From Beijerinckiaceae bacterium (lineage in GTDB: Bacteria; Pseudomonadota; Alphaproteobacteria; Rhizobiales; Beijerinckiaceae), in assembly GCA_947454485.1 (NCBI GenBank), contig CANGJJ010000003.1, forward strand, positions 186,001-250,000: 64,000 nucleotides of DNA. The letters are read 5' to 3'. Below the pieces are notes generated by a model. The model did not search any database, was not told the DNA's origin, and was given only the letters and a program-made list of their open reading frames with translations. Within the stretch, counting starts at the first letter, position 1. Each line of letters opens with the position of its first letter. Below are positions 1-64,000 of this stretch, one piece after another. The translations under genes and the position numbers were made by a program.

Positions 1-671
1 TCGATCACAAGCTGATCGCTTTTCCCGCTGGCAATACGGGCTGCCAGATGGGCGGCTGGTTCACGCGTGAATTGCGCTCGGCCTCTGATCTGCGAGGGCT
101 GCGCTGGCGCCTACCCGGTCTCACCGGCAAGATGCTCACGCGTGTGGGTGTTGTGCCAACGGCCTCTTCGCGCTCGCAGGTCGCGGCTGATTTGGGCGCG
201 GGTGCGATTGAGGCTGCCGCCTGGGTCTCGCCTGTTGATGATGAGGCACTCTCGCTCTGGCGCGTGGCGCCTTACTATTATTATCCGGGCTGGTGGCAGG
301 GCAGTATGGCGATGCATCTCGTCTTCGCCTTGGACAAATGGAACGCCCTGCCCAAACAGTACCAAGCCATTTTGCGCGCAGCCTCTGATGTCGCCAATAG
401 CGATGTGTTGGCGCGTTATGATGCGCTCAATCCCCAAGCCGTGCGCCGGATCGTTGAGGCGGGTGCGAAATTGCGTCCCTTTCCGCAAGAAGTGCTGGAA
501 GCCTGTTGGCAGGCGGCCCAAGCTGAATATCGCGAGATGTGCGAGGCTGACCCTGTCTTTCAGCGTGTCCATGACGCCTATATGAGCTTCCGCAATGATC
601 AATATTTGTGGTGGCAGGTGGCTGAATATCCCTTCGACAATTTCGCCATTCGTCAGCGCTCCAAGGGCTGA
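1..671 (+). CDS. TRAP transporter substrate-binding protein, DctP family (5' truncated by window)
   Basis: The reading frame is open from base 3, so the gene begins upstream; about 222 C-terminal residues are visible. The protein should be the periplasmic solute receptor of a TRAP transporter for carboxylate-type substrates. The visible part matches the second half of DctP proteins: a segment RSASDLRGLRWRLPG like the receptor hinge, then AAWVSPVDDEALSLW and the aromatic run APYYYYPGWWQG, as in TRAP receptors that bind 2-oxo acids. It ends with a charged helical tail. No TRAP permease (DctQ/DctM) follows; an esterase gene starts 55 bases later on the same strand and may be co-transcribed. Family assignment is by motif memory; substrate unknown. 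Confidence 0.8.
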   Translation, partial: DHKLIAFPAGNTGCQMGGWFTRELRSASDLRGLRWRLPGLTGKMLTRVGVVPTASSRSQVAADLGAGAIEAAAWVSPVDDEALSLWRVAPYYYYPGWWQGSMAMHLVFALDKWNALPKQYQAILRAASDVANSDVLARYDALNPQAVRRIVEAGAKLRPFPQEVLEACWQAAQAEYREMCEADPVFQRVHDAYMSFRNDQYLWWQVAEYPFDNFAIRQRSKG

Positions 672-726
672 GAGACTTTGCCTTGGAGCTGATCTCCCGC
701 TACCTTGAGCAAAAGGGGACGGGACC

Positions 727-1797
727 ATGACAGCGCCACTCAGCATCGCACAGCAAGGCTATTTCTTCGTCGGTGGTCGCTATGATGAGCGCGCCGATGG
801 TCGCTATATGACTGGCCAGATGTATGTCGAGTTTCAAATCCCCGCTGCGCGCACCAAGGCGCTTCCCATCGTCATGTTTGCCGGTGGTGGACAAAGCGGG
901 CTGAACTATTCCGGCACGCCCGATGGCCGCGAAGGCTGGATGCAATTTTTTCTGCGCGCGGGCTATGCGGTCTATCTGCTCGATCAACCCTCGCGCGCCC
1001 GCTCGCCGCATGATGACAGTGTCGGGCCGCAGCACAAATTCTCCGTCGAGCGTGTGCAGCAACAATTCACCGCGCCCGAGCGCTACAATATGTGGCCACA
1101 AGCCAAATTGCATACGCAGTGGCCTGGCAGCGGTGTTGCAGGCGATGAGGTCTTTGATCAATTCTATGCGCAGAATTTCGCTTCACTCTCGAGCTTTCCG
1201 CGCCAGCAAGAGTTGAATCGCGATGCAGGGGCCGCTTTGCTCGATCGCATCGGTCCGGCCATTCTCTTCACGCACTCACAATCGGGAACATTTGGTTGGC
1301 TTGTTGCAGATGCACGGCCTGATCTCGTCAAAGCGATTGTTGCGATGGAGCCCTCAGGCCCGCCCGTTCATGACAATCTCACCAAAGGTCCGCCCAATTG
1401 GTTTGAAGATGGTCCCTTCACCAAGCCCTATGGTCTCACTGCGGCACCACTGACTTATGATCCGCCGCTCTCATCGCCAAGCGATCTGGCTTTTGTGAAA
1501 CAGGCGATGCCCGATGCGCCTGATCGTGTGCGCTGTTGGGAGCAGGCAGAGCCCGCGCGCAAGCTCGCCAAACTGCAGGATTTGCCTGTGCTGGTGGTGG
1601 AGGCTGAGGCCTCCTATCACGCGCCCTTTGATCATTGCACCGCCCGCTATCTCAAACAGGCAGGCGTGACCAAGACGACCTATGTGCGACTGGCGGAGCT
1701 AGGTATTCACGGCAACGCGCATATGCTGATGCTCGAGAGCAATAATCACGAGATTGCAGAGGTTGCGCGCCAATGGCTGGAGAGCAACGGGCTCTGA
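727..1797 (+). CDS. alpha/beta hydrolase (esterase-like)
   Basis: A 356-residue alpha/beta-hydrolase-fold protein, probably cytoplasmic since no signal peptide is visible. It has an early strand-turn PIVMFAGGGQSGLNY that could form the oxyanion hole (residues about 47-60), a nucleophile elbow THSQSG near residue 185, and a late histidine in ELGIHGNAHMLMLE that may be the catalytic one. The family includes secreted and cytosolic esterases of unknown substrate. It starts with ATG preceded by AAAAGGGGACGGGACC. It lies 55 bases after the TRAP receptor gene, suggesting a catabolic pair, and its stop abuts the stop of moaA on the other strand (TGATCA, 1795-1800). Confidence 0.75.
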   Translation: MTAPLSIAQQGYFFVGGRYDERADGRYMTGQMYVEFQIPAARTKALPIVMFAGGGQSGLNYSGTPDGREGWMQFFLRAGYAVYLLDQPSRARSPHDDSVGPQHKFSVERVQQQFTAPERYNMWPQAKLHTQWPGSGVAGDEVFDQFYAQNFASLSSFPRQQELNRDAGAALLDRIGPAILFTHSQSGTFGWLVADARPDLVKAIVAMEPSGPPVHDNLTKGPPNWFEDGPFTKPYGLTAAPLTYDPPLSSPSDLAFVKQAMPDAPDRVRCWEQAEPARKLAKLQDLPVLVVEAEASYHAPFDHCTARYLKQAGVTKTTYVRLAELGIHGNAHMLMLESNNHEIAEVARQWLESNGL

Positions 1798-2823
1798 TCA
1801 GCCGCCTGTTACGCTCATATGGCGGCCAATAGCGGGTTGCTTGGTGGTGCGGTCAATCACGAAGTCATGGCCCTTGGGCTTGCGTGCAATGGCGCGCTCG
1901 ATGACATCATTCAAGAGCTCGTCTGTGGGGCTGGCGCGAAGCGGTGCGCGCAGATCGGCGGCGTCTTCCTGACCAAGGCACATATAGAGCGTACCGGTGC
2001 AGGTAACGCGCACGCGGTTGCAGCCTTCGCAGAAATTATGCGTCATTGGCGTGATGAAGCCGAGGCGACCGCCGGTTTCTTTGACGCGCACATAACGGGC
2101 AGGACCGCCGGTCTGGTAGTCGATATCTTCCATCGTGAAGCGCTCGAGTAGCGAGGCTTTGAGCTGCGTCAGCGGCCAATATTGATCGACGCGCGCCGCT
2201 TCAATATCGCCCAGGGGCATGACTTCGATGAAGGTCATATCCATGCCGCGACCATGCGCCCATTCTACAAGGCGCGGCACTTCGTCTTCATTCACGCCTT
2301 TGAGCGCAACAGCATTGATCTTGATGGTAAGGCCAGCCTCTTGGGCCGCATCAATACCTGCGAGCACTTTGCCAAGATCGCCCCAGCGCGTGATCGCCTT
2401 GAATTTGTCCTCGTCCAGAGTGTCGAGCGAGACATTGATGCGCTTGACGCCGCAATCGGCGAGCTCCTTGGCATGTTTGGCAAGCTGCGATCCGTTGGTG
2501 GTGACGGTCACTTCTTCCAAAGCGCCGCTCTCCAGATGGCGCGACAGCGAGCGGAACAAAGTCATGATGCCGCGGCGCACCAGCGGCTCACCACCGGTGA
2601 TGCGGATCTTGCGCGTGCCGCGCGCCACAAAGGCTGAGCACAGACGGTCGAGCTCTTCGAGTGTGAGGAGATCTTGCTTGGGCAAGAAGTTCATATCTTC
2701 CGACATGCAATAGACGCAGCGAAAATCGCAGCGATCCGTCACCGAGACGCGGATATAGGTGATCGCCCGACCAAATGGGTCGACGAGCGGGGCAGGCTCA
2801 AGCGTCTTCAGCGGAATATTCAC
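1798..2823 (-). CDS. moaA: GTP 3',8-cyclase MoaA (molybdenum cofactor biosynthesis)
   Basis: Radical-SAM enzyme that converts GTP to 3',8-cyclo-GTP, the first step of molybdopterin synthesis. The N-terminal cluster motif CDFRCVYC (CX3CX2C) follows [19 protein letters not shown] is the SAM-binding GGEP region; the C-terminal cluster cysteines are in [15 protein letters not shown]; the protein ends in the conserved double glycine (MSVTGG). Length 341 residues is typical. I place the start at GTG 2823 because GGAGG lies seven bases upstream; an ATG at 2898 would add an unlikely N-terminal extension. Two molybdenum hydroxylases in this window (19.6-23.3 kb and 54.9-57.5 kb) would need this cofactor. 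Confidence 0.95.
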
Positions 2824-3037
2824 TCGAATGGTCCTCCACTGCTCAATGTAGTGTGCGCAGCCCCCATAGGAAAGGGCCGGAACCTGCTCCTCACGCATTG
2901 GTTAGCGGGCAACCATCATTCTATCCCGTTTCCGCGCCCCTCCCGTCTGTGGATCAAATCCTCGGATAGGGCCAAGCGCAGCTGACCGCATAGGTCAGGC
3001 CCTTTCATCGGGCAGCACTCGGCGCTAGGTTGGCGCC

Positions 3038-3406
3038 ATGCAACAGACAATGCCGTGGCCCACCGAACTGCGCGTCGCCGATGAAGGCCGGGTGCTCAAA
3101 ATCGCCTTTGATGATGGCAGCGCCTTTGACCTCAGCGCCGAATATTTGCGCGTCGAGAGCCCCAGCGCCGAAGTGCAGGGCCATGGTCCGGGCCAGCGCG
3201 TGACGCAGCATGGCAAGCAGCTGGTGCAGATCAAACAAGTGCAACCGACAGGTAATTATGCGGTGCGTTTGTTGTTCAGCGATGGCCATTCGACGGGCAT
3301 TTATCCCTTCACTTATCTGCACGAACTGGGCCGGGACTTCGTCCAGAAATGGGCGGCCTATGAGGCCGAGCTTGCCGCCAAGGGACTGCGGCGCGCGCCC
3401 AAATAA
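3038..3406 (+). CDS. DUF971 (gamma-butyrobetaine hydroxylase N-terminal-like) domain protein
   Basis: A 122-residue single-domain protein. The pattern PTELRVADEGRVLKIAFDDG, then LSAEYLRVESPSAEVQGHG and finally YAVRLLFSDGHSTGIYPF, is the hallmark of DUF971. This domain occurs alone in bacteria and at the N terminus of gamma-butyrobetaine hydroxylases. In some genomes it sits beside Mrp/Apbc iron-sulfur proteins, and a role in iron-sulfur biology has been suggested; nothing here proves it. It is followed at once by a bidirectional terminator shared with the L,D-transpeptidase gene. Confidence 0.85.
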   Translation: MQQTMPWPTELRVADEGRVLKIAFDDGSAFDLSAEYLRVESPSAEVQGHGPGQRVTQHGKQLVQIKQVQPTGNYAVRLLFSDGHSTGIYPFTYLHELGRDFVQKWAAYEAELAAKGLRRAPK

Positions 3407-3409
3407 AAA

Positions 3410-3430
3410 GGCCGGGCAGCGAGCCCGGCC
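3410..3430. terminator. bidirectional hairpin terminator between DUF971 and L,D-transpeptidase genes
   Basis: A perfect 7-bp stem GGCCGGG/CCCGGCC with a seven-base loop. It is preceded by AAATAAAAA on the plus strand (T-rich on the minus strand) and followed by TCAATTCTGT. The position between two convergent genes fits use in both directions. Confidence 0.7.
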
Positions 3431-3455
3431 TCAATTCTGTCAGTCTGTGGCGCGC

Positions 3456-4070
3456 TTAGCGCATCACATAGACCTGCGCGCCGACTTTCACGCGGTTGTA
3501 GAGATCGACCACATCATCATTGGTCATGCGAATGCAGCCCGACGAGACGGCCTGACCGATTGAGTCGGGCTCATTGGAGCCGTGGATGCGGTAAAGCGAG
3601 GAGCCCAGATACATGGCGCGCGCGCCAAGAGGATTGTCCGGGCCGCCCTTCATGTGGCGGGGCAGGTCGGGGCGGCGCTGCAACATCTGCGCGGGCGGAA
3701 CCCAATCGGGCCATTCGCGCTTGTTGGTAACCGTCATATTGCCACCCCATTCAAAGCCGGGGCGACCAACGCCAACGCCATAACGAACGGCCTTGCCGCC
3801 CTCCATGACATAATAGAGGCGGCGTTCAGCGGTCGAGACCACGATCGTGCCGGGGGGGTGGTTGCTTGTATAATCAACCACTTCGCGAGCGATGGCCTTG
3901 TGCTCCGGATTGCTCACGGGAGCGACAGCAGGCTCGGTCACACGGCGCGTATTGGCGCTGCGCGGAACCTGCGTTTCCAGATCGATGATGTCATAGGCAG
4001 CCTTTGCGGGGAGGGCGGCGAGCAGAAGGCTCGCAACCGCGCCAGCAAGGCCGAGACGTGAAAGGCTCAT
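3456..4070 (-). CDS. L,D-transpeptidase (YkuD domain)
   Basis: A 204-residue exported cell-wall enzyme that makes 3-3 peptidoglycan crosslinks or attaches proteins to peptidoglycan. The N terminus is a signal peptide (MSLSRLGLAGAVASLLLAAL, then cleavage near KAA). The catalytic motif is IHGSNEPDSIGQAVSSGCIR followed by MTND, with the active-site cysteine in SSGCIRM around residue 180 and the partner histidine in RIHG. The domain begins near residue 75 (IVVSTAERRLYYV). Length and order fit the small alphaproteobacterial LdtA-type enzymes. It is monocistronic, with a terminator shared with the convergent DUF971 gene. Confidence 0.92.
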   Translation of the reverse strand: MSLSRLGLAGAVASLLLAALPAKAAYDIIDLETQVPRSANTRRVTEPAVAPVSNPEHKAIAREVVDYTSNHPPGTIVVSTAERRLYYVMEGGKAVRYGVGVGRPGFEWGGNMTVTNKREWPDWVPPAQMLQRRPDLPRHMKGGPDNPLGARAMYLGSSLYRIHGSNEPDSIGQAVSSGCIRMTNDDVVDLYNRVKVGAQVYVMR

Positions 4071-4348
4071 GTCAATGCCTCGGAAATAGGGTGATTCGCC
4101 CGGAAAATGGGCGATATAAGGCCTTTTTCCATTACCTCATCGACCTTTGCAAGCCCAATCCGCCGCAGGCGGTCTCATAGGCAAGAATGGTGATCATCCT
4201 GCAACAGTGCGGCAGGGGAGGTCGGCCTGGAAGCGACGCTCCGTAGCGTTAGCGAAATAGTAATCAATATTTCGGAAAAAGAATGCAACGGGCTCTCATT
4301 TCCGCCCCGCCGAATTTTTAGCTGCGTGTCTTTCTTTGGAGATTTCTC

Positions 4349-5089
4349 ATGAAAAAGCTTGCTCTCCTGGGTGTCGTTTTTCTGTGCCCCTTTGCTGCCC
4401 ATGCCACAGACATGCTGCGCGGCAGCCAGATGGCAGCGCCCGCCCCAGCGCCCATTCCTGCCCCCGTCTTTGAAACACCGGTGGCAGCACCCCAGCAAAA
4501 TCCGATCAAGGCGCAGAATTGGACGGGTGCCTATGCCGGTCTGTCAGCGGGCTATGCCTCGGGCCTGTTGGAGGGCGATTATCTCAGCATGAAGCCCAAG
4601 GGCGCGATGGGCGGTGCGCAGGTTGGTTACAATTATCAGGATGGCTCGCTCGTCTATGGCGTGGAGCTTGATGTGGGTTATCTCTCCGCCAAGGCGACGG
4701 ACACGAGTTCGTCAACGACAGGGACGGGAACGTCAGCGACGACCACCACCTTAACCTCCGAAGCCAAATTGGGCCTCGCCACAAGCCTGCGTGGGCGTGT
4801 GGGTTATGCTGCCGAAGATACGCTCGTTTATGTGACACTGGGTGCCGCTGCGGCGCAGGTCAAAGCCTCGACCATCACGACTGTCGATACAACGTCAGGC
4901 GATAATACCTCCGTGTCCAAAACCATGTTTGGCTGGACTCTGGGTGCAGGCGTTGAATATGCGATGCTCCAGAAGATGACCGTGAAGCTCGAATATCTGT
5001 ACCACGATTTCGGCAAGGTCTCGATTTCAGACAATGACGCCAAGCTCACCGCCAGCGTCGGCCGCATCGGCGTCAACTATCGCTTCTGA
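4349..5089 (+). CDS. outer-membrane beta-barrel protein (Omp25/Omp31-like)
   Basis: A 246-residue protein with a signal peptide (MKKLALLGVVFLCPFAAHAT), a short proline/alanine-rich linker and a porin-like eight-strand barrel. Typical barrel signatures are NWTGAYAGLSAGYASG, GAMGGAQVGYNYQDGSLVYG, ATSLRGRVGYA and the C-terminal strand ending in phenylalanine (RIGVNYRF), which targets proteins to the BAM machinery. Loops are rich in Thr and Ser (residues about 115-140). The family is common in Brucella, Bartonella and relatives as a major surface protein. The 278-base upstream gap holds the start regions of this gene and the L,D-transpeptidase and a small ACGCT/AGCGT hairpin, with no other feature I can support. 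Confidence 0.88.
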   Translation: MKKLALLGVVFLCPFAAHATDMLRGSQMAAPAPAPIPAPVFETPVAAPQQNPIKAQNWTGAYAGLSAGYASGLLEGDYLSMKPKGAMGGAQVGYNYQDGSLVYGVELDVGYLSAKATDTSSSTTGTGTSATTTTLTSEAKLGLATSLRGRVGYAAEDTLVYVTLGAAAAQVKASTITTVDTTSGDNTSVSKTMFGWTLGAGVEYAMLQKMTVKLEYLYHDFGKVSISDNDAKLTASVGRIGVNYRF

Positions 5090-5170
5090 TCCAAGCCCTC
5101 ACGGGCGTTGCATTTTCGGCGGCGCGGCCTAAGGTGCCGCGCCAACGACAATGTCAGCAGGGACGCCGCG

Positions 5171-6130
5171 ATGAAGCCTTCGATTCTCATTCTTCTGCCG
5201 TGGGAACCTGCGATCCGCTTCTGCTATGAAAACCTCATTCGCGAGCGTTTCCCCGATCTGTCCGTGCGTACAGCGGCCTCTGTCGCCGAAGCGCGCCAGC
5301 TGATTCCTGAAGCTGATATTTTCATGGCCTTTGGTGTTGCCGTGAAAGAAGACATTTTCGTTGATGCCAAACAGCTGAAATGGGTTCATGCCTTTGGCAC
5401 CGGCGTTGATGGCATCACTGATCGCGCAGGTCTGGCCAAAGATGTCGTCGTCACCTCGACGCGCGGCATTCATGGCGCCCCGCTCTCCGAAATCGCCATT
5501 TTGCATATGCTCTCCATGGCGCGCGATTTCCCGCGTTCTGTGCGCTCGCATGACAATCACAAATGGGATCGCTTCCGCGCCAAGATCGTGCAGGGTCGCC
5601 GCGTCGGCATTTTGGGCGTTGGCTTGATCGCCGAAGCACTGGCACCGCGTCTGAAGGCGCTGGGCATGACGGTGGTGGGAATATCACGCACCGCGCGCGA
5701 TCTGCCGGGCTTTGACGAATGGGCGCCGCGCGATGATCTCAAAGCTGCCGTGGCCGATCTTGATTTTCTGGTGCTGCTGATCCCTTACGATCAAACAACA
5801 CATCACATCATTGATGCCTCCATCATCGCCAGTATGAAGCGCGGCGCCTATGTGGTGAATATTGCGCGCGGTGGCGTCATTGATGAGGTCGCACTGCGCG
5901 AAGCTCTCGTCTCGGGTCAGCTGGGTGGTGCAGCGCTCGACACAGTGCATAACGAGCCACTGCCCTCAGATGATCCGCTGTGGAGCGCGCCCAATCTCAT
6001 CATCACGCCGCATCTGGGCGGCTTCTATGATACTTATCCCGAAGACAGTATCGACCAGATCGAGCACAACCTGCGCATGTTCATGGCAGGTCGGCCCGAT
6101 GAGATGATCAATCGTGAGAGCCGCGACTGA
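5171..6130 (+). CDS. D-isomer-specific 2-hydroxyacid dehydrogenase
   Basis: A 319-residue NAD(P)-dependent dehydrogenase of the D-2-hydroxyacid family, probably reducing a 2-keto acid in the cytoplasm. The dinucleotide motif GVGLIAEALAPRLKALG lies near residue 145-165; the signature VNIARGGVIDEVALREAL holds the catalytic Arg; the Glu is in HNEPLP; the His is in ITPHLGG. I prefer ATG 5171 (MKPSILIL, AGGGAC upstream) over the in-frame ATG 5108, which would add a basic non-conserved leader. It converges on a Bug receptor gene whose stop lies only five bases away. Exact substrate (glyoxylate, hydroxypyruvate or phosphoglycerate analogue) cannot be told. Confidence 0.9.
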   Translation: MKPSILILLPWEPAIRFCYENLIRERFPDLSVRTAASVAEARQLIPEADIFMAFGVAVKEDIFVDAKQLKWVHAFGTGVDGITDRAGLAKDVVVTSTRGIHGAPLSEIAILHMLSMARDFPRSVRSHDNHKWDRFRAKIVQGRRVGILGVGLIAEALAPRLKALGMTVVGISRTARDLPGFDEWAPRDDLKAAVADLDFLVLLIPYDQTTHHIIDASIIASMKRGAYVVNIARGGVIDEVALREALVSGQLGGAALDTVHNEPLPSDDPLWSAPNLIITPHLGGFYDTYPEDSIDQIEHNLRMFMAGRPDEMINRESRD

Positions 6131-6135
6131 GGCTT

Positions 6136-7113
6136 TTATTGCGGCTCAAGTCCGATCGTCTTCACGATCTTGCCCCATAGCTCGATCTCTGAGCGCACGA
6201 AGGCTTCGAGTTCTTTGGGATCGCCTGCGGCTTTGTTCGACGGCGAGCCGAATTTCTGCATCCAGGCGATGACTTCAGGATCTTTCAACACTGTGTCGAC
6301 AGCGCGGTTCATCTTGGTGATGGCCTCTTGCGGTGTGCCGGTGGGGGCGGAGATCATCAACCAACCGAGCATGCTGAAACCGGGATAGGTCTCGCCCACC
6401 GCCTGCACATCAGGAAGGGCTGGCTCACGCTGCGCGCCTGAGACAGCGATGGGACGCAGCTTGCCCGCCTCAATATGCGCCATGTGAACGCCGGGCGGTG
6501 CGATGAAGATATCGAGATTGCCGCCGAGCACATCCTGCAAGCCCTGCGCGGGGCTCGTATAGGGAACGAGGCGAATAGTCACGCCCGCTACGCTGTTGAG
6601 ATAAGCGGCGATGAGGCCCGAGGCATTGCGCGGTCCATCAATGACAGCCGACAGGCGGCCGGGCTCTTTCTTCTCCAGTGCGATGAGGTCAGCGAGTGTC
6701 TTGGCGGGGACTTTGGGATTGACTGAAATCAGGAAGCCCGGCTTCGACAAAAGCGCCACCGGCACAAAGTCCTTCATCGGGTCATAGGGCAGGGCCTTCA
6801 TCAGATGTGGATTGGAGGCCATGGAGGCTGACGAGGTGATGGCGAAATTATACCCATCAGAGCCCGCGCGCGCCGCCTGCTGCATGCCAATCACACCGCC
6901 CGCGCCGGGGCGGTTCTCGATGACGAAAGATTGCTTCAGCTGGCCTGAGATCTTATCGGCAATATAGCGACCAATCGTATCCTGCCCGCCACCCGCGCCC
7001 TGCGCGATGAACAGATGAATGGGCTTGTCAGGCCACTGCTGGGCGGAGGCGGGAAGGGGGAGCGCAAGCCCCAGACCCAAAAGGGCCGACATGGCGAGCC
7101 AAGACGTCTTCAT
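6136..7113 (-). CDS. Bug/TctC-family tripartite tricarboxylate transporter substrate-binding protein
   Basis: A 325-residue periplasmic receptor with a signal peptide (MKTSWLAMSALLGLGLALPL, cleavage after SAQQ). Family marks are WPDKPIHLFIAQGAGGGQDT, the FVIENRPGAGGVIGMQQAA segment, and DPMKDFVPVALLSKPGFLI. GAGGAAAC precedes the ATG. Bug proteins bind carboxylic acids, amino acids or aromatic acids. No TctA/TctB membrane partner is nearby, so this is an orphan receptor, one of three such genes in the window. It is monocistronic and converges on the dehydrogenase gene. Confidence 0.9.
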   Translation of the reverse strand: MKTSWLAMSALLGLGLALPLPASAQQWPDKPIHLFIAQGAGGGQDTIGRYIADKISGQLKQSFVIENRPGAGGVIGMQQAARAGSDGYNFAITSSASMASNPHLMKALPYDPMKDFVPVALLSKPGFLISVNPKVPAKTLADLIALEKKEPGRLSAVIDGPRNASGLIAAYLNSVAGVTIRLVPYTSPAQGLQDVLGGNLDIFIAPPGVHMAHIEAGKLRPIAVSGAQREPALPDVQAVGETYPGFSMLGWLMISAPTGTPQEAITKMNRAVDTVLKDPEVIAWMQKFGSPSNKAAGDPKELEAFVRSEIELWGKIVKTIGLEPQ

Positions 7114-7271
7114 GTTTCCTCACTGGCAGTTTTTTGTCGCGATCACCTATAGATCTGCGACGTCAGTCCGCCTGTGTCAATGAGAGCGGGCGGGGGGTGT
7201 GGGCTATGCGAAGAAAGTGGACCCAGGATTGAATTGTATAAATTTGAGCCCTCCGGAATCCGCATTGCGCT

Positions 7272-7739
7272 TTATGGATCGTGAGACGTTCGTGCGCCAG
7301 GCGCAGCCATCATAGGGGATGATGGGGAACGGCGAGGAAGATTGCCGCAATAACCCGCAACCGTCATGACACAGCAATCGTTTCCAGAGAAGGTTGCATC
7401 GCGAATGATTTGGTCGTGTCCGACCTGCAGATGGACGTTGCAGGTTCCAGAAACCATTCCCCCGGGACTGATCGTCGTTTGAACCAAAGAATAAGAGGGC
7501 GAAATCCGAGACACGGTACTATTCGCTGTAGTGGGCAAATATACGTGCAATGTCCTTGTCCAAGTTAAATATCGTTGCCCAGCGATCTGGGTTTCGCCAC
7601 TTGGCGCCCCCCATTGATGGATAGCTTCTTTGACCGGATGCCCGATCCAAGTGTCCATGGCATTGCGCATCACCGGAGCACTGCTGCAGCCGGTTAAAGT
7701 CAGCATGAATAAAAATGAGCCCGTCAGTCGTTCAAGCAT
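7272..7739 (-). CDS. small predicted lipoprotein, unknown function
   Basis: A 155-residue protein with a lipoprotein signal (MLERLTGSFLFMLTLTGCSS); the lipobox LTGC gives the lipidated cysteine at residue 18. The mature part starts MDTWIGHPVKEAIHQWGAPS, a pattern I recall from a widespread family of small envelope lipoproteins, followed by a beta-rich stretch and two cysteine-bearing segments (GTCNVHLQ and GNDCCV). The C terminus is rich in Pro, Ser and Arg. Function unknown. It lies in an AT-richer patch and its codon use is less GC-biased than the flanking genes. Confidence 0.65.
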   Translation of the reverse strand: MLERLTGSFLFMLTLTGCSSAPVMRNAMDTWIGHPVKEAIHQWGAPSGETQIAGQRYLTWTRTLHVYLPTTANSTVSRISPSYSLVQTTISPGGMVSGTCNVHLQVGHDQIIRDATFSGNDCCVMTVAGYCGNLPRRSPSSPMMAAPGARTSHDP

Positions 7740-7839
7740 CGAAAGGTTTCTTCAAGACCAAAGTACAATTATACTATTGCAAAGTTAGAGTAAGGCAATG
7801 CTTTCGGTAGAAAGAAAATGTATTTCTTTATGGTTCAAG

Positions 7840-8910
7840 CTACGCAACTGCGCGGCTTCGTTTGCGTTCATCGAGCTGCTGCATTCGCTGCCGCACGCGT
7901 GCCACCTCCTCAGAGGGGCGCAGGCCAAAGAGCTGCTGATATTCGCTGGCGAGGCGACCGAAGTGCAAACCATATTCGGTTGCAATGGAAGTGAGGCTGA
8001 TGTCGCCTTTGGAGGCCAAAATGGCGCGACGAACTTGTGAATAGCGCACCAATCGGCGTAGCGCGACAAATCCGATGCCGAATTGTTCCTCAATCGCGAT
8101 CTGGATAGAGCGAACCGACACATCCAGCAATTGCGAAAATTCCTGCAGAGTCCCGTTGAAATCCTCATCTTTGAGAGAGGGTGGTTCCCACAACATTTGT
8201 TCGACGGTCAAAGCAATATTGCGCCGCTTTGCGCTACTCAATTGGCAACCGAACGGGCTGGGAGCTATCGCCTCATCAATCACATTTTTGGTCATTTGTG
8301 TCAGCGCATATTCGGCAAAGCTGGAATGCGACTGAAACTTCGATCCCAATTCGTGCACCACGGCATCCCTATGGCCAAAGCGCGATGTAGCGTTCAGCCC
8401 CGCTTCTTGATCGATAAGGTCAAGATAGCGCTGGGCAACGGCCTTCAAACGATGCGCCGACAGGCCCATCGGAACAATAATGGATCGACCAGGTTCGTGC
8501 TTTTGCGTCAATAAACTCTCGATCTCGGGCGTGAGAATTTTCTGCGTGGTTCTTTCGTCAAAACTGAGCTCGATGCCCAGAGCGCCGACATCGGTCACTC
8601 CGTCCCATTCATCGCCGGCGAAAGAAAGCATCATAATGCTCTCGATCTTTCCGCATCCCTGCAAGCGTAAGTCGAGCGACGAATAGCTGTCGATAAAACC
8701 AATCTGCAGTTTGGATTCCTTGAGTGCTGCGCGGTAGCGGATATGACCGCGGAAGTCATAGCGGCCAATCTCGCAGCCATCGAACAACGGTGCAGTTGTT
8801 TTCGAATACCAAAACTGCTTCGGGTTGAAGCAATAGATTTTAAAATCCCAGCCCTCGGGAGATGCGAACTGATCTTGGTCGTCTGTTGCATAGTACTGAG
8901 TGAGCATCAT
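7840..8910 (-). CDS. AraC-family transcriptional regulator
   Basis: A DNA-binding regulator of about 356 residues. The C terminus carries two helix-turn-helix units: LLDVSVRSIQIAIEEQFGIG then RRAILASKGDISLTSIATEY with GLHFGRLASEYQQLFGLRPS, the typical AraC signature. The N-terminal 220 residues form a ligand or dimerisation domain of the AraC_binding_2 kind. The frame is open back to ATG 9015, but residues before 8910 look non-coding (rich in Ile, Asn and Cys), so I choose the ATG pair at 8910; no clear ribosome site decides it. Divergent from the unknown gene at 9056. Base composition is less GC-rich than the region, suggesting transfer or relaxed selection. Ligand unknown. Confidence 0.8.
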   Translation of the reverse strand: MMLTQYYATDDQDQFASPEGWDFKIYCFNPKQFWYSKTTAPLFDGCEIGRYDFRGHIRYRAALKESKLQIGFIDSYSSLDLRLQGCGKIESIMMLSFAGDEWDGVTDVGALGIELSFDERTTQKILTPEIESLLTQKHEPGRSIIVPMGLSAHRLKAVAQRYLDLIDQEAGLNATSRFGHRDAVVHELGSKFQSHSSFAEYALTQMTKNVIDEAIAPSPFGCQLSSAKRRNIALTVEQMLWEPPSLKDEDFNGTLQEFSQLLDVSVRSIQIAIEEQFGIGFVALRRLVRYSQVRRAILASKGDISLTSIATEYGLHFGRLASEYQQLFGLRPSEEVARVRQRMQQLDERKRSRAVA

Positions 8911-9055
8911 TAGCCGGGCGATTTGAATTGCACAGTTCAAGATTGCGCAGGCAAAGAGATGACTCTTCGAGCGCAATTTAATGTTGATCTGCATAATTTG
9001 AGCAGTCAATCGCAAATTGCGTATTTAGGATAGCGCTTCCGTATTTTGAATTCTA

Positions 9056-9526
9056 ATGCTTCAGCTCTTCGCCTCTCGGAAGGGTTTTGCATTGCATCAG
9101 GATGAAAAAACTTCGGTCACACGAGAGCAGCTATTTGTTGTTTTCAGTGATCGGCTGAATGTCGACATCCGTCATGTATATGCTGATCGAGTGCCTGCAG
9201 AAGCTGTGCAGGACTTATCATTTTGCCACTTTAAGTTGCTCCAGGCTGCATTTCTCAATCAGCATGAGACTGCGTCGGAGGCTGCATCCTTGTTGCGCAG
9301 CTTATGCGTCACGCATCACGTTCAATCGAGTCTACTTGAACAGATCCAGTTCTTGGCGATCAGAGCGCTCGCGAAAAGGCTCGCAGCGCGCCGTCAGAGT
9401 CGACGAGAGCTTCTATCTGTTTCGTTGCCCATTATTCTGGATGTTGCATCTGTCATGTCGTCTGCGCTGAGTGACAAGGCGGCTGGCAATTCAATAAAAT
9501 TTGAGATGGCGGGCGAGCTTTCGTAG
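9056..9526 (+). CDS. hypothetical protein, divergent from AraC regulator
   Basis: A 156-residue open frame of unknown function. It is mostly helical (AEAVQDLSFCHFKLLQAAF, LLRSLCVTHHVQSSLLEQIQ), Leu- and Ala-rich with several Arg-rich turns, and has no signal peptide or recognisable motif. No good ribosome site precedes the ATG. It shares the AT-richer composition of the neighbouring AraC gene and could be its target. It could also be a chance frame; I rate it slightly more likely real than not. Confidence 0.4.
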   Translation: MLQLFASRKGFALHQDEKTSVTREQLFVVFSDRLNVDIRHVYADRVPAEAVQDLSFCHFKLLQAAFLNQHETASEAASLLRSLCVTHHVQSSLLEQIQFLAIRALAKRLAARRQSRRELLSVSLPIILDVASVMSSALSDKAAGNSIKFEMAGELS

Positions 9527-9669
9527 CGAGTAAGCTATGCCTTATTGAAACACATGCTTCACAATTCAATCGTCAGTATGAGAATAAGCCGCTTCCACGA
9601 TCAATGTGTTCTCTTCACACTCAACCGCTACCGAAGCGGGCGCGCATGATTCAGGGGCTGCCATGAGAA

Positions 9670-9744
9670 TGGTGGGCGATATAGGGATCGAACCTATGAC
9701 CTTCCCCGTGTGAAGGGGACGCTCTCCCGCTGAGCTAATCGCCC
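9670..9744 (-). tRNA. tRNA-Val (anticodon CAC)
   Basis: The reverse strand folds as a full cloverleaf: acceptor GGGCGAT/ATCGCCC, D arm GCTC/GAGC, anticodon stem TCCCC/GGGGA with loop TTCACAC (anticodon CAC, reading GUG), and T arm ATAGG/CCTAT with loop TTCGATC. Discriminator A is followed by an encoded CCA (9670-9672). The AT-richer patch at 7.1-9.6 kb lies directly at its 3' side. Confidence 0.95.
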
Positions 9745-9817
9745 GAGGACTGCACAGGCAGTCTCGATGGGTGTCGTTTAGGGAGCAGCCTTGATCAAGT
9801 CAAGGGCGCTCGCGTCG

Positions 9818-10495
9818 TCAGGTTCGGTCGATACTGGCCACAGCGGTCCACAGATCATCGAAATGCGAGATCACCCGGTCGGGGCCAAGTTCGCTCACCG
9901 GCACATCCGTATAGCCAAAATCCACCGCCACAACGGGCACGCGGGCGGCTTTGGCGGTGTCGATATCGGTGCGCGAGTCGCCCACCATAATGGTGCGGGC
10001 CGGATCACCGCCTGCCCGCTCGATGGTGGAGAGCAGGGCGCGGGGGTCGGGCTTCCACCAGGCGAATGTGTCTTGCCCGCAGATCGCGCGGAAGCGCTCG
10101 GCAACGCCCAGCGCCTGCAGCAGCTTGACGGAGGGGGCTTCGATTTTGTTGGTGCAGACGGCAAAGGCAAAGCCGGCGGCCTCGAACCGGTCGAGCGCGG
10201 CCTCCACGCCCTCAAACAGATGAGAATGGACGGCGACATTGGCCTCGTAATGGTCGAGGAAGTCGCGGAAGAGGGCTTCCAGCGGCGCGCCGTCAATCTG
10301 CGCGCCTGAGGCTGCAAAGCCATTGGCGATGAGCTTGCGCGCACCCATGCCGACCATTTTGCGGGCCTGAGCGGGCGAGACCGGCTGCATACCCTCACGT
10401 TTGAGGATGAAATTGAGCGTGGCCACGAGGTCATCGGCCGTTTCAGCCAAGGTCCCGTCGAGATCAAACACAATGAGAGGTGCGCTCTGCGCCAT
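9818..10495 (-). CDS. gph: phosphoglycolate phosphatase (HAD family)
   Basis: A 225-residue HAD-superfamily phosphatase, cytoplasmic, that removes phosphate from 2-phosphoglycolate formed by DNA repair or oxygenase activity. Motif I is VFDLDGTLAET (nucleophile Asp near residue 10), motif II lies in AVCTNK, motif III is the Lys of WWKPDP, and motif IV is MVGDSRTDIDTAKAA. The cap domain lies between residues about 18 and 85. Length and order match Gph. It is the only gene between tRNA-Val and the divergent secreted protein gene. Confidence 0.88.
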   Translation of the reverse strand: MAQSAPLIVFDLDGTLAETADDLVATLNFILKREGMQPVSPAQARKMVGMGARKLIANGFAASGAQIDGAPLEALFRDFLDHYEANVAVHSHLFEGVEAALDRFEAAGFAFAVCTNKIEAPSVKLLQALGVAERFRAICGQDTFAWWKPDPRALLSTIERAGGDPARTIMVGDSRTDIDTAKAARVPVVAVDFGYTDVPVSELGPDRVISHFDDLWTAVASIDRT

Positions 10496-10598
10496 CGGAC
10501 CAGCCCCATGAGATGTTGGCCGGGAGTAACCGTCAGGGCAGGCCAGATCAAGCGATTCTGGTGTAAAGTGGCGGGGTCTTGATCTTCAGGAGGCTGGA

Positions 10599-10961
10599 AT
10601 GAACTTGCTGCGTGCTGGTGCGGTTCTGGGTCTTGCACTGCTGGCTGTGCCAGCTCAGGCCGCCTCCAATTTCGAATTCATGGCCGCCCCCCAAACCGAT
10701 CTCAACCGCGTCTATCGGGTCGATAAGGCCACCGGTGAAGTCGCGGCCTGCCAATATGGCCTGCGCGAAGGCGGGGTTGGCATCACTTTATGCTATCGGC
10801 CGGGTGACGGGGCAGGGGCGCAGACCCCCAGCGAATATGGGCTGGTCGCCTCCCGCCATGAGCGCGAGGCGGGGGTCTTCCGGGTCGATCTGCGCACCGG
10901 GGCCATGTCGATCTGCTATGTGCTGACAGAGACGGTGGTCTGCACGCCTTTGGCGCGTTGA
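10599..10961 (+). CDS. small secreted protein, unknown function
   Basis: A 120-residue exported protein. The signal peptide MNLLRAGAVLGLALLAVPAQ is followed by AASNFEF. The mature part has DLNRVYRVDKATGEVAACQY and later GVFRVDLRTGAMSICYV, two similar beta-strand units with a VD(K/L)(A/R)TG turn, suggesting an internal duplication as in small repeat barrels. Four cysteines are present in the mature chain and could pair in the periplasm. Start chosen from AGGAGG six bases before ATG. I do not recognise a named family. Confidence 0.65.
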   Translation: MNLLRAGAVLGLALLAVPAQAASNFEFMAAPQTDLNRVYRVDKATGEVAACQYGLREGGVGITLCYRPGDGAGAQTPSEYGLVASRHEREAGVFRVDLRTGAMSICYVLTETVVCTPLAR

Positions 10962-11060
10962 TCCTGTCTGTGTGTGGCGGGTGAGGCTCAATTGCTTTTT
11001 GGGGCTGGGTTCGCTACCCCAAAACATCTCCTCCCCCTAGCGTGAAGAGCGCGGCCCGCC

Positions 11061-11765
11061 ATGTCTGATGCCATCGAAAATGCCAAGCGGCTCGCCGCGC
11101 AACGTGCGGCCGAACTGGTGTCCTCAGGGATGCGTCTGGGCCTTGGCACTGGCTCCACCGCGCGCCATTTCGTGGACATTATCGGCGCCAAAGTGCGCGC
11201 GGGTTTGCAGATCATCTGCGTGCCAACCTCAGAGGCAACGCGCCAGCAGGCCGAGAGCCTCGGCATTCCTCTCACCACGCTTGATGATACGCCTGAACTC
11301 GATCTCACGGTTGATGGGGCGGATGAGTTTGACGCGGATCTGACTTTGGTGAAGGGCGGCGGCGGTGCTTTGCTGCGCGAGAAGATCGTGGCCGCTGCCT
11401 CCAAACAGGTCGTCATCATCACGGATCGGTCCAAACAGGTGGATCGCCTTGGCCGTTTTCCGCTGCCGGTGGAGGTTGTGCCTTTTGGTCTTGAAGCCAC
11501 GCGCCGTCTCATCACCAAAGTTGCGGCTGATGTGGGGTGCACGGGCGCCATTCGCCTGCGCCATGATCGCGATGGCCGTGTTTTCGTCACCGATGGTGGT
11601 CATTACATTCTCGACTGCGCCTTTGGCGCGATCCCTGATGCGCCTGCACTGGCGCGCGGTCTTGTTGCGATTCCCGGTGTTGTGGAACACGGCCTGTTCA
11701 TTGGCCTCGCAAAGGCCGTCATCGTAGCAGATGCATCGGGCGTCGACGTTTTTGGCGATTTGTAA
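11061..11765 (+). CDS. rpiA: ribose-5-phosphate isomerase A
   Basis: A 234-residue cytoplasmic enzyme interconverting ribose-5-phosphate and ribulose-5-phosphate in the pentose phosphate pathway. Family motifs are clear: [15 protein letters not shown] (phosphate-binding), [20 protein letters not shown] with the acidic catalytic pair, then ALLREKIVA, and [15 protein letters not shown]. The C terminus is GIVEHGLF-like ([19 protein letters not shown]). Length is standard. The DUF2059 protein gene starts 23 bases downstream and glutathione reductase follows, so the three may form one transcript. Confidence 0.97.
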
Positions 11766-11788
11766 AAGTCGCAAACAGGAGAAGCACG

Positions 11789-12313
11789 ATGAGCAAGTCC
11801 CTCGCCTATGCAGCAGTCTTGGCCCTATCGCTCGTGGCAGCACCGGCCTTTGCGCAGGCCCCTGCTGCTCCAGCACCCACAGCCGCCGCCACCGTTTCAG
11901 CGAGCCATTTTGCTGTGGCACGTGAGCTGGTCATGGCGAGCGGTCTCAGCCGCTCTTTCGCAGGCGTCATTCCCGAAATGATCGTCAAGATGAACCAGAC
12001 CTATGCTGTCAGCCGTCCTGATCTGTCGAAAGATCTGCGCGCAACGCTTGAGAGCTTGCAGGCTGAGTTCAATGGCTGGTCAGGCGAGATCGTCGATATT
12101 GCCGCGCGCGTTTACACAGCGGTCATGACCGAACAGGAATGCAAAGAGGCGCTGGCCTTGTTCCAGACAGCCGCGGGCAAGAAATATGTCGAAGTGCAGC
12201 CCACGATCTTCGTCAATGTCGCGCCCGTTGTTGAGCAATGGAGCAAGGCGATGTCGGCGCGCATGCTGAACCGCGTACGCGAAGAGATGAAGAAGAAGGG
12301 CCACGATATGTGA
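11789..12313 (+). CDS. DUF2059 domain secreted protein
   Basis: A 174-residue exported protein. The signal peptide (MSKSLAYAAVLALSLVAAP, then AFAQ) is followed by an Ala/Pro-rich linker. The DUF2059 region covers residues about 85-160, with the signature YTAVMTEQECKEALALFQTA and AGKKYVEVQPTIF. DUF2059 proteins are periplasmic helical proteins of unknown role. AGGAG lies before the ATG. A 7-bp hairpin (GTGAGCC/GGCTCAC, 12310-12327) spans the stop codon and may attenuate read-through into gor. Confidence 0.85.
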   Translation: MSKSLAYAAVLALSLVAAPAFAQAPAAPAPTAAATVSASHFAVARELVMASGLSRSFAGVIPEMIVKMNQTYAVSRPDLSKDLRATLESLQAEFNGWSGEIVDIAARVYTAVMTEQECKEALALFQTAAGKKYVEVQPTIFVNVAPVVEQWSKAMSARMLNRVREEMKKKGHDM

Positions 12314-12356
12314 GCCCACAGGCTCACATCTCCATTACTCCTGAAAGGCGCGTCCC

Positions 12357-13736
12357 ATGAGCAGCTATGATGTGGATCTTTTCGTCATCGGCGCAGGCTC
12401 AGGCGGTGTGCGCGCGGGCCGTATCGCGGCAACCCATGGCGCAAGCGTCATGGTGGCGGAGGAGTTTCGTATTGGCGGCACCTGCGTCATTCGCGGCTGC
12501 GTGCCCAAGAAGCTCTATGCCTATGCCAGCCGCTTTGCCGATGAGTTCGAAGATGCGGCAGGCTTTGGTTGGACGCTGCCACAAAAGCCCAGCTTCGATT
12601 GGTCCTTTCTGGTCGCAGCGAAAGAAAAAGAGATCACCCGCCTGTCGGGTCTCTATCGCGCCAATCTCGACCGTAATGGCGTGAAGATGGTGGATGCGCG
12701 CGCCACCGTGCTCGATCCCCATCGCGTGAAGCTCTCTGATGGGCGCGAGATCAGCGCCAAATATATTCTCGTTGCCACGGGTGCGACCCCCGCGATGGAG
12801 CCTGCCATTCCCGGCATTGAGTTGGCTGTCACCTCGAACGAAGTTTTCGATCTGCCAGCTTTGCCCAAGCGCCTCTTTGTCATTGGCGGTGGTTATATTG
12901 CGGTGGAATTTGCCAGCGTCTTCGCGCGCCTTGGCACCAAGGTCCATCAAGCCATGCGCGCGGATAATGTGCTGCGCGGTTTTGATGGCGATATGCGCAA
13001 TGGCGTGCGCGATGCGCTCAGCCATGCTGGCGTTCAATTCCACTTCGGCACTCTGCCTACCAAGATCGAAAAGAGCGGCGATACTTTGCGTGTGACCTTG
13101 TCGAGTGGTGAGACGCTCGACTTTGACCAGGTGCTGGTTGCAACCGGGCGCATTCCCCATACGCGCGGGCTAGGCCTTGAGGCGGCGGGCGTCGAGCTTG
13201 ATCAGCAGGGCGCGGTGAAGGTCGATGCTTATTCGCGCACCAATGTGCCCTCGATCTATGCGGTGGGCGATGTCACCAATCGCGTCAATCTCACGCCCGT
13301 TGCCATTCGCGAAGGCCATGCTTTTGCCGACACGGTTTTCGGCGGCAAGGACATCACAGTCTCGCATGAGCATATTGCGACCGCCGTCTTCACCACGCCC
13401 GAGATCGGCACGGTGGGCCTGTCGGAAGAAGATGCCCGCGCCGCCTATGATGTGGTCGATATTTATGCGACCAGCTTCCGCCCGATGAAGGCGACGCTCT
13501 CTGGCCGCGCCGAAAAGACCATTATGAAGATCGTGGTCGATGGCAAAACGGACCGGGTCTTGGGCGTCCATGTGCTGGGCCATGATGCGGGTGAAATGGC
13601 GCAGCTGCTTGGTATTGCTGTGAAGATGGGCGCGACCAAGGCCGACTTTGACGCCACGATGGCCGTCCACCCCACCGCTGCTGAAGAGCTTGTGACCCTG
13701 CGCAGCCGCACGGCGCGCTATGAGCGCGGCGCCTGA
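12357..13736 (+). CDS. gor: glutathione-disulfide reductase
   Basis: A 459-residue FAD- and NADPH-dependent homodimer reducing oxidised glutathione in the cytoplasm. Residues 8-30 hold the FAD motif GAGSGGVRAGRIAATHGA; the redox disulfide is in GGTCVIRGCVPKKL; the NADPH-binding motif is GGGYIAVEFASVFARLG; the second FAD motif is YAVGDVTNRVNLTPVA; and the C-terminal catalytic pair is in MAVHPTAAEELVT (His and Glu). All key residues of the family are present. It follows the DUF2059 gene by 43 bases and is closed by a terminator at 13757-13790. Confidence 0.95.
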   Translation: MSSYDVDLFVIGAGSGGVRAGRIAATHGASVMVAEEFRIGGTCVIRGCVPKKLYAYASRFADEFEDAAGFGWTLPQKPSFDWSFLVAAKEKEITRLSGLYRANLDRNGVKMVDARATVLDPHRVKLSDGREISAKYILVATGATPAMEPAIPGIELAVTSNEVFDLPALPKRLFVIGGGYIAVEFASVFARLGTKVHQAMRADNVLRGFDGDMRNGVRDALSHAGVQFHFGTLPTKIEKSGDTLRVTLSSGETLDFDQVLVATGRIPHTRGLGLEAAGVELDQQGAVKVDAYSRTNVPSIYAVGDVTNRVNLTPVAIREGHAFADTVFGGKDITVSHEHIATAVFTTPEIGTVGLSEEDARAAYDVVDIYATSFRPMKATLSGRAEKTIMKIVVDGKTDRVLGVHVLGHDAGEMAQLLGIAVKMGATKADFDATMAVHPTAAEELVTLRSRTARYERGA

Positions 13737-13756
13737 CGGCCACACCAGCCCTTGCC

Positions 13757-13790
13757 GCGACCGCCCCCTTCTTTCGGGTTGGTCGCTTTT
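13757..13790 (+). terminator. Rho-independent terminator of gor
   Basis: A hairpin with outer stem GCGACC/GGTCGC and an inner CCC/GGG pairing around TTCTTTC, followed by TTTTTAG. It lies 20 bases after the gor stop. Confidence 0.75.
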
Positions 13791-13821
13791 TAGCGGCCTC
13801 TTGTGTATAAACCCTGCTTTC

Positions 13822-13843
13822 CGCGCCCCTGAAAGGGGGCGCG
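13822..13843 (+). promoter_or_regulatory. GC-rich hairpin in the 5' leader of the DAHP synthase gene
   Basis: A perfect 8-bp stem CGCGCCCC/GGGGCGCG with loop TGAAAG ends 26 bases before the start codon. GTATAAAC a little upstream could be a -10 element, placing the hairpin at or near the 5' end of the mRNA, where it may stabilise it. No leader peptide or T-run accompanies it. Confidence 0.35.
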
Positions 13844-13869
13844 ACCCATTCGAGTGGAGTTGAAGAGCC

Positions 13870-15246
13870 ATGTCCGCGTGGTCCCCCGACAGCTGGAGAT
13901 CCAAGCCCATTCAGCAGGCGCCGAGCTTTCCTGATCAAGGAGCCTTGGCCGATGTTGAGCGTCAGCTGGCCGGTTTTCCGCCCCTCGTTTTTGCTGGTGA
14001 AGCGCGCAAGCTGAAACGCGCTCTGGCCAAGGTTGCTGCAGGCGAGGCTTTCTTGCTCCAGGGCGGCGATTGCGCCGAGAGCTTTGCAGAACATTCGGCT
14101 GACAATATCCGCGACTTCTTCCGCGTCTTTTTGCAGATGGCGGTGGTGCTGACTTTTGGTGCGGCTTTGCCGGTGGTGAAAGTGGGGCGCATCGCGGGCC
14201 AGTTCGCCAAGCCACGCACCAACCCCACCGAAATGTATAATGGTGTCGAGCTGCCGATCTATCGCGGTGACATCATCAATGACAGCGCCTTTGATCTCAA
14301 AGCGCGCACGCCCGATCCTGATCGTCAGCTGCAGGCCTATCGCCAGTCAGCCGCAACGCTCAACCTCATCCGCGCTTTTGCTTGGGGTGGTTACGCCAAT
14401 CTTGAAAATGCGCATCGCTGGATGCTGGGCTTTGTGAAAGACAGCCCGCAGTCGGGTCGCTATCAGGAATTGGCAGATCGCATCACCGAGACACTCGGCT
14501 TCATGCGCGCCATCGGTCTGAACCCCGAAGAGCATCAAGAACTGAGCCGTACGGATTTCTATACGTCGCATGAGGCTTTGCTGCTGGGCTATGAGCAGGC
14601 GATGACGCGCACGGATTCGACGAGTGGCGATCCTTATGCCACGTCAGGCCATATGATCTGGATCGGTGATCGCACGCGTCAGGCCGATCATGCTCATATT
14701 GAATATTGCCGTGGCGTGAAGAATCCCATCGGTCTCAAATGCGGTCCTTCGCTCAAGCCAGATGACATGCTGCGCTTGATCGACATTCTCAATCCCGCCA
14801 ATGAGCCCGGACGCCTGACGCTCATCGCGCGCTTTGGCTCGGACAAGGTTGGCGATCATCTGCCTGCCTTGATCCGCGCGGTGGAGCGCGAAGGTCATAA
14901 AGTCGTGTGGTCCTGCGACCCCATGCATGGCAATACGATCTCGGCCAATGGTTTCAAGACGCGCCCCTTCGAGCGCATTATGAGCGAGATCCGCAGCTTC
15001 TTTGCCATTCATCAGGCTGAGGGCACTTATGCGGGCGGTGTGCATCTGGAAATGACGGGCAAGAATGTCACCGAATGTACCGGTGGTGCGCGCGCCATTT
15101 CAGAAGGCGAATTGTCGGATCGCTACCACACATTCTGCGACCCGCGCCTCAATGCGGAACAGGCGATTGAAGTCGCCTTCTTGATCGCTGAATTGTTGAA
15201 GACAGAGCGCGCGCGTGTTGCGCCTAAAACTGAAGCTGCCGAATAA
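13870..15246 (+). CDS. class II 3-deoxy-7-phosphoheptulonate synthase (DAHP synthase)
   Basis: A 458-residue cytoplasmic enzyme joining phosphoenolpyruvate and erythrose-4-phosphate, the entry step of the shikimate pathway. Class II (plant/Mycobacterium-type) motifs are clear: [14 protein letters not shown], the [18 protein letters not shown] stretch, [10 protein letters not shown], and [11 protein letters not shown] with metal and substrate ligands; the C terminus has [18 protein letters not shown]. Length is standard. GGAG lies near the ATG. It stands alone between two terminators. Feedback control is likely by aromatic amino acids, but no leader peptide is seen. Confidence 0.95.
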
Positions 15247-15270
15247 GGCTTTACGCTTCACAAAAGATTA

Positions 15271-15296
15271 CGGGGGCCGAAGCCCCCGTTTTTTTT
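15271..15296 (+). terminator. strong Rho-independent terminator after DAHP synthase
   Basis: A perfect 7-bp stem CGGGGGC/GCCCCCG with loop CGAA followed by eight T residues. It lies 25 bases after the stop and overlaps the 3' end of the convergent binding-protein gene. Confidence 0.9.
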
Positions 15297-16257
15297 ATCG
15301 CTTTGGCAGTGGTGCCGGGATCTGGATCAGATCTTTCAATTGCTCCTCGCTCAAGGGTGCGGAGAGGAATTTGAAATTGATCGCCTCCTTCATCACTTTG
15401 TCGACGCCATTGATCTTGTCGGGCTCAAGCGCTGAGCGTGGGAAGAAGCCATCGCGCGAGCGACGCGCCAGATCGACCGAAATGCCCAGCCAATCGGCAA
15501 AGACCTTCAGTGACTCTTCATTCGTATACATATAGTCCACCGTGTCGCGGTAAGCCTGCATGTATCGAGAGAGCTGGTCGCGCTTGGTGTTCAGCACATT
15601 GATATTCGTGCCGATGATGCGCACCGTCTGATCTTTGAACGAAGTGTCATTGCCCGATGCAAGGAAGCGAATTTCCTTGCGGTCCATCTGTTCGACACCA
15701 AAGGGCGGTGCAGCCCAGCCAATATCAACCTGACCAGACATGACCTGCGTCAGGGACGAGGGCGGGCTGCCTGTTGCAACGGGCTTGGCCTTTGCACCCA
15801 ATTCGCTGATGAAGGCATTCACCACACCATGTGTTGAAGCGCCATTGGTCGAATAAGAAATCGTGCGGCCTTCAGTGTCTTTGATATTTTTGATGGGCGA
15901 GTCACCGCGCACATACCAGAACAGATCCTGCGCGCCTGTGATTTCAGAGCCCAAAATGCGAATGGGCGCGCCCTTTGAATAGGCAGCCATGGCGCCAATC
16001 GTGCCGATGGCGATACCAACATCAACAGCGCCGCTGATGACCGCTTGCTGCGTTTCACCGCTGCCCTGTGTGTAGAGAATTTCGAGATCGAGGCCGTATT
16101 TTTTGAAGATGCCGGCGCGCTTGCCAATCTCAGACACGGATGTGTCCCAGTTGCCGCGTTGACCAGCGGCCACTTTCAACATCTCTTGTGCGCTCGCAAC
16201 GGACGCGCCCAGCACGGATGCTATGGCCACCCCGGCCCAAAGTGCGAGTTTGTTCAT
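15295..16257 (-). CDS. ABC transporter substrate-binding protein (NMT1/SsuA-like), orphan
   Basis: A 320-residue periplasmic receptor with a signal peptide (MNKLALWAGVAIASVLGASV, then ASAQ). Residues 40-60 (AGIFKKYGLDLEILYTQG) and VISGAVDVGIAIGT are the NMT1/THI5-like pattern seen in receptors for sulfonates, taurine, riboflavin precursors or aromatic acids. It is the last gene of the eight-gene minus-strand operon that starts at 23346. No ABC permease or ATPase is encoded nearby, so it must share membrane parts encoded elsewhere or act as a sensor. The context suggests an aromatic or heterocyclic acid ligand; this is inference. Confidence 0.85.
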   Translation of the reverse strand: MNKLALWAGVAIASVLGASVASAQEMLKVAAGQRGNWDTSVSEIGKRAGIFKKYGLDLEILYTQGSGETQQAVISGAVDVGIAIGTIGAMAAYSKGAPIRILGSEITGAQDLFWYVRGDSPIKNIKDTEGRTISYSTNGASTHGVVNAFISELGAKAKPVATGSPPSSLTQVMSGQVDIGWAAPPFGVEQMDRKEIRFLASGNDTSFKDQTVRIIGTNINVLNTKRDQLSRYMQAYRDTVDYMYTNEESLKVFADWLGISVDLARRSRDGFFPRSALEPDKINGVDKVMKEAINFKFLSAPLSEEQLKDLIQIPAPLPKR

Positions 16258-16367
16258 GCGAATCTCCCTTCACCTGGCCCTGTTCAAGGACCTTGGCAGC
16301 GTCTCAGGCTTGCGCGCGCAAGGCCAATGACAAAATTGTGCTTTGGCTGCGCGCTCAGGGATATGTG

Positions 16368-17276
16368 TCAGGTGGCAAGCCCGTGCTTGCGTAAAAAGGC
16401 GATCATGGAGTCGCGGCAGGCCTGCGGATTTTCAATCTGCAGCAAATGGCCTGTCTCGGGGATCGCGTCATAGTCATAGCCGCCCTCAATCGCGAGAGCC
16501 TGATTGGCGACGCCGGTGGGCGGTGCACCCTTCCACTCAGGATCAGCGCCAATCATCTTCACCGGCCCGCCATAGAGCGAGGCAGGCGGCCACAGCTCGA
16601 GGGTCAAAGCAGCAAGATAGATTGAGGCTTCGAGTTCGCGGCGGCAGGTGAGTGTATAGCGGCCCTCGCCATCAGGACGCAGAACGGCTTTGGCCATATC
16701 TTCGCGCGCCTGCGGCAGCCAGCGGCTCTGACCACGGCTTTCATTGAAGAGTTGATGCAGATCTTCGGGGCTATCGAATGTATCGGGGCGGTTCATCGAA
16801 AATTCGATGAGCTTGCCCTCGAAGACGCGCATGGCTTCGTAGAATTTATGGCCACGCGGCGGCACATTCGGCGGATCAAACAGAACGAGCGCATCCCACA
16901 CCCATTCCATCGTCGTGGCATGTTTCATCGCAGCGCGTGAGGACATGGAGTGGCACACAGCCACTGTCTTCTTCACGCCGAGCGTTGCATCAATGCCGCG
17001 ACGGATGGAGCCCATGTCGCGGGCCATTTGCAGATAGTTGTGACCATCTGCACCGGTGGGTTCATTGTGGCCGTGGTTGCGCATGTCGAACAAAACGACA
17101 TCGTAATCAGCCAGCAGTGGCTCCCAGAACACGCGATACCCATCCACGGCAAAACCATTGCCGTGGGTGATTGCAAGGCGCGTCTTGCTGCTATTGGCAA
17201 AGTGCCGACAATGCACCTTCGTCCCATCATCCATGACGAGGTCGAAGGCTTGATCGGGACGACGAATGTCGGACAT
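16368..17276 (-). CDS. alpha/beta hydrolase
   Basis: A 302-residue alpha/beta-hydrolase, cytoplasmic. The oxyanion segment is ITHGNGFAVDGYRVFW, the strand motif DMRNHGHNEPTG follows, the nucleophile elbow is VCHSMSS (Ser near residue 110), and the catalytic His is in PETGHLLQIENPQ. The order is that of C-C bond hydrolases and enol-lactonases. It sits 13 bases after a second alpha/beta hydrolase gene in the minus-strand operon, so the pair may act in sequence on ring-opened products. Exact reaction unknown. Confidence 0.8.
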   Translation of the reverse strand: MSDIRRPDQAFDLVMDDGTKVHCRHFANSSKTRLAITHGNGFAVDGYRVFWEPLLADYDVVLFDMRNHGHNEPTGADGHNYLQMARDMGSIRRGIDATLGVKKTVAVCHSMSSRAAMKHATTMEWVWDALVLFDPPNVPPRGHKFYEAMRVFEGKLIEFSMNRPDTFDSPEDLHQLFNESRGQSRWLPQAREDMAKAVLRPDGEGRYTLTCRRELEASIYLAALTLELWPPASLYGGPVKMIGADPEWKGAPPTGVANQALAIEGGYDYDAIPETGHLLQIENPQACRDSMIAFLRKHGLAT

Positions 17277-17289
17277 GCCCGCAGTTTCC

Positions 17290-18081
17290 TTACTTATGCT
17301 TGGCGAGGAAGGCTTCGAGTGCCTTCTGGAAATCAGCCGGATTTTCGAGCGCAGTGATATGGCCCGCCTCGGGGATGATCACATGTTCCGCGCCGGGGAT
17401 TTTGGCAGCCGCTTCACCCAAAGCCTCAGGCGGTGCGCCCTTGTCCTTGGCACCGCCCAGGATGAGGGTGGGCACACGAATTTCGTGCAGGCGCGGACCG
17501 AAGGAGAGAGTCTTCAGCGCTTCGCAGCAACCTTCATGACCCATCTTCGTCGTCGTGCGGATCATCTGACGCACGCGATCAAGAACGGGCGGATTTTTCG
17601 CGCGTGTCTCGGGCGTAAACCAACGCTCGATCGTGGGCTCCACAACGCCTTCCATGCCCTTTTCATTGGCAAGGTCGATGCGGTGCTGGAAGTAAGCGGC
17701 ATAGTCGGGCGGTGCATCAGGACGCGAGTCGCAAGCCGTGAGGCTGATGAGGCGATTGGCATGATCCATCGCAAGGCCATAACCCATCATGCCGCCAATC
17801 GACAGCCCGACCCAATGGGCACGGTCGATCTTCAGCGCGTCCATGATGCCCAAGGCATCCTTGATGATCATGGGGAAGCTATAGGGACCGGGCGTGGCGG
17901 GGCTCTGCCCGTGACCACGATGATCGAAACGCACGCAGCGATAGCGATCCTTCAGGCCAGCCACAACATCATCCCACAGGGTGAGGTTGTTCGCCAGCGC
18001 ATGGGAGAAGATGACGCAAGGCGCACCTTCAGGGCCATCAATCTGCACATTCAACTGCGTGCCGTTGGTTTCGATCAACAT
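17290..18081 (-). CDS. alpha/beta hydrolase, 3-oxoadipate enol-lactonase-like
   Basis: A 263-residue alpha/beta-hydrolase that closely follows the PcaD layout: FSHALANNLTLWDDVVAGLK (oxyanion loop), RFDHRGHGQSPATPGPYS, nucleophile GLSIGGMMG near residue 103, and catalytic His in PEAGHITALENP. PcaD hydrolyses 3-oxoadipate enol-lactone in the beta-ketoadipate pathway. Here no pcaB, pcaC or pca transferase genes accompany it, so I do not assign pcaD; a related lactone or ester in the island's own pathway is more likely. It lies 29 bases downstream of the cupin gene in the same operon. Confidence 0.82.
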   Translation of the reverse strand: MLIETNGTQLNVQIDGPEGAPCVIFSHALANNLTLWDDVVAGLKDRYRCVRFDHRGHGQSPATPGPYSFPMIIKDALGIMDALKIDRAHWVGLSIGGMMGYGLAMDHANRLISLTACDSRPDAPPDYAAYFQHRIDLANEKGMEGVVEPTIERWFTPETRAKNPPVLDRVRQMIRTTTKMGHEGCCEALKTLSFGPRLHEIRVPTLILGGAKDKGAPPEALGEAAAKIPGAEHVIIPEAGHITALENPADFQKALEAFLAKHK

Positions 18082-18110
18082 GCTACTCTCCTTGCCCGGT
18101 CCCTTTGGTC

Positions 18111-18584
18111 TTACTTCTTGGGGGTATTGTCACCGACATAGATCGGCTCGTCCTGCACCTTCAATTCGATGAGGACGTTTTCTTCGAGCGAGTCTTCGCA
18201 GAGCATGGAGCGATGCGCGATGCCCTTGGGGATCAGCAGCATGTCGCCGGGATGCATGGTCTTGGTGCCCATTTCAGTTTCCCAACGCAGCGCACCCTTC
18301 ACGCAGAAGATGATCTCGTGATCGTCAATATTGCGATGCCAGAAGCCCATATCTTCCTTCGAGCGCTTCGACACGTCGACCTTGCAGGTGTTGGACGTAT
18401 ACAGACGCAGCGGCGAACCATCGGCCTTGTCGTAATTGGCGGGGCGATACTTCTCGTCGAAAATGTTGAGCATGCGGAAGATCTCTTCACGCTCTGCAAC
18501 GCCTGCGTTGCGAACCGGCGGCTCGTCATGCAGCAGAACAACATTCTTGCCATTGATGGTTACGAGTTCACGAAACTTGGTCAT
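18111..18584 (-). CDS. cupin-domain protein
   Basis: A 157-residue single cupin. The metal-site motifs are GFWHRNIDDHEIIFCVKGAL (His-X4-His-X3 region) and MHPGDMLLIPKGIAHRS with the later His. Similar small cupins accompany ring-cleaving or lactone-processing enzymes, and the layout resembles half of homogentisate or 3-hydroxyanthranilate dioxygenases, so a dioxygenase or isomerase role is possible. I choose ATG 18584, with GGGAG upstream; longer frames run into the next gene. It lies between the metallo-hydrolase and alpha/beta hydrolase genes of the operon. Confidence 0.8.
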   Translation of the reverse strand: MTKFRELVTINGKNVVLLHDEPPVRNAGVAEREEIFRMLNIFDEKYRPANYDKADGSPLRLYTSNTCKVDVSKRSKEDMGFWHRNIDDHEIIFCVKGALRWETEMGTKTMHPGDMLLIPKGIAHRSMLCEDSLEENVLIELKVQDEPIYVGDNTPKK

Positions 18585-18600
18585 CACTGTCTCCCTTTCG

Positions 18601-19611
18601 TCAGTTGATATGCGTGTAGTGGTAGCTGTTGCCCGTGTCGACGAGTTTGAACTCACCCAGCGTGCACAGATAGTTGAGATGAGCGAGCGCCTCGCCCATG
18701 GCAAAGTAAACTTGCTGGCCATCCAGATCAGCACCAAACAGGCCAGCCATGCAGTCAGCCCCCGTCAGCGAAGTGCCCTTGGGCACCATGGCGCGGATTT
18801 TGTCGAGGCGATGTTCGTGATGCGCGCGCAATTCATCAATGCGCTGATGCAGACCACGGAAGGGCGCGCGGTGTGAGGGCAGAACCAAAACATCATCGGC
18901 CACATCTTGGCGCAGACGCGTCAGGCTTTTGAGATAGGCGTTCAGCGGATCACCAAAAGGATCCCAATAGACGAGGCTGATATTGGGCGAGATCTTCGGC
19001 AAGATCTGATCGCCCGCGATGAAGACGCCCTCCTCTTCGCAATAAAGGCTCGCCATAGCGGGGGAGTGTCCCGCACCTTGCACAACACGCCATGTGCGAC
19101 CGCCAATGAGGATTTGCTCATTGTCGGCAATGGTGCGGCAGGTGTCCGGCAATTCCACGCAGTCGGAATAGAGCAAAAAACCATCCGCATAAATTTTGAT
19201 GAGTTGTTCGCTCAATGCATGGCGGCGATAGAAGATGCTCGACTTGGCGACATTGTCCGTATGCAGATCAAGCCAGGCAAGCTGGGCCGCAAACCATTCA
19301 GGCGTTGTCATCCACGGGCGCACATTCCAGCGCTCACAGATCCAGCGACAGTTGCTCATATGGTCGGGATGAAAATGGGTGACGATGAGGCGCGTCACGG
19401 GCTTGCCCTTGAGCGCAGTTGACCACACCGATTCCAATTGCTGGCGCACGCTGTCGGCGGCAAAGCCGCAGTCGATCATCGTCCAGCCATCACCATCTTC
19501 GATGAACCACAGATTGATCTGCTTGAGGCCCTTGAAGGGCAGCCACGAATCCACGCGCAGGATGCCGGGGGCAACCTCTTCAACGAGTGGCGCTGTGGCG
19601 GCAAGGCTCAT
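18601..19611 (-). CDS. MBL-fold metallo-hydrolase
   Basis: A 336-residue metallo-beta-lactamase-fold hydrolase. The zinc motif is VTHFHPDHMSNC (HXHXDH), with further ligands in QGAGHSPAMASLYC and the Asp of FIAGDQILP. A C-terminal helical region (residues about 240-336) is typical of the larger members acting on thioesters, lactones or glyoxalase-like substrates. The start is ATG 19611, overlapping the stop of the upstream iron-sulfur subunit gene (ATGA), which implies translational coupling. Substrate unknown; the context suggests hydrolysis of a CoA thioester or lactone. Confidence 0.85.
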   Translation of the reverse strand: MSLAATAPLVEEVAPGILRVDSWLPFKGLKQINLWFIEDGDGWTMIDCGFAADSVRQQLESVWSTALKGKPVTRLIVTHFHPDHMSNCRWICERWNVRPWMTTPEWFAAQLAWLDLHTDNVAKSSIFYRRHALSEQLIKIYADGFLLYSDCVELPDTCRTIADNEQILIGGRTWRVVQGAGHSPAMASLYCEEEGVFIAGDQILPKISPNISLVYWDPFGDPLNAYLKSLTRLRQDVADDVLVLPSHRAPFRGLHQRIDELRAHHEHRLDKIRAMVPKGTSLTGADCMAGLFGADLDGQQVYFAMGEALAHLNYLCTLGEFKLVDTGNSYHYTHIN

Positions 19612-20099
19612 GCAGCACCCGCAGGCGCGCCATTGCGGCTGGCGACCACATCCATCACCGCATCGACGATATTGGAATAGCCCGTGCAGCGGCACAGATG
19701 GCCCCCGAGCACTTCAGTCACTTCCTGGCGTGTCGGATTGGGCGTACCAGCCAGATAATTGGTGAAGGACATGAGAATGCCGGCCGTGCAGAAGCCGCAT
19801 TGCAGCGCATGGTGGCGCTGAAAGGCCTGCTGCAGATCATTCATCGTCGTATCATCGGGCGCGAGCGATTCAATCGTCTCGATCTTGGCGCCATCGGCTT
19901 GCACGGCGAAGGTGAGGCAAGAGCGACCCGCAACGCCATCAATGATGACAGTGCAGCAGCCGCACACACCATGTTCGCAGCCCACATGTGTGCCAGTGGC
20001 TCCCAATTCATGGCGAATGAAATCAGAGAGCAGCATACGCGGTTCAGCCTCAGCCGAGGCCTTGCGCCCATTGAGCGTGATGGTGACGCGCTGTTTCAT
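19608..20099 (-). CDS. xanthine dehydrogenase family, (2Fe-2S) small subunit
   Basis: A 163-residue two-cluster ferredoxin-type subunit of a molybdenum hydroxylase. The plant-type cluster ligands are GCEHGVCGCCTVIIDG (with a fourth Cys in GRSCLTFA), and the second, helical domain has QCGFCTAGILMS and CRCTGYSNIVDAV. It shuttles electrons from the molybdenum site to FAD. It overlaps both neighbours (TGATG with the FAD subunit, ATGA with the MBL hydrolase). The subunit order L-M-S is like that of CO dehydrogenase-type and 4-hydroxybenzoyl-CoA reductase-type enzymes. Confidence 0.93.
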   Translation of the reverse strand: MKQRVTITLNGRKASAEAEPRMLLSDFIRHELGATGTHVGCEHGVCGCCTVIIDGVAGRSCLTFAVQADGAKIETIESLAPDDTTMNDLQQAFQRHHALQCGFCTAGILMSFTNYLAGTPNPTRQEVTEVLGGHLCRCTGYSNIVDAVMDVVASRNGAPAGAA

Positions 20100-20908
20100 C
20101 AGTTCAACTCCGCGACAACAGCAGGGGCGAGACGGCGCAGAATATCGGTGCGCATCTCCGCATCGGCGTGAATGTCGTCATTGACATCAAGGGTCGCAAT
20201 CAGCGCTTCGATCTCAGCGCTGACAGAGGCGCTCTTGGCCATGCGATGCACAACAGGGCTGCCAGCAACGCCGCCAATGCCAATCGTGATTTCAGTGGAA
20301 CTGGAGGCAAGCGCACCCACAGCCACCATGGCAAAGTCACCATGACGACGTGCGACTTCGCGGAAGGCGACCTTCTGTCCACCATGAATGGGGAAGCGCG
20401 CAGCAATGATCAGCTCATCGGCTTCTTTGGCAGTGGTGAGCATGCCGAGCTGGAACTCATGCGCTTTCAGGCGGCGCGTCCCAGCTTTGGAGGCGAGCAC
20501 AACTTCACCGCCCAGCATGGCGAGCGAGAGCGGAATCTCGGAGCTTGGGTCAGCATGAGCCAGCGAGCCGCAGACCGTACCGCGATTGCGCGTTTGGAAA
20601 TGGCCAACCCAAGGCATGCTGGCGGCCAGCAGCGGCAAGCGCGCAGAGAGTTCGGGCCAAGCCAGCAAACGATTTTGTGTGACGCCAGCGCCCACTTCAA
20701 CCCAATCACCATCCACGCGGATCTCTTTGAGCTCGGGGATGTGACGGATGTCGACGAGAAGCTCAGGCGCGACCAGTCGGAAGTTCATCATCGGGACGAG
20801 CGACTGACCGCCCGCAATGATGCGTGCCTCATCACCCAGACGGGCGAGAGCCTCAACAGCTTCAGCAACGCTCGTGGCGCGCAGATATTCGAAGGCCTTC
20901 GGCTTCAT
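20099..20908 (-). CDS. xanthine dehydrogenase family, FAD-binding medium subunit
   Basis: A 269-residue FAD subunit. FAD-binding marks are IIAGGQSLVPMMNFRL (residues about 35-50), then RNRGTVCGSLAHADPSSEIP for the second flavin-contact loop. The C-terminal CO_deh_flav_C-like domain follows. I set the start at ATG 20908 (GGAGG upstream), which overlaps the stop of the large-subunit gene by ATGA; an ATG at 21025 would lie inside that gene. It has no CO-dehydrogenase-specific feature that would name the substrate. Confidence 0.92.
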   Translation of the reverse strand: MKPKAFEYLRATSVAEAVEALARLGDEARIIAGGQSLVPMMNFRLVAPELLVDIRHIPELKEIRVDGDWVEVGAGVTQNRLLAWPELSARLPLLAASMPWVGHFQTRNRGTVCGSLAHADPSSEIPLSLAMLGGEVVLASKAGTRRLKAHEFQLGMLTTAKEADELIIAARFPIHGGQKVAFREVARRHGDFAMVAVGALASSSTEITIGIGGVAGSPVVHRMAKSASVSAEIEALIATLDVNDDIHADAEMRTDILRRLAPAVVAELN

Positions 20909-23346
20909 CGGCCAGCCTCCTTCATGAGTTTGTGGATTCGTTTGGGTGTCGCGGGCAGGGGGATATTCACCGAGCCCAGCGCATCGGCGATCGCATTGGC
21001 GATACAGACCGGCACGCTCATGCAATTGCCTTCACCAAGCCCCTTGGCACCCAGCGGCGTGAAGGGCGAAGGTGTTTCCATATGCAAGACTTCGATGGAC
21101 GGAATCTCGCAAGCCGTCGGCACGGGATAATCCGCGAATGTGCCGGTGAGGAAGCTGCCACCCTCATCATAGAGGAACTCTTCGAAGAGCGCAGTCGCGA
21201 TGCCCTGCACGAATGAGCCATGGATCTGGCCATTGGCAATCATCGGATTGAGCAAAGTGCCTGCATCATGCATCGTGACATAGCGATCCACCTTCACTTG
21301 GAAGGAGATCGGATCAATTTCGATGCCGCACATGTCGAACACAAAGCCATAGGTGAGAGATGTATTGATGCCATCCCCCGATGTTGGCGGCTCAAGCTCT
21401 GGTGGCGACCACACAGCAGTTTCGCGCAAGGCAGGCTCAACACCTTCTGGCAACATGATCGGCGACCAATGGGCCGTGCCGGCCACGCGGCCAAAGGGCA
21501 GCGCATTGTCAGGATTGGAGCGGCTGCGAACCTTGCCACCCTCCAGCACAACATCTTCGGGCAGAATATTGAGCTGCTTGGCACCAATCTGCGCAATCTT
21601 GTCGCGGATTTTGACCGCTGCCAGATGCGCCGCCACAGCGGTGCCGGGAGAGAAGCGGCAAGAGTAATTGCCGCTCGCAATGGTCCACTGATCTTTCTGC
21701 GTGTCCATCTCAAGATTGACGGTGATGTCATCGGTGCGCAGGCCCAGCGCATCCGCCACGATCTGCGAGAGAACCGTGATATGGCCCTGACCCTGAGAGG
21801 GCGTATCAGCGGTTACAGAGACAGCGCCGAGCGGATCAATATTCACCGTCGCCATGGAGACGGCGCCATTTTTCGGGCCAGACTTTTCGCGCGCCTTCAA
21901 TGGGAGAAGCGTCGACAAATAGCCCATATTCGACATGCCGGGCTCAACGACAGCGGCATAGCCAATGCCATAGATCTTGCCCTGTTGGCGTGCCTCATCG
22001 CGGCGCTTGCGCAAAGCTTCAAGACGCCCTTCGCTGAGCGCGATCTCGATGGCCTTTTGATAGTCGCCAGAATCATAGAGCGCGCCAGCGGCCGTGCGAT
22101 AGGGGAAGCTGCCGGCGGGAATGAGATTGCGCTTCATCACATCAAGCGGATCCATCCCCAGCTCAACACCAACGCGCTGCACGATCCGTTCGAGCGCGAG
22201 ATAGATCTGCGGGCCACCAAATCCGCGATTGAGCGCAGCAGGTGCCTTGTTGGTGACGACAATGCGATTGGCGACGGCCAGATTGCGAATGTCATAAGCA
22301 CCCGTCAAAGCGCCATGCATGCGATAGAGGGGTCCGGGCATGGGGGCGCGCAAAAACGCGCCGTAATCTTCGAGCTGGTCGAGACGCAGCGCCGTGATGC
22401 GGCCATCAGCCTCCACCGCAGCTTCCACTTGCGTGATGCGATTGGGGCCAGTGCTGGCGGCGAGCAAATGTTCGAGACGATCCTCCACCCATTTCACCGG
22501 ACGACCAACAATGCGCGCGGCAAGGCCCATCAAGACGACGAAGGGGAAGACCGAGAGCTTGATGCCAAAGCTTCCACCACTGTCAGGTGGTGTGCGCAGG
22601 CGCAGCTTGCTGCCCGCAATACGCAGCGCGCGCGACATCACCGGATGAGCTGAGAAGGGCCCCTGAAAATTCGCGAGCACATCATAGCTTTGGTCGGCGC
22701 GGCGATATTCGGCCACGACCACGAAACATTCCATCGGCGTATAGGAATGGCGCGGAAATTCGACCTCGAGCTTGACGATCTTGTGCGCCTTGGCAAAGGC
22801 CGCATCAGGATCGCCATAGACGAAGTCACGGCGCGACAATTCATTCGCACCGACAGGTTCGTGAACGAGAATGGCGTCAGGCTTGATGGCATCGCGCGGA
22901 TCAACAACCGCATCGAGCACATCATAATCAACCTCGACCAATTCAGCGGCGTCTTCGGCCACATAACGGTCGCTGGCGATGATGAGCGCCACGGGCTCGC
23001 CCACATAGCGCACGCGTTCTACCGCGAGCGACCATTGCGGGATCGGCTCTTTCACCGCGACGAGGAAGGGGTCGGAGAGCTTGGCAATCTCTTCGCCCGT
23101 GATGACGGCAGTGACGCCGTCCATCTCCAAAGCAGCAGCGGTGCTGATGGAGCGGATGATCGCATGAGCATGGGGGGAGCGCAGAACATAGGCATGGAGC
23201 GTGCCCGCAGGCACGGGCAGATCATCCGCATAGCGACCATTGCCGGTCAGCAGGGCCAGATCTTCCTTGCGCAATACAGACCGGCCGACATTCTTGCCGG
23301 TCGGGGCTTTGCCGCCCTTTGTATTTTGACCAAGCGGTGACGCCAC
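20905..23346 (-). CDS. xanthine dehydrogenase family, molybdopterin-binding large subunit
   Basis: An 813-residue catalytic subunit. Residues about 30-110 form the N-terminal domain (LTGNGRYADDL). Cofactor marks are PPDSGGSFGIKLSVFPFV, the loop NRGFGGPQIYLALERI, PSQGQGHITVLSQIVADALG, and the active-site Glu in GAKGLGEGNCM. It lacks the AYXCSFR loop of true CO dehydrogenase, so it is not CoxL. The start is GTG 23346, placed by GGGGAGG eight bases upstream; the ATG at 23409 would add an odd leader. It is the first gene of the operon. Likely role: hydroxylating or dehydroxylating an aromatic or N-heterocyclic acid or its CoA ester (inference). Confidence 0.92.
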   Translation of the reverse strand: MASPLGQNTKGGKAPTGKNVGRSVLRKEDLALLTGNGRYADDLPVPAGTLHAYVLRSPHAHAIIRSISTAAALEMDGVTAVITGEEIAKLSDPFLVAVKEPIPQWSLAVERVRYVGEPVALIIASDRYVAEDAAELVEVDYDVLDAVVDPRDAIKPDAILVHEPVGANELSRRDFVYGDPDAAFAKAHKIVKLEVEFPRHSYTPMECFVVVAEYRRADQSYDVLANFQGPFSAHPVMSRALRIAGSKLRLRTPPDSGGSFGIKLSVFPFVVLMGLAARIVGRPVKWVEDRLEHLLAASTGPNRITQVEAAVEADGRITALRLDQLEDYGAFLRAPMPGPLYRMHGALTGAYDIRNLAVANRIVVTNKAPAALNRGFGGPQIYLALERIVQRVGVELGMDPLDVMKRNLIPAGSFPYRTAAGALYDSGDYQKAIEIALSEGRLEALRKRRDEARQQGKIYGIGYAAVVEPGMSNMGYLSTLLPLKAREKSGPKNGAVSMATVNIDPLGAVSVTADTPSQGQGHITVLSQIVADALGLRTDDITVNLEMDTQKDQWTIASGNYSCRFSPGTAVAAHLAAVKIRDKIAQIGAKQLNILPEDVVLEGGKVRSRSNPDNALPFGRVAGTAHWSPIMLPEGVEPALRETAVWSPPELEPPTSGDGINTSLTYGFVFDMCGIEIDPISFQVKVDRYVTMHDAGTLLNPMIANGQIHGSFVQGIATALFEEFLYDEGGSFLTGTFADYPVPTACEIPSIEVLHMETPSPFTPLGAKGLGEGNCMSVPVCIANAIADALGSVNIPLPATPKRIHKLMKEAGR

Positions 23347-23523
23347 GCCCAAACCTCCCCGGCAATCTGGACCCGCCAATTGGGGATCCAGATAGAAATT
23401 TCCCTTCACCGCTCGCGCTCAAAGGTATTTGCGTATTATAATGCCAAAAAAAGGGGTGACAAGGCTGATAGGCCGGTTATCCATGGTGAGGAGAGGGCCA
23501 CTGGCCCGTGGAGCTTGGCTCAG

Positions 23524-23979
23524 ATGACGAAGGTAGTTGCTCAGGACGACATCGAGATTTGCGATGTGGCGCTTGAAGATATTCCCCAGATCATCGCGCT
23601 GGACGAAGAAATCACCAAGATTTCGAAGCCAGAGCTTTGGTACAGCTACTATGCGCCCCCCGGCCGCGCCCAACCCCGCTGGTTTCTGGTCGCCCGTCAG
23701 GCTGACAGGGTCGTGGGCTATATTCTGGGCGAAGTTCGCGCTTGGGAATTTGGCTCACCCCCCTGTGGCTGGATTTTCGCCATCGGCGTGGCGGGCGGGC
23801 ACCGTGTCGAGGGTGTGGGGACCCAGCTTCTCCATGCCATGATCGAGCGCTTCCGCACCACGGATGTGAAGATCATCCGCACCATGCTGCATATTGATGA
23901 GCATGTGCTGATGTCTTTCTTCCGCTCGCAGGGCCTGACGGCCGGACCATTCATCGAATTAGAAGCGCCGCTGGAATAG
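23524..23979 (+). CDS. GNAT-family N-acetyltransferase
   Basis: A 151-residue acetyltransferase, divergent from the molybdenum hydroxylase operon. It begins IEICDVALEDIPQIIALDEE, has central WFLVARQADRVVGYILGEVR and the acetyl-CoA loop VAGGHRVEGVGTQLLHAMIE (a Q/RxxGxG/A-like pattern), and ends with a helix FFRSQGLTAG. I choose ATG 23524 (GGAG ten bases upstream) because the longer frame from 23380 is not conserved-looking. The Rrf2 regulator gene follows 29 bases later, so the two are probably one transcript. Substrate unknown. Confidence 0.8.
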   Translation: MTKVVAQDDIEICDVALEDIPQIIALDEEITKISKPELWYSYYAPPGRAQPRWFLVARQADRVVGYILGEVRAWEFGSPPCGWIFAIGVAGGHRVEGVGTQLLHAMIERFRTTDVKIIRTMLHIDEHVLMSFFRSQGLTAGPFIELEAPLE

Positions 23980-24008
23980 GCTCACACCGCGCGCCGCAGG
24001 GACTTTTC

Positions 24009-24470
24009 ATGAAGCTCAATCAAGCCACACGTCTTGCCATCTGGTCCATCGTCGAGCTGGCCTCGCGCCCGGGCGAGCAGATCCCCGTCAATGACATTGC
24101 CGAGATCTACGGCATCTCCCAGCATCATCTGGCCAAAGTGCTGCGCACGCCCTCGCGCGCGGGCATTGTGGCCTCAACACGCGGGCCGGGCGGTGGCTGT
24201 GAATTCACCGGCAATGCCAATCGCATCACGCTCTATGACATCGTGCAGCTGTTTGAAGAAGAGCCGTTCGAAGATGAGAGTGGTGATGAGCCGCCAACGC
24301 CTGTGGCCGCTGAAGTTGCGCATGTGCTGGCTGAGATTGATCGCATCACCAAAGCCACTTTGCGCTCGGTGACTTTGCAGACCATCATTAAAAATGCGCA
24401 GCGCAAGCAAGAACGCTTGGCTGCGCAAAAAGAGGCTGCCGCAGATACAAAAAAGCCGCAGGCTGATTAA
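24009..24470 (+). CDS. Rrf2-family transcriptional regulator
   Basis: A 153-residue regulator. The N-terminal winged helix is MKLNQATRLAIWSIVELASR, with recognition helix ISQHHLAKVLRTPSRAGIV and wing RGPGGGCEFTG. Only one cysteine is present, so the three-cysteine iron-sulfur site of IscR or NsrR is absent and a redox-cluster sensor is unlikely; a small-molecule or cofactor-free mode is implied. The C-terminal helix ends in Lys/Ala-rich residues. It lies between the Mo-hydroxylase operon and the ubiD genes and may control either. Its stop codon sits in the loop of a terminator hairpin. Confidence 0.88.
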   Translation: MKLNQATRLAIWSIVELASRPGEQIPVNDIAEIYGISQHHLAKVLRTPSRAGIVASTRGPGGGCEFTGNANRITLYDIVQLFEEEPFEDESGDEPPTPVAAEVAHVLAEIDRITKATLRSVTLQTIIKNAQRKQERLAAQKEAAADTKKPQAD

Positions 24471-24484
24471 CCTGCGGCTCTTTT
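24454..24484. terminator. bidirectional terminator overlapping the Rrf2 stop codon
   Basis: A perfect 9-bp stem AGCCGCAGG/CCTGCGGCT with loop CTGATTAA; the TAA stop of the Rrf2 gene forms the end of the loop. A-runs precede it and CTTTTG follows, so it can serve this gene and the convergent ubiD gene. Confidence 0.85.
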
Positions 24485-24489
24485 GTTGA

Positions 24490-26028
24490 TTAGGCCAGAT
24501 CTTCTTTCGGGATCCCGGCAAGGCCGAGTTCTTCCCAGCGTGCATAGACCGATTTGCGATCATGCTCAGCAGGCCACACGGTTGGCGGGAAGCGCGCCCC
24601 ACCCAGATCCGGATCAGGATCATAATCAAGATTGATCGTCGCATCGATCAACAAGCGATTCCACTTACCCGTCCCGAAGAGATCCGCATTGCGGTCGCGT
24701 CGGCGTGTTGAGGGGTCAAGACCCGCGCCAAAGGTGGCAGGCATGATGACAATGTCATTTTCGCCAGCATTCACGCGGTATGCGATAGCCCAATCCACCG
24801 CCGCATAGTCGTGAATATTGATGTCGGAATCGACGACTGTGATGTGCTTGTAACGCACATGCGCAGCCGAACTGCCCCACACCGCATTGGCCACTTGCTT
24901 GGCTTGGCCGCGATAACTCTGATTGATCGACACGAGCAGATTGATGCCAGCTTGAACGGGCGGGCACCACACATCGGTGATGCCAGGAACGCCTGCGCGG
25001 TCGAGCACATTCCACGCTGTAGCGGCGCGCATGATCGACGAGCAGACCGCATTTTCAGAGAAGCTGCCGGGCATCGAGCCTTCAATCGTACCGCGCAGAA
25101 TGGGATCATTGCGATGCGTGATGCAGGTGACGCGCGCGGTGGGCTTGGGTGACTTGTCGCCCGCCACATAGCCAGTGAATTCGGCGAAGGGGCCTTCCAT
25201 CACATAGGTTTCAGGATCAAGGCCGATCATGCCTTCGATCACGATTTCTGCGCTGGCCGGCACATGAAGATCGATGGTCTCGCACTTCACAAGTTCAACG
25301 GGCTCGCCGCGAATGGCGCCGATCACATCGAATTCGCTAACGCCCTTGGTGACGGGCTGACCCGCGCAGAAGCCCATCGAAGGCTCCCAGCCAATGACGA
25401 AAGCAATCGGCATTTCCTTGTGGCCAGCATTCTTCCAAGCGGTGAAGTGATGGCCGATATGCTGGGCGCGCCACAGCAGGATCGGAATCTCTTTCGCGCT
25501 GGCGACCATGCCGCGATAGATGCCCACATTGACGACGCCGGTATGGGGATCTTTGGTGATGCAAGCGGCATAAGTGATGATGTAACGGCCACCATCGACG
25601 CGGTTCCACAGCGGCGAGGGGAAGTCGAACAGATTCACATCATCGCCCTTGAGGATATTCTCCTTCACAGGGCCGGTGTCGACGATCTTGGGCTCGATGC
25701 GCTGCGTCAGCAGATCGCGGCCAACCTTCACCAATTCACGCGGATGCGTATCAATCGGCAGGCCCAGCATGAGATTGAGGCGGCGATAGCTCGACAGGCC
25801 GCAACCAAAGATGCGGCGGCAGCGGCTCTCGGTCTTGTTATAATCCTTGATATTGTTGAACAGCAGGGCAGGGCCATCGCCAGCACCCTGGGCCAGGCGC
25901 ATCACGGTGCCCAGTTCCACATTCCAATCGACTTCCGCGTTCACTTCGCGGATTTCGCCAGTCTTGCGCAGCGCGTCGATCCAGCCCCTGAGATCCCCGA
26001 AGGCGACGGGCTTACGCTGAATGGTCAT
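24490..26028 (-). CDS. UbiD-family decarboxylase (copy 1, canonical active site)
   Basis: A 512-residue prenylated-FMN-dependent decarboxylase of the UbiD family, reversible decarboxylation of aromatic or unsaturated acids. The prenyl-FMN/metal site motif is VVNVGIYRGM (near residue 175), HIGHHF supplies a metal-ligand His, and EIVIEG followed by EGPFAEFTGY gives the metal Glu and catalytic loop. All canonical elements are kept. It is divergent from copy 2 across a 421-base gap. Length suits hexameric UbiD/FDC enzymes. Substrate unknown; the neighbouring acid-CoA ligase suggests aromatic acids or CoA thioesters. The prenyltransferase UbiX is not in the window. Confidence 0.93.
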   Translation of the reverse strand: MTIQRKPVAFGDLRGWIDALRKTGEIREVNAEVDWNVELGTVMRLAQGAGDGPALLFNNIKDYNKTESRCRRIFGCGLSSYRRLNLMLGLPIDTHPRELVKVGRDLLTQRIEPKIVDTGPVKENILKGDDVNLFDFPSPLWNRVDGGRYIITYAACITKDPHTGVVNVGIYRGMVASAKEIPILLWRAQHIGHHFTAWKNAGHKEMPIAFVIGWEPSMGFCAGQPVTKGVSEFDVIGAIRGEPVELVKCETIDLHVPASAEIVIEGMIGLDPETYVMEGPFAEFTGYVAGDKSPKPTARVTCITHRNDPILRGTIEGSMPGSFSENAVCSSIMRAATAWNVLDRAGVPGITDVWCPPVQAGINLLVSINQSYRGQAKQVANAVWGSSAAHVRYKHITVVDSDINIHDYAAVDWAIAYRVNAGENDIVIMPATFGAGLDPSTRRRDRNADLFGTGKWNRLLIDATINLDYDPDPDLGGARFPPTVWPAEHDRKSVYARWEELGLAGIPKEDLA

Positions 26029-26449
26029 CCTGAGCTCCTACCTCTATATGCGCTGACGCGCCGTCTTGATGTTTGATCTTGTAGCGCGCGCTGGCGCGCG
26101 GCGCATCCTGCGAAATGCAGAGCATCGCGTCATACGCCTTCTTTGGTATTCAAGCACCGATATTTCATTTTAGCAACGGCAGCTGACCATAATCCGCCTG
26201 CTTCGGGCGCCAGATCCCCAAAATCTGGTCTTTTGCCACCCGTTGACGGGCGTTCAGCCGGGTCGAACAGGGCTCGGCTTCGAATGAAAACTGCGTGATT
26301 GGCTGTGTAGAGCCTGTAATTCCGGACAGCTTATGCCGATTTTGCCTTTACCCCACTCGCGCGGCCATGGTAAGCAGACTTTCGAGCTTGTGCGCGGGAT
26401 CACCGCCGCACCGGTAATGGGTTACCAAGGATAAAGGGAAGGACGAGCC
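26029..26449. promoter_or_regulatory. divergent control region between two ubiD genes with a 19-bp palindrome
   Basis: No convincing gene lies in these 421 bases. Positions 26210-26228 read CCAGATCCCCAAAATCTGG, a perfect 6-bp inverted repeat with a 7-base spacer, typical in size for a dimeric regulator. A GCGCGC/GCGCGC hairpin lies at 26084-26099. TTGACG at 26243-26248 could be a -35 box for copy 2, though no good -10 follows at 17 bases. The two ubiD genes are probably controlled together from here (inference). Confidence 0.45.
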
Positions 26450-28009
26450 ATGCAGGCACCAGAGCGTACGAAGCACCTCCGCGATCTCCGCAGCACCCTG
26501 GAATGGCTTGATCAGCAGGGCGACCTTGTTCGCAGCAGCAAAGAGATCAACCCCGATCTCGAGCTCACCGGCCTTCAGAAGTTGATGGATGGCGGCTGCC
26601 CGGTTCTCTTCGACAATGTGAAGGGCAAGCCCAATCACCGTCTGCTGACCAATCTCTTCGGCAGCATCGAAGTGATGAACAAGATGTTTGGCTGGGAGAG
26701 CGACAAGGATCGCACTCACAAGCTCGCCAAGGCGCTCGGCAAGCCGATGCCGCCTGTTGAAATTCCCCAGTCTGAAGCACCCTGCCAGGAAATCGTCATT
26801 GAGAAGCCCAATGATGTGAACCCTTATCTGGTGCCAATCCGTCACACCGAACTCGAAGCCGAATTGACCATTGGTTCGGGCATTCGTCTCGTTTCGGGCG
26901 ATGCTTTCGGCGGCGGCACGGATGTTGGCTACAACCGCATGAACTTCCGCTGGGGCAATGTCAGCACGTTCCAGATCTCGCCCGGCTCGCATATGTGGCA
27001 GGTCTCGAGCGATGCCTATCGTGCCAAGGGCGTTGTGCCGATGACGATCTGCTTCGGTGTCCCCCCGGCGGCTACCCTGCTCGCAGGCGCTGCCTTCGAC
27101 TATGTCATCCTGCCCCATGGTTGCGATGAATTGGGTGTTGCAGGCGCTGCACAGGGCTTCCCCTTGCGTGTCGTCAAGGCGCGCACCGTTGATGCGCTTG
27201 CGCTCGCCGACGCTGAAATCGTCATCGAAGGTTATCTCGATCCGCGCGATACGCGTTATGAGACCGCAGAAGCCGAAGCTGACAAGTCGCAGGGCCGCCA
27301 TCACTTCCATCCCGAATGGGCTGGCTATATGGGCAAGTCCTACAAGGCTCCGACCTTCCATGTGACCGGCATCACCATGCGCAAGCCTGAGTCGAAGCCG
27401 ATCATCTATGCGTTGGGCGCTCACACGCTCGACGAGCACAATATCGACACGTCGATCCGCGAAGCGGCGATGTTCGAACTGTGCAACCGCATGCAGCCCG
27501 GCATCGTGCAGGACGTGAACATTCCTTACTGCATGACCGATTGGGGCGGCGCGATCATTCAGGTCAAGAAGCGCAACCGCATTGAAGAAGGTTGGCAGCG
27601 CAACTTCCTGTCATCGCTGCTCAGCACATCGCAGGGCATGCGCGTGGCGATTGCCTGCTCGGAAGACACGGACATCTATTCGATGGACGAAGTGATGTGG
27701 GCCATTACGACCCGCGTCAATCCGCGCACCGACATTCTCAACCCCACCCCCGGTGGCCGTGGCCAGACCTTCATGCCTGCAGAGCGCATGACTGCTGGCG
27801 ACAAGGAATGGACCGCAACCAATACCAGCTACGAAGGTGGCATGGGTATCGATGCGACCGTGCCTTACGGCTATGAGAGTGACTTCTTGCGTCCTCAGTA
27901 TCCTGTCACCAAGGTGAAGCTCGAAGACTTCTTCACCAAGGACCAGATCAAGAATGTGAAGGATCGCATGAAGGGCTGGACCGAGCTTCTGGCCCGCACC
28001 GGTCACTAA
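26450..28009 (+). CDS. UbiD-family decarboxylase (copy 2, divergent active site)
   Basis: A 519-residue UbiD-family protein. The metal-ligand Glu region EIVIEGYLD is kept and a metal-type His is in PGSHMW, but the usual NVGxYR motif is changed to DVGYNRMNFR (Asn to Asp, Arg kept) and the EGPFGE loop is replaced by a longer stretch with FHPEWAGYMGKSYK, keeping a Glu and the GY. This suggests a different substrate pocket, perhaps for a CoA thioester. The ligase gene follows 20 bases later and the two appear co-transcribed. It starts with AAGGACGAGCC before the ATG. Not an ordinary 4-hydroxy-3-polyprenylbenzoate decarboxylase. Confidence 0.88.
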   Translation: MQAPERTKHLRDLRSTLEWLDQQGDLVRSSKEINPDLELTGLQKLMDGGCPVLFDNVKGKPNHRLLTNLFGSIEVMNKMFGWESDKDRTHKLAKALGKPMPPVEIPQSEAPCQEIVIEKPNDVNPYLVPIRHTELEAELTIGSGIRLVSGDAFGGGTDVGYNRMNFRWGNVSTFQISPGSHMWQVSSDAYRAKGVVPMTICFGVPPAATLLAGAAFDYVILPHGCDELGVAGAAQGFPLRVVKARTVDALALADAEIVIEGYLDPRDTRYETAEAEADKSQGRHHFHPEWAGYMGKSYKAPTFHVTGITMRKPESKPIIYALGAHTLDEHNIDTSIREAAMFELCNRMQPGIVQDVNIPYCMTDWGGAIIQVKKRNRIEEGWQRNFLSSLLSTSQGMRVAIACSEDTDIYSMDEVMWAITTRVNPRTDILNPTPGGRGQTFMPAERMTAGDKEWTATNTSYEGGMGIDATVPYGYESDFLRPQYPVTKVKLEDFFTKDQIKNVKDRMKGWTELLARTGH

Positions 28010-28029
28010 GCCAAAAACGGGAGGAAGGG

Positions 28030-29598
28030 ATGTCGAGCGTCTTTGGTCAGCACGAGCTGGCCCTGCCGTTCCGTTCGACCGCCGATCTCTTGTCGGGATA
28101 CGCCAAGCGCGATCCCGGCAAGACGGCGATTGTCGATCTTGATCAGGGCTCGTCGATCACATTCGGCCAGCTCAATCAGGCGAGCATTGATGTGGCGAGC
28201 GACCTCAAGCGCCGTGGCGTTGGCCATGGCGACAAGGTTGTTCTGCTGTCAGATGAAGTGCTGGAAAAGCTCGTCATCTGGTTTGCCGTATGGCGCATTG
28301 GCGCGGTGATCTGCCCACTCAATGTGGAGCTGAATGCCGAACATGTGGCCATGCTCACCAATCTCATCGGTCCCAAAGTGGTCTTGATCCATAAGGATCT
28401 TGATCGCGCCTCTTTCACCGCTGGTGTGAAGGCTCCCGTGACGGTGTTTGGCAATTGGAGCGAGGATGTCTCCAAAGCCGATCCCAAGGACGATTACTTC
28501 AAGTCGATTGCGCGCAATCAGGATGGCGACAAGCTGACTGAGCGCAATGCGCCTGAAGATGTGTCCTGCATGTTCTGCACTTCGGGCACGACGAGCCGTC
28601 CCAAGATCGTTGTCTATGATCACGCAGCCTATTGGCTGAGCGGTCTGTCGACGCTCGATATTCTCGGCCTGACCGAGAAGGACAATACGCTCGAATATCG
28701 CTCCTTCGGTTGGAACTCGGCGCAGATTCTGAGCCTGATGCCCTTCTTGCAGACGGGCTTGACGATGCATATCGCCAAGCGTTTCTCGCATTCGAAATTC
28801 TTCGAATGGATTCAGAAGTACAATCTCACTTTCGCGGCGGGCGTGCCCACCGTGGTGAATATGCTTTTGAACAAGCCGCTCGGTTATACGGCCAAAGACA
28901 TTCCCTCGCTGCGTCTCATGACCTGCTCGACCGCGCCTTTGTCGGGTGAGCAGTGGAAGCGCTTTGAAGAAATGTATGGCGTCACGCTGCTGCAGCTCTA
29001 TGGCATGTCGGAAGCTGGCTGGATTTGCGGCAACCGTCATTACAAGCGCAAGCTCGGCACGGTGGGCCCGCCGGCCAAGCATCAGGAATTCGCCATTGTC
29101 GATGAGAATGGCAAGACCTGCCCGCCCAATGTCGAAGGCGAAGTGACGATTGGTGGTCCGCAGACCGCGATCGGCTTGCTCAAGGATGATGGCACACTCG
29201 ATCAGGTGCGCGGCCTGCGCATCAAGACGGGTGATTTGGCTGAGATGGATGAAGAAGGTTTTGTGCGCGTCACAGGCCGCACCAAAGATCTCATCATCCG
29301 TGGCGGCATGAATATCTCGCCTGTTGAAGTGGACGAAGTTCTGCTCGCTTGCCCCGGTGTCCTGGATGGCGCATCGGTGGGCGTGCCGGACCCGATCTAT
29401 GGCGAAGAAGTCGTCGGCTTCGTTGTACCCAAGCCCGGCACGACGCAAGAGCAGGTGATGGAATTCTGCGCCACCAAATTGCCCATGGCCAAGCGCCCCA
29501 AGCAGCTCTTCATTGTTGATGAACTGCCCAAGAGCGACCGTGGCAAAGTGCTGCGCGACAAGCTGCGCGAAGAATGGGTCCGCCGCACAACGCCGTGA
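28030..29598 (+). CDS. AMP-forming acid-CoA ligase (AMP-dependent synthetase)
   Basis: A 522-residue ANL-superfamily adenylating enzyme that would activate an acid to its CoA thioester. The P-loop-like motif is CTSGTTSRPKIV (residues about 178-189), the A5-type motif is LYGMSEAGW, the hinge region reads KTGDLAEMDEEGFVRVTGR then TKDLIIRGGMNISP, and the catalytic Lys is in PKSDRGKVLRDKL. It has no signal peptide. Co-transcribed with ubiD copy 2; the order suggests activation of an aromatic acid followed by decarboxylation of the thioester, as known for phthalate and isophthalate degradation. The exact acid is not shown by sequence. Confidence 0.9.
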   Translation: MSSVFGQHELALPFRSTADLLSGYAKRDPGKTAIVDLDQGSSITFGQLNQASIDVASDLKRRGVGHGDKVVLLSDEVLEKLVIWFAVWRIGAVICPLNVELNAEHVAMLTNLIGPKVVLIHKDLDRASFTAGVKAPVTVFGNWSEDVSKADPKDDYFKSIARNQDGDKLTERNAPEDVSCMFCTSGTTSRPKIVVYDHAAYWLSGLSTLDILGLTEKDNTLEYRSFGWNSAQILSLMPFLQTGLTMHIAKRFSHSKFFEWIQKYNLTFAAGVPTVVNMLLNKPLGYTAKDIPSLRLMTCSTAPLSGEQWKRFEEMYGVTLLQLYGMSEAGWICGNRHYKRKLGTVGPPAKHQEFAIVDENGKTCPPNVEGEVTIGGPQTAIGLLKDDGTLDQVRGLRIKTGDLAEMDEEGFVRVTGRTKDLIIRGGMNISPVEVDEVLLACPGVLDGASVGVPDPIYGEEVVGFVVPKPGTTQEQVMEFCATKLPMAKRPKQLFIVDELPKSDRGKVLRDKLREEWVRRTTP

Positions 29599-29620
29599 GC
29601 CTGTAGCACCGCACATAAAA

Positions 29621-29651
29621 AAGCCCCGGCGCAAACCGGGGCTTTCTTTTT
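29621..29651. terminator. terminator after the acid-CoA ligase gene
   Basis: A perfect 9-bp stem AAGCCCCGG/CCGGGGCTT with loop CGCAAA, flanked by an A-run and TCTTTTT. Works for the ligase gene and probably for the convergent Bug gene. Confidence 0.88.
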
Positions 29652-29668
29652 ATGTGGAGAGCGCGTGT

Positions 29669-30712
29669 TCAGCGCTCGGGATTAATCGCTTCAGCAGCTT
29701 TGGCCACAACAGAGGGCGGTGTCTTGTAGAGACGCGCGATCAGCTCTTCGATCTTTGCGCCGCTCATCGGCTGGTTGATCTCCATCTTCATGCGATCAGC
29801 CTCAGCCAGAAACTCCTTGTCGACCATCATGCGATCAAAGGCTGAGCGCAGAGCGGCCAAACGATCAGCTGGAATACCAGGAGGACCAAAGATCGCGCGG
29901 CCCATGGAAGACTGCGAGAAGATCAATTCCAGCACCTGACGTTGCTCGTCATTTTTGGCCAGATCCACAACGGTGGGAACTTTTGGCAGATCGGGATGGG
30001 GCTCAAGTGCGAGCTGAATGAGGATATTCACTTTCTTGTCGCGCAACCAATCAGGCTTGTTGGCGAGGATCGAGGAGTAATTCATACCGCCAATGCCCAT
30101 GACTTCGCCGCGTTCGAGCGCCAAAGTTGTCGCCGCGCTGCCGGCATAGCCGGGGATGACTTTGAATTTGTAGCCAAGCACACGGTTGAGCGCATTGGGA
30201 TAGATGACACTCTGATCGGTCGCGCCAGCAGCGCCCACGATCAACTCGGTTGTTTCAAGCTGGCGCGCCTCTGTCACAGGCGCATTGGCCCAAGCCAGCG
30301 CAACGCCCACATCGGCATTCATGCTGCCAATCCAGGACAATTTGCGCGCATCAAAACGTGCACCTTGTGATTTCAGCAGATCGGCAGTGGCGATGGAGCC
30401 CGGGCCCAAGCCGATGACCGTACCATCTTGGGGCTGAGCACCCGCCATGCTGTTGGCCATTACGATACCAGCCGCACCGGGCATATTCTGCGGCACGACA
30501 TTGGGGCTGCCCTCCAGGAAGCGGGGCAAGTGGCGTGCGAAAATGCGGGCGTAAACATCATAGCCGCCACCGGGGGGATGGCTGATGAGCATGCGAATAT
30601 CTTTGCCCTTGTAGAAGGCGCCGACGCTCTGGGCTTGGACTGGAGCGCTCGAGATGACCACAAGGGCCATGAGACCCAAAAGGCATCCACGCAGGGCATG
30701 GCTCAACCGCAT
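29669..30712 (-). CDS. Bug/TctC-family substrate-binding protein
   Basis: A 347-residue periplasmic receptor. The signal peptide is MRLSHALRGCLLGLMALVVI with cleavage near VQAQ. The family pattern includes KGKDIRMLISHPPGGGYDVY, the PNVVPQNMPGAAGIVMANSM segment and a C-terminal AAEAINPER. I choose ATG 30712, with AAGGAG nine bases upstream; ATG 30742 is also open. It lies between ubiD copy 3 (divergent) and the ligase gene (convergent), so it likely binds the acid that the ligase activates. No tripartite membrane proteins are present nearby. Confidence 0.87.
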   Translation of the reverse strand: MRLSHALRGCLLGLMALVVISSAPVQAQSVGAFYKGKDIRMLISHPPGGGYDVYARIFARHLPRFLEGSPNVVPQNMPGAAGIVMANSMAGAQPQDGTVIGLGPGSIATADLLKSQGARFDARKLSWIGSMNADVGVALAWANAPVTEARQLETTELIVGAAGATDQSVIYPNALNRVLGYKFKVIPGYAGSAATTLALERGEVMGIGGMNYSSILANKPDWLRDKKVNILIQLALEPHPDLPKVPTVVDLAKNDEQRQVLELIFSQSSMGRAIFGPPGIPADRLAALRSAFDRMMVDKEFLAEADRMKMEINQPMSGAKIEELIARLYKTPPSVVAKAAEAINPER

Positions 30713-30853
30713 CTCCATCCTCTCCTTCGCTTTGGGGTTCATTCCGTGACGCTCCCCCTTGTTTCTGGAATTATCATACCATTATACTGAATCAGGTCGA
30801 GCCCAAAAAAGAGAAGATAGATTGGGATGACGTCGCCAGTGGAGAAAACAAAT

Positions 30854-32503
30854 ATGCAGCCGCCCCGTAGTTACCCCGATCTTCATGACCATATCGACGC
30901 ACTCGATAAGGCTGGCATGTTGGTGCGCGTTGACCGCGTCATCAACAAAGATACGGAGATGCATCCGCTGGTGCGCTGGCAGTTTCGTGGCGGCATTCCC
31001 GAGAGCGAGCGTAAAGCTTTTCTCTTCACCAATGTGACTGACAGCAAGGGCAAGAAATACGACATCGATGTCGTCGTGGGTGCCCTGGCTGCCAATCGTG
31101 AAATTTATCGCATGGGCATTGGTTGCGAGCTCGACCAAATTGCTGAGACCTGGAACCGCGCGACCGCCTCGCCGATCAAACCCAATGTGGTTGAGAATGC
31201 GCCCTGCCAAGAGATCGTGATCACCGGTGCTGATCTCGACAAGGAGGGCATGGGCCTCGACGGGATTCCCGTTCCGATCTCAACGCCCGGCTGGGACAAT
31301 GCGCCCTATACGACGCTCTCCCAATATATCACCAAGGATCCGGACACCGGCATCCAGAATATGGGCAATTATCGCGGTCAGGTGAAGGCGCGTCGCCGTC
31401 TTGGCATGAACCCGTCGCTCGAACTGCGCCCCGGCATTTACAAGCACTGGCTGAAGTATAAAGAGCGCGGCGAGAAGATGCCCGCGGCTGTTGTGCTCGG
31501 CGCACCGCCCTGCATCACCTTCACCTCGACACAGAAGATTCCCGAGCGTCTCGACGAGCTGGAAGTTGCGGGTGGTCTCGTCAATTCACCCATCAATGTG
31601 GTGAAGGCAAAGACTGTTGATCTCATGGTGCCTGCAGAGGCCGAGATCGTGATCGAGGGTTACATTGATACTGAATGGCTGGAGCCTGAGGCGCCCTTCG
31701 GCGAGTCGCATGGCCACGTCAATCTGCAAGAATATAACGCCTTCATGGTCGTCACCGCGATCACGCGCAAGAAGAAGGCAGTGCTGACCTCGATCATCTC
31801 GCAGGTCACGCCCTCTGAATCGAGCCTCATCAAGCGCATCTCGCTTGAGCCTTTGCTGCTGCAGCAATTGCGCGATGTGCTCGGCCTCACCTGCGTGAAA
31901 AAAGTGACGATGCATGAGCCGCTGACGAATCTCCGCAAGATCGTCACGCTCACCATCGAAAAGGGCACGCCGCGTGTCGAGATCTGGCGCGCCTTGAACG
32001 CGATGGCGACACAGCATCGCGCGATTGGCAAATTCATTGTCGCGGTGGATGATGATATTGATCCTGACAATGCCGATGCGCTGCTCTGGGCCATGGCCTA
32101 TCGCTGCAACCCCGCGCTCGACATGGAAATGGTCAAGCATCGCGATCAGGGCCACGGCCCGCGCAGCAAGCGCAATGGCGGCGAAGATGCCTCGCTTCTG
32201 TTTGATGCGACGCTGAAGGAGCCCTTCCCGCCGATCTCGCTGCCCAAGCGCGAGTTCATGGAAAATGCCAAGAACATTTGGGAAGAACTCGGCCTGCCGA
32301 CGCTCAAGCCGCAGGCACCCTGGTTCGGCATTTCGCTGGGCGAATGGGGGCCTGACTTTGATGTCATGGCTGAGCGCGCCGTGAAGAGCGATTACTGGAT
32401 CACCGGTGACATCATCGCCCAGCAGCGTCGCAACGACCTGCAGATGAATACCGAGACGCGCGACGTCTTCAACAAGGACAAGGACGACGACAAGGGCCGC
32501 TAA
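30854..32503 (+). CDS. UbiD-family decarboxylase (copy 3)
   Basis: A 549-residue UbiD-family protein beginning MQPPRSYPDLHDHIDALDKA. The prenyl-FMN/metal motif is QNMGNYRGQVKARR, and the catalytic region is EIVIEGYID then LEPEAPFGESHGH, close to canonical but with Ala for Gly in the EGPFGE loop. The C terminus has a Lys/Asp-rich tail (KDKDDDKGR), unusual for the family. ATG 30854 is favoured by GGAG at 30841; ATG 30827 is an alternative. Closed by a terminator at 32527. Together with copies 1 and 2 it makes three dissimilar UbiD proteins within 8 kb. Confidence 0.92.
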   Translation: MQPPRSYPDLHDHIDALDKAGMLVRVDRVINKDTEMHPLVRWQFRGGIPESERKAFLFTNVTDSKGKKYDIDVVVGALAANREIYRMGIGCELDQIAETWNRATASPIKPNVVENAPCQEIVITGADLDKEGMGLDGIPVPISTPGWDNAPYTTLSQYITKDPDTGIQNMGNYRGQVKARRRLGMNPSLELRPGIYKHWLKYKERGEKMPAAVVLGAPPCITFTSTQKIPERLDELEVAGGLVNSPINVVKAKTVDLMVPAEAEIVIEGYIDTEWLEPEAPFGESHGHVNLQEYNAFMVVTAITRKKKAVLTSIISQVTPSESSLIKRISLEPLLLQQLRDVLGLTCVKKVTMHEPLTNLRKIVTLTIEKGTPRVEIWRALNAMATQHRAIGKFIVAVDDDIDPDNADALLWAMAYRCNPALDMEMVKHRDQGHGPRSKRNGGEDASLLFDATLKEPFPPISLPKREFMENAKNIWEELGLPTLKPQAPWFGISLGEWGPDFDVMAERAVKSDYWITGDIIAQQRRNDLQMNTETRDVFNKDKDDDKGR

Positions 32504-32526
32504 GCCCGCTCTCGTCTGACAGAATG

Positions 32527-32555
32527 AGGGGCGGCCTTTGGGCTGTCCCTTTTTC
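32527..32555 (+). terminator. terminator after ubiD copy 3
   Basis: A 10-bp stem AGGGGCGGCC/GGCTGTCCCT with two G-T pairs and loop TTTG, running into TTTTTC. Confidence 0.8.
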
Positions 32556-32611
32556 TTTGCCCCAAGCTCGGCTAAAAGCCTGTCAGGGCCGTTCGGGCCG
32601 GAGGGGCTTCC

Positions 32612-32956
32612 ATGCTGCGACTTTACAAGGCGTTCCTGAATACATGCGCAGGATTCAGCTTTGGCCTGCGCACCGAGCGCGCCATTCAGCAGGAATTCGC
32701 GCTTCTGGTGATTGGCATTCCGCTGGCTGTCTGGCTTGGCTCAACAGTGGCCGAGCGCGTGACTTTGATTGTTGCGATCGTGGCAGTTCTGTGTGTCGAG
32801 TTTCTCAACACTGCGATCGAAAAATTGTGCGATCATGTGACACCTGAACGTCACGAGCACATCAAAGCCATCAAAGATATGGGGTCGTCAGCCTGCTTCT
32901 GCGCGCAGGCCTGCGCATTGGTGATCTGGGGTGTTGTTGTCGTGGCGCGCGTGTGA
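32612..32956 (+). CDS. dgkA: diacylglycerol kinase
   Basis: A 114-residue integral inner-membrane kinase that phosphorylates diacylglycerol to phosphatidic acid for lipid recycling. The signature is EFLNTAIEKLCDHVTPERHE, with the catalytic Glu of the FLNTAIE helix and the Asp/His further on, then IKDMGSSACFCAQACALVIW. Three hydrophobic segments are visible (residues about 28-46, 50-66, 90-112). The order and length match bacterial DgkA. It stands alone on the plus strand between the UbiD gene and the dioxygenase gene; it is a neighbour by position, not by pathway. Confidence 0.9.
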   Translation: MLRLYKAFLNTCAGFSFGLRTERAIQQEFALLVIGIPLAVWLGSTVAERVTLIVAIVAVLCVEFLNTAIEKLCDHVTPERHEHIKAIKDMGSSACFCAQACALVIWGVVVVARV

Positions 32957-33004
32957 ACCCATATCACGCCTGAGGGGCGTGGCTTCAAGACAACGGATTG
33001 CACC

Positions 33005-33790
33005 ATGCGTTATCCTTCTTTGTATATTTCGCATGGATCACCCATGGTGATCCTCAACAACACGCCGGCGCGTGATTTTTTGAGCAGCTATGGCCGCGAG
33101 CTAGGCAAGCCCAAAGCCATACTCATTTGCTCTGCGCATTTTGAAACCAGCGTGCCTGCTCTCACCACCGACGAACATCCCGCGATGATCTATGACTTCG
33201 GTGGTTTTCCACGTGCTTTGTTCGAGATGGTCTATGCAGCGCCGGGCTCACCAGACCTCGCGCAGCGCGCCGCAGCGCTCCTCGCCGCCAAAAACATCAA
33301 AGCCTATGGCGTGCCCAACCGCGGCTTTGACCATGGCACCTGGGTGCCGCTGAAGCTCATGTATCCGGATGCCGATATTCCCGTCGTGCAGATTGCTGTG
33401 CAGCCGGAAATGAGTGGCGCGCATCATATCGCCATGGGCGAGGCGCTCGCGCCTTTGCGCGATGAGGGTGTGCTCATCATCGGCTCGGGCAGCATGACGC
33501 ATAATCTCTACGAGCTCAGCCGCCTTGGCCGGGGCATGGATGTGCCGACCCCCGCTTGGGTCACGACCTTCGGCGAATGGGCGCATGAGGCCATAGAGGC
33601 GGGCCGCTCGCAGGATATTGCGCAATGGGACACCAAGGCCCCCTTCGCCCGCGAGAACCATCCCAGCCCCGAACATTTTCTGCCACTGCCCTTCGCAATG
33701 GGCGCGGCCGGGCATGGGGCCAAGGGGCGGCGCGTCCATACCAGCTGCGAATATGGCGTGCTGATGATGGATGCCTATGCCTTCGACTGA
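33005..33790 (+). CDS. DODA-type extradiol dioxygenase (LigB-like, 4,5-DOPA family)
   Basis: A 261-residue non-heme iron(II) or zinc-dependent enzyme of the LigB superfamily. Metal ligands are in ISHGSPMVI (His), SAHFETS, and NRGFDHGTWVPLKLMYPDAD (His), with SGSGSMTHNLYEL near residue 165. Bacterial YgiD-like members open the ring of L-DOPA or catechols. The window's other aromatic genes lie just upstream, and a ring-cleavage role is plausible but not shown. Good length and complete ligand set. Confidence 0.88.
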   Translation: MRYPSLYISHGSPMVILNNTPARDFLSSYGRELGKPKAILICSAHFETSVPALTTDEHPAMIYDFGGFPRALFEMVYAAPGSPDLAQRAAALLAAKNIKAYGVPNRGFDHGTWVPLKLMYPDADIPVVQIAVQPEMSGAHHIAMGEALAPLRDEGVLIIGSGSMTHNLYELSRLGRGMDVPTPAWVTTFGEWAHEAIEAGRSQDIAQWDTKAPFARENHPSPEHFLPLPFAMGAAGHGAKGRRVHTSCEYGVLMMDAYAFD

Positions 33791-33834
33791 GGGCGAGGAT
33801 TGCCGCTGCGCCGACCCCGCGCTAAACGGGTGGG

Positions 33835-35586
33835 ATGAACACGAACCAGCGCCCCGCCGACCGTCTCAAAATCGCTCTCGCGCAGCTCGACTGCACGGTG
33901 GGCGATATCGAGGGTAATGCGCAGCGCGTACGCGAGGGCCGCGCTGAGGCCGCCCGTCTTGGCGCTGATCTTGTCATGTTCAGCGAGCTCTTTCTGGCGG
34001 GCTATACGCCCGAAGACCTCGTTCTGAAGCCCGCTTTTCAGGAGGCCTGCCGCAGCGCTGTGGAGGCGCTGGCGCGCGAGACCGCTGATGGGGGGCCAGC
34101 CGTGCTCGTCGGCCTGCCTTGGGCAGAGGAGGGGCTTTGCTACAATGCCTATGCGCTGCTCGATCAGGGCCGCATCGAGGCTGTGCGCTTCAAGGTGGAT
34201 CTTCCCAATTATGGCGTCTTCGATGAGAAGCGCGTCTTCGCCAAAGGCCCTCTGCCGGGGCCGGTGTCTTTTCGCGGCGTGCGCCTTGGCCTGCCGATCT
34301 GCGAAGACATCTGGACCGAAGAGGTGGTGGAGTGCCTTGTCGAGACGGGCGCAGAGATTCTACTCGTTCCCAATGGCTCGCCCTATTGGCGCGGCAAACA
34401 GGATGAGCGCATTCAGATCGCGCTCGCGCGTGTGAATGAAGCGCAATTGCCACTCGTCTATCTCAACCAGATTGGCGGGCAGGATGAGCTTGTCTTTGAT
34501 GGCGGCTCCTTTGTTCTCAATGATGATTGCGCCTTGGCGGTGCAGCTCCCCATCATGCAAGAGACCGTCGCGCTCACCCATTGGGAGCGCAGCAATGGCA
34601 GCTGGCGCTGCGTGGATGGTCCGCGTTTCATTGTGAGCGAAGGCGAGCAGGCTGATTATGAAGCCTGCGTTCTGGGCCTGCGCGATTATGTCGAGAAGAA
34701 CCGTTTTCCCGGCGTCATTATGGGCCTGTCGGGCGGTATTGATTCTGCACTCTGCGCGGCTATGGCGGTTGATGCTTTGGGGCCGGAGCGCGTTCACTGT
34801 GTCATGCTGCCTTATAAATTCACCTCGGGTGAATCTCTGAGCGATGCGCAGGCCTGCGCCACCGCTCTGGGTCTGCGGTATGACACTCTGCCCATCGCCC
34901 CTGCGGTGGAGGGGTTGGAGGCTGTGCTGGCCCCGCTCTTTGCCGGTCGTGCGCGCGATATTACCGAAGAGAATTTGCAAAGCCGCGCGCGCGGCACTTT
35001 GCTGATGTCGATCTCCAACAAATTCGGCCCGATGCTGGTGACGACCGGCAACAAGTCGGAGATGAGCGTGGGCTATGCCACGATCTATGGCGATATGAAT
35101 GGCGGTTATAATCCGATCAAAGATCTCTACAAGATGCAGGTCTTTGCTTTGTGCGACTTGCGCAATCGCTGGAAGCCTCTCTGGGCCAAGGGTCCAGATG
35201 GCGAAGTGATCCCGCGCAATATCATCACAAAGCCGCCGTCCGCTGAATTGCGCGACAATCAGAAAGACGAAGATTCTCTGCCGCCCTATCCCGTGCTCGA
35301 CGACATTCTGGAATGTTTGGTTGAGAAAGAGATGCGCGTCTCTGACATTGTCGCGCGCGGCCACGAGCTTGAGACGGTGCAGAAGATCGAGCGCTTGCTC
35401 TATATCGCCGAATATAAGCGCCGCCAGTCAGCGCCCGGCGTCAAAGTCACGCGCAAAAATTTCGGCCGCGACCGCCGCTACCCCATCGTCAACCGCTTCC
35501 GCGATGCGGGTAAAGCTGTGCAAGCACCCGATGCAAGCCTAGCGCCGAAGAAGGTGATGGGTGGGGCTGAGCGGTTTGAAGAGTAG
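33835..35586 (+). CDS. nadE: glutamine-dependent NAD+ synthetase
   Basis: A 583-residue two-domain cytoplasmic enzyme making NAD from deamido-NAD. The N-terminal nitrilase-type glutaminase (residues 1-270) has Glu in FSELFLAGYTPEDL, Lys in FKVDLPNYGVFDEKR, and Cys in GLPICEDIWTEEV. The C-terminal synthetase domain begins near residue 285 with the P-loop MGLSGGIDSALCAAMAVDA and continues with TTGNKSEMSVGYATIYGDM. Length is typical of the bacterial two-domain type. A GGGCGAAGC/GCTTGCCC hairpin without T-run lies just after the stop. Confidence 0.95.
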   Translation: MNTNQRPADRLKIALAQLDCTVGDIEGNAQRVREGRAEAARLGADLVMFSELFLAGYTPEDLVLKPAFQEACRSAVEALARETADGGPAVLVGLPWAEEGLCYNAYALLDQGRIEAVRFKVDLPNYGVFDEKRVFAKGPLPGPVSFRGVRLGLPICEDIWTEEVVECLVETGAEILLVPNGSPYWRGKQDERIQIALARVNEAQLPLVYLNQIGGQDELVFDGGSFVLNDDCALAVQLPIMQETVALTHWERSNGSWRCVDGPRFIVSEGEQADYEACVLGLRDYVEKNRFPGVIMGLSGGIDSALCAAMAVDALGPERVHCVMLPYKFTSGESLSDAQACATALGLRYDTLPIAPAVEGLEAVLAPLFAGRARDITEENLQSRARGTLLMSISNKFGPMLVTTGNKSEMSVGYATIYGDMNGGYNPIKDLYKMQVFALCDLRNRWKPLWAKGPDGEVIPRNIITKPPSAELRDNQKDEDSLPPYPVLDDILECLVEKEMRVSDIVARGHELETVQKIERLLYIAEYKRRQSAPGVKVTRKNFGRDRRYPIVNRFRDAGKAVQAPDASLAPKKVMGGAERFEE

Positions 35587-35699
35587 GGCGAAGCCCCCGG
35601 CTTGCCCGCTCTCTGTTCATTTGTTTAAACTAATCTGCCTCTCCAATTAGGGAAGGCGCTTTGATTATTTTTTGATTTATTGATTTGGAGTTTTCTCCC

Positions 35700-36221
35700 A
35701 TGGAATTTGTGCGTCTCTCGGAAGAAGATGGCTCATGGCAAAGCTTTTTGAGTGATTGGGAGGCGCAATGCGCACGTCTTGATGAGGACTTTGAGTCCTA
35801 TCTCTTCTCAGCGATCGATATTGTGAAAGATTTGGCGGCCCCGCCTTTGCAAACTCATTCTGGCGTTTATGCGATCAAAGACGCAGATGGCGTTTTTCTT
35901 CTCATGTGCCAATTAAATGCCGCGCATCTGCCCGGATATACAGGCCGTGTCTTGCGCGTTAGGCAGTTATGCTTTGCCCCTATGTATGATGTCGGTGAGC
36001 TGGATTTGGAGCATTATGCGCAGGCGCTTGTTGCCCTCTTTTATGAAATCGTGACGCTTTCAAAAAAAGATATGCCGGCAGCTCACATCAAATTTCACTT
36101 GAGAAGCCCGAATGATAGATTGTTTTTTACAGCGCTTGGGAGCGCGCTGATGCGCTCGGGTGAGTTCTCATCCGTTGTCATGCGTGGCGCGTGGCTCTAT
36201 ATCTCCAAAGCTAACAACTGA
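35700..36221 (+). CDS. hypothetical protein
   Basis: A 173-residue cytoplasmic protein I do not recognise. It is acidic at the N terminus (RLSEEDGSWQSFLSDWEAQC), has a central beta-rich part (GVYAIKDADGVFLLMCQLN, RVLRVRQLCFAPMYD) and helical YAQALVALFYEIVTLSKKDM. The middle resembles an acetyltransferase-like fold in rhythm only. The start is ATG 35700 with GGAG nine bases upstream; the in-frame ATG 35685 is less well placed. The tiny gene at 36236 follows after 14 bases, so they are probably co-transcribed. AT-rich leader (about 35630-35690) precedes it. Confidence 0.65.
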   Translation: MEFVRLSEEDGSWQSFLSDWEAQCARLDEDFESYLFSAIDIVKDLAAPPLQTHSGVYAIKDADGVFLLMCQLNAAHLPGYTGRVLRVRQLCFAPMYDVGELDLEHYAQALVALFYEIVTLSKKDMPAAHIKFHLRSPNDRLFFTALGSALMRSGEFSSVVMRGAWLYISKANN

Positions 36222-36235
36222 CCGGAGCCGGTTCG

Positions 36236-36367
36236 ATGGATGATCTGAAAAAAGCGATTGACGCTGCCGTCCGCGAAGCTTTGGCCGTCGTGGGCCTGCA
36301 AGGACTGAAGCAGACCTCGATGTTCATCTCCTCGCGCAAGCGCGCGAAGGTGAAGCAGGCGGCTTGA
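36236..36367 (+). CDS. 43-residue basic small protein
   Basis: A short frame with GGAG ten bases before ATG. The peptide starts MDDLKKAIDAAVREALAVVG and ends in a Lys/Arg-rich segment (SSRKRAKVKQAA). It is one amphipathic helix followed by a basic tail, which could bind nucleic acid or a partner protein. Located 14 bases after the 173-residue unknown gene, so likely its operon partner. Too short for most gene finders; real-gene evidence is ribosome site, spacing and composition only. Confidence 0.55.
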   Translation: MDDLKKAIDAAVREALAVVGLQGLKQTSMFISSRKRAKVKQAA

Positions 36368-36572
36368 GGGAAGCGTCATCGTCACGCGATCGACTGCAGC
36401 CCGCTCTTGGCAATCAAAGTCAGCACTTTAACGAAGGCCCGCTCGGCTGTTTTTCGCCGTGCTCCCATTTGCTCACCAAGCTCGCAGTGACATTCAAATA
36501 CGGTTTGAAGAGTAGGCGTCGCTCTGCAAAGGCGCCGCCAACCAGATGGTGCGCGGCGCCCAGTCTTAAGCC

Positions 36573-36812
36573 TTACCGCTTGTTGCGATAGCAATGCTGG
36601 CCCTGTGGGCCGGGATGGTAGCCACGGGGACAAGTGAATTGCGGGCGGCATTTGCCATGTGGCCCCCGGATCATGCCCGGACCGCAACCTGCGGCGACTT
36701 GGGTGATGTCCGCCCTTGCTGTGTTGTCTTGAGGTGTGATGGGCATGGCTCCGGCTGGAACCGATGTCATGGCGATGCCTGCGGCGAGCACGATGTAACG
36801 AAGGGCCTTCAT
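36573..36812 (-). CDS. small secreted Cys/Gly/Pro-rich protein
   Basis: A 79-residue exported protein with a clear signal peptide (MKALRYIVLAAGIAMTSVPA, then GAMP). The mature part has GCGPGMIRGPHGKCRPQF and CPRGYHPGPQGQHCYRN; the Gly-Cys-Gly-Pro repeat with spaced cysteines recalls small alphaproteobacterial secreted proteins that often come in several copies. The four cysteines could form two disulfides. A start close to GGACATTTTC is plausible. Function unknown. Confidence 0.7.
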   Translation of the reverse strand: MKALRYIVLAAGIAMTSVPAGAMPITPQDNTARADITQVAAGCGPGMIRGPHGKCRPQFTCPRGYHPGPQGQHCYRNKR

Positions 36813-36937
36813 GAAAATGTCCTTTCAATATGAGTGCGGTGTGAAGAAAAAATTGTTTCGCACCTGAATATGATAGTGCGAACCCACACATGAACACAGC
36901 ATTAACAGAGATCCTGCACTGGGCACCCCCAAAACAA

Positions 36938-36965
36938 GAAAGGCCGCCCCGAGGGACGGCCTTTC
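36938..36965 (-). terminator. terminator of the 25-codon gene
   Basis: A 9-bp stem GAAAGGCCG/CGGCCTTTC around CCCCGAGGGA. On the minus strand the sequence continues TTGTTTTG, giving a T-rich tail. It ends the short transcript starting near 37112. Confidence 0.75.
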
Positions 36966-37006
36966 CATTGTCATGACCGCGGCCCGTTCGGGTCACGAGG
37001 CGCCGC

Positions 37007-37084
37007 TCACGCGGGGCAAAACTCCTCACGAACAGGAGTCCAGATCCCGAATTCCGACCACCGCGGCTGAGGACAATGAGACAC
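37007..37084 (-). CDS. 25-codon ORF with a perfect Shine-Dalgarno site
   Basis: A tiny minus-strand frame that starts with GTG at 37084 and ends with TGA. Its peptide begins MSHCPQPRWSEFGIWTPVRE and ends EFCPA, with two Trp, two Phe and two Cys. Seven bases upstream, AAAGGAGGTGATCCA (37085-37099) is a full complement of the 16S rRNA 3' tail. A possible promoter TTGTAA-N16-CATACT lies at 37120-37147 and a terminator at 36938-36965, giving a transcript of about 175 bases. It could be a translated small protein, a leader, or an RNA that binds ribosomes. Not recognised by me as a named family. Confidence 0.55.
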   Translation of the reverse strand: MSHCPQPRWSEFGIWTPVREEFCPA

Positions 37085-37368
37085 TGGATCACCTCCTTTC
37101 GATTGTTGACGACAGGTTGAGTATGAATCTGATTCGCGGTTTTACAAAGAAAAGTTCTGCCTGAAAAAAATGCTCGGATGCACGAATGGTAGCCTTTGTG
37201 CTCCCAGCGCGTCACAGCGATTGTCCAATCTCTTATGGGCCTCAGCGCGCTCTTCCAGCTGATCCCCATGGTGCAGGCCTTTTCGGTGGGGGAGGTGCGG
37301 GCCGAAGGGGCGCGGATCCGGTACTGAGCGGGCGGCTTAACTTTTGGCTGCCAATAGGTCAGAAAGGG

Positions 37369-37394
37369 GCTCCCGTTTGAGCGGGAGTCGTTTT
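37369..37394 (+). terminator. hairpin with T-run just upstream of gltX
   Basis: A stem CTCCCG/CGGGAG with flanking wobble pairs, loop TTTGAG, followed by GTTTTC. It ends 12 bases before the gltX start codon. It may end an upstream transcript or act as a leader terminator for gltX; the 240-base stretch before it holds no gene that I can support. Confidence 0.5.
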
Positions 37395-37405
37395 CAGGGC
37401 TTTTC

Positions 37406-38746
37406 ATGCGCACGCCAACCGTCCGCTTTGCACCATCTCCCACGGGCCGCATCCATCTGGGCAATGCGCGCACGGCGCTGTTCAACTATCTCTTCGCCCG
37501 CCGCCATGCGGGGCGCTTCATCCTGCGCTTTGACGACACCGACCTTGAGCGCTCGCGCGAAGAATATGCGCAGGCCATCGAGGTCGATCTCACCTGGCTT
37601 GGCATCACGCCCGATCTGACCGTGCGGCAAAGTCAGCGTTTCGCCCTCTATGCGGCGGCCGCTGACAAGCTCAAGGCCATGGGCCGCCTCTATCCTTGTT
37701 TTGAGACGGCGGACGAGCTTGACCGTCGCCGCAAGCGCCAGATCGGTCGCGGCCTGCCGCCCGTCTATGACCGCGCCGCTCTCAAGCTCACGCAAGAGGA
37801 GAAGGCCGAACTGATCGCGCAGGGGCGCAAACCCCATTGGCGCTTCCAGCTCGATCATCGCACCGTGAACTGGAACGATCTTGTGCGCGGGCCGAGCCAT
37901 ATTGATTGCGCCTCGCTGTCAGACCCTGTGTTGATGCGTGAAGATGGCAGCTGGCTCTATACGCTTCCCTCCGTCGTGGATGATCTTGATCTTGGCGTGA
38001 CCCATGTCATTCGCGGCGAAGATCATGTCACCAACACGGCAGTACAGATCCAGCTCTTCGAATTGCTCGGCAGTGCCGATCGCGTCCCCGATTTTGCGCA
38101 TCACAATCTGCTCGCCTCTTCGTCGGGCGAGGGCCTGTCGAAGCGCTCTGGCGCCCTCTCCATCGCGGGGCTGCGCGACTCTGGCATTGAGTCTTTGGCG
38201 GTTGCAACTTTGGCGGTGCTCACCGGCTCATCGGATTCGGTGCAAGCGGTGCGCTCGCTCGATGAATTGCAGGTGAAATTCGACATCACCCATACATCGC
38301 GCGGCTCAGCCAAATTCGATCCCGCCGAGCTCGATGGTTTGAGTGCGCGCACTTTGCATGGGCTTGATTATGAGGCCGTGCAAGATCGCCTTGCGGCTCA
38401 CGACATCGCTGGCCACAAAGCTGAGCCATTCTGGCTCGCGGTGCGCGGCAATCTCACAACCTTCCTTGATGTCACTGTCTGGTGGCGCGTGGTGGAGGGC
38501 GAGATTGAGCGCGTGGTGGAAGATCGCGAGCTGCTCGACGCAGCTTTGCGTCTTCTGCCGCCCGAGCCTTGGGATGCTACGACCTTCGCTCAGTGGAATG
38601 GTGCCATCAAGCAAGCGACAGGGCGCAAGGGCAAAGCGCTCTTCCATCCGCTGCGTCTGGCTTTGACGGGCCGCGAACAGGGGCCGGAAATGGCCAATCT
38701 GTTGCCCTTGATCGGCCGTGCGCGGGTTACAGCGCGGCTCGTTTAA
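37406..38746 (+). CDS. gltX: glutamate--tRNA ligase (short second-type)
   Basis: A 446-residue class I aminoacyl-tRNA synthetase charging tRNA with glutamate. The HIGH-like signature is [20 protein letters not shown], followed by [13 protein letters not shown], and the KMSKS-like loop is [10 protein letters not shown]. Many alphaproteobacteria carry two GltX proteins; the shorter copy without extra C-terminal domain is like this one and in some species mischarges tRNA-Gln for later amidation by GatCAB. That role is inference. Its stop overlaps the convergent DUF2865 gene by four bases (TTAA). Confidence 0.92.
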
Positions 38747-39765
38747 CGCGCGCTGGCAGCGACGGGCGTTGCGGTTGCGGGCGCCGGTGCGCTTGCAGAG
38801 GGTTTGGGCTTTTGCGGCGCGGCGGGCTTTTGCGGTGTCGCAGGCTTGGCGCTTGCGGCCGGTTTGGCGGGCGCGGTGGGGCGCGCGCGCGACAGCTCTT
38901 CAGACTTTTGCTGCGTCACGATGATATCGCCGGCGGTGCGGCCGAGCAGAACTTCAGCATCGGCGAGCGCTTGCACCCAGCTTTTATCAGCCGGTTTGCA
39001 GGTGCAGGTTGAGTCATATTTCGTGCGATAGCGAAACGCATTGGCCATGCCGCGATAGGGCTGGCCATCGAGACCCACCGCATCGTCGATCTCGCCGCTC
39101 GATGTGGTGATATAGACCTTGGCTTCTGTACCGGGGCAGAGGGCGCGGCACATATCAGCCAGGCCTTCCGAGCCGCCCTTGCGCGCATTATTGGCGAGGG
39201 GAAAGAAGCCACCATCACAGCTGCGCACACACATGGCCTTGGCGCTCATGCGCGGCCCGCCCTCCTCAGGCTGTTCACCGCCGGGCATTTCGCTGCCACC
39301 AAACAAACGTTCGAACATGCCAGCTTGGCTGCCTTGGCTGGGGGCAGGTTGCGGGCTGCGGCAAAAGGCATTGTAGCGGGCGACGAGTTCTTCACGGGTG
39401 CCGCCCATGGCCTGGCGACCCTGCGCCTGCAGGCTGGCGATATTCTCACGCATGCGCTGCATCTGAGATTGCAGGCCGGTGCATTCACGCGGCGGGGCGC
39501 TGCCGAAGAACAAGAAGGGCTTGTTGTAGCAACCAATGGACTGGGCATAGCTCTGCGTGCGTTCCAGCTCATATTGCTGCTTGCGCAAAGCATCATCAAA
39601 AGTCGCGACAGAGGCAGGATTGGGGGCCGCGCCCCCTTGGCCGATCTGCTGCATCAGCACGGCGCAATCGACTGCCTGTGCCACGGCACCGACCGTGCTG
39701 GCCACAAGCGCGAGGCTCGCCATGAATGCGCGTGCGCTGCGGGCAGCAGGCAGAAAACCAGCCAT
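38743..39765 (-). CDS. DUF2865 domain protein, exported
   Basis: A 340-residue exported protein. The signal region is [20 protein letters not shown]; cleavage near VAQA. The DUF2865 core (residues about 180-285) has [35 protein letters not shown] and the paired cysteines of [12 protein letters not shown]. The C-terminal third is rich in Ala, Pro and Lys. DUF2865 is restricted to Hyphomicrobiales, so it is a lineage marker. I set the start at ATG 39765 (GAGGA upstream). Function unknown; a cell-envelope role is likely given the signal peptide and disulfide pattern. Confidence 0.82.
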
Positions 39766-39862
39766 CTCGTCCTCGGGGTTACCACCAGCCCGGCACGAAT
39801 CCGGGGGAAGGGGGGTCAATGACCCTCTTTATCTCGTTCCCATTGGTGGCGGCAATGAGGCG

Positions 39863-40234
39863 CTAGCGGGTGCAGGCGATGACGAGGTCATCCCGGCCCG
39901 TGCGCAGGGCCGCGCTCTGGATGGGGGTCGAGGCTGTGATGTCAGAGGCCAACCCATAGGCGCTGGCATGTCCAAAGCCGCGCGACTGGCAAAAAGCGTC
40001 CGAGATCGCCTTGCCGCAGGCGGCCTTGGCCACGAAACAGTCCGAAATGCCATAGCCCTCGGAGGCTGGAATGACGACCGTTTCGGTCTCCGCCTGTGCG
40101 GGGGCGGCGGCGATCAGCAGGGCTGCGCAAAGCGTGGCACGAAGCGGGTGCAGGAGGGTCAAGAGCGTCAGGCCCGGAAGGTCAGAGAAGCAGGGCCGCA
40201 CTCTCCCCCATGGCGCTGAAAAAAACCTTAACAT
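39863..40234 (-). CDS. small exported protein, unknown function
   Basis: A 123-residue protein with a long basic N-region, a hydrophobic segment (ATLCAALLIAAAPAQAE) and cleavage near AQAE. The mature part ETVVIPASEGYGISDCFVAK and CGKAISDAFCQSRGF with regular cysteines is a pattern that I associate with small alphaproteobacterial secreted proteins. The start is uncertain; a shorter signal peptide is possible. It is divergent from the cysS operon, with the leader of that operon in between. Confidence 0.6.
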   Translation of the reverse strand: MLRFFSAPWGRVRPCFSDLPGLTLLTLLHPLRATLCAALLIAAAPAQAETETVVIPASEGYGISDCFVAKAACGKAISDAFCQSRGFGHASAYGLASDITASTPIQSAALRTGRDDLVIACTR

Positions 40235-40276
40235 GGCTCAAAGGCCTGCTCGCACTATGGTGGGAGGCCTATCCTG

Positions 40277-40306
40277 CTTGACGAAAACCGCTCATGCCGC
40301 CATGGT
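40277..40306 (+). promoter_or_regulatory. predicted promoter for the cysS-cimA leader
   Basis: CTTGACG (-35, 40277-40283) is followed at 17 bases by CATGGT (weak -10, 40301-40306). The expected start of transcription falls at about 40313, which is the A of the leader peptide ATG. Such leaderless leader peptides are known for trpL of Sinorhizobium. The -35 is good, the -10 weak. Confidence 0.45.
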
Positions 40307-40312
40307 GCGCGC

Positions 40313-40357
40313 ATGACGCACACGATCCTCATCTGCCGGATCATTATTATCAGCTAG
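40313..40357 (+). CDS. isoleucine-rich leader peptide of the cysS operon
   Basis: A 14-codon frame, [14 protein letters not shown], ending in TAG. Six of fourteen codons are Ile, four of them consecutive (40340-40351), with one Leu and one Cys. No Shine-Dalgarno is seen, but the predicted transcription start coincides with the ATG, so it could be read as a leaderless message. Its stop codon falls inside segment 1 of the RNA structure described next. The operon downstream includes citramalate synthase, an isoleucine-pathway enzyme, which fits an Ile-sensing role. Confidence 0.65.
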
Positions 40358-40424
40358 CGCTTTCGCTGGCCGGTGCCGTCTTGTCTTCACAACAAGGTCC
40401 GTCAACCGAGCCAGCAAGGCTCGG
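40353..40424 (+). promoter_or_regulatory. attenuator: three mutually exclusive hairpins controlling the cysS ribosome site
   Basis: Segment pairings read from sequence: 1:2 is GCTAGCG (40353-40359) with CGCTGGC (40364-40370); 2:3 is GCTGGCCGGT (40365-40374) with 40405-40415, ten pairs with one bulged A; 3:4 is CCGAGCC (40406-40412) with GGCTCGG (40418-40424). The 3:4 stem covers the first bases of the GGAG (40423-40426) ahead of the cysS ATG. A ribosome paused at the Ile codons would mask segment 1, favour 2:3 and free the ribosome site; one at the stop codon would mask 2 and allow 3:4. No U-run follows 3:4, so control should act at translation. Confidence 0.6.
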
Positions 40425-40431
40425 AGACCCT

Positions 40432-41852
<1,421 letters not shown>

Positions 41853-41856
<4 letters not shown>

Positions 41857-42344
41857 CAGCCTCTCTGCGTCCCTTTTTGAAAGAAGATCTCGAGCTTCTC
41901 GCCGAGATCTTCTGCGCGAGTATCGAAGGCCTCACGCAAGATGATTATGATGAGGAGCAGCGCGCGGCCTGGATGGCTGGTGTGCTGGAGGATGAAGAGG
42001 CCTTTTTGAAGCGCCTCACCGATCAGCTCACCATTCTCGTTCTGGAAGATGGCGACCCTGTTGGCTTTGCTAGCCTGCGCGGTACCGATGAGCTTGATCT
42101 CCTCTATGTCCATCCCGTCTATGCGCGCCAAGGCTATGGCACAGCGCTGGCGGATGCGTTGGAGCGATTGGCACATGGGCGCGGGGCCAAAGCCATTATC
42201 ACCAATGCGAGCGAAACGGCGCGGCCCTTCTTTGAAAAGCGCGGCTATGTCGGTCAATCGCGCAATACGATCATCATGGGCGGCGAATGGCTCGCCAATA
42301 CAGTGATGCGCAAAGATCTTGAGAAAGCGGAGAAGCTGCAATGA
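41853..42344 (+). CDS. GNAT-family N-acetyltransferase
   Basis: A 163-residue acetyltransferase between cysS and cimA. Strand-helix order starts [20 protein letters not shown], has [20 protein letters not shown] with the acetyl-CoA loop RQGYGT, and ends with [18 protein letters not shown], typical of GNAT proteins acting on small amines or peptides. GGAGGTC lies before the ATG, which overlaps the cysS stop. The stop overlaps the cimA start (ATGA at 42341). The tight coupling argues for one operon; its substrate is unknown. Confidence 0.85.
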
Positions 42345-43930
42345 GCCGCGAACGCCTTTATCTCTTCGATACAACTTTGCGCGATGGTGCGCAGACAACG
42401 GGCGTCGATTTTTCCATCGACGACAAGCGCAATATTGCGGGCCTGCTGGATGAGCTGGGCATCGACTATGTGGAGGGCGGCTATCCCGGCGCCAATCCGC
42501 TCGATACCGAATTCTTCAAAAAGAAACCGGTGAAGCGCGCGCATTTTGCAGCCTTCGGCATGACCAAACGCGCGGGCCGCTCGGCCTCTAATGATCCGGG
42601 CATTGCGGGCCTGATGGAGGCTGATGCCGATGTCATCACCTTTGTCGCCAAGACTTGGGACTATCATGTCCATGTGGCGCTTGGTTGCACGCTCGAGGAA
42701 AATCTCGATGGCATCGCCGACAGTATCAAATATGTGCGCCAGCATGGCCGCGAAGCGATTCTGGACTGCGAACATTTCTTTGATGGCTACAAGGCCAATC
42801 CCGATTATGCGCTGCAATGTGCGCGCACAGCCCATGAGGCTGGGGCCCGCTGGATTGTGCTGTGCGATACCAATGGTGGCTCACTCCCCCATGAGATCGA
42901 AGCCATTGTGACGGAAGTCGCCAAACATGTGCCGGGCTCGCATCTGGGCATTCATGCGCATAATGACACCGAAAATGCGGTGGCCAATTCTCTGGCGGCC
43001 GTGCGCGCAGGGGCTCGCCATATTCAAGGCACGCTGAATGGTCTTGGCGAGCGCTGCGGCAATGCCAATCTCACCTCGCTCATCCCGACACTTCTTCTGA
43101 AGAAGGACTATGCGGAGAAGTTCGAGATCGGCGTGGGCGCGGACAAGCTCGCCTCCATCACCAAGATCAGCCACACTCTGGATGAATTGCTGAACCGCGC
43201 GCCCAATCGCCATGCGCCCTATGTCGGCGCTTCGGCCTTTGCGACCAAGGCTGGCATTCATGCCTCGGCGGTTTTGAAAGATCCGCGCACCTATGAACAT
43301 GTGACGCCTGACAGCGTTGGCAATCAGCGCCGCGTTTTGGTCTCTGACCAAGCCGGCAAGTCCAACATTTTGGCCGAGCTTGAGCGCATCGGCGTGAAGG
43401 TTGCCAAAGATGATCCGCGCGTAACGCGGGTTCTGGAAGAAGTGAAAGAGAAAGAGGCCTTGGGCTATGCCTATGAAGGCGCCGATGCGTCTTTCGAATT
43501 GCTGGCGCGCCGGATGCTGGGCGAAGTGCCGAATTATTTTTCCGTCGAGCGTTTCCGCGTCAATGTGGAGCGCCGCCACAATGCTGCGGGCGAATTGGCG
43601 ACTGTTAGCGAGGCCATCGTCAAAGTCGTGGTTGATGGGGAAGAGTTCATCTCGGCCGCCGAAGGCAATGGCCCCGTCAATGCGCTGGATCTGGCGTTGC
43701 GCAAAGACCTTGGCAAATATCAGCGCTTCATTTCAGATCTGGAGCTGCTCGATTATCGTGTGCGCGTGTTTCAGGGCGGCACGGATGCCGTCACCCGCGT
43801 TCTGATCGAATTTGGCGATAAGGATGGGGCGCGTTGGTCGACCGTTGGCGTCTCGGCCAATATTATCGACGCCTCGTTTCAGGCGCTCACCGATGCCATC
43901 GTGTATAAATTGATGAAGGCCCAAGCTTGA
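42341..43930 (+). CDS. cimA: (R)-citramalate synthase
   Basis: A 529-residue alpha-isopropylmalate-synthase-family enzyme making citramalate from pyruvate and acetyl-CoA, the threonine-independent entry to isoleucine. N-terminal TIM-barrel marks are LFDTTLRDGAQTTGVDFS and the metal motif HAHNDTENAVANSLAAV, followed by HIQGTLNGLGERCGNANL. The C-terminal regulatory domain (residues about 395-529) would bind the feedback inhibitor isoleucine. The longer length than homocitrate synthase and the missing NifV-type context support CimA. Translationally coupled to the GNAT gene. A long hairpin follows. Confidence 0.92.
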   Translation: MSRERLYLFDTTLRDGAQTTGVDFSIDDKRNIAGLLDELGIDYVEGGYPGANPLDTEFFKKKPVKRAHFAAFGMTKRAGRSASNDPGIAGLMEADADVITFVAKTWDYHVHVALGCTLEENLDGIADSIKYVRQHGREAILDCEHFFDGYKANPDYALQCARTAHEAGARWIVLCDTNGGSLPHEIEAIVTEVAKHVPGSHLGIHAHNDTENAVANSLAAVRAGARHIQGTLNGLGERCGNANLTSLIPTLLLKKDYAEKFEIGVGADKLASITKISHTLDELLNRAPNRHAPYVGASAFATKAGIHASAVLKDPRTYEHVTPDSVGNQRRVLVSDQAGKSNILAELERIGVKVAKDDPRVTRVLEEVKEKEALGYAYEGADASFELLARRMLGEVPNYFSVERFRVNVERRHNAAGELATVSEAIVKVVVDGEEFISAAEGNGPVNALDLALRKDLGKYQRFISDLELLDYRVRVFQGGTDAVTRVLIEFGDKDGARWSTVGVSANIIDASFQALTDAIVYKLMKAQA

Positions 43931-43945
43931 GGCTTGGACCTTCAT
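43913..43945 (+). terminator. hairpin over the 3' end of cimA
   Basis: ATGAAGG plus CCAAGC pair with GCTTGG plus CCTTCAT, 13 base pairs with one mismatch and loop TTGAG, including the TGA stop region. No T-run follows, so it may be a processing or Rho-linked 3' end. Confidence 0.55.
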
Positions 43946-43970
43946 GAATAGTCAGTGCTGACGGGGCGCG

Positions 43971-44315
43971 TTACTCAACCAGAGTGATGCGCTTGTCTTT
44001 GCACAGATTGACATTGGCCACTTCGACAGTGGTGCCATCTTCAAACATGCCATCGACGGAGACGACGCAGCCGGCCTTGTTCGGCACTTTGCCGTTGGCT
44101 TGCTTGCCCGCACCCACATTGGTGGCCACGGTGATGACTTCGCCACCCTTGGTGACGACGGCGAGTTCGACCAAGGCCGCTTCACGCTTGTTGTCGACCA
44201 GAACGGTCATGGAGGGCACTTCCTTCGCCTTCGGCTTGGACTGCGCCATCACGGGGGCGCTCACCAGCACGGGGGCGAGAAGGGCAGACAGGGTCAATAC
44301 GCGAACTAGGGCCAT
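43971..44315 (-). CDS. small exported protein, unknown function
   Basis: A 114-residue exported protein with signal peptide MALVRVLTLSALLAPVLVSA, cleavage near MAQS. The mature part is a short beta-rich domain with repeated Val-Thr-Val patterns (MTVLVDNKREAALVELAVVT, ITVATNVGAGKQANGKVPNK) and two cysteines (GCVVSV, NLCKDK). GGAGGAC lies before the ATG on its strand. It lies convergent to cimA. I do not recognise a named family. Confidence 0.65.
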   Translation of the reverse strand: MALVRVLTLSALLAPVLVSAPVMAQSKPKAKEVPSMTVLVDNKREAALVELAVVTKGGEVITVATNVGAGKQANGKVPNKAGCVVSVDGMFEDGTTVEVANVNLCKDKRITLVE

Positions 44316-44385
44316 GGAGTCCTCCTAAGATCCTTAATCCTAGCTTCACCATGTACCTGAATGCAATTCCGCCGTTCAAACGAGG

Positions 44386-45000
44386 TTAAAGGCGAGGGTC
44401 CAGCTGGTCACTTGCCCCTTGCCGGGCGGCACTGTCGACCGCTTTGGCCAGCATGGGGATGACGTCCTCGATTTTCTCGGCCACCAGATAGCGCACTTCA
44501 AATTCGGGGCGGATGAAACCAGCATCGCGCATATGGGCAAAGAGGGAGAGCAGGGGACGCCAGAAGCCGCCCACATCGGCCAGAAGAACGGGCTTGCGGT
44601 GGCGGCCCAGCTGCACCCAGGTCAATTGCTCAACAAGCTCTTCAAGGGTGCCCACCCCGCCGGGCAGGGCGACGAATGCATCAGCCCGCTCGAACATGAT
44701 CCGTTTGCGGGTGTGCATATCGGGCACGACGACAAGATCTTGCGCCTCGCGCAGCATCAATTCGCGCCCCTTTAGAAAATCGGGAATGATTCCCGTTACA
44801 TGGCCGCCGGCTTGCAGAACCGCGCGGGCGGTGATGCCCATCAGGCCATTGTTGCCCCCGCCATAGACGAGGCCGAGGCCAGATTGGGCCAGAGCAGTGC
44901 CTAATTGCTCTGCAGCAGCGCGATATCTTGGATCATCACCGGGGGCAGAGCCGCAATACACACATACATTGCGAAGAGAGCTGGTCATGAGTTCGTCCAT
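44386..45000 (-). CDS. LOG-family protein (TIGR00730, nucleotide 5'-monophosphate phosphoribohydrolase-like)
   Basis: A 204-residue Rossmann-fold protein. The two signature motifs are present: VYGGGNNGLMGITARAVLQA and the catalytic PGGVGTLEELVEQLTW; the N terminus has VCVYCGSAPGDDPRY. Members release the base from N6-modified AMP (cytokinin activation in plants) or act as purine monophosphate nucleosidases. The start is uncertain between ATG 45000 and ATG 44988. It is divergent from the LysM protein gene. Confidence 0.92.
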   Translation of the reverse strand: MDELMTSSLRNVCVYCGSAPGDDPRYRAAAEQLGTALAQSGLGLVYGGGNNGLMGITARAVLQAGGHVTGIIPDFLKGRELMLREAQDLVVVPDMHTRKRIMFERADAFVALPGGVGTLEELVEQLTWVQLGRHRKPVLLADVGGFWRPLLSLFAHMRDAGFIRPEFEVRYLVAEKIEDVIPMLAKAVDSAARQGASDQLDPRL

Positions 45001-45081
45001 AAAGGCTCAACCCTGTTGGCGCCCAAAGGTGGCGCTGTTTCCCCAACAAGGTTAGGCTGGACGTCTAAAGAAGGGATTATT

Positions 45082-46233
45082 ATGGCGGCTCCCCGAAGCC
45101 TGATGTTGGTGCTGGCCCTGCTGGGGACCCTCGCGGTCGCCCTCATGGCTTGGCGCATGGTCGAGGCGCCGCCCGAAAGCCTGTCGGGCCGCATTCTCAC
45201 CCGCGCCCAGCCCGCGCCAGTGAGCCCGCCCAAGGTGGAAGCCAAGGTTGAGGCCGAGGTTGAGGCCAAGCAAGAGGCCAAGCAAGAGCCCAAACCAGAG
45301 ACCAAGCCATCACCGCCGCAACTGACCGCTGGCTGGCGCCTGTTGCCGGGGGGCGAGCTGCTGGTGGCAGGCACGACCGCTCCCGGAGCCAAAGTGACCC
45401 TTCTGCAAGAGGGCCAGATCGTCGCTGAAGCTCTGGCGCAAGCCACAGGTGATTTTGTGCTGCTCCCTCCCACGCTCCGGCCCGGTGAGACGCAATTGGT
45501 GCTGCGCGCAGTGAGCGGGGCTGGCGCGGCGCAGGAACAGCTGGTCATCGCCATGCCGGCCCCGGCGACCCCCGCCGCCAACTCAAGCATAGCCTCTCAG
45601 AGCCCCTCAGAGGCCCCTCTAAAGCCCAGCTCAAGTGAGCCAGCTACCCCCCTAGCCGCCTCCCCCAAAGAGCCAGCCAGCGAGGCTCCTAAAGGCTCTG
45701 GTCAAGTTGCCATCACCAGCGCTGAAGCGGGCGGCCGCAGCGCCTTTCAGGCCAGCGGCACGGCCCCGGCCGGATCGCGCCTGCGGTTTTATCTGAATGA
45801 CACTTTCGTGGCCGATGTGACCGCCTCGCCCAAAGGGGCCTGGAGCCTGAAGGTCGAGCGCGGCATGGCCAGCGGCCATTATGAACTGCGCGCCGATGTG
45901 GTGGATGAGGCTGGCAAGGTCAGCGCCCGCGCCGCCGTCCCCTTCGATTATCCTGAAGCCCCGAGCGAGGCCTCCTCCGCCCCCGAAGTTGCGCAGGCAA
46001 GCCCGAGCGCTCCCATTGCACCAGCCATGCCCAGCAAGCCGGGCGAGGCCGTGGTGCCGCAAATCCAGTCCGTGCGGGTGGTCAAGGGTGACAGTCTGTG
46101 GCGCATCAGCCAGCGCGTTCTGGGCGATGGCCAGCGCTATATCCAGATCTATCAGGCCAATGCGGACCAGATCCGCAATCCCAATCTGATCTATCCTGGC
46201 CAAATTCTGGTCACTCCACAGCCAAGCCCGTGA
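45082..46233 (+). CDS. LysM domain protein with membrane anchor and Ig-like repeats
   Basis: A 383-residue envelope protein. Residues 1-24 form an uncleaved membrane anchor or signal (SLMLVLALLGTLAVALMAW). A low-complexity linker rich in Lys, Glu and Pro (residues about 48-78, repeating KVEAKVEAEVEAKQEAK) follows, then two bacterial Ig-like modules (residues about 85-150 and 210-290), a Ser/Pro linker, and a C-terminal LysM (VKGDSLWRISQRVLGDGQRY to PGQILVTP) that should bind peptidoglycan. AAGGGA lies before ATG 45082. Similar proteins are widespread in Hyphomicrobiales. Confidence 0.85.
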   Translation: MAAPRSLMLVLALLGTLAVALMAWRMVEAPPESLSGRILTRAQPAPVSPPKVEAKVEAEVEAKQEAKQEPKPETKPSPPQLTAGWRLLPGGELLVAGTTAPGAKVTLLQEGQIVAEALAQATGDFVLLPPTLRPGETQLVLRAVSGAGAAQEQLVIAMPAPATPAANSSIASQSPSEAPLKPSSSEPATPLAASPKEPASEAPKGSGQVAITSAEAGGRSAFQASGTAPAGSRLRFYLNDTFVADVTASPKGAWSLKVERGMASGHYELRADVVDEAGKVSARAAVPFDYPEAPSEASSAPEVAQASPSAPIAPAMPSKPGEAVVPQIQSVRVVKGDSLWRISQRVLGDGQRYIQIYQANADQIRNPNLIYPGQILVTPQPSP

Positions 46234-46333
46234 AAAGCCGCCGTAACAGGTGCGTTTTCGCCCGCAAAGGCCTATATGGGCTCATCGGCTCGCAACAGAC
46301 TCACAAAAACGCCGCCTCAGGCGCTGGAAGCCT

Positions 46334-48238
46334 ATGACAGATCAATCCATGCCGCACAGCGCGGCCAAGCCCGCAGCGGCCCCTCAGCCCGAACTCTCCC
46401 TCACCCGCACCGTCATGCGGCTCTGGCCCTATGTATGGCCCAAGCACCGCATGGATCTGCGCTGGCGCGCGGGCGCGGCACTCGCGCTTTTGTTCGTCGC
46501 CAAATTCGTCACTTTGGCGGTGCCTTTCTCGTTCAAATGGGCGACCGATGCGCTGACCGAAGGTGGCATTGAACAGCCCGGTCTTTGGACCATTCTGGCA
46601 GGCCCCATCGCGCTCACAATTCTCTACGGTGTGCTGCGCGCTTTCATGCAGCTCTTCACGCAGGCGCGCGATGCGCTCTTTGCCGCCGTCTCGATGAATG
46701 CGGTGCGCCAATTGGCCGAAGCTGTCTTCATCCATCTGCATCAGCTCTCGCTGCGCTTTCATCTGGAGCGCAAGACCGGCGGCCTGACCCGTGTGCTGGA
46801 GCGCGGCCGCACAGCGATCGAACAGATCGTGCGCCTCAGCATGCTCACCGGCATCCCGACCGCTGTGGAATTCACGCTCATTCTTGGTGTGCTCTTTTAT
46901 CAATTCGACTGGCGCTATTCGGTCGTCGTGACTTTGATGATTGCCTGCTATTTGTGGTTCACCACTCTGGCGACCAACTGGCGCATCTCGATCCGTCGCT
47001 CCATGAATGACAGCGATACCGATGCCAATACCAAGGCCATCGACAGTCTGCTGAACTATGAGACGGTGAAATATTTCGGCGCTGAAGAGCGTGAGGCTGA
47101 GCGTTATGATCGCGCTATGGCCCGTTATGAAAAGCTCTCGGTGAATAGCTATATTTCGCTCGCCGTTCTCAACTCCGGCCAAGGCGTCATTTTCACCATC
47201 GGTCTGACGGCTGTGATGGTGATGTGTATTCAAGGCATCCGCGCAGGCACCCATACGATTGGCGACTTTGTGCTCGTCAATGCGATGATGATCCAGCTCT
47301 ACCAGCCACTGAACTTCATGGGCATGCTCTACCGCGAAGTGAAACAGGCTATCATCGACATCGAGACCATGTTCCAGCTGCTCGGCGAACATCCCGAGAT
47401 CAAGGACAAGCCCGGCGCCCCTGCGCTCGAAGTGCGCGCCGGCACGGTGCGTTTCGATGATGTGCATTTTGCTTATGATCCGGTGCGCCCGATCCTGAAG
47501 GGCGTCAGCTTTGAAGTGCCCGCAGGCCAGACCATCGCCATTGTTGGTCCCTCTGGTGCTGGCAAATCGACCTTGTCGCGTTTGCTGTTCCGCTTCTATG
47601 AGCCGCAAGCTGGCCGCATCACCATTGATGGGCAAAATATCTCCGACATCCAGCAGCGCAGCCTGCGCGATGCCATCGGCATGGTTCCGCAAGATACGGT
47701 GCTCTTCAACGACACAATCGCCTACAATATTCGCTATGGCCGCTGGGAAGCTACCGACGCTGAGATCCACGAGGCTGCGCGCCTCGCCCAGATCGACGAT
47801 TTCATCCGCATGGTGCCCGGTGGGTATGATGCGCAAGTGGGTGAGCGCGGGTTGAAACTGTCGGGCGGTGAAAAACAGCGTGTCGCGATTGCGCGCACGA
47901 TTTTGAAAGCTCCCCCGATCCTCGTCCTCGACGAAGCAACCTCCGCGCTCGACACTTTCACCGAACGCGAGATTCAAAGCTCGCTCGACCGTGTCTCCAA
48001 GGGCCGCACCACACTCGTCATCGCCCATCGCCTCTCGACCGTGGTCAATGCCGATGAGATCATCGTGCTTGATCGCGGTGTGATCGCCGAGCGCGGCCGT
48101 CATGATGAGCTGCTCGCCAAGCGCGGCGTCTATGCCGCCATGTGGGATCGTCAACGCGAAGTTGACGCGGCTCAAGAGACCCTGCGCCGTGCTGAGGCCG
48201 AAGAGCCGATCAGCATGAAGGTCAATCTGGCGACCTGA
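46334..48238 (+). CDS. ABC transporter of the Atm1/ABCB7 type (glutathione-compound/iron-sulfur related exporter)
   Basis: A 634-residue half-transporter with N-terminal six-helix transmembrane domain and C-terminal ATPase. The NYETVKYFGAEEREAERYD segment is the mark of Atm1-like exporters, with the helix GQGVIFTIGLTAVMVM. Walker A is VGPSGAGKSTLSRLLF, the ABC signature LSGGEKQRVAIA, Walker B ILVLDEATSALD, and the H-loop AHRLSTV. Atm1 proteins export glutathione-bound metal or sulfur species and help cytosolic iron-sulfur or metal homeostasis. I choose ATG 46334; the longer frame from 46250 is not needed. Confidence 0.93.
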   Translation: MTDQSMPHSAAKPAAAPQPELSLTRTVMRLWPYVWPKHRMDLRWRAGAALALLFVAKFVTLAVPFSFKWATDALTEGGIEQPGLWTILAGPIALTILYGVLRAFMQLFTQARDALFAAVSMNAVRQLAEAVFIHLHQLSLRFHLERKTGGLTRVLERGRTAIEQIVRLSMLTGIPTAVEFTLILGVLFYQFDWRYSVVVTLMIACYLWFTTLATNWRISIRRSMNDSDTDANTKAIDSLLNYETVKYFGAEEREAERYDRAMARYEKLSVNSYISLAVLNSGQGVIFTIGLTAVMVMCIQGIRAGTHTIGDFVLVNAMMIQLYQPLNFMGMLYREVKQAIIDIETMFQLLGEHPEIKDKPGAPALEVRAGTVRFDDVHFAYDPVRPILKGVSFEVPAGQTIAIVGPSGAGKSTLSRLLFRFYEPQAGRITIDGQNISDIQQRSLRDAIGMVPQDTVLFNDTIAYNIRYGRWEATDAEIHEAARLAQIDDFIRMVPGGYDAQVGERGLKLSGGEKQRVAIARTILKAPPILVLDEATSALDTFTEREIQSSLDRVSKGRTTLVIAHRLSTVVNADEIIVLDRGVIAERGRHDELLAKRGVYAAMWDRQREVDAAQETLRRAEAEEPISMKVNLAT

Positions 48239-48534
48239 GCCACGCGCCTTTCGAAACCATGGCCACGTTTGCGCGTTGGTCCATGGGCTTTGCAGGGACA
48301 GGTGAGGCCCCTCGCACCAGAGGCTGGGAGGCGGGCCGGGCGGTCATGACTTTATGATGAGCCTGTCCCAGCAGCAGATTTCGGCTTTTGGGCGCCGGGA
48401 GGAGGCCGTAAGGCCTTGCTCAAAGCGGGGCCTTGAGGCTGGGATGAGGGCTCGGCGGGCGCATGGGCTGTCTGATGTCGTGACTTTTCCCCCATTCGGT
48501 GGCACATAGCCCGCAGCTAGAGCTGGGTGTCTCC
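48239..48534. other. intergenic region upstream of psd
   Basis: No gene is supported here. It holds an imperfect CCATGG...CCATGG inverted repeat (48257-48286) and several GC-rich repeats around AAGGCC/GGCCTT (about 48411-48433). The psd promoter must lie here, but I cannot point to a clear box. Confidence 0.5.
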
Positions 48535-49233
48535 ATGTCAGTCCTCGATTCCGTCCGCAAACAAATCGTCCCGGTCCATCCCGAGGGCTATATTTTCATC
48601 GCCATCTTCGCGGTGGTGTCCCTTGTGCTGCATTCCATCTGGCCGCCGCTGGGCTGGATTGGCGCGGTGCTCACTGTGTGGTGCGCCTATTTCTTCCGCG
48701 ATCCTGTGCGCGTGACCCCGCAGCGCGATGGCCTCGTGGTCTCGCCTGCTGATGGCTATGTCTGCTCGGTCGGTCGCTTCGTGCCGCCCCCTGAGCTTGG
48801 TCTTGGTGATGAGCCCATGCAGCGCGTCAGCGTCTTCATGTCGGTCTTTGATTGCCATGTGAATCGTGCGCCGGTCGCAGGTCGCATCACGCGCATCGCT
48901 TACAAGCCCGGCCTCTTCGTCAATGCCGATCTCGACAAGGCCAGCGAAGACAATGAGCGCAATGGTTTTGTCTTTGAGGCAGCCGATGGCCGCTATGGCG
49001 CGGTGCAGATCGCCGGTCTCATCGCCCGCCGCATTGTCGCTTTCTCGCGCGAGGGTGACACAGTGAGCGCAGGTGATCGCATCGGCCTCATTCGCTTTGG
49101 CTCGCGCGTGGATGTCTATATGCCCGACAGCGCTCGCCCACTTGTGGCTCTTGGCACACAGTGCATCGCTGGCGAGACCGTCATTGCTGATGCGCGTATG
49201 GTGGACGACGGACGCAGCTACAAGGTCGGCTGA
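48535..49233 (+). CDS. psd: phosphatidylserine decarboxylase (short form)
   Basis: A 232-residue inner-membrane proenzyme converting phosphatidylserine to phosphatidylethanolamine. Hydrophobic segments lie in residues 22-52. The core has [23 protein letters not shown], and [16 protein letters not shown], and the self-cleavage Gly-Ser for the pyruvoyl group is in [12 protein letters not shown]. The length is that of the short type found in Rhizobiaceae. pssA follows 17 bases later, so both lipid genes are co-transcribed. The ATG at 48499 is less likely than ATG 48535. Confidence 0.93.
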
Positions 49234-49250
49234 CCAGTCAGGAGCACGCA

Positions 49251-50102
49251 GTGAGTGAAGGTTTGGACCAGCGAAGCGCAGGCCATGACGACCGTCGGGT
49301 TGACCGGCTGCGTCGCTTCCGCCGCATTCCCATGCGCTTTGTGATCCCCAATCTGGTCACGCTGCTGGCTCTCTGCCTTGGCCTGACCGGTATTCGCTTT
49401 GCTGCCGAAGGCCGCTTTGAATATGCGGTCTATGCCATCGTCTTCGCCGCTATCCTCGATGGGCTTGATGGTCGCATCGCGCGCGCTCTGGAAGGCACCA
49501 GCCGTTTTGGCGCGGAGCTTGATTCGCTCGCCGACTTTGTCGATTTCGGCGTCGCCCCCGCCATGCTGCTTTATTTCTGGGCGCTGCATGAGCACCGCAG
49601 CCTTGGCTGGATCGCCGTGTTGATCTTTGCCATTGCCGCTGCGCTGCGTCTGGCCCGCTTCAATGTCATGGCCGAAGATCCCAATCGTCCGGCCTGGATG
49701 AGCCACTTCTTTGTGGGCATGCCAGCGCCTGCTGGTGCGGTGCTGGTCATGCTGCCGCTCTATCTCCATCTTGGCCTCGGCCTGCCCCAAGACCCCTTCT
49801 ATGTGCGCTTCGAGATCGCTTATGTGCTGCTTGTGGCCTTCTTGATGGCGAGCCGGATCCCGCATTTCTCGGGCAAGAAGATCGGCCGCGTCCCGCGCGA
49901 CTGGTTCGTGCCGGTTCTGCTGGGCGCCATCGCGGTCTTGTTGCTGATCTTCACTTATCCCGCCCAGATGCTGATTGTGCTCAGCCTCGCCTATCTCGGC
50001 CTCATCCCGCTGTCGGTTCATCGCTATCTGGCCTATCAGCGGGCTGACCAGCTGGCCGAAGAGGCCAAAACGGCCTCCAGCCCGCCCTCAGGCTCCGTCT
50101 GA
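49251..50102 (+). CDS. pssA: CDP-diacylglycerol--serine O-phosphatidyltransferase
   Basis: A 283-residue polytopic inner-membrane enzyme making phosphatidylserine from CDP-diacylglycerol. The CDP-alcohol phosphotransferase motif DGLDGRIARALEGTSRFGAE with LDSLAD holds the acidic catalytic residues (residues about 66-93). Eight hydrophobic segments follow in the usual order. GTG start at 49251 with AGGAG upstream. It follows psd directly, and the two enzymes act in reverse order in the pathway. Confidence 0.95.
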   Translation: MSEGLDQRSAGHDDRRVDRLRRFRRIPMRFVIPNLVTLLALCLGLTGIRFAAEGRFEYAVYAIVFAAILDGLDGRIARALEGTSRFGAELDSLADFVDFGVAPAMLLYFWALHEHRSLGWIAVLIFAIAAALRLARFNVMAEDPNRPAWMSHFFVGMPAPAGAVLVMLPLYLHLGLGLPQDPFYVRFEIAYVLLVAFLMASRIPHFSGKKIGRVPRDWFVPVLLGAIAVLLLIFTYPAQMLIVLSLAYLGLIPLSVHRYLAYQRADQLAEEAKTASSPPSGSV

Positions 50103-50237
50103 GGCACACACAGGGCGGCAATATGTGGGCCTAGCCTACAGTCCTGTTCACATTTGTGCGTTTCTGCACTAGGGTCCGCCGCATTCCGTGGCTGGCCCTC
50201 TTTTGGACCGCTGCGTCCCCCAACCTGACGAGTGCAA

Positions 50238-50456
50238 ATGTCGAAAGAAGAACTGCTCGAGTTTCCGGGCATCGTGACCGAACTGCTGCCCAACGCGACC
50301 TTCCGCGTGAAGCTCGAAAATGAGCATGAGATCATTGCTCATACGGCTGGCAAGATGCGCAAGAACCGCATCCGCGTCCTCACGGGCGATCGCGTGCTGG
50401 TTGAGATGACGCCCTATGATCTGACCAAGGGTCGCATCACCTATCGCTTCAAGTAA
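50238..50456 (+). CDS. infA: translation initiation factor IF-1
   Basis: A 72-residue S1-like OB-fold factor that binds the ribosomal A site. The sequence [20 protein letters not shown] and the [20 protein letters not shown] then RITYRFK end is canonical for alphaproteobacteria. ATG 50238 is the conserved start, with an in-frame GTG two codons earlier. It leads the infA-maf-yacG group, a conserved alphaproteobacterial order. Confidence 0.97.
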
Positions 50457-50484
50457 CATGATGCGGGCGCTGGAGGGCTGATCC

Positions 50485-51123
50485 ATGAGCATGGAAGCCA
50501 AGACACAACAGCCCCCGCTTGTGCTCGCCTCCAGCTCGCCGCGCAGGCTTGCCTTGTTGCAGCAGATCGGGCTGGAGCCGACAGCGCTCATTCCAGCAGA
50601 TGTTGATGAGACACCCGGCCGTACCGAACTGCCGCGCTCACTCGCCACACGTTTGGCCAGTGAGAAGGCGCAGGCTGCCTGGCGTGTCGCCCAATCGCGC
50701 GAGGGTGTACAAGGCGCTTATCTGATCGCCGCCGATACGGTGGTGAGTGTGGGCCGCCGCATTCTTCCCAAATGCGAAATCGCCGAAGAGGCGGAAGATT
50801 GTTTGCGCCTCTTGTCTGGCCGCGCACATCGCGTGCACACAGGCGTCAGCATCATCACGCCCAAAGGCACAGAGCGTCGCCGCTTGGTGGAAACACGTGT
50901 GCGCTTCAAGCGCCTCACCAAACATGAGATGGCAGCTTATATCTCTTCAGGAGAATGGCGCGGCAAAGCGGGTGGCTATGCCATTCAAGGCTTCGCAGGG
51001 TCTTTCGTCGTCAAGCTCATCGGATCTTATTCGAATGTGGTGGGCCTGCCGATTTATGAAACCATGAACTTGCTGGGCGGCGAGGGGTTCCCCGTTCTGC
51101 AGTCTTGGCACATCGACGGCTAG
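50485..51123 (+). CDS. maf: Maf family nucleoside triphosphate pyrophosphatase
   Basis: A 212-residue house-cleaning enzyme that hydrolyses non-canonical nucleotides. Family motifs are [39 protein letters not shown], and the C-terminal [20 protein letters not shown] with [20 protein letters not shown] lies before ATG 50485. It sits between infA and yacG, the conserved order. Confidence 0.95.
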
Positions 51124-51126
51124 GTC

Positions 51127-51360
51127 ATGAGCGATCCTGCAAACGACAATATCGGTAAGCTCGACAGGCCTTGCGCCAATTGCGGCAAGCCACAGGTGAA
51201 GGGCTTTGAGCCTTTTTGCTCGGCGCGCTGCAAAGATGTCGATCTCGCGCGCTGGCTCTCGGGTAGCTATGCGATTCCCGTGCAAGATGATGATGACGAC
51301 GAAGATGGTATCGGCCAGTCGGGCGGTGCGTCGAATGGGCCCGCGCTCAACGACAATTAA
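51127..51360 (+). CDS. yacG: DNA gyrase inhibitor YacG
   Basis: A 77-residue zinc-binding protein that binds GyrB. The four-cysteine zinc site is in RPCANCGKPQVKGFEPFCSA with RCKDVDLARWLSG, the family signature. An acidic tail (DDDDDEDGIG) follows. It begins three bases after maf. Its TAA overlaps the soxA stop on the other strand by four bases (TTAA). Confidence 0.93.
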   Translation: MSDPANDNIGKLDRPCANCGKPQVKGFEPFCSARCKDVDLARWLSGSYAIPVQDDDDDEDGIGQSGGASNGPALNDN

Positions 51361-52142
51361 GGTCGCACACCCGGCGCATCCATGATCATGCCGCGTGCGC
51401 GCCACATCAAATAGGCTTCCAGATCGGTCAATTCCGCTGCGCCCAAACCATGCACCTGCGCGCGCATGCCCGTGAGGCAATTGCGCAAGCGCCTCTGCAA
51501 AGAGCCAACACCATTCCACTCCAGCCGATAGATTGGATAGCCGGTAGGATGGCCCTGCGGAATCGTCGCGCCGCCCAGTTTGCGGCTCCAATTATCATCA
51601 TGACAATTGGCGCAGGACAGATTGAGTTGCCCCTGCCGCTGGAAATAGGCCGCACGTCCCCGCTCGATGGAACGCTCCAGCGCTGCATTCTGTGACGGGG
51701 CAATCGGCATGCCGCGCGATTGCAAGGCGAGATAGGCGCTGAGCGCCAGCATGTCTTTCGTCTCGCGGCCAAAGGCCTCAGACTTTTGCTCGCGCGCTTG
51801 GCACAGATTGATACGCTCTTCCAGATCCACCACGCGCTGTGCGGCCACATCATAAGACGGATAGCGCGCTGCCATACCGCGCATGGATTGACGCGCATCG
51901 CCGTGACAATCGGCGCAAGACTTTTTGTCCTCGCCCGCAGGCTTGCGCCACAAGGCCTCCCCGTCGAGCACGCTCAACATGGCAGGATTGGCCATGTCGT
52001 CATCTTGCATGGAGCGGCTTTGTGCGCCCATCATCTCATAGCTCGACTTGCGCTCACTTGGCGCAAGGTCAGACTGCGCGCCAACTGGCACGCTCAGGCT
52101 GAGGCTTGCAGCAAAGACAAGACAAGCGGCGAGACGGTTCAA
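51357..52142 (-). CDS. soxA: sulfur oxidation diheme cytochrome c SoxA
   Basis: A 261-residue periplasmic cytochrome, subunit A of SoxAX, which conjugates thiosulfate (or other sulfur) to SoxY. The signal peptide is MNRLAACLVFAASLSLSVPV. Heme motifs are KSCADCHGDARQSMRGM and NLSCANCHDDNWSRKLGG, and the catalytic Cys is probably in LRNCLTGMRAQVHG (cysteine-persulfide motif). It is the last gene of the eight-gene operon, with no soxB after it. Stop overlaps yacG by four bases. Confidence 0.92.
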   Translation of the reverse strand: MNRLAACLVFAASLSLSVPVGAQSDLAPSERKSSYEMMGAQSRSMQDDDMANPAMLSVLDGEALWRKPAGEDKKSCADCHGDARQSMRGMAARYPSYDVAAQRVVDLEERINLCQAREQKSEAFGRETKDMLALSAYLALQSRGMPIAPSQNAALERSIERGRAAYFQRQGQLNLSCANCHDDNWSRKLGGATIPQGHPTGYPIYRLEWNGVGSLQRRLRNCLTGMRAQVHGLGAAELTDLEAYLMWRARGMIMDAPGVRP

Positions 52143-52145
52143 GTC

Positions 52146-52466
52146 TCACTCCACAACGAGAGTGGCGGTTTCAGTGACGGAGAAACCATTGTCACCCGCC
52201 CAGTGAAATTCCAGCGTACCGCTTTCGGTCGCCAGCGTGGTGAAGGTGATGAAGGGATTGGCGGCCATGGCGGAGGACAGCTCTGCCGCAAAGATCTCAA
52301 CGCCATTATAGGTCACGCGGAATGTGTTGATGATGTCGCGGGGGATGAGTGTGCCATTGAAGGTGACGCGAAAGCCGGTCTCCATCGGATGCGAGATGAG
52401 CGTCTTGATCTCGATGATCTCGCCCTTGGCAGCCTTGGCCGGAACATTGATGAGTGCGCGTGCCAT
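52146..52466 (-). CDS. soxZ: thiosulfate oxidation carrier complex protein SoxZ
   Basis: A 106-residue beta-sandwich partner of SoxY. The sequence ARALINVPAKAAKGEIIEIK, LISHPMETGFRVTF and FITFTTLATESGTLEFHWAG is canonical SoxZ. It has no signal peptide and is probably exported with SoxY. Its ATG overlaps the SoxY stop (TGATG), which couples the two. GGAGG for this start lies inside the end of soxY, so the SoxY C-terminal residues are also the SoxZ ribosome site. Confidence 0.94.
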   Translation of the reverse strand: MARALINVPAKAAKGEIIEIKTLISHPMETGFRVTFNGTLIPRDIINTFRVTYNGVEIFAAELSSAMAANPFITFTTLATESGTLEFHWAGDNGFSVTETATLVVE

Positions 52467-52945
52467 CAGGGAAGATCCTCCAGACAGGCCGCAATGGTGA
52501 CGATGACAAAGGCCTCGCCCGAATAGAACGAGCCATCGCTCATCTGTGCGATGGCGACGATATTTTGTGTGTCAGCGAGGCGAATGCGCGTGGTGATTTG
52601 CGCCCGCCCGGCTCGCGGCCCCAAAGTCATGCTGATGACTTGTGGCTGGGGATTCTTCTCGTTGAAGACGTGAATGGCTTTCACATAATCGGTCGCTGTC
52701 ATCGGGCTCTCAACGCTGATGCCCATGGGCACAGTGCCGCCATTTTCAACGAGCGGTGGCAGGTCGATGGTCACGCGGCCGGGCGTTGGCTTGGCGCCTT
52801 GCAGAATTTTCTGCATGGCCACCGTCATGCTGGCGGGCGTGGCCTGCGCAGGCGCGAGCGTCAGCTTCATCAGCCCCGCTGCCGCAAGGCCGGCACTGCC
52901 AGCCAAAAGCTTGCGCCGTGATGTGTGCATAGACATGGTCCTCAT
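52466..52945 (-). CDS. soxY: thiosulfate oxidation carrier protein SoxY (C-terminal variant)
   Basis: A 159-residue carrier that holds sulfur on a C-terminal cysteine. It has a Tat-type signal (SRRKLLAGSAGLAAAGL). The family marks VEN(G)G, VESPMTATDYVKAIHVFNEK and LGPRAGRAQITTRIRLAD are kept. The normal GGCGG tail is not present: the chain ends TIAACLEDLP, with the cysteine seven residues from the end. This would change how the swinging arm reaches SoxB and SoxAX. The tail codons also contain the SoxZ ribosome site. Homologues in related genera may share this tail; I cannot compare. Confidence 0.92.
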   Translation of the reverse strand: MRTMSMHTSRRKLLAGSAGLAAAGLMKLTLAPAQATPASMTVAMQKILQGAKPTPGRVTIDLPPLVENGGTVPMGISVESPMTATDYVKAIHVFNEKNPQPQVISMTLGPRAGRAQITTRIRLADTQNIVAIAQMSDGSFYSGEAFVIVTIAACLEDLP

Positions 52946-53322
52946 CGCAACGTCATCAAAAAGGCAACCACATCTTCCACCTGCTGGGCGGTGAAGAGCG
53001 TCTTGCCCGCGAAACTGGCACTCACATTCGTGAGCCCCTGTGTCGTATGATACGGGGGCATGATCGTGTCTGGATTAAATTGCCGCGCATCAACAATCCG
53101 TGCGCGCAACTCAGCTTCGCTCCAGCGCGATCCCGCACCGCTCAAATCAGGCGCGAGATTGCCCATGAAGCGCTCATCGGGGAAGGGGCCACTATGGCAG
53201 AGCAGGCAAAGTCCGACTTGCCGGTTCTTGACCAAGGCACGGCCGCGCTCAGCATCTCCCGCTTCCAGCGCGAGGGCAGGGGAGAGGAGCATGAGGCAAG
53301 CGAAGGTGAGATGCGCGCGCAT
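52942..53322 (-). CDS. soxX: sulfur oxidation monoheme cytochrome c SoxX
   Basis: A 126-residue periplasmic cytochrome, partner of SoxA. Signal peptide MRAHLTFACLMLLSPALALE; heme motif CLLCHSGP; SoxX-type RFMGNLAPDLSGAGSRWSEA and ARQFNPDTIMPPYHTT with the axial Met. The start at ATG 53322 lies one base after the flavoprotein stop; a longer frame from 53436 overlaps it and is rejected. Its stop overlaps the SoxY start (ATGA). Confidence 0.92.
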   Translation of the reverse strand: MRAHLTFACLMLLSPALALEAGDAERGRALVKNRQVGLCLLCHSGPFPDERFMGNLAPDLSGAGSRWSEAELRARIVDARQFNPDTIMPPYHTTQGLTNVSASFAGKTLFTAQQVEDVVAFLMTLR

Positions 53323-53323
53323 G

Positions 53324-54583
53324 TCAGCCGAAGACTTCGCGGGTGATCGTATTGTACCAGCCAAGCGCCAGATCAGCCTCCATCTTGCGCGTTGAATCGG
53401 GTGCTTGCAGCGGGCTGGTGCCGCCTGCGCCTTCAATATCCATCAACAGGCCTTTGCCGGGCTTGTAAACGCCAGCAACCGATATGCCATAGTCGGGCAT
53501 GACAATGCTGTAGCAGGTGTTGATGAGGCGAGGCTCTTGGGGTGTGCGATTGTGCAGCAGGGCAACAATCGCAGCCGCGCAGACTTTCGCCTGCGCATTG
53601 GCGGCGAAAGCAGATTTGGGCATAGCGCCCGCCACCGCCGCATCGCCAATCACATGGATGTTCGGCTGCAAGCGCGATTCAAAGGTCACAGGATCAATCG
53701 GGCACCAGCCGCTGCGATCACTCACGCCAGCAGCCTCCGCAATCAATCCCGCGCGCTGCGGGGGAATGATATTCACCACCTGCGCTTTGTAAGTTTCAAA
53801 ATCCGTTGTGACGCTGAGCGTATTGGCATCGACCGATGAGACCTTGCCGCCCTTCGACAGACCAATCCATTCGAGATTGGGAAAGAGCTGCGACCAAGCC
53901 TGCTGAAACAAACGCTGCTTGGAGAAATTGTCTTTCGCATCGAGCAGAATGAGTTTCGACTTCGGCTTTTTGGTTTTGAGATACCACGCAATCAGGCTCG
54001 CGCGTTCATAAGGTCCGGGCGGGCAGCGGAAGGGATTGTCTGGCGCGCTCATCACCACAAGCCCGCCATCTTCCATGGCTTCGAGCTGGCGGCGCAGCAG
54101 CATGGTCTGTTCGCCCGCTTTCCAGGCATGGGGCATGCGCGCGCTCGCCGCTTCATCATAGCCACGCAATGCGCCCCAGCGGATGTCGATACCGGGAGAG
54201 AGAACGAGCCGGTCATAGGTGAGGACAGTGCCATCAGCCAAAGTGACGCGCTTGGCAGCTGCATCAATCGCGCTGGCATGGGTAAAGTCTATCTCGACGC
54301 CGCTGCGCGCAACCCCATCATAGGTGAATTGCTGTGCGGGCAGATCGCGCAAACCAGCGATCACTTCATTGCTGAAGGGGCAGGCGGTGAAGACGCGGTT
54401 CGGCTCCACCATGGTGACGCGAATATTCGGGGCCAATTGCTTCAGGCTACGCGCAACGCTCGACCCGCCAAAGCCGCCACCAATGACAACAATATGCGCC
54501 GTGCCTTGCGCCACAGCAGGGGCTGCGATGAGGCTCGCTGAGGCGCCTGCCAAGAGAGAGCGGCGAGAGAGGGAAGCGCTCAT
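53324..54583 (-). CDS. flavocytochrome c sulfide dehydrogenase flavoprotein (FccB/SoxF-like)
   Basis: A 419-residue periplasmic FAD protein that oxidises sulfide and passes electrons to a cytochrome c. A Tat-type signal (LSRRSLLAGASASLIAAP) leads. FAD motif VVIGGGFGGSSVARSLKQL; redox-active cysteines in FTACPFSNEV and a second Cys in NTCYSIV; second FAD region IHVIGDAAVAGAMPKSAFAA; C-terminal FCSD-type domain (residues about 345-419). It is coupled to the small cytochrome upstream (ATGA overlap) and precedes soxX, so it should act in sulfide or sulfane oxidation with Sox. Confidence 0.9.
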   Translation of the reverse strand: MSASLSRRSLLAGASASLIAAPAVAQGTAHIVVIGGGFGGSSVARSLKQLAPNIRVTMVEPNRVFTACPFSNEVIAGLRDLPAQQFTYDGVARSGVEIDFTHASAIDAAAKRVTLADGTVLTYDRLVLSPGIDIRWGALRGYDEAASARMPHAWKAGEQTMLLRRQLEAMEDGGLVVMSAPDNPFRCPPGPYERASLIAWYLKTKKPKSKLILLDAKDNFSKQRLFQQAWSQLFPNLEWIGLSKGGKVSSVDANTLSVTTDFETYKAQVVNIIPPQRAGLIAEAAGVSDRSGWCPIDPVTFESRLQPNIHVIGDAAVAGAMPKSAFAANAQAKVCAAAIVALLHNRTPQEPRLINTCYSIVMPDYGISVAGVYKPGKGLLMDIEGAGGTSPLQAPDSTRKMEADLALGWYNTITREVFG

Positions 54584-54870
54584 TTGGCACCCTGCGCTTC
54601 ATACCAAGCCGCGATGGCTTTGATCTCGGCGTCGCTAAAACCTTTGGCGATGCGGTCCATGACGGTCGCAGGCCGTGAGCCCGAACGCCATGCGCTCATA
54701 GCGTCTTCAATGGAGGCAGCAGAAAGGCCCACAAGACGCGGGGCGGGCGTGTCGACTGTCGGGGACGCAGCATGGCAGCCCGTGCAGGAACTGGCACCGG
54801 GCGGCATCTCTGCGGCGCCTGCGCCTGATGCGCTCACACATAAAAGCAAAAGGCCGATGGCAGATCGCAT
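54580..54870 (-). CDS. monoheme cytochrome c (FccA/SoxE-like)
   Basis: A 96-residue periplasmic cytochrome. Signal peptide MRSAIGLLLLCVSASGAGAA; heme CXXCH is SSCTGCHAASPTV; possible axial Met in TVMDRIAKGF; C-terminal helix AIAAWYEAQGAK. It is either the cytochrome subunit of the flavoprotein (overlap ATGA) or the electron acceptor for the molybdenum enzyme upstream (53-base gap). I choose ATG 54870 because residues before it are not signal-like; ATG 54921 is the longest frame. Both pairings may apply. Confidence 0.82.
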   Translation of the reverse strand: MRSAIGLLLLCVSASGAGAAEMPPGASSCTGCHAASPTVDTPAPRLVGLSAASIEDAMSAWRSGSRPATVMDRIAKGFSDAEIKAIAAWYEAQGAK

Positions 54871-54923
54871 GACAATCCCGGGACGTGAAAGAGCGGCGGC
54901 CATATGACCGCCGCTCTTCATGA

Positions 54924-57077
54924 TCAGGCCTTGCGCAGGTCGGTATTCATCAGGGGGAAGTTGCGCACGCGCTTGCCGGTGGCGGCATAGATCGCGTTCA
55001 ACACAGCGGGAGCTGCGACCGCAATGGTCGGTTCACCCACGCCGCCCCAGAAACCGCCCGACGGGACGATGACGACTTCGATCTTCGGCATCTCATCCAT
55101 ACGCATCATCGGATAAGTGTCGAAATTCGTCTGTTCCACAGCGCCATTCTTCACGGTGATTTCACCATAGAGCATTGCGGTGAGGCCATAGACGAAGGAG
55201 CCCATCACCTGACGCTCGATCTGTGCGGGGTTCACCGCATAGCCCGGATCTGTGGCAGCTACGATGCGATGCACCTTCAAGCGACCATCGGTGACAGACA
55301 CATCCGCCACAGCAGCCACATAGCTGCCGAATGTATGGATCTGTGCGACGCCCTGATAAATGCCCTTGGGTGCCTTGCCATAATTGGCTTTGGCAGCTGC
55401 AGCATTCATCACAGCCAGATGCTTGGGACGCAGATGGCGGCGACGGAATTCGAGCGGATCAACACCCGCCGCCTTCGCCACTTCGTCGATGAAACATTCG
55501 ACATAGATCGCATTGTGATTGGCATTCACGCCGCGCCAGAAGCCAGCCGTGAGATGCGAATTGCGCATCGCATGGTCGACAAGCAGGTTCGGCACATTAT
55601 AGCCAAACATGCCTTCCGGGCTGTCAGCGGTGAGGCCCTGGAACACGGCAGGATCCATGCCGTTCTCAAGGCGATCGGGCATCAAAGATGCGATGATCGA
55701 ATGGCCGGAGATGCGCATATGCATGCCGGACAAATTGCCCTTGTCGTCGAGCGAGGCCGACAATTTGCAATGCGTCGCGGGATGGAAGGCGCAATGCGTC
55801 ATGTCTTCTTCGCGCGACCACACCAGCTTCACCGGTGTACCCGGCATCTGCTTGGCGATCTGCACCGCCTGAATGATGTAGTCATTGCGCGCGCGACGAC
55901 CAAAGCCACCACCAAGGCCGGTGCGATGCACATCGCATTTCGTCACGGGGTGACCAGAGGCTGCAATCACCGAAGCAAGGGCAGCTTCTGAGTTCTGTGT
56001 GCCGCAATAAACGTCGCAACGATCATTGGTCCACACAGCGGTGGCATTCATTGGCTCAAGCGGCGCGTGGTTCTGATAGGGGTAGCTATAAGTGGCTTCC
56101 ACCTTCTTGGTCGCAGAGGCCAAAGTGGCCTTTGCATCGCCAGCCTTGTTGCCAACGAAAGCCTGCTCAGCGGTCAGACCTTCTGCCATCATCGCAGAAA
56201 TGTCGGCGCTGGAGACTTTGCCGCCCGCGCCTTCATCCCACACAATGCTGACAGCGGCGATGGCATTGCGTGCCTGCCACCAGCTGTCCGCGACAGCGGC
56301 CACACCGGTTGCACCAACCTGCACGATCTTCTTCACACCCGGCATCTGCTCGGCGCGGGCTGCATCATAGCTTGCAACCTTGCCGCCATTGACGGGGCAA
56401 TCGCGAATGGCCGCGTAGAGCATGCCCGGCATGCGGAAGTCGATGCCATATTGATATTTGCCGGTGAGCTTATCGACCGTGTCGAGGCGCTTCATCGGCT
56501 TGCCGATCAAACGCCAGTTCTTCGGATCCTTCAGCGGCACATCCTTGGGCGGTTCGATCTTGGCAGCCGCCGCAGCAACCTTGCCATAGGTCGTCTTCTT
56601 GCCGCTCTTGTGGCTGATGACACCATTGGCAACGGTCACTTCGCCAACGGGTACTTTCCATTCATTGGCAGCAGCCTGCAGCAACATCTGACGCGCTGTC
56701 GCGCCGCCCTTGCGGACATAGTTTTCGGACTCGCGGATGCCACGGCTACCAGTGGCGTTGAAATTGCCCCATACACGCTTGCGTGCAACATTTTCAGCAG
56801 GCGAGGGAATTTCGGTCGTCACTTTCGACCAATCGCATTCAAGCTCTTCGGCAATCATCTGCGCGAGGCCTGTCAGAGTGCCTTGACCCATTTCGGCGCG
56901 CGGAATGCGCAGCACGATAGTGTCATCAGGCTTCACGACAACCCATGCATTGATCTCGGGAGTCTTGTCCTGTGCGGCTGCACCCATGGGTGCATGAAAA
57001 CCGAGTGCGAAGCCGCCCGTGGCAGCTGCAGAGCCAACGACAAAAGCGCGGCGGTTGATGCGAGGCATATGGTTCAT
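54924..57077 (-). CDS. xanthine-oxidase-family molybdopterin-binding large subunit (isoquinoline oxidoreductase-like)
   Basis: A 717-residue molybdenum hydroxylase catalytic subunit with a Tat signal (INRRAFVVGSAAATGGFALG), so it works in the periplasm. Cofactor marks are PRAEMGQGTLTGLAQMIAEE, GLGGGFGRRARNDYI, SHLTAGFWRGVNANHNA, and the catalytic Glu region GGVGEPTIAVAAPAVLNA. It is of the two-subunit (no FAD subunit) type like isoquinoline 1-oxidoreductase and nicotinate or aldehyde dehydrogenases, which pass electrons to cytochromes. The small cytochrome gene follows. It is in the same operon as the Sox genes. Confidence 0.9.
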   Translation of the reverse strand: MNHMPRINRRAFVVGSAAATGGFALGFHAPMGAAAQDKTPEINAWVVVKPDDTIVLRIPRAEMGQGTLTGLAQMIAEELECDWSKVTTEIPSPAENVARKRVWGNFNATGSRGIRESENYVRKGGATARQMLLQAAANEWKVPVGEVTVANGVISHKSGKKTTYGKVAAAAAKIEPPKDVPLKDPKNWRLIGKPMKRLDTVDKLTGKYQYGIDFRMPGMLYAAIRDCPVNGGKVASYDAARAEQMPGVKKIVQVGATGVAAVADSWWQARNAIAAVSIVWDEGAGGKVSSADISAMMAEGLTAEQAFVGNKAGDAKATLASATKKVEATYSYPYQNHAPLEPMNATAVWTNDRCDVYCGTQNSEAALASVIAASGHPVTKCDVHRTGLGGGFGRRARNDYIIQAVQIAKQMPGTPVKLVWSREEDMTHCAFHPATHCKLSASLDDKGNLSGMHMRISGHSIIASLMPDRLENGMDPAVFQGLTADSPEGMFGYNVPNLLVDHAMRNSHLTAGFWRGVNANHNAIYVECFIDEVAKAAGVDPLEFRRRHLRPKHLAVMNAAAAKANYGKAPKGIYQGVAQIHTFGSYVAAVADVSVTDGRLKVHRIVAATDPGYAVNPAQIERQVMGSFVYGLTAMLYGEITVKNGAVEQTNFDTYPMMRMDEMPKIEVVIVPSGGFWGGVGEPTIAVAAPAVLNAIYAATGKRVRNFPLMNTDLRKA

Positions 57078-57088
57078 GGTTGTTCCCC

Positions 57089-57541
57089 TCACGCCTTCTT
57101 CGCGGCGGCATGAACCGCTTGGCGAATCTGCTGATAGGTGCCGCAACGGCAGATATTGGTGACAGCCGCATCAATGTCTTCATCGGTCGGCTTGGGGTTC
57201 GACTTCAAAAGCGAAGTGACCGCCATGATCATGCCGCTCTGGCAATAGCCACACTGCGGCACTTCATTGTCGAGCCATGCTTGTTGCACACGGCTGAGGA
57301 CGCCGTTCTGTGCAATGCCTTCGATGGTGGTGATCTTCTTGCCGCCGACCTGGCCGACGGAGATCTGGCACGAGCGCTGTGCTACGCCGTCGATATGAAC
57401 GGTGCAGGCGCCGCATTGGGCAACACCGCAACCATATTTGGTGCCGGTGAGGCCGAGCGTATCGCGCAATGCCCACAGCAGAGGCGTGCGAGCATCGACC
57501 TCTGCTTGATACACTTTTCCGTTGACGTTGAGAGACGCCAT
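57089..57541 (-). CDS. (2Fe-2S) small subunit of the periplasmic molybdenum hydroxylase
   Basis: A 150-residue iron-sulfur subunit with two clusters. The first cluster cysteines are in [16 protein letters not shown] and QRSCQIS; the second in [13 protein letters not shown] and [17 protein letters not shown] 57541 has GGGAGGG upstream; the frame upstream of it is not conserved. No signal peptide, so export must occur together with the Tat-bearing large subunit. First gene of the operon that runs to soxA. Confidence 0.92.
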
Positions 57542-57785
57542 TTCAACCCTCCCTATGCCGCTCTGCGCGGCCGGACCAACCTTCCCCCATTTGGGGTGAA
57601 GGCCTCTGGATAGCATATGTAGGGCGCTGTTGTTCGCGTGGGAAGGACAATCCTTGAGGCATACATCACGATGATGAAAACGAGCGGGCTCAATTGTATA
57701 GCTCAAGTATTTTCCTTCACCCTTTCCTTCGCCCCTTGCTGCCCCTAATGCTGCCCCCAGTGATTTGGGCTGAATGGGGTTTGCC

Positions 57786-58568
57786 ATGATCTTCCGCACG
57801 CCGTCGGGTGCCGGTCTCCATTACAAGACGCGTGGCAGTGGCCGCACCATCGTCTTGTTGCATCCTGTTGGCGTCTGTGGGGATTTTTGGAACGGCGTCA
57901 TCAGCGCGCTCGAAGGCGAGTTCCGGCTGATTGCGATTGACGCGCGCGGCCATGGGGGCAGCGATGTCCCCAGCCAGCCTTTTGGGTTGGATGATCTGGC
58001 CGATGATGTCGCCGCCTTGGTGCGCAGCGTGGGGCAGGGGCCAACGGTTGCGGTGGGTTGCTCTATGGGCGGCATGGTGGTGCAAGCCTTGGTGGCGCGT
58101 CATCCTGACTGTTTGCGCGGCGCTGTGGTCGCCAATACGGCGCATCTGCGCAATGATGCCGGACGTGCGGCGATGGATCAGCGCGCGGCGGCCGCAGAGG
58201 GCGGTATGCCCGGCACGATCAAGACAACTTTGAGTCGTTGGTTTGATTCTGATGTGCAGGTGCTGCGTCCAGACCTTGTGCTGCGAGCGCGCGATTGGTT
58301 GCTCTCGGCAGATCCGGTTGTTCATGCTTGGTCTTGGCGTGCGATCCGCGATCTCAACTATGCGCAAGCGCTGGCGCAAACCAAAGTGCCTTGCATGGTG
58401 GTGGCGGGCCTGCGCGATCAATCAACACCAGTTGCTGCGATGAAAGATATGGCGGCCAGTATTCCAGCCTGTGTTTACCGGGAAATGGACACTGGCCATC
58501 TGGCACCTCTGGAACAGCCAGAGGCTTTCGCGGACCATATTCGCAGTTTTGTGGCCTCGCTGGCGTGA
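57786..58568 (+). CDS. alpha/beta hydrolase (3-oxoadipate enol-lactonase-like)
   Basis: A 260-residue alpha/beta hydrolase, divergent from the Sox/molybdenum operon. Core motifs are [38 protein letters not shown], nucleophile [13 protein letters not shown] near residue 95, and the His in [15 protein letters not shown]. The family includes PcaD and C-C bond hydrolases. It lies back-to-back with an IclR-type regulator, convergent with only three bases between stops, so the pair may form a regulatory unit for an aromatic-degradation step. Start could also be ATG 57774. Confidence 0.82.
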
Positions 58569-58571
58569 GGC

Positions 58572-59378
58572 TTAGCGGCGTGTCAGCTCGCGTGTCACGG
58601 CCTGTGCGCAAGCCATCAGCGGGCCTGCCAAACGCGCTTCGACCTCGGGGCTGAAGCGCTGCTCGGGCAGAGAAATGCCGATACTGCCGGCGACATGATT
58701 GTCGATTCCGAAGATCGGTGCTGACAGGCCAACAGCGCCCAAAATGCGATGGCCGCGTGTGCAGGCATAGCCGCGTGCGCGCACCTTCTCCAATTCCGCC
58801 TCAAGCAAAGCGGCATCGGTGATGCTGTTCTCAGTCATGGGCGAGAGCTGCGAGCGCTCGATAATCTCGCGGCGATCATCGTCGCTGAGTTGCGCCATGA
58901 TGGACCAGCCTGCTGCGCTCACATGCAGGCTCTTCCATTTATACATTTCGACGACGTAGCGAAGCTCGTGGTCAGCCTCGACACTGGCCGCGGCGAAGAG
59001 CTCTTGGCGATTGCGATCATAGATATTCAAAAAGACCGCTTCGTTGCAGCTATCCACCAGCGCGCGCATATGGGGCAAGGCGATGTCGCGCATGGGCAAG
59101 CGCTGCACTGCTTTATGGGCCAGCATCATCAATTCATGGCCAAGGCCATAGCCGCCCGTCGTCTCCAAGCGGCGCAAGAAGCCCTCATGGACCAAAGATG
59201 TCATCAACTGATGAGCAGTGCTGGGGGCAATCTCCAGCGCGGCCGCGGCCTCACGCACACCAATCTCGCGACGATCATGTTGGACCGCCCAGCGCAGAAG
59301 CTGCAATCCGCGCGCAAGGGGGTCACGCATTTTGTTCGGGCGGTTCGAACGCTTGGGGGAAGTCAGTGCTGTAGACAT
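58572..59378 (-). CDS. IclR-family transcriptional regulator
   Basis: A 268-residue regulator. The winged-helix domain has GVREAAAALEIAPSTAHQLM and a wing ending FLRRLETTGGYGLG, and the ligand-binding domain (residues about 95-255) has FLNIYDRNRQELFAAASVEA, the ARGYACTRGHRILGAVGLSA loop and LPEQRFSPEVEARL. IclR proteins often control aromatic catabolism (PcaR, PobR) and respond to pathway acids. It likely controls the adjacent alpha/beta hydrolase or nearby genes. ATG 59378 is the best start; no clear ribosome site decides. Confidence 0.9.
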   Translation of the reverse strand: MSTALTSPKRSNRPNKMRDPLARGLQLLRWAVQHDRREIGVREAAAALEIAPSTAHQLMTSLVHEGFLRRLETTGGYGLGHELMMLAHKAVQRLPMRDIALPHMRALVDSCNEAVFLNIYDRNRQELFAAASVEADHELRYVVEMYKWKSLHVSAAGWSIMAQLSDDDRREIIERSQLSPMTENSITDAALLEAELEKVRARGYACTRGHRILGAVGLSAPIFGIDNHVAGSIGISLPEQRFSPEVEARLAGPLMACAQAVTRELTRR

Positions 59379-59489
59379 GGTGACAGTTTCTAACACCTGC
59401 TCAGCAGGGCCGCCACAGTAAGGCTTTTCCAATTGGTCAATAGAGTGTTCGAAAAACTTCGAGCTTGAAGATAACCTGTCCGACTTCGC

Positions 59490-59948
59490 TCAGAATTTGG
59501 GCGCTTCCATCAGGCGCCGCACTTCCAATGTTGCCTCCACGCGAGCCGCTTGTTCGCGGTCGACTTTGGGCATTGCCAGCGGCGCGGTGGTCATGATGCG
59601 CAAGATTTCTGACGCCATGGCCGGTGCAATATCGCTTTTGACGCCCAGAGCGAGCAGAGCGGCCTCCAGAGCGGCGGGCGCTCTTGCGCCGTCATAGCCA
59701 GCGCCATCCAGCGCGCTGCCATTGTGATTGAAGCCCAGAAGATGATTCGGGGTCGTATTGAGCGCGCGGCACAGATCGCCAAATTTCAGGAACTGGGTGG
59801 TCGCTTCCCCACGCTGAATTTTTTTGACGGCAGCGACGCTGAGGCCCAGTTTTTCGGCCATTGCGGGGACAGTCAAACCAGCTGCAATCCTTGCAGATCG
59901 GATTCGGTCGCCCAAGGCTGCAGCCCTAAGCTGAGGAGAAACCTGCAT
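59490..59948 (-). CDS. XRE-family helix-turn-helix regulator
   Basis: A 152-residue protein with an N-terminal Xre-type HTH (LGDRIRSARIAAGLTVPAMA, EKLGLSVAAVKKIQRGEATT) and a C-terminal helical region (residues about 95-150) of unknown role. Divergent from the Bug-protein gene at 60193 across a 244-base gap with palindromes. It probably binds there and controls that gene and itself (inference). Confidence 0.82.
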   Translation of the reverse strand: MQVSPQLRAAALGDRIRSARIAAGLTVPAMAEKLGLSVAAVKKIQRGEATTQFLKFGDLCRALNTTPNHLLGFNHNGSALDGAGYDGARAPAALEAALLALGVKSDIAPAMASEILRIMTTAPLAMPKVDREQAARVEATLEVRRLMEAPKF

Positions 59949-60080
59949 AGATTGGGACCTCGTCTATCAATTGAGGCACCCTAGTGATGCACTGTAGTTT
60001 GGGGAGGCGAATTTTTCGGTTGAATACTACCGAAAATTTATCCATTGCCCCCAGAAACATAAGCATGACGGGGAGGTGAG

Positions 60081-60114
60081 TGACTAAATTTGTCATACCA
60101 CAAAATTTTGCGGT
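60081..60114. promoter_or_regulatory. paired palindromes upstream of the Bug-protein gene
   Basis: TGACTAAATTTGTCA (60081-60095) is a 15-bp palindrome with one mismatch pair, and ACCACAAAATTTTGCGGT (60097-60114) is an 18-bp palindrome with one mismatch pair and a perfect CAAAATTTTG core. They lie 79-112 bases before the ATG and 133-166 bases from the XRE gene start, a usual place for operators. Confidence 0.45.
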
Positions 60115-60192
60115 CCTCGAGCTTTCAAGCTGATAGATTTGCATCACTCCACCCACTGCCAGAGAGCGGGGGTGCGATAGAGGAGGGACTTT

Positions 60193-61188
60193 ATGAAGGG
60201 TACACACAAGATCCTGGCGGGTCTCGGTGCCGTCGCCGTGGCTGCATCGCTTTTGATCGCGGGCACCCCGGCGCAAGCGCAAAGCGAGGCTGCGAGCTTT
60301 CCCAATCGGCCGATCCGCGTCATCGTTCCCTTCGCGGCTGGTGGCGGCAATGACATTTTCGCCCGCCTCGTGGGTGCCAAGGCTGGCGATATTCTCGGCC
60401 AGCAGATGATCATCGAAAATCGCCCTGCAGCGGGTGGCCGCCCAGCGGCTGAATTCGTGACGCAGCAGGCGCCCGATGGTTACACGCTCTTTGTGGGCGC
60501 CAGTGGTGTGATGTCGATTGCCACCGCGATCTATCCCAAGCTGGCCTATCACCCCACCAAGAGCTTCGTGCCGCTCAGCATGATTGCCAGCTTCCCGCTG
60601 ATCTTGGTGAGCAATGGCTCTGCGCCTTACAAGACTGTGCAAGAGATGGCGGCTTTCGCCAAAGCCAATCCGGCAAAGGCAACCTATGCCAGCTCCTCGC
60701 CCGCCTTCATCATTCCCAGCGAATTGCTGAAGCTGCGTTCAGGCATGCCGGGCGTCAATCTGCCGGTGAAGAGCAGCATGGAAATGATTCAATGCGTGAT
60801 GCAGGACAATTGCCTCTTCACCATGACCGATGGCCCGCCGGCCATTCCGCAGGTCAAGGATGGCAAATTGCGCGCACTGGCCGTGACTGGCTCTGAGCGT
60901 TCGCCTGAATTGCCTGATGTGCCGAGCATGAAGGAAGCGGGCTTCCCCGATGTGAACTCGAAAATCTGGGCTGGATTTTTCGCACCTGCTGGCACACCGG
61001 CAGACATCGTCAAGAAGCTGGAAGAGGCGATTGGCCGCGCCATCAAGGATCCTGACGTGAGTGCCAAACTGCGCGCCATGGCGGTCAATCCCGGTGGTGG
61101 CAGCTCAGCTGAATTCCGCAAGATGATCGATGAAGATATCGAGAATTATGTGAAGGTCGTTGGCGAGGCCAAGCTCACCTTCGAGTGA
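60193..61188 (+). CDS. Bug/TctC-family substrate-binding protein
   Basis: A 331-residue periplasmic receptor with signal peptide GLGAVAVAASLLIAGTPAQA. Family marks are FPNRPIRVIVPFAAGGGNDI, MIIENRPAAGGRPAAEFVTQ, and PTKSFVPLSMIASFPLILV. GGAGGGAC lies before ATG. Likely ligands are carboxylic or aromatic acids. No membrane subunits nearby, the third orphan Bug protein in the window. Closed by a terminator; possible control by the divergent XRE regulator. Confidence 0.9.
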   Translation: MKGTHKILAGLGAVAVAASLLIAGTPAQAQSEAASFPNRPIRVIVPFAAGGGNDIFARLVGAKAGDILGQQMIIENRPAAGGRPAAEFVTQQAPDGYTLFVGASGVMSIATAIYPKLAYHPTKSFVPLSMIASFPLILVSNGSAPYKTVQEMAAFAKANPAKATYASSSPAFIIPSELLKLRSGMPGVNLPVKSSMEMIQCVMQDNCLFTMTDGPPAIPQVKDGKLRALAVTGSERSPELPDVPSMKEAGFPDVNSKIWAGFFAPAGTPADIVKKLEEAIGRAIKDPDVSAKLRAMAVNPGGGSSAEFRKMIDEDIENYVKVVGEAKLTFE

Positions 61189-61213
61189 GATGGCGCAACG
61201 ATATGTGAGACTG

Positions 61214-61242
61214 AAACGCCTCGCCTTGTGCGGGGCGTTTTT
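61214..61242. terminator. terminator between the Bug gene and the MarR gene
   Basis: An 11-bp stem AAACGCCTCGC/GCGGGGCGTTT with one G-T pair and loop CTTGT, then TT. It serves the plus-strand gene and probably the convergent MarR gene too. Confidence 0.82.
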
Positions 61243-61753
61243 ATGCGCTGCGGCTGGTGCGTGTTTGCTCGCCCGCATGACCGAGGGCTTTGGCCAGAAG
61301 TTCAAGAAACAGCGCACGTTCTTGCGCAGTGAGGGCAGAGACCATGTCGCTCTGCGCCTCGCGCGCCAGTGGCAGCACGGATTGCATCACCCGCTCGCCT
61401 TCGGCCTCCAGATACAGCAAGCGCGCGCGCCGATCGGTGGCTGAGACTTCGCGGCGGATGAGATGTTTGTTTTCCAGTCGGTCGATGACCCCGCCCGTTG
61501 TCGCACGATCAAAAGAGAGTTCGCGCGCAAGGCTGGCCTGATCAAGTCCGGGCTGGGAGGCGATGACGGTGAGCGCCGCAAATTGCACACTGGTGAGGTC
61601 AAAGCCACCAGCGCTCACATGATTATCGAAAATCGCCTGTGACGCCTGATGCATGCGGCGGATCAAATGACCCGGCATGCGGGATATTTCTTGATCGAGC
61701 CGCTCGGGCTCTGCCCGATCTGGCACGTGGATCTGACGGGCAGCGTGTTTCAA
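61241..61753 (-). CDS. MarR-family transcriptional regulator
   Basis: A 170-residue winged-helix regulator. The DNA-binding part is GLDQASLARELSFDRATTGG, VIDRLENKHLIRREVSATDR, RARLLYLEAEGERVM, the classic MarR order. Many MarR proteins sense phenolic acids. It is divergent from the flavin hydroxylase gene at 61896, with an AT-rich operator-like region between them, so it probably represses that gene and itself until the aromatic substrate appears. Confidence 0.92.
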   Translation of the reverse strand: MKHAARQIHVPDRAEPERLDQEISRMPGHLIRRMHQASQAIFDNHVSAGGFDLTSVQFAALTVIASQPGLDQASLARELSFDRATTGGVIDRLENKHLIRREVSATDRRARLLYLEAEGERVMQSVLPLAREAQSDMVSALTAQERALFLELLAKALGHAGEQTRTSRSA

Positions 61754-61805
61754 TGCAGCCTCCGCATTCTCATCGCAGATTAGCCCCTGATCGGCAGAAA
61801 TGCAA

Positions 61806-61859
61806 GCACACTTATTATAAGTATACGATTGACAAGCATACTTACCAATATTAGTGTGC
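61806..61859. promoter_or_regulatory. MarR operator region and promoter of the hydroxylase gene
   Basis: AT-rich. AAGTATAC and GCATACTT (61819-61826 and 61836-61843) form an inverted repeat with one mismatch; ACTTATTATAAGT (61810-61822) is a perfect palindrome; GCACACT and AGTGTGC (61806-61812 and 61853-61859) are an outer repeat. TTGACA (61829-61834) lies 17 bases ahead of TAGTGT (61852-61857), a good -35/-10 pair for the plus-strand gene. Confidence 0.6.
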
Positions 61860-61895
61860 CTGAAAGCCCGTGGGAGGGCTCAAGAGGAGACGGAC

Positions 61896-63101
61896 ATGTC
61901 CAAGGATCTGCCCATCATCATTGCAGGCGGCGGTATCGGCGGCCTTGCAACAGCCATGGGGCTTGCACAGAAGGGCTTTCGCTCATTGGTGCTCGAGCGT
62001 TCGGCTCAGCTTGGTGAGATCGGCGCGGGCATTCAGCTCGGCCCCAATGCGTTCCATGCTTTCGATTATCTCGGCGTTGGTGATGAAGCCCGCAAGATGG
62101 CGGTCTATGTTGAGGCGCTTCGCCTCATGGATGCGATGACCGCAGAGACCATCGTCACCATTCCGCTTGATGAGCCGTTCCGCAAGCGCTTCGGCAATCC
62201 CTATGCGGTCATTCATCGCGGCGATTTGCATCGCGTCTTCCTGAATGCCTGCGAGAAGAATCCGCTGGTCGAGTTGCGCACATCGAGCGAAGTGCTTGGC
62301 TACCAAAAGAATGGCGAGACCGTCACGGTTGAGCTTGCCAATGGCAGCAAGATTGAAGGCCTCGCGCTTGTGGGTGCTGATGGTCTTTATTCCAAAGTCC
62401 GCAAGCAGGTCGTTGGCGATGGTGCACCGCGCGTTACCGGTCACACGACCTATCGCTCGGTGATCCCTACCGAGAAGATGCCAGAAGAATTGCGCTGGAA
62501 CGCTGCGACGCTTTGGGCCGGTCCCAAATGCCACATCGTTCACTATCCGCTCTCAGGCTGGAAGCTCTTCAACCTCGTTGTGACCTATCACAATGATGCG
62601 CCCGAGCCCGTCTCTGGCAAGCCGGTCGACAAGGAAGAAGTCATGAAAGGCTTCCGCCATGTTGCACCCCTCGCGCAGAAGATCATCGAACATGGCACCG
62701 ACTGGAAATTGTGGGTGCTGTGTGATCGCGAGCCGGTGCTCAACTGGACCGATGGCAATGTCGCTTTGCTCGGCGATGCTGCCCATCCCACGCTGCAATA
62801 TATGGCGCAGGGCGCTTGCATGGCGATGGAAGACGCCGTTTGCCTCGCGCATGAATTGGAAGTCTCGAAGGGCGATATCACCAGTGCCTTCGAACTCTAT
62901 CGCCAGAAGCGCGTCAACCGCACGGCGCGCATTCAGATCCAGTCGCGCTTGATGGGCGACCATATCTATCATCCCGCCGGTGGCCATGCTGATCTGCGCA
63001 ATGCGATGATGCGCGGCCTGACGACGGAGCAATATTACGACCGTATGCAGTGGCTTTATGGCAGCTCTGGCCTGTCTGAAGGCACCAACGCAGTCGTATA
63101 A
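61896..63101 (+). CDS. FAD-dependent monooxygenase, 3-hydroxybenzoate 6-hydroxylase-like
   Basis: A 401-residue class A flavin monooxygenase. The FAD motif is IIAGGGIGGLATAMGLAQKG (residues 6-30), the DG-region motif is ALVGADGLYSKVR, and the second FAD motif is VALLGDAAHPTLQYMAQGAC. The segment GAGIQLGPNAFHAFDYLGVG and FGNPYAVIHRGDLHR is closest to 3-hydroxybenzoate 6-hydroxylase, which makes gentisate, from memory. Salicylate hydroxylase is an alternative. AGAGGAG before ATG 61896. Divergent from the MarR gene. No gentisate dioxygenase gene is in view. Confidence 0.88.
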   Translation: MSKDLPIIIAGGGIGGLATAMGLAQKGFRSLVLERSAQLGEIGAGIQLGPNAFHAFDYLGVGDEARKMAVYVEALRLMDAMTAETIVTIPLDEPFRKRFGNPYAVIHRGDLHRVFLNACEKNPLVELRTSSEVLGYQKNGETVTVELANGSKIEGLALVGADGLYSKVRKQVVGDGAPRVTGHTTYRSVIPTEKMPEELRWNAATLWAGPKCHIVHYPLSGWKLFNLVVTYHNDAPEPVSGKPVDKEEVMKGFRHVAPLAQKIIEHGTDWKLWVLCDREPVLNWTDGNVALLGDAAHPTLQYMAQGACMAMEDAVCLAHELEVSKGDITSAFELYRQKRVNRTARIQIQSRLMGDHIYHPAGGHADLRNAMMRGLTTEQYYDRMQWLYGSSGLSEGTNAVV

Positions 63102-63109
63102 TCAAAAAG

Positions 63110-63138
63110 GGCGCGGTGGTCTCCATCGCGCCTTTTCT
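63110..63138 (+). terminator. terminator of the flavin monooxygenase gene
   Basis: A 10-bp stem GGCGCGGTGG/CCATCGCGCC with one G-T pair and loop TCT, flanked by an A-run and TTTTC. Confidence 0.88.
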
Positions 63139-63208
63139 CTAGGGGCGCAACGCGCTCGTCATGTGTGTAGCATAGGCTTGGATGGTAATAGCTTTTGCTG
63201 AGATGATC

Positions 63209-63673
63209 ATGACCGACAATGTTCCCGATCTTTTGCGTCAACATGGCAGCACACGCCTCGCCTTGATTGCTGAGAGCTTCAAGCGCTTGCTGGGTCGCGA
63301 CCTTGTCGAGCCCACGCCCGATATTGCGCAAGCTTTGTGGAGCGCGCCGCGCGTCATTGTTGCTCATGCGCGCGAAGATGATCCCATCTTCTTCTTTGGC
63401 AATCGCTGGGCGCTGGAGCGCTTTGAGATCAGTGCGCAAGAGTTCATCGCTATGCCCTCGCGTCTGTCAGCTGAAGCACTCGCGCGCGAGGAGCGCCAGC
63501 GTTTGCTGCAGCGTGTCAGTGATCACGGCTTCATTGATGATTATGCGGGCGTAAGAATTTCCGCGCGCGGCAAAAGATTCAAAATTGAAGAGGCCATTGT
63601 CTGGAACTTGCTCGATAGCGATGGTCATGTGCATGGACAGGCCGCGACCTTCACGCACTGGACCGATCTGTGA
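63209..63673 (+). CDS. stand-alone MEKHLA domain protein
   Basis: A 154-residue protein that consists almost wholly of a MEKHLA domain, PAS-related. The marks are FFFGNRWALERFEISAQEFI, PSRLSAEALAREERQRLLQR and the strong end RVSDHGFIDDYAGVRISARG with IEEAIVWNLLDSDGHVHGQA. MEKHLA is known as the C-terminal domain of plant HD-ZIP III factors, and stand-alone bacterial copies occur. It may bind a small ligand or flavin. The start is uncertain among 63182, 63203 and 63209. Followed by a terminator. Confidence 0.8.
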   Translation: MTDNVPDLLRQHGSTRLALIAESFKRLLGRDLVEPTPDIAQALWSAPRVIVAHAREDDPIFFFGNRWALERFEISAQEFIAMPSRLSAEALAREERQRLLQRVSDHGFIDDYAGVRISARGKRFKIEEAIVWNLLDSDGHVHGQAATFTHWTDL

Positions 63674-63711
63674 TCCTAAGCAGGGGGCACACGAGCGCCG
63701 CATTCAGAAAA

Positions 63712-63741
63712 CGGGCCGGAGATGATCCGGCCCGCTTTGTG
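63712..63741. terminator. terminator after the MEKHLA gene
   Basis: A perfect 9-bp stem CGGGCCGGA/TCCGGCCCG with loop GATGA, followed by CTTTGTGTTT. It also lies just after the stop of the convergent minus-strand gene. Confidence 0.8.
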
Positions 63742-63742
63742 T

Positions 63743-64000
63743 TTAAATCGCATCCTGCAGCGGAATGAGATCGAGACGATAGCCGCCGGCGTCTCTCGAC
63801 ACCTGACCGGCTGAGGGGAAGGGGCCGTGATAGAAGGCGCAGCGAATACGATCCGCCGAGGCCATGTCGAGAATGCGCTTGCGTGTCAAAATGGCCTGCG
63901 CAGGATCCATGTCAAAGATCACCTGCCATTCAGGATGACGCGCGAACAAGATCGGCGTGTTGGTGACATCGGCCACAAACATCATCGTCTCTTTGCCTGA
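63743..64000 (-). CDS. MBL-fold metallo-hydrolase (5' part beyond window)
   Basis: The minus-strand frame is open to the window edge; about 85 C-terminal residues are visible. The segment TMMFVADVTNTPILFARHPE, then IFDMDPAQAILTRKRILDMA and FYHGPFPSAGQV, is the C-terminal part of metallo-beta-lactamase-fold hydrolases of the quorum-quenching or SoxH-like type, where VADV supplies the bridging Asp and the last His is in FYHGPFP. The catalytic HXHXDH part lies outside. Confidence 0.75.
   Translation of the reverse strand, partial: SGKETMMFVADVTNTPILFARHPEWQVIFDMDPAQAILTRKRILDMASADRIRCAFYHGPFPSAGQVSRDAGGYRLDLIPLQDAI

Follow-up and report, generated by a model that had tools for sequence, protein, structure and literature searches.

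Why should a frame of 14 codons, six of which specify isoleucine, stand directly upstream of a gene for cysteine--tRNA ligase? The question is raised by a locus in the window, by which we mean the whole stretch of 64,000 nucleotides analysed here, from a bacterium of the Beijerinckiaceae. There a short frame, running from an ATG at 40313 to a TAG that ends at 40357 and containing six Ile codons (four of them consecutive) and one Cys codon, precedes cysS, a GNAT acetyltransferase gene and cimA, which encodes citramalate synthase. The original prediction took this frame for the leader of an attenuator that senses isoleucine, with the Cys codon as a possible second signal. Comparison with relatives argues that the element is a dual Cys/Ile attenuator, a reading that is well supported at the level of sequence.

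The leader frame and its conservation in relatives

The window sequence agrees with the frame as originally described, and the identities predicted for the three downstream genes were borne out by the profile matches given below, that of the GNAT gene by a match below cut-off. The ATGA overlaps at both junctions of cysS-GNAT-cimA fit a single operon. The features of the locus are as follows.

40278..40283, + strand: -35-like hexamer TTGACG, 35 nt 5' of the leader ATG (sequence)
40301..40306, + strand: weak -10-like element CATGGT, matching the commonest bases in relatives
40313..40357, + strand: leader ORF, probably leaderless (sequence, relatives, promoter-spacing rule)
40423..40426, + strand: GGAG, Shine-Dalgarno (SD) sequence of cysS (sequence)
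40432..41856, + strand: cysS, cysteine--tRNA ligase (TIGR00435, above cut-off)
41853..42344, + strand: GNAT acetyltransferase gene, ATGA overlap with cysS (PRK09831.1, below its cut-off)
42341..43930, + strand: cimA, citramalate synthase, ATGA overlap with the GNAT gene (TIGR00977, above cut-off)

Pattern searches of the window locus returned no consensus sigma-70 promoter, and Rfam gave no match over the window leader at gathering scores, nor any in 11 cysS loci up to E 0.1. Elsewhere in the window, Rfam matches the sRNA CC2171 (RF01867) at 36940-37108 on the - strand (83.3 bits, E 1.4e-15).

Leaders in relatives were called by a rule that ignores codon content and requires TTGAC or TTGAT 33-40 nt before an ATG or GTG that opens a frame of 10-40 codons, the candidate nearest to 36 nt being preferred. 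For the genus-level set, a single cysS locus was taken from each genus of the order (91 fetched, of which 90 contained cysS; L151 was dropped because its stretch held no cysS). A leader was called in 71 of the 90 real cysS upstream regions; shuffling gave 89 calls in 3600 trials, and the reverse strands gave 2 in 90. The distance from TTGA to the start codon is 35-37 nt in 64 of the 71 leaders, where the rule itself admitted 33-40 nt and preferred 36, and the profile of the 71 has C, A and T as the commonest bases at -13, -12 and -11.

Of 30 cysS loci from relatives, 27 have a leader by this rule; the three others are L002 and L006, whose upstream DNA is missing, and L028, in which the rule called none. 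In 26 of the 27 leaders, at least two Ile codons occur together with Cys; the exception is L030, from the window's own genus, whose leader contains Ile but no Cys (MTRIARISRSTIIS). A covariance model built from 26 loci (L002, L006, L015 and L028 were left out of the alignment) hits, at E 0.01, 126 of the 199 genomes from the order, representing 65 of 93 genera. The matches total 127, 24 of them without a listed cysS; of the 103 with a listed cysS position, 100 lie directly upstream of cysS and the three others are weak, with E 0.002 or more. GCTAGC and GCTGGC do not vary in the first alignment, of 26 sequences. The covariance-model matches, together with the rule counts in real as opposed to shuffled and reverse-strand DNA, indicate that the leader is conserved beyond chance, and the Ile run, whose conservation the original prediction had named as a check, holds across genera. 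The leader, its Ile run and the alternative pairings described below are real and conserved.

An SD 4-mer is found before the leader in 3 of 71 loci, as against 48 of 71 before cysS. This scarcity, together with the 35-37-nt TTGA spacing, makes the AUG of the leader the probable 5' end of the transcript; in the window, the start point is the one predicted from promoter spacing.

Isoleucine and cysteine codons and the linkage of cimA

All 65 genus-level rule-called leaders with a same-strand downstream cimA contain at least two Ile codons and at least one Cys codon, a content that leaders from shuffled DNA attained in 8 of 3600 trials. Ile accounts for 27.0% and Cys for 10.1% of leader codons (n=1069), Leu for 2.8% and Val for 1.9%, and in frames +1 and +2 of the same DNA Ile falls to 1.7% and 0.7%. 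Counted back from the stop, Ile occupies codon -3 in 63 of the 65 leaders and codon -4 in 58, with a second peak at codon -8 (38 of 65). Differences between leaders show no third-position excess (587, 797 and 794 at positions 1, 2 and 3), so that conservation is limited to the Ile and Cys codons and does not extend to the peptide as such. Frame +2 (DHYYQLA...) was considered as an alternative frame and rejected, being interrupted by stops in several relatives, as seen by eye, and there being no Ile enrichment in +1 or +2.

For the Cys codon, which had been offered as an optional second signal, the occurrence of Cys in every one of the 65 linked leaders and its retention where Ile is lost (see below) speak for a larger part, but L030 does without it. 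By this distribution, Cys codons make up half of the putative signal in their own right.

The occurrence of the leader depends on the position of cimA. At the 87 judgeable loci (L081, L126 and L140, in which the locus ends too near, were excluded before the test), a leader was called by the rule in 65 of 76 with linked cimA vs 3 of 11 lacking such linkage (Fisher p=1.4e-4). Among the 11 linked loci for which no leader was called, one can be seen by eye in four (L109, L112, L118 and L150), with a variant start, a variant promoter or short upstream DNA.

Two genera repeat this dependence at closer range. In genus g73, we read 14 genomes, seven with cimA beside cysS and seven with cimA at least 24 kb off or on another contig; where several candidates were listed, the one in the usual place was taken by eye. 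Leaders of the linked genomes are of the type MTAFPRFNGIICCGIITG, with 3-4 Ile codons, whereas those of the unlinked genomes, such as MSAFKRLDCLCCCGLPAA and MAFRRVFLLCCRDVLAG, have 0, 0, 0, 0, 0, 0 and 1 Ile codons and retain 2-4 Cys codons. The tree needs two changes for this loss of Ile and is compatible with one, so that we count it as probably one or two events, not seven. In genus g83, cimA lies 3.7 kb on in G479, whose leader has three Ile codons; in G171, a GFA gene on the opposite strand splits cysS and cimA, and the leader has no Ile codon and two Cys codons. Where cimA has moved, in three genomes of g73 and two of g26, no Ile leader was found at its new place.

Two side observations concern these moved genes. 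In g73 (L234 and L235), cimA is preceded by a small ORF resembling the C-terminus of CysS (24 of 57 residues identical, E 2e-10, for the pair tested, that of L234 alone), which might mean that the end of cysS was carried along or duplicated in the move. In g26 (L232 and L233), cimA directly follows another gene, aspS-like by eye, and cysS has no called leader.

The same association is found in larger groups. Of the 59 matching genomes of family f34, 30 were read (G107 is counted here and in the genus set); a leader with at least two Ile codons and Cys is present in 28 of 28 genomes with cimA in view and in 0 of 2 without. The order of genome G353, which we take to be Rhodobacterales (30 of 80 matching genomes read), likewise has an Ile/Cys-rich leader in 28 of 28 genomes with cimA and in 0 of 2 without cimA in view, the leaders here having been picked by their Ile and Cys content and not by promoter spacing alone. 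No Ile/Cys-rich leader was found in seven genera whose examined genomes lack a close cimA match, of which g28, g59, g12, g65 and g9 have only distant matches (~30% identical) and g85 and g60 none. One genome contradicts the association: no cimA match was found in G235, which belongs to family f34, yet its leader keeps three Ile and two Cys codons, perhaps because cimA was lost recently. With that exception, the codons of the leader appear to follow the composition of the operon.

Alternative pairings and the output step

The RNA segments of the window that bear on attenuation are these.

40315..40321, + strand: segment 0 (leader start), GACGCAC; by eye, forms 7 bp with segment 2', a single C being bulged, the pairing list giving GACG/CGTC
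40353..40359, + strand: segment 1, GCTAGCG; takes in the stop codon of the leader and pairs with segment 2
40364..40370, + strand: segment 2, CGCTGGC; pairs with segment 1 or 3
40373..40380, + strand: segment 2', GTGCCGTC; partner of the leader start
40379..40388, + strand: pyrimidine/U-rich tract after the leader hairpin (71-leader profile)
40406..40415, + strand: segment 3, CCGAGCCAGC; pairs with segment 2 or 4
40418..40424, + strand: segment 4, GGCTCGG; overlaps the cysS ribosome site

The three pairings that had been predicted can all form in the window: 1:2 joins GCTAGCG (40353-40359) to CGCTGGC (40364-40370), 2:3 joins GCTGGC (40365-40370) to GCCAGC (40410-40415), and 3:4 joins CCGAGCC (40406-40412) to GGCTCGG (40418-40424), overlapping the GGAG before the cysS ATG at 40432. 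A small hairpin, CTTGT/ACAAG, also lies between segments 2 and 3 (40380-40396, + strand), and some relatives have GTCTTG/CAAGAC-like arms, noted by eye, at its place.

Covariation was assessed on the pairing energy of each locus's own arms, set against that of arms exchanged among 69 loci (those of the 71 whose leader lies within 160 nt of cysS; the accessibility tests used the same 69). Own arms are the stronger in 58 of 69 loci for 2 x 3 (p=1.9e-9) and in 49 of 69 for 1 x 2 (p=1.2e-5); for 3 x 4, the figure is 44 of 69 (p=7e-3). Thus, although 1:2 and 2:3 covary, 3:4 does so only weakly. A further helix, 0:2', which is missing from the original prediction, covaries as strongly as 2:3: for the first 14 nt of the leader vs stop+4 to stop+28, own arms are stronger in 58 of 69 loci (p=5.7e-9). 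This helix was first spotted by eye in loci later tested, and the strongest window had been labelled a control; the window first chosen for 0 x 2' gives 45 of 69 (p=3.8e-4). Examples of its arms in relatives are ATGACGGC/GCCGTCAT, ATGCGAACCC/GGGTTCGCAT and GAAAACCGT/ACGGTTTTC. Four unrelated pairings have stronger own arms in 28, 26, 29 and 35 of 69 loci; in one of the four, the leader start with the SD region, own arms are weaker than swapped ones (p=0.03). The stop codon joins the pairing, TAGC with GCTG, TAAC with GTTG and, by eye in L198, TGAC with GTCA.

The order of G353 provided a mostly fresh repeat (two of its 30 loci, G353 and G254, had been examined earlier), in which own arms are stronger in 24 of 28 loci for 0 x 2' (p=9.4e-6) and in 22 of 28 for 2 x 3 (p=1.3e-3), with p=0.06 for 1 x 2 and p=0.12 for 3 x 4. 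Family f34, in which there is little sequence variation, gives p=6.7e-3 for 1 x 2, p=0.09 for both 0 x 2' and 2 x 3, and p=0.78 for 3 x 4.

How a change of pairing might reach cysS was examined through the predicted accessibility of its ribosome site. In 46 of 69 loci (p=1.5e-4), the cysS SD becomes more open with segment 2 freed than with a shuffled version of it, as it does in the repeat sets in 24 of 28 (p=1.1e-4) and 20 of 28 (p=8.9e-3). For the start codon, the same comparison gives 52 of 69, with p=0.099 and 0.25 in the repeat sets. When the stalled state is compared with the full leader, the start codon is more open in 47 of 69 loci (p=3.8e-4) and the SD gives p=0.055; a first, cruder test of SD accessibility, in which the leader start was omitted, gave no significant result (40 of 69, p=0.13). 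In minimum-energy folds of the window, hairpin 3:4 stays in every state, even with segment 2 free, so that the energies of this single locus do not readily show the switch. For the earlier proposal that 3:4 covers the cysS site and that 2:3 opens it, the computed support is modest: segment 4 overlaps the GGAG and SD opening exceeds that obtained with shuffled segments; the covariation of 3:4 is weak.

A second possible output is suggested by the tract that follows the leader hairpin. In the profile of the 71 leaders, T and C dominate from stop+22 to stop+33, and the densest 8-nt window holds a mean of 4.5 T vs 3.0 in shuffled UTRs, with at least 5 T in 8 nt at 36 of 71 loci. This U-rich tract makes termination a live rival output.

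Proposed mechanism, rival explanations and known leaders

The element is very probably a ribosome-mediated attenuator that reads two aminoacyl-tRNAs, those for Ile and Cys. What is observed is the codon content and its dependence on cimA, the covariation of 0:2', 1:2 and 2:3, and the scarcity of SD sequences before the leader. From there we infer a course of events in which the transcript would begin at the leader's AUG and its 14 codons would be translated quickly, after which the ribosome would depart; 0 would then pair with 2' and 1 with 2, leaving 3 free for 4 and the cysS ribosome site covered. A shortage of charged tRNA-Ile or tRNA-Cys would stall the ribosome. Placed at the two Ile codons that lie 3-4 codons ahead of the stop, the stalled ribosome would hide segment 1, and placed further up it would hide segment 0; either stall would free segment 2 for 3 and uncover the cysS start, so that the response would be a joint rise of cysS, the GNAT gene and cimA. 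Termination at the U-rich tract may be the output in place of this, or in addition to it. A fuller version of the proposal, which we hold to be evenly poised between right and wrong, is that a leaderless frame of ~13-20 codons serves as an OR gate, with Cys codons for the ligase gene and Ile codons for the biosynthetic gene, that its codon menu is edited as genes join or leave the operon, and that, once a first ribosome has passed, the AUG is locked by the helix that joins the start codon to 2', allowing one reading per mRNA.

The rival that concerns the output alone keeps the dual sensor and makes the leader hairpin (0:2' and 1:2) plus the U tract an intrinsic terminator, whose action a stalled ribosome would prevent, 2:3 and 3:4 being secondary. 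The T/C dominance after the hairpin and the T density at 36 of 71 loci favour this reading, as does the terminator proposed in the passages on the Rhodobacterales motif uORFC-8-2 (PMC8632094); the other 35 of the 71 loci lack 5 T in 8 nt, pattern searches found no terminator at the window locus, and segment 3 lies beyond the tract, which would leave the strongly covarying 2:3 without an antiterminator role. We therefore regard termination as a possible but doubtful main output. That the leader senses Cys only, on behalf of cysS, with its Ile codons incidental, is what was proposed for uORFC-8-2 in the part of that paper dealing with it (PMC8632094), and it would account for the Cys codons of all 65 linked leaders and their persistence when cimA leaves. 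Yet Ile is the most frequent residue and occupies codon -3 almost throughout, it is Ile that is lost and Cys that is kept on the departure of cimA in two genera, and L030 has Ile and no Cys, all of which makes a Cys-only sensor very unlikely. The invariance of GCTAGC and GCTGGC in the first alignment and the lack of a third-position excess would also suit an untranslated RNA or DNA element, protein-binding or structural, with the reading frame as a by-product; but of the three frames only the one beginning at the predicted 5' end shows enrichment in Ile and Cys, and the numbers of these codons follow cimA linkage, so that we judge such an element highly improbable.

The preferred reading, a dual Ile/Cys attenuator, has several partial precedents. 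More than one amino acid is also read by the leader of E. coli ilvGMEDA, an attenuator with Ile codons. Sinorhizobium meliloti presumably belongs to the same order as the window. The polycysteine sORFs of mycobacteria come from a different phylum, precede different genes and have contiguous Cys codons only; leaderless ones are said to have been described by Canestrari et al. in 2020. In the parts of the work concerned with them, the Cys codons of these leaderless mycobacterial sORFs set downstream expression, and the likeness to the present element lies in a leaderless short ORF with Cys codons (PMC9031893). The trpL leader of S. meliloti, as its description in PMC10117765 has it, is a leaderless frame of 14 codons read by ribosomes, but it reads Trp and belongs to the attenuator of trpE, whereas the window leader would read Ile and Cys. 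For the Caulobacter ilvBN leader, the relevant passages describe Ile codons in an attenuator that reads more than one amino acid (PMC4117421); such ilv leaders read related branched-chain amino acids, whereas the present ones have few Leu or Val codons and combine Ile with Cys.

The closest likeness is to uORFC-8-2, which, in the account given of it (PMC8632094, RNA Biol 2021), comprises 145 examples upstream of cysS in Rhodobacterales, has a tandem pair of Cys codons, ends in a run of U, was read as Cys attenuation and is stated to be exclusive to that order. Both elements lie directly upstream of cysS in Alphaproteobacteria and have a short ORF with conserved Cys for which ribosome-mediated attenuation is proposed. 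Isoleucine does not occur in the main text of PMC8632094, and the passages on the motif mention neither cimA nor a leaderless start, unlike what we describe for the window element, which also has one Cys codon, not two in tandem, and comes from another order. The U run of the motif compares with the tract called here at about half the loci and not in the window. Tandem Cys codons are common in the leaders from the order of G353, although not at positions 14-15, as given for uORFC-8-2 in that description (PMC8632094); with many of these leaders having tandem Cys, they and uORFC-8-2 are probably the same element.

Searches of a literature that took in few subscription papers yielded neither a dual Ile/Cys leader nor a cimA link of a cysS leader, and the name uORFC-8-2 in no other paper. 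What appears new is therefore the isoleucine half with its cimA link, the reach beyond one order and the start-codon helix; the Cys half matches uORFC-8-2. If the proposal is correct, a large alphaproteobacterial group ties the charging of tRNA-Cys to isoleucine synthesis by way of one tiny frame, and a published one-order Cys motif is widened to a dual sensor in several orders. Natural gene moves would reveal which codon serves which gene, providing a ready test of control-codon evolution, and the start-codon helix would suggest a testable lock on a leaderless mRNA.

As to that reach, the window's order appears to include Methylobrevis, Stappia and Lutibaculum, which would place the element outside Rhodobacterales. 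In other orders, a TTG-anchored rule found an Ile+Cys leader in only 4 of the 60 loci read (60 of the 142 matching genomes of the class were fetched). A bare sequence pattern matched at least 119 stretches in a one-genome-per-species collection; among the matches listed, 112 of 119 lie upstream of cysS, 3 lie elsewhere and 4 are undecidable, and Stappia, Roseibium, Microvirga, Pseudovibrio, Chelatococcus and Labrys are represented. Among the 112 cysS-upstream stretches listed, cimA lies within 6 kb in 75, the other 37 ending too early. The exact pattern matches away from cysS are L255, L261 and L348, two of which are titled Thermanaeromonas and Actinobacteria; they may reflect chance or mislabelled bins.
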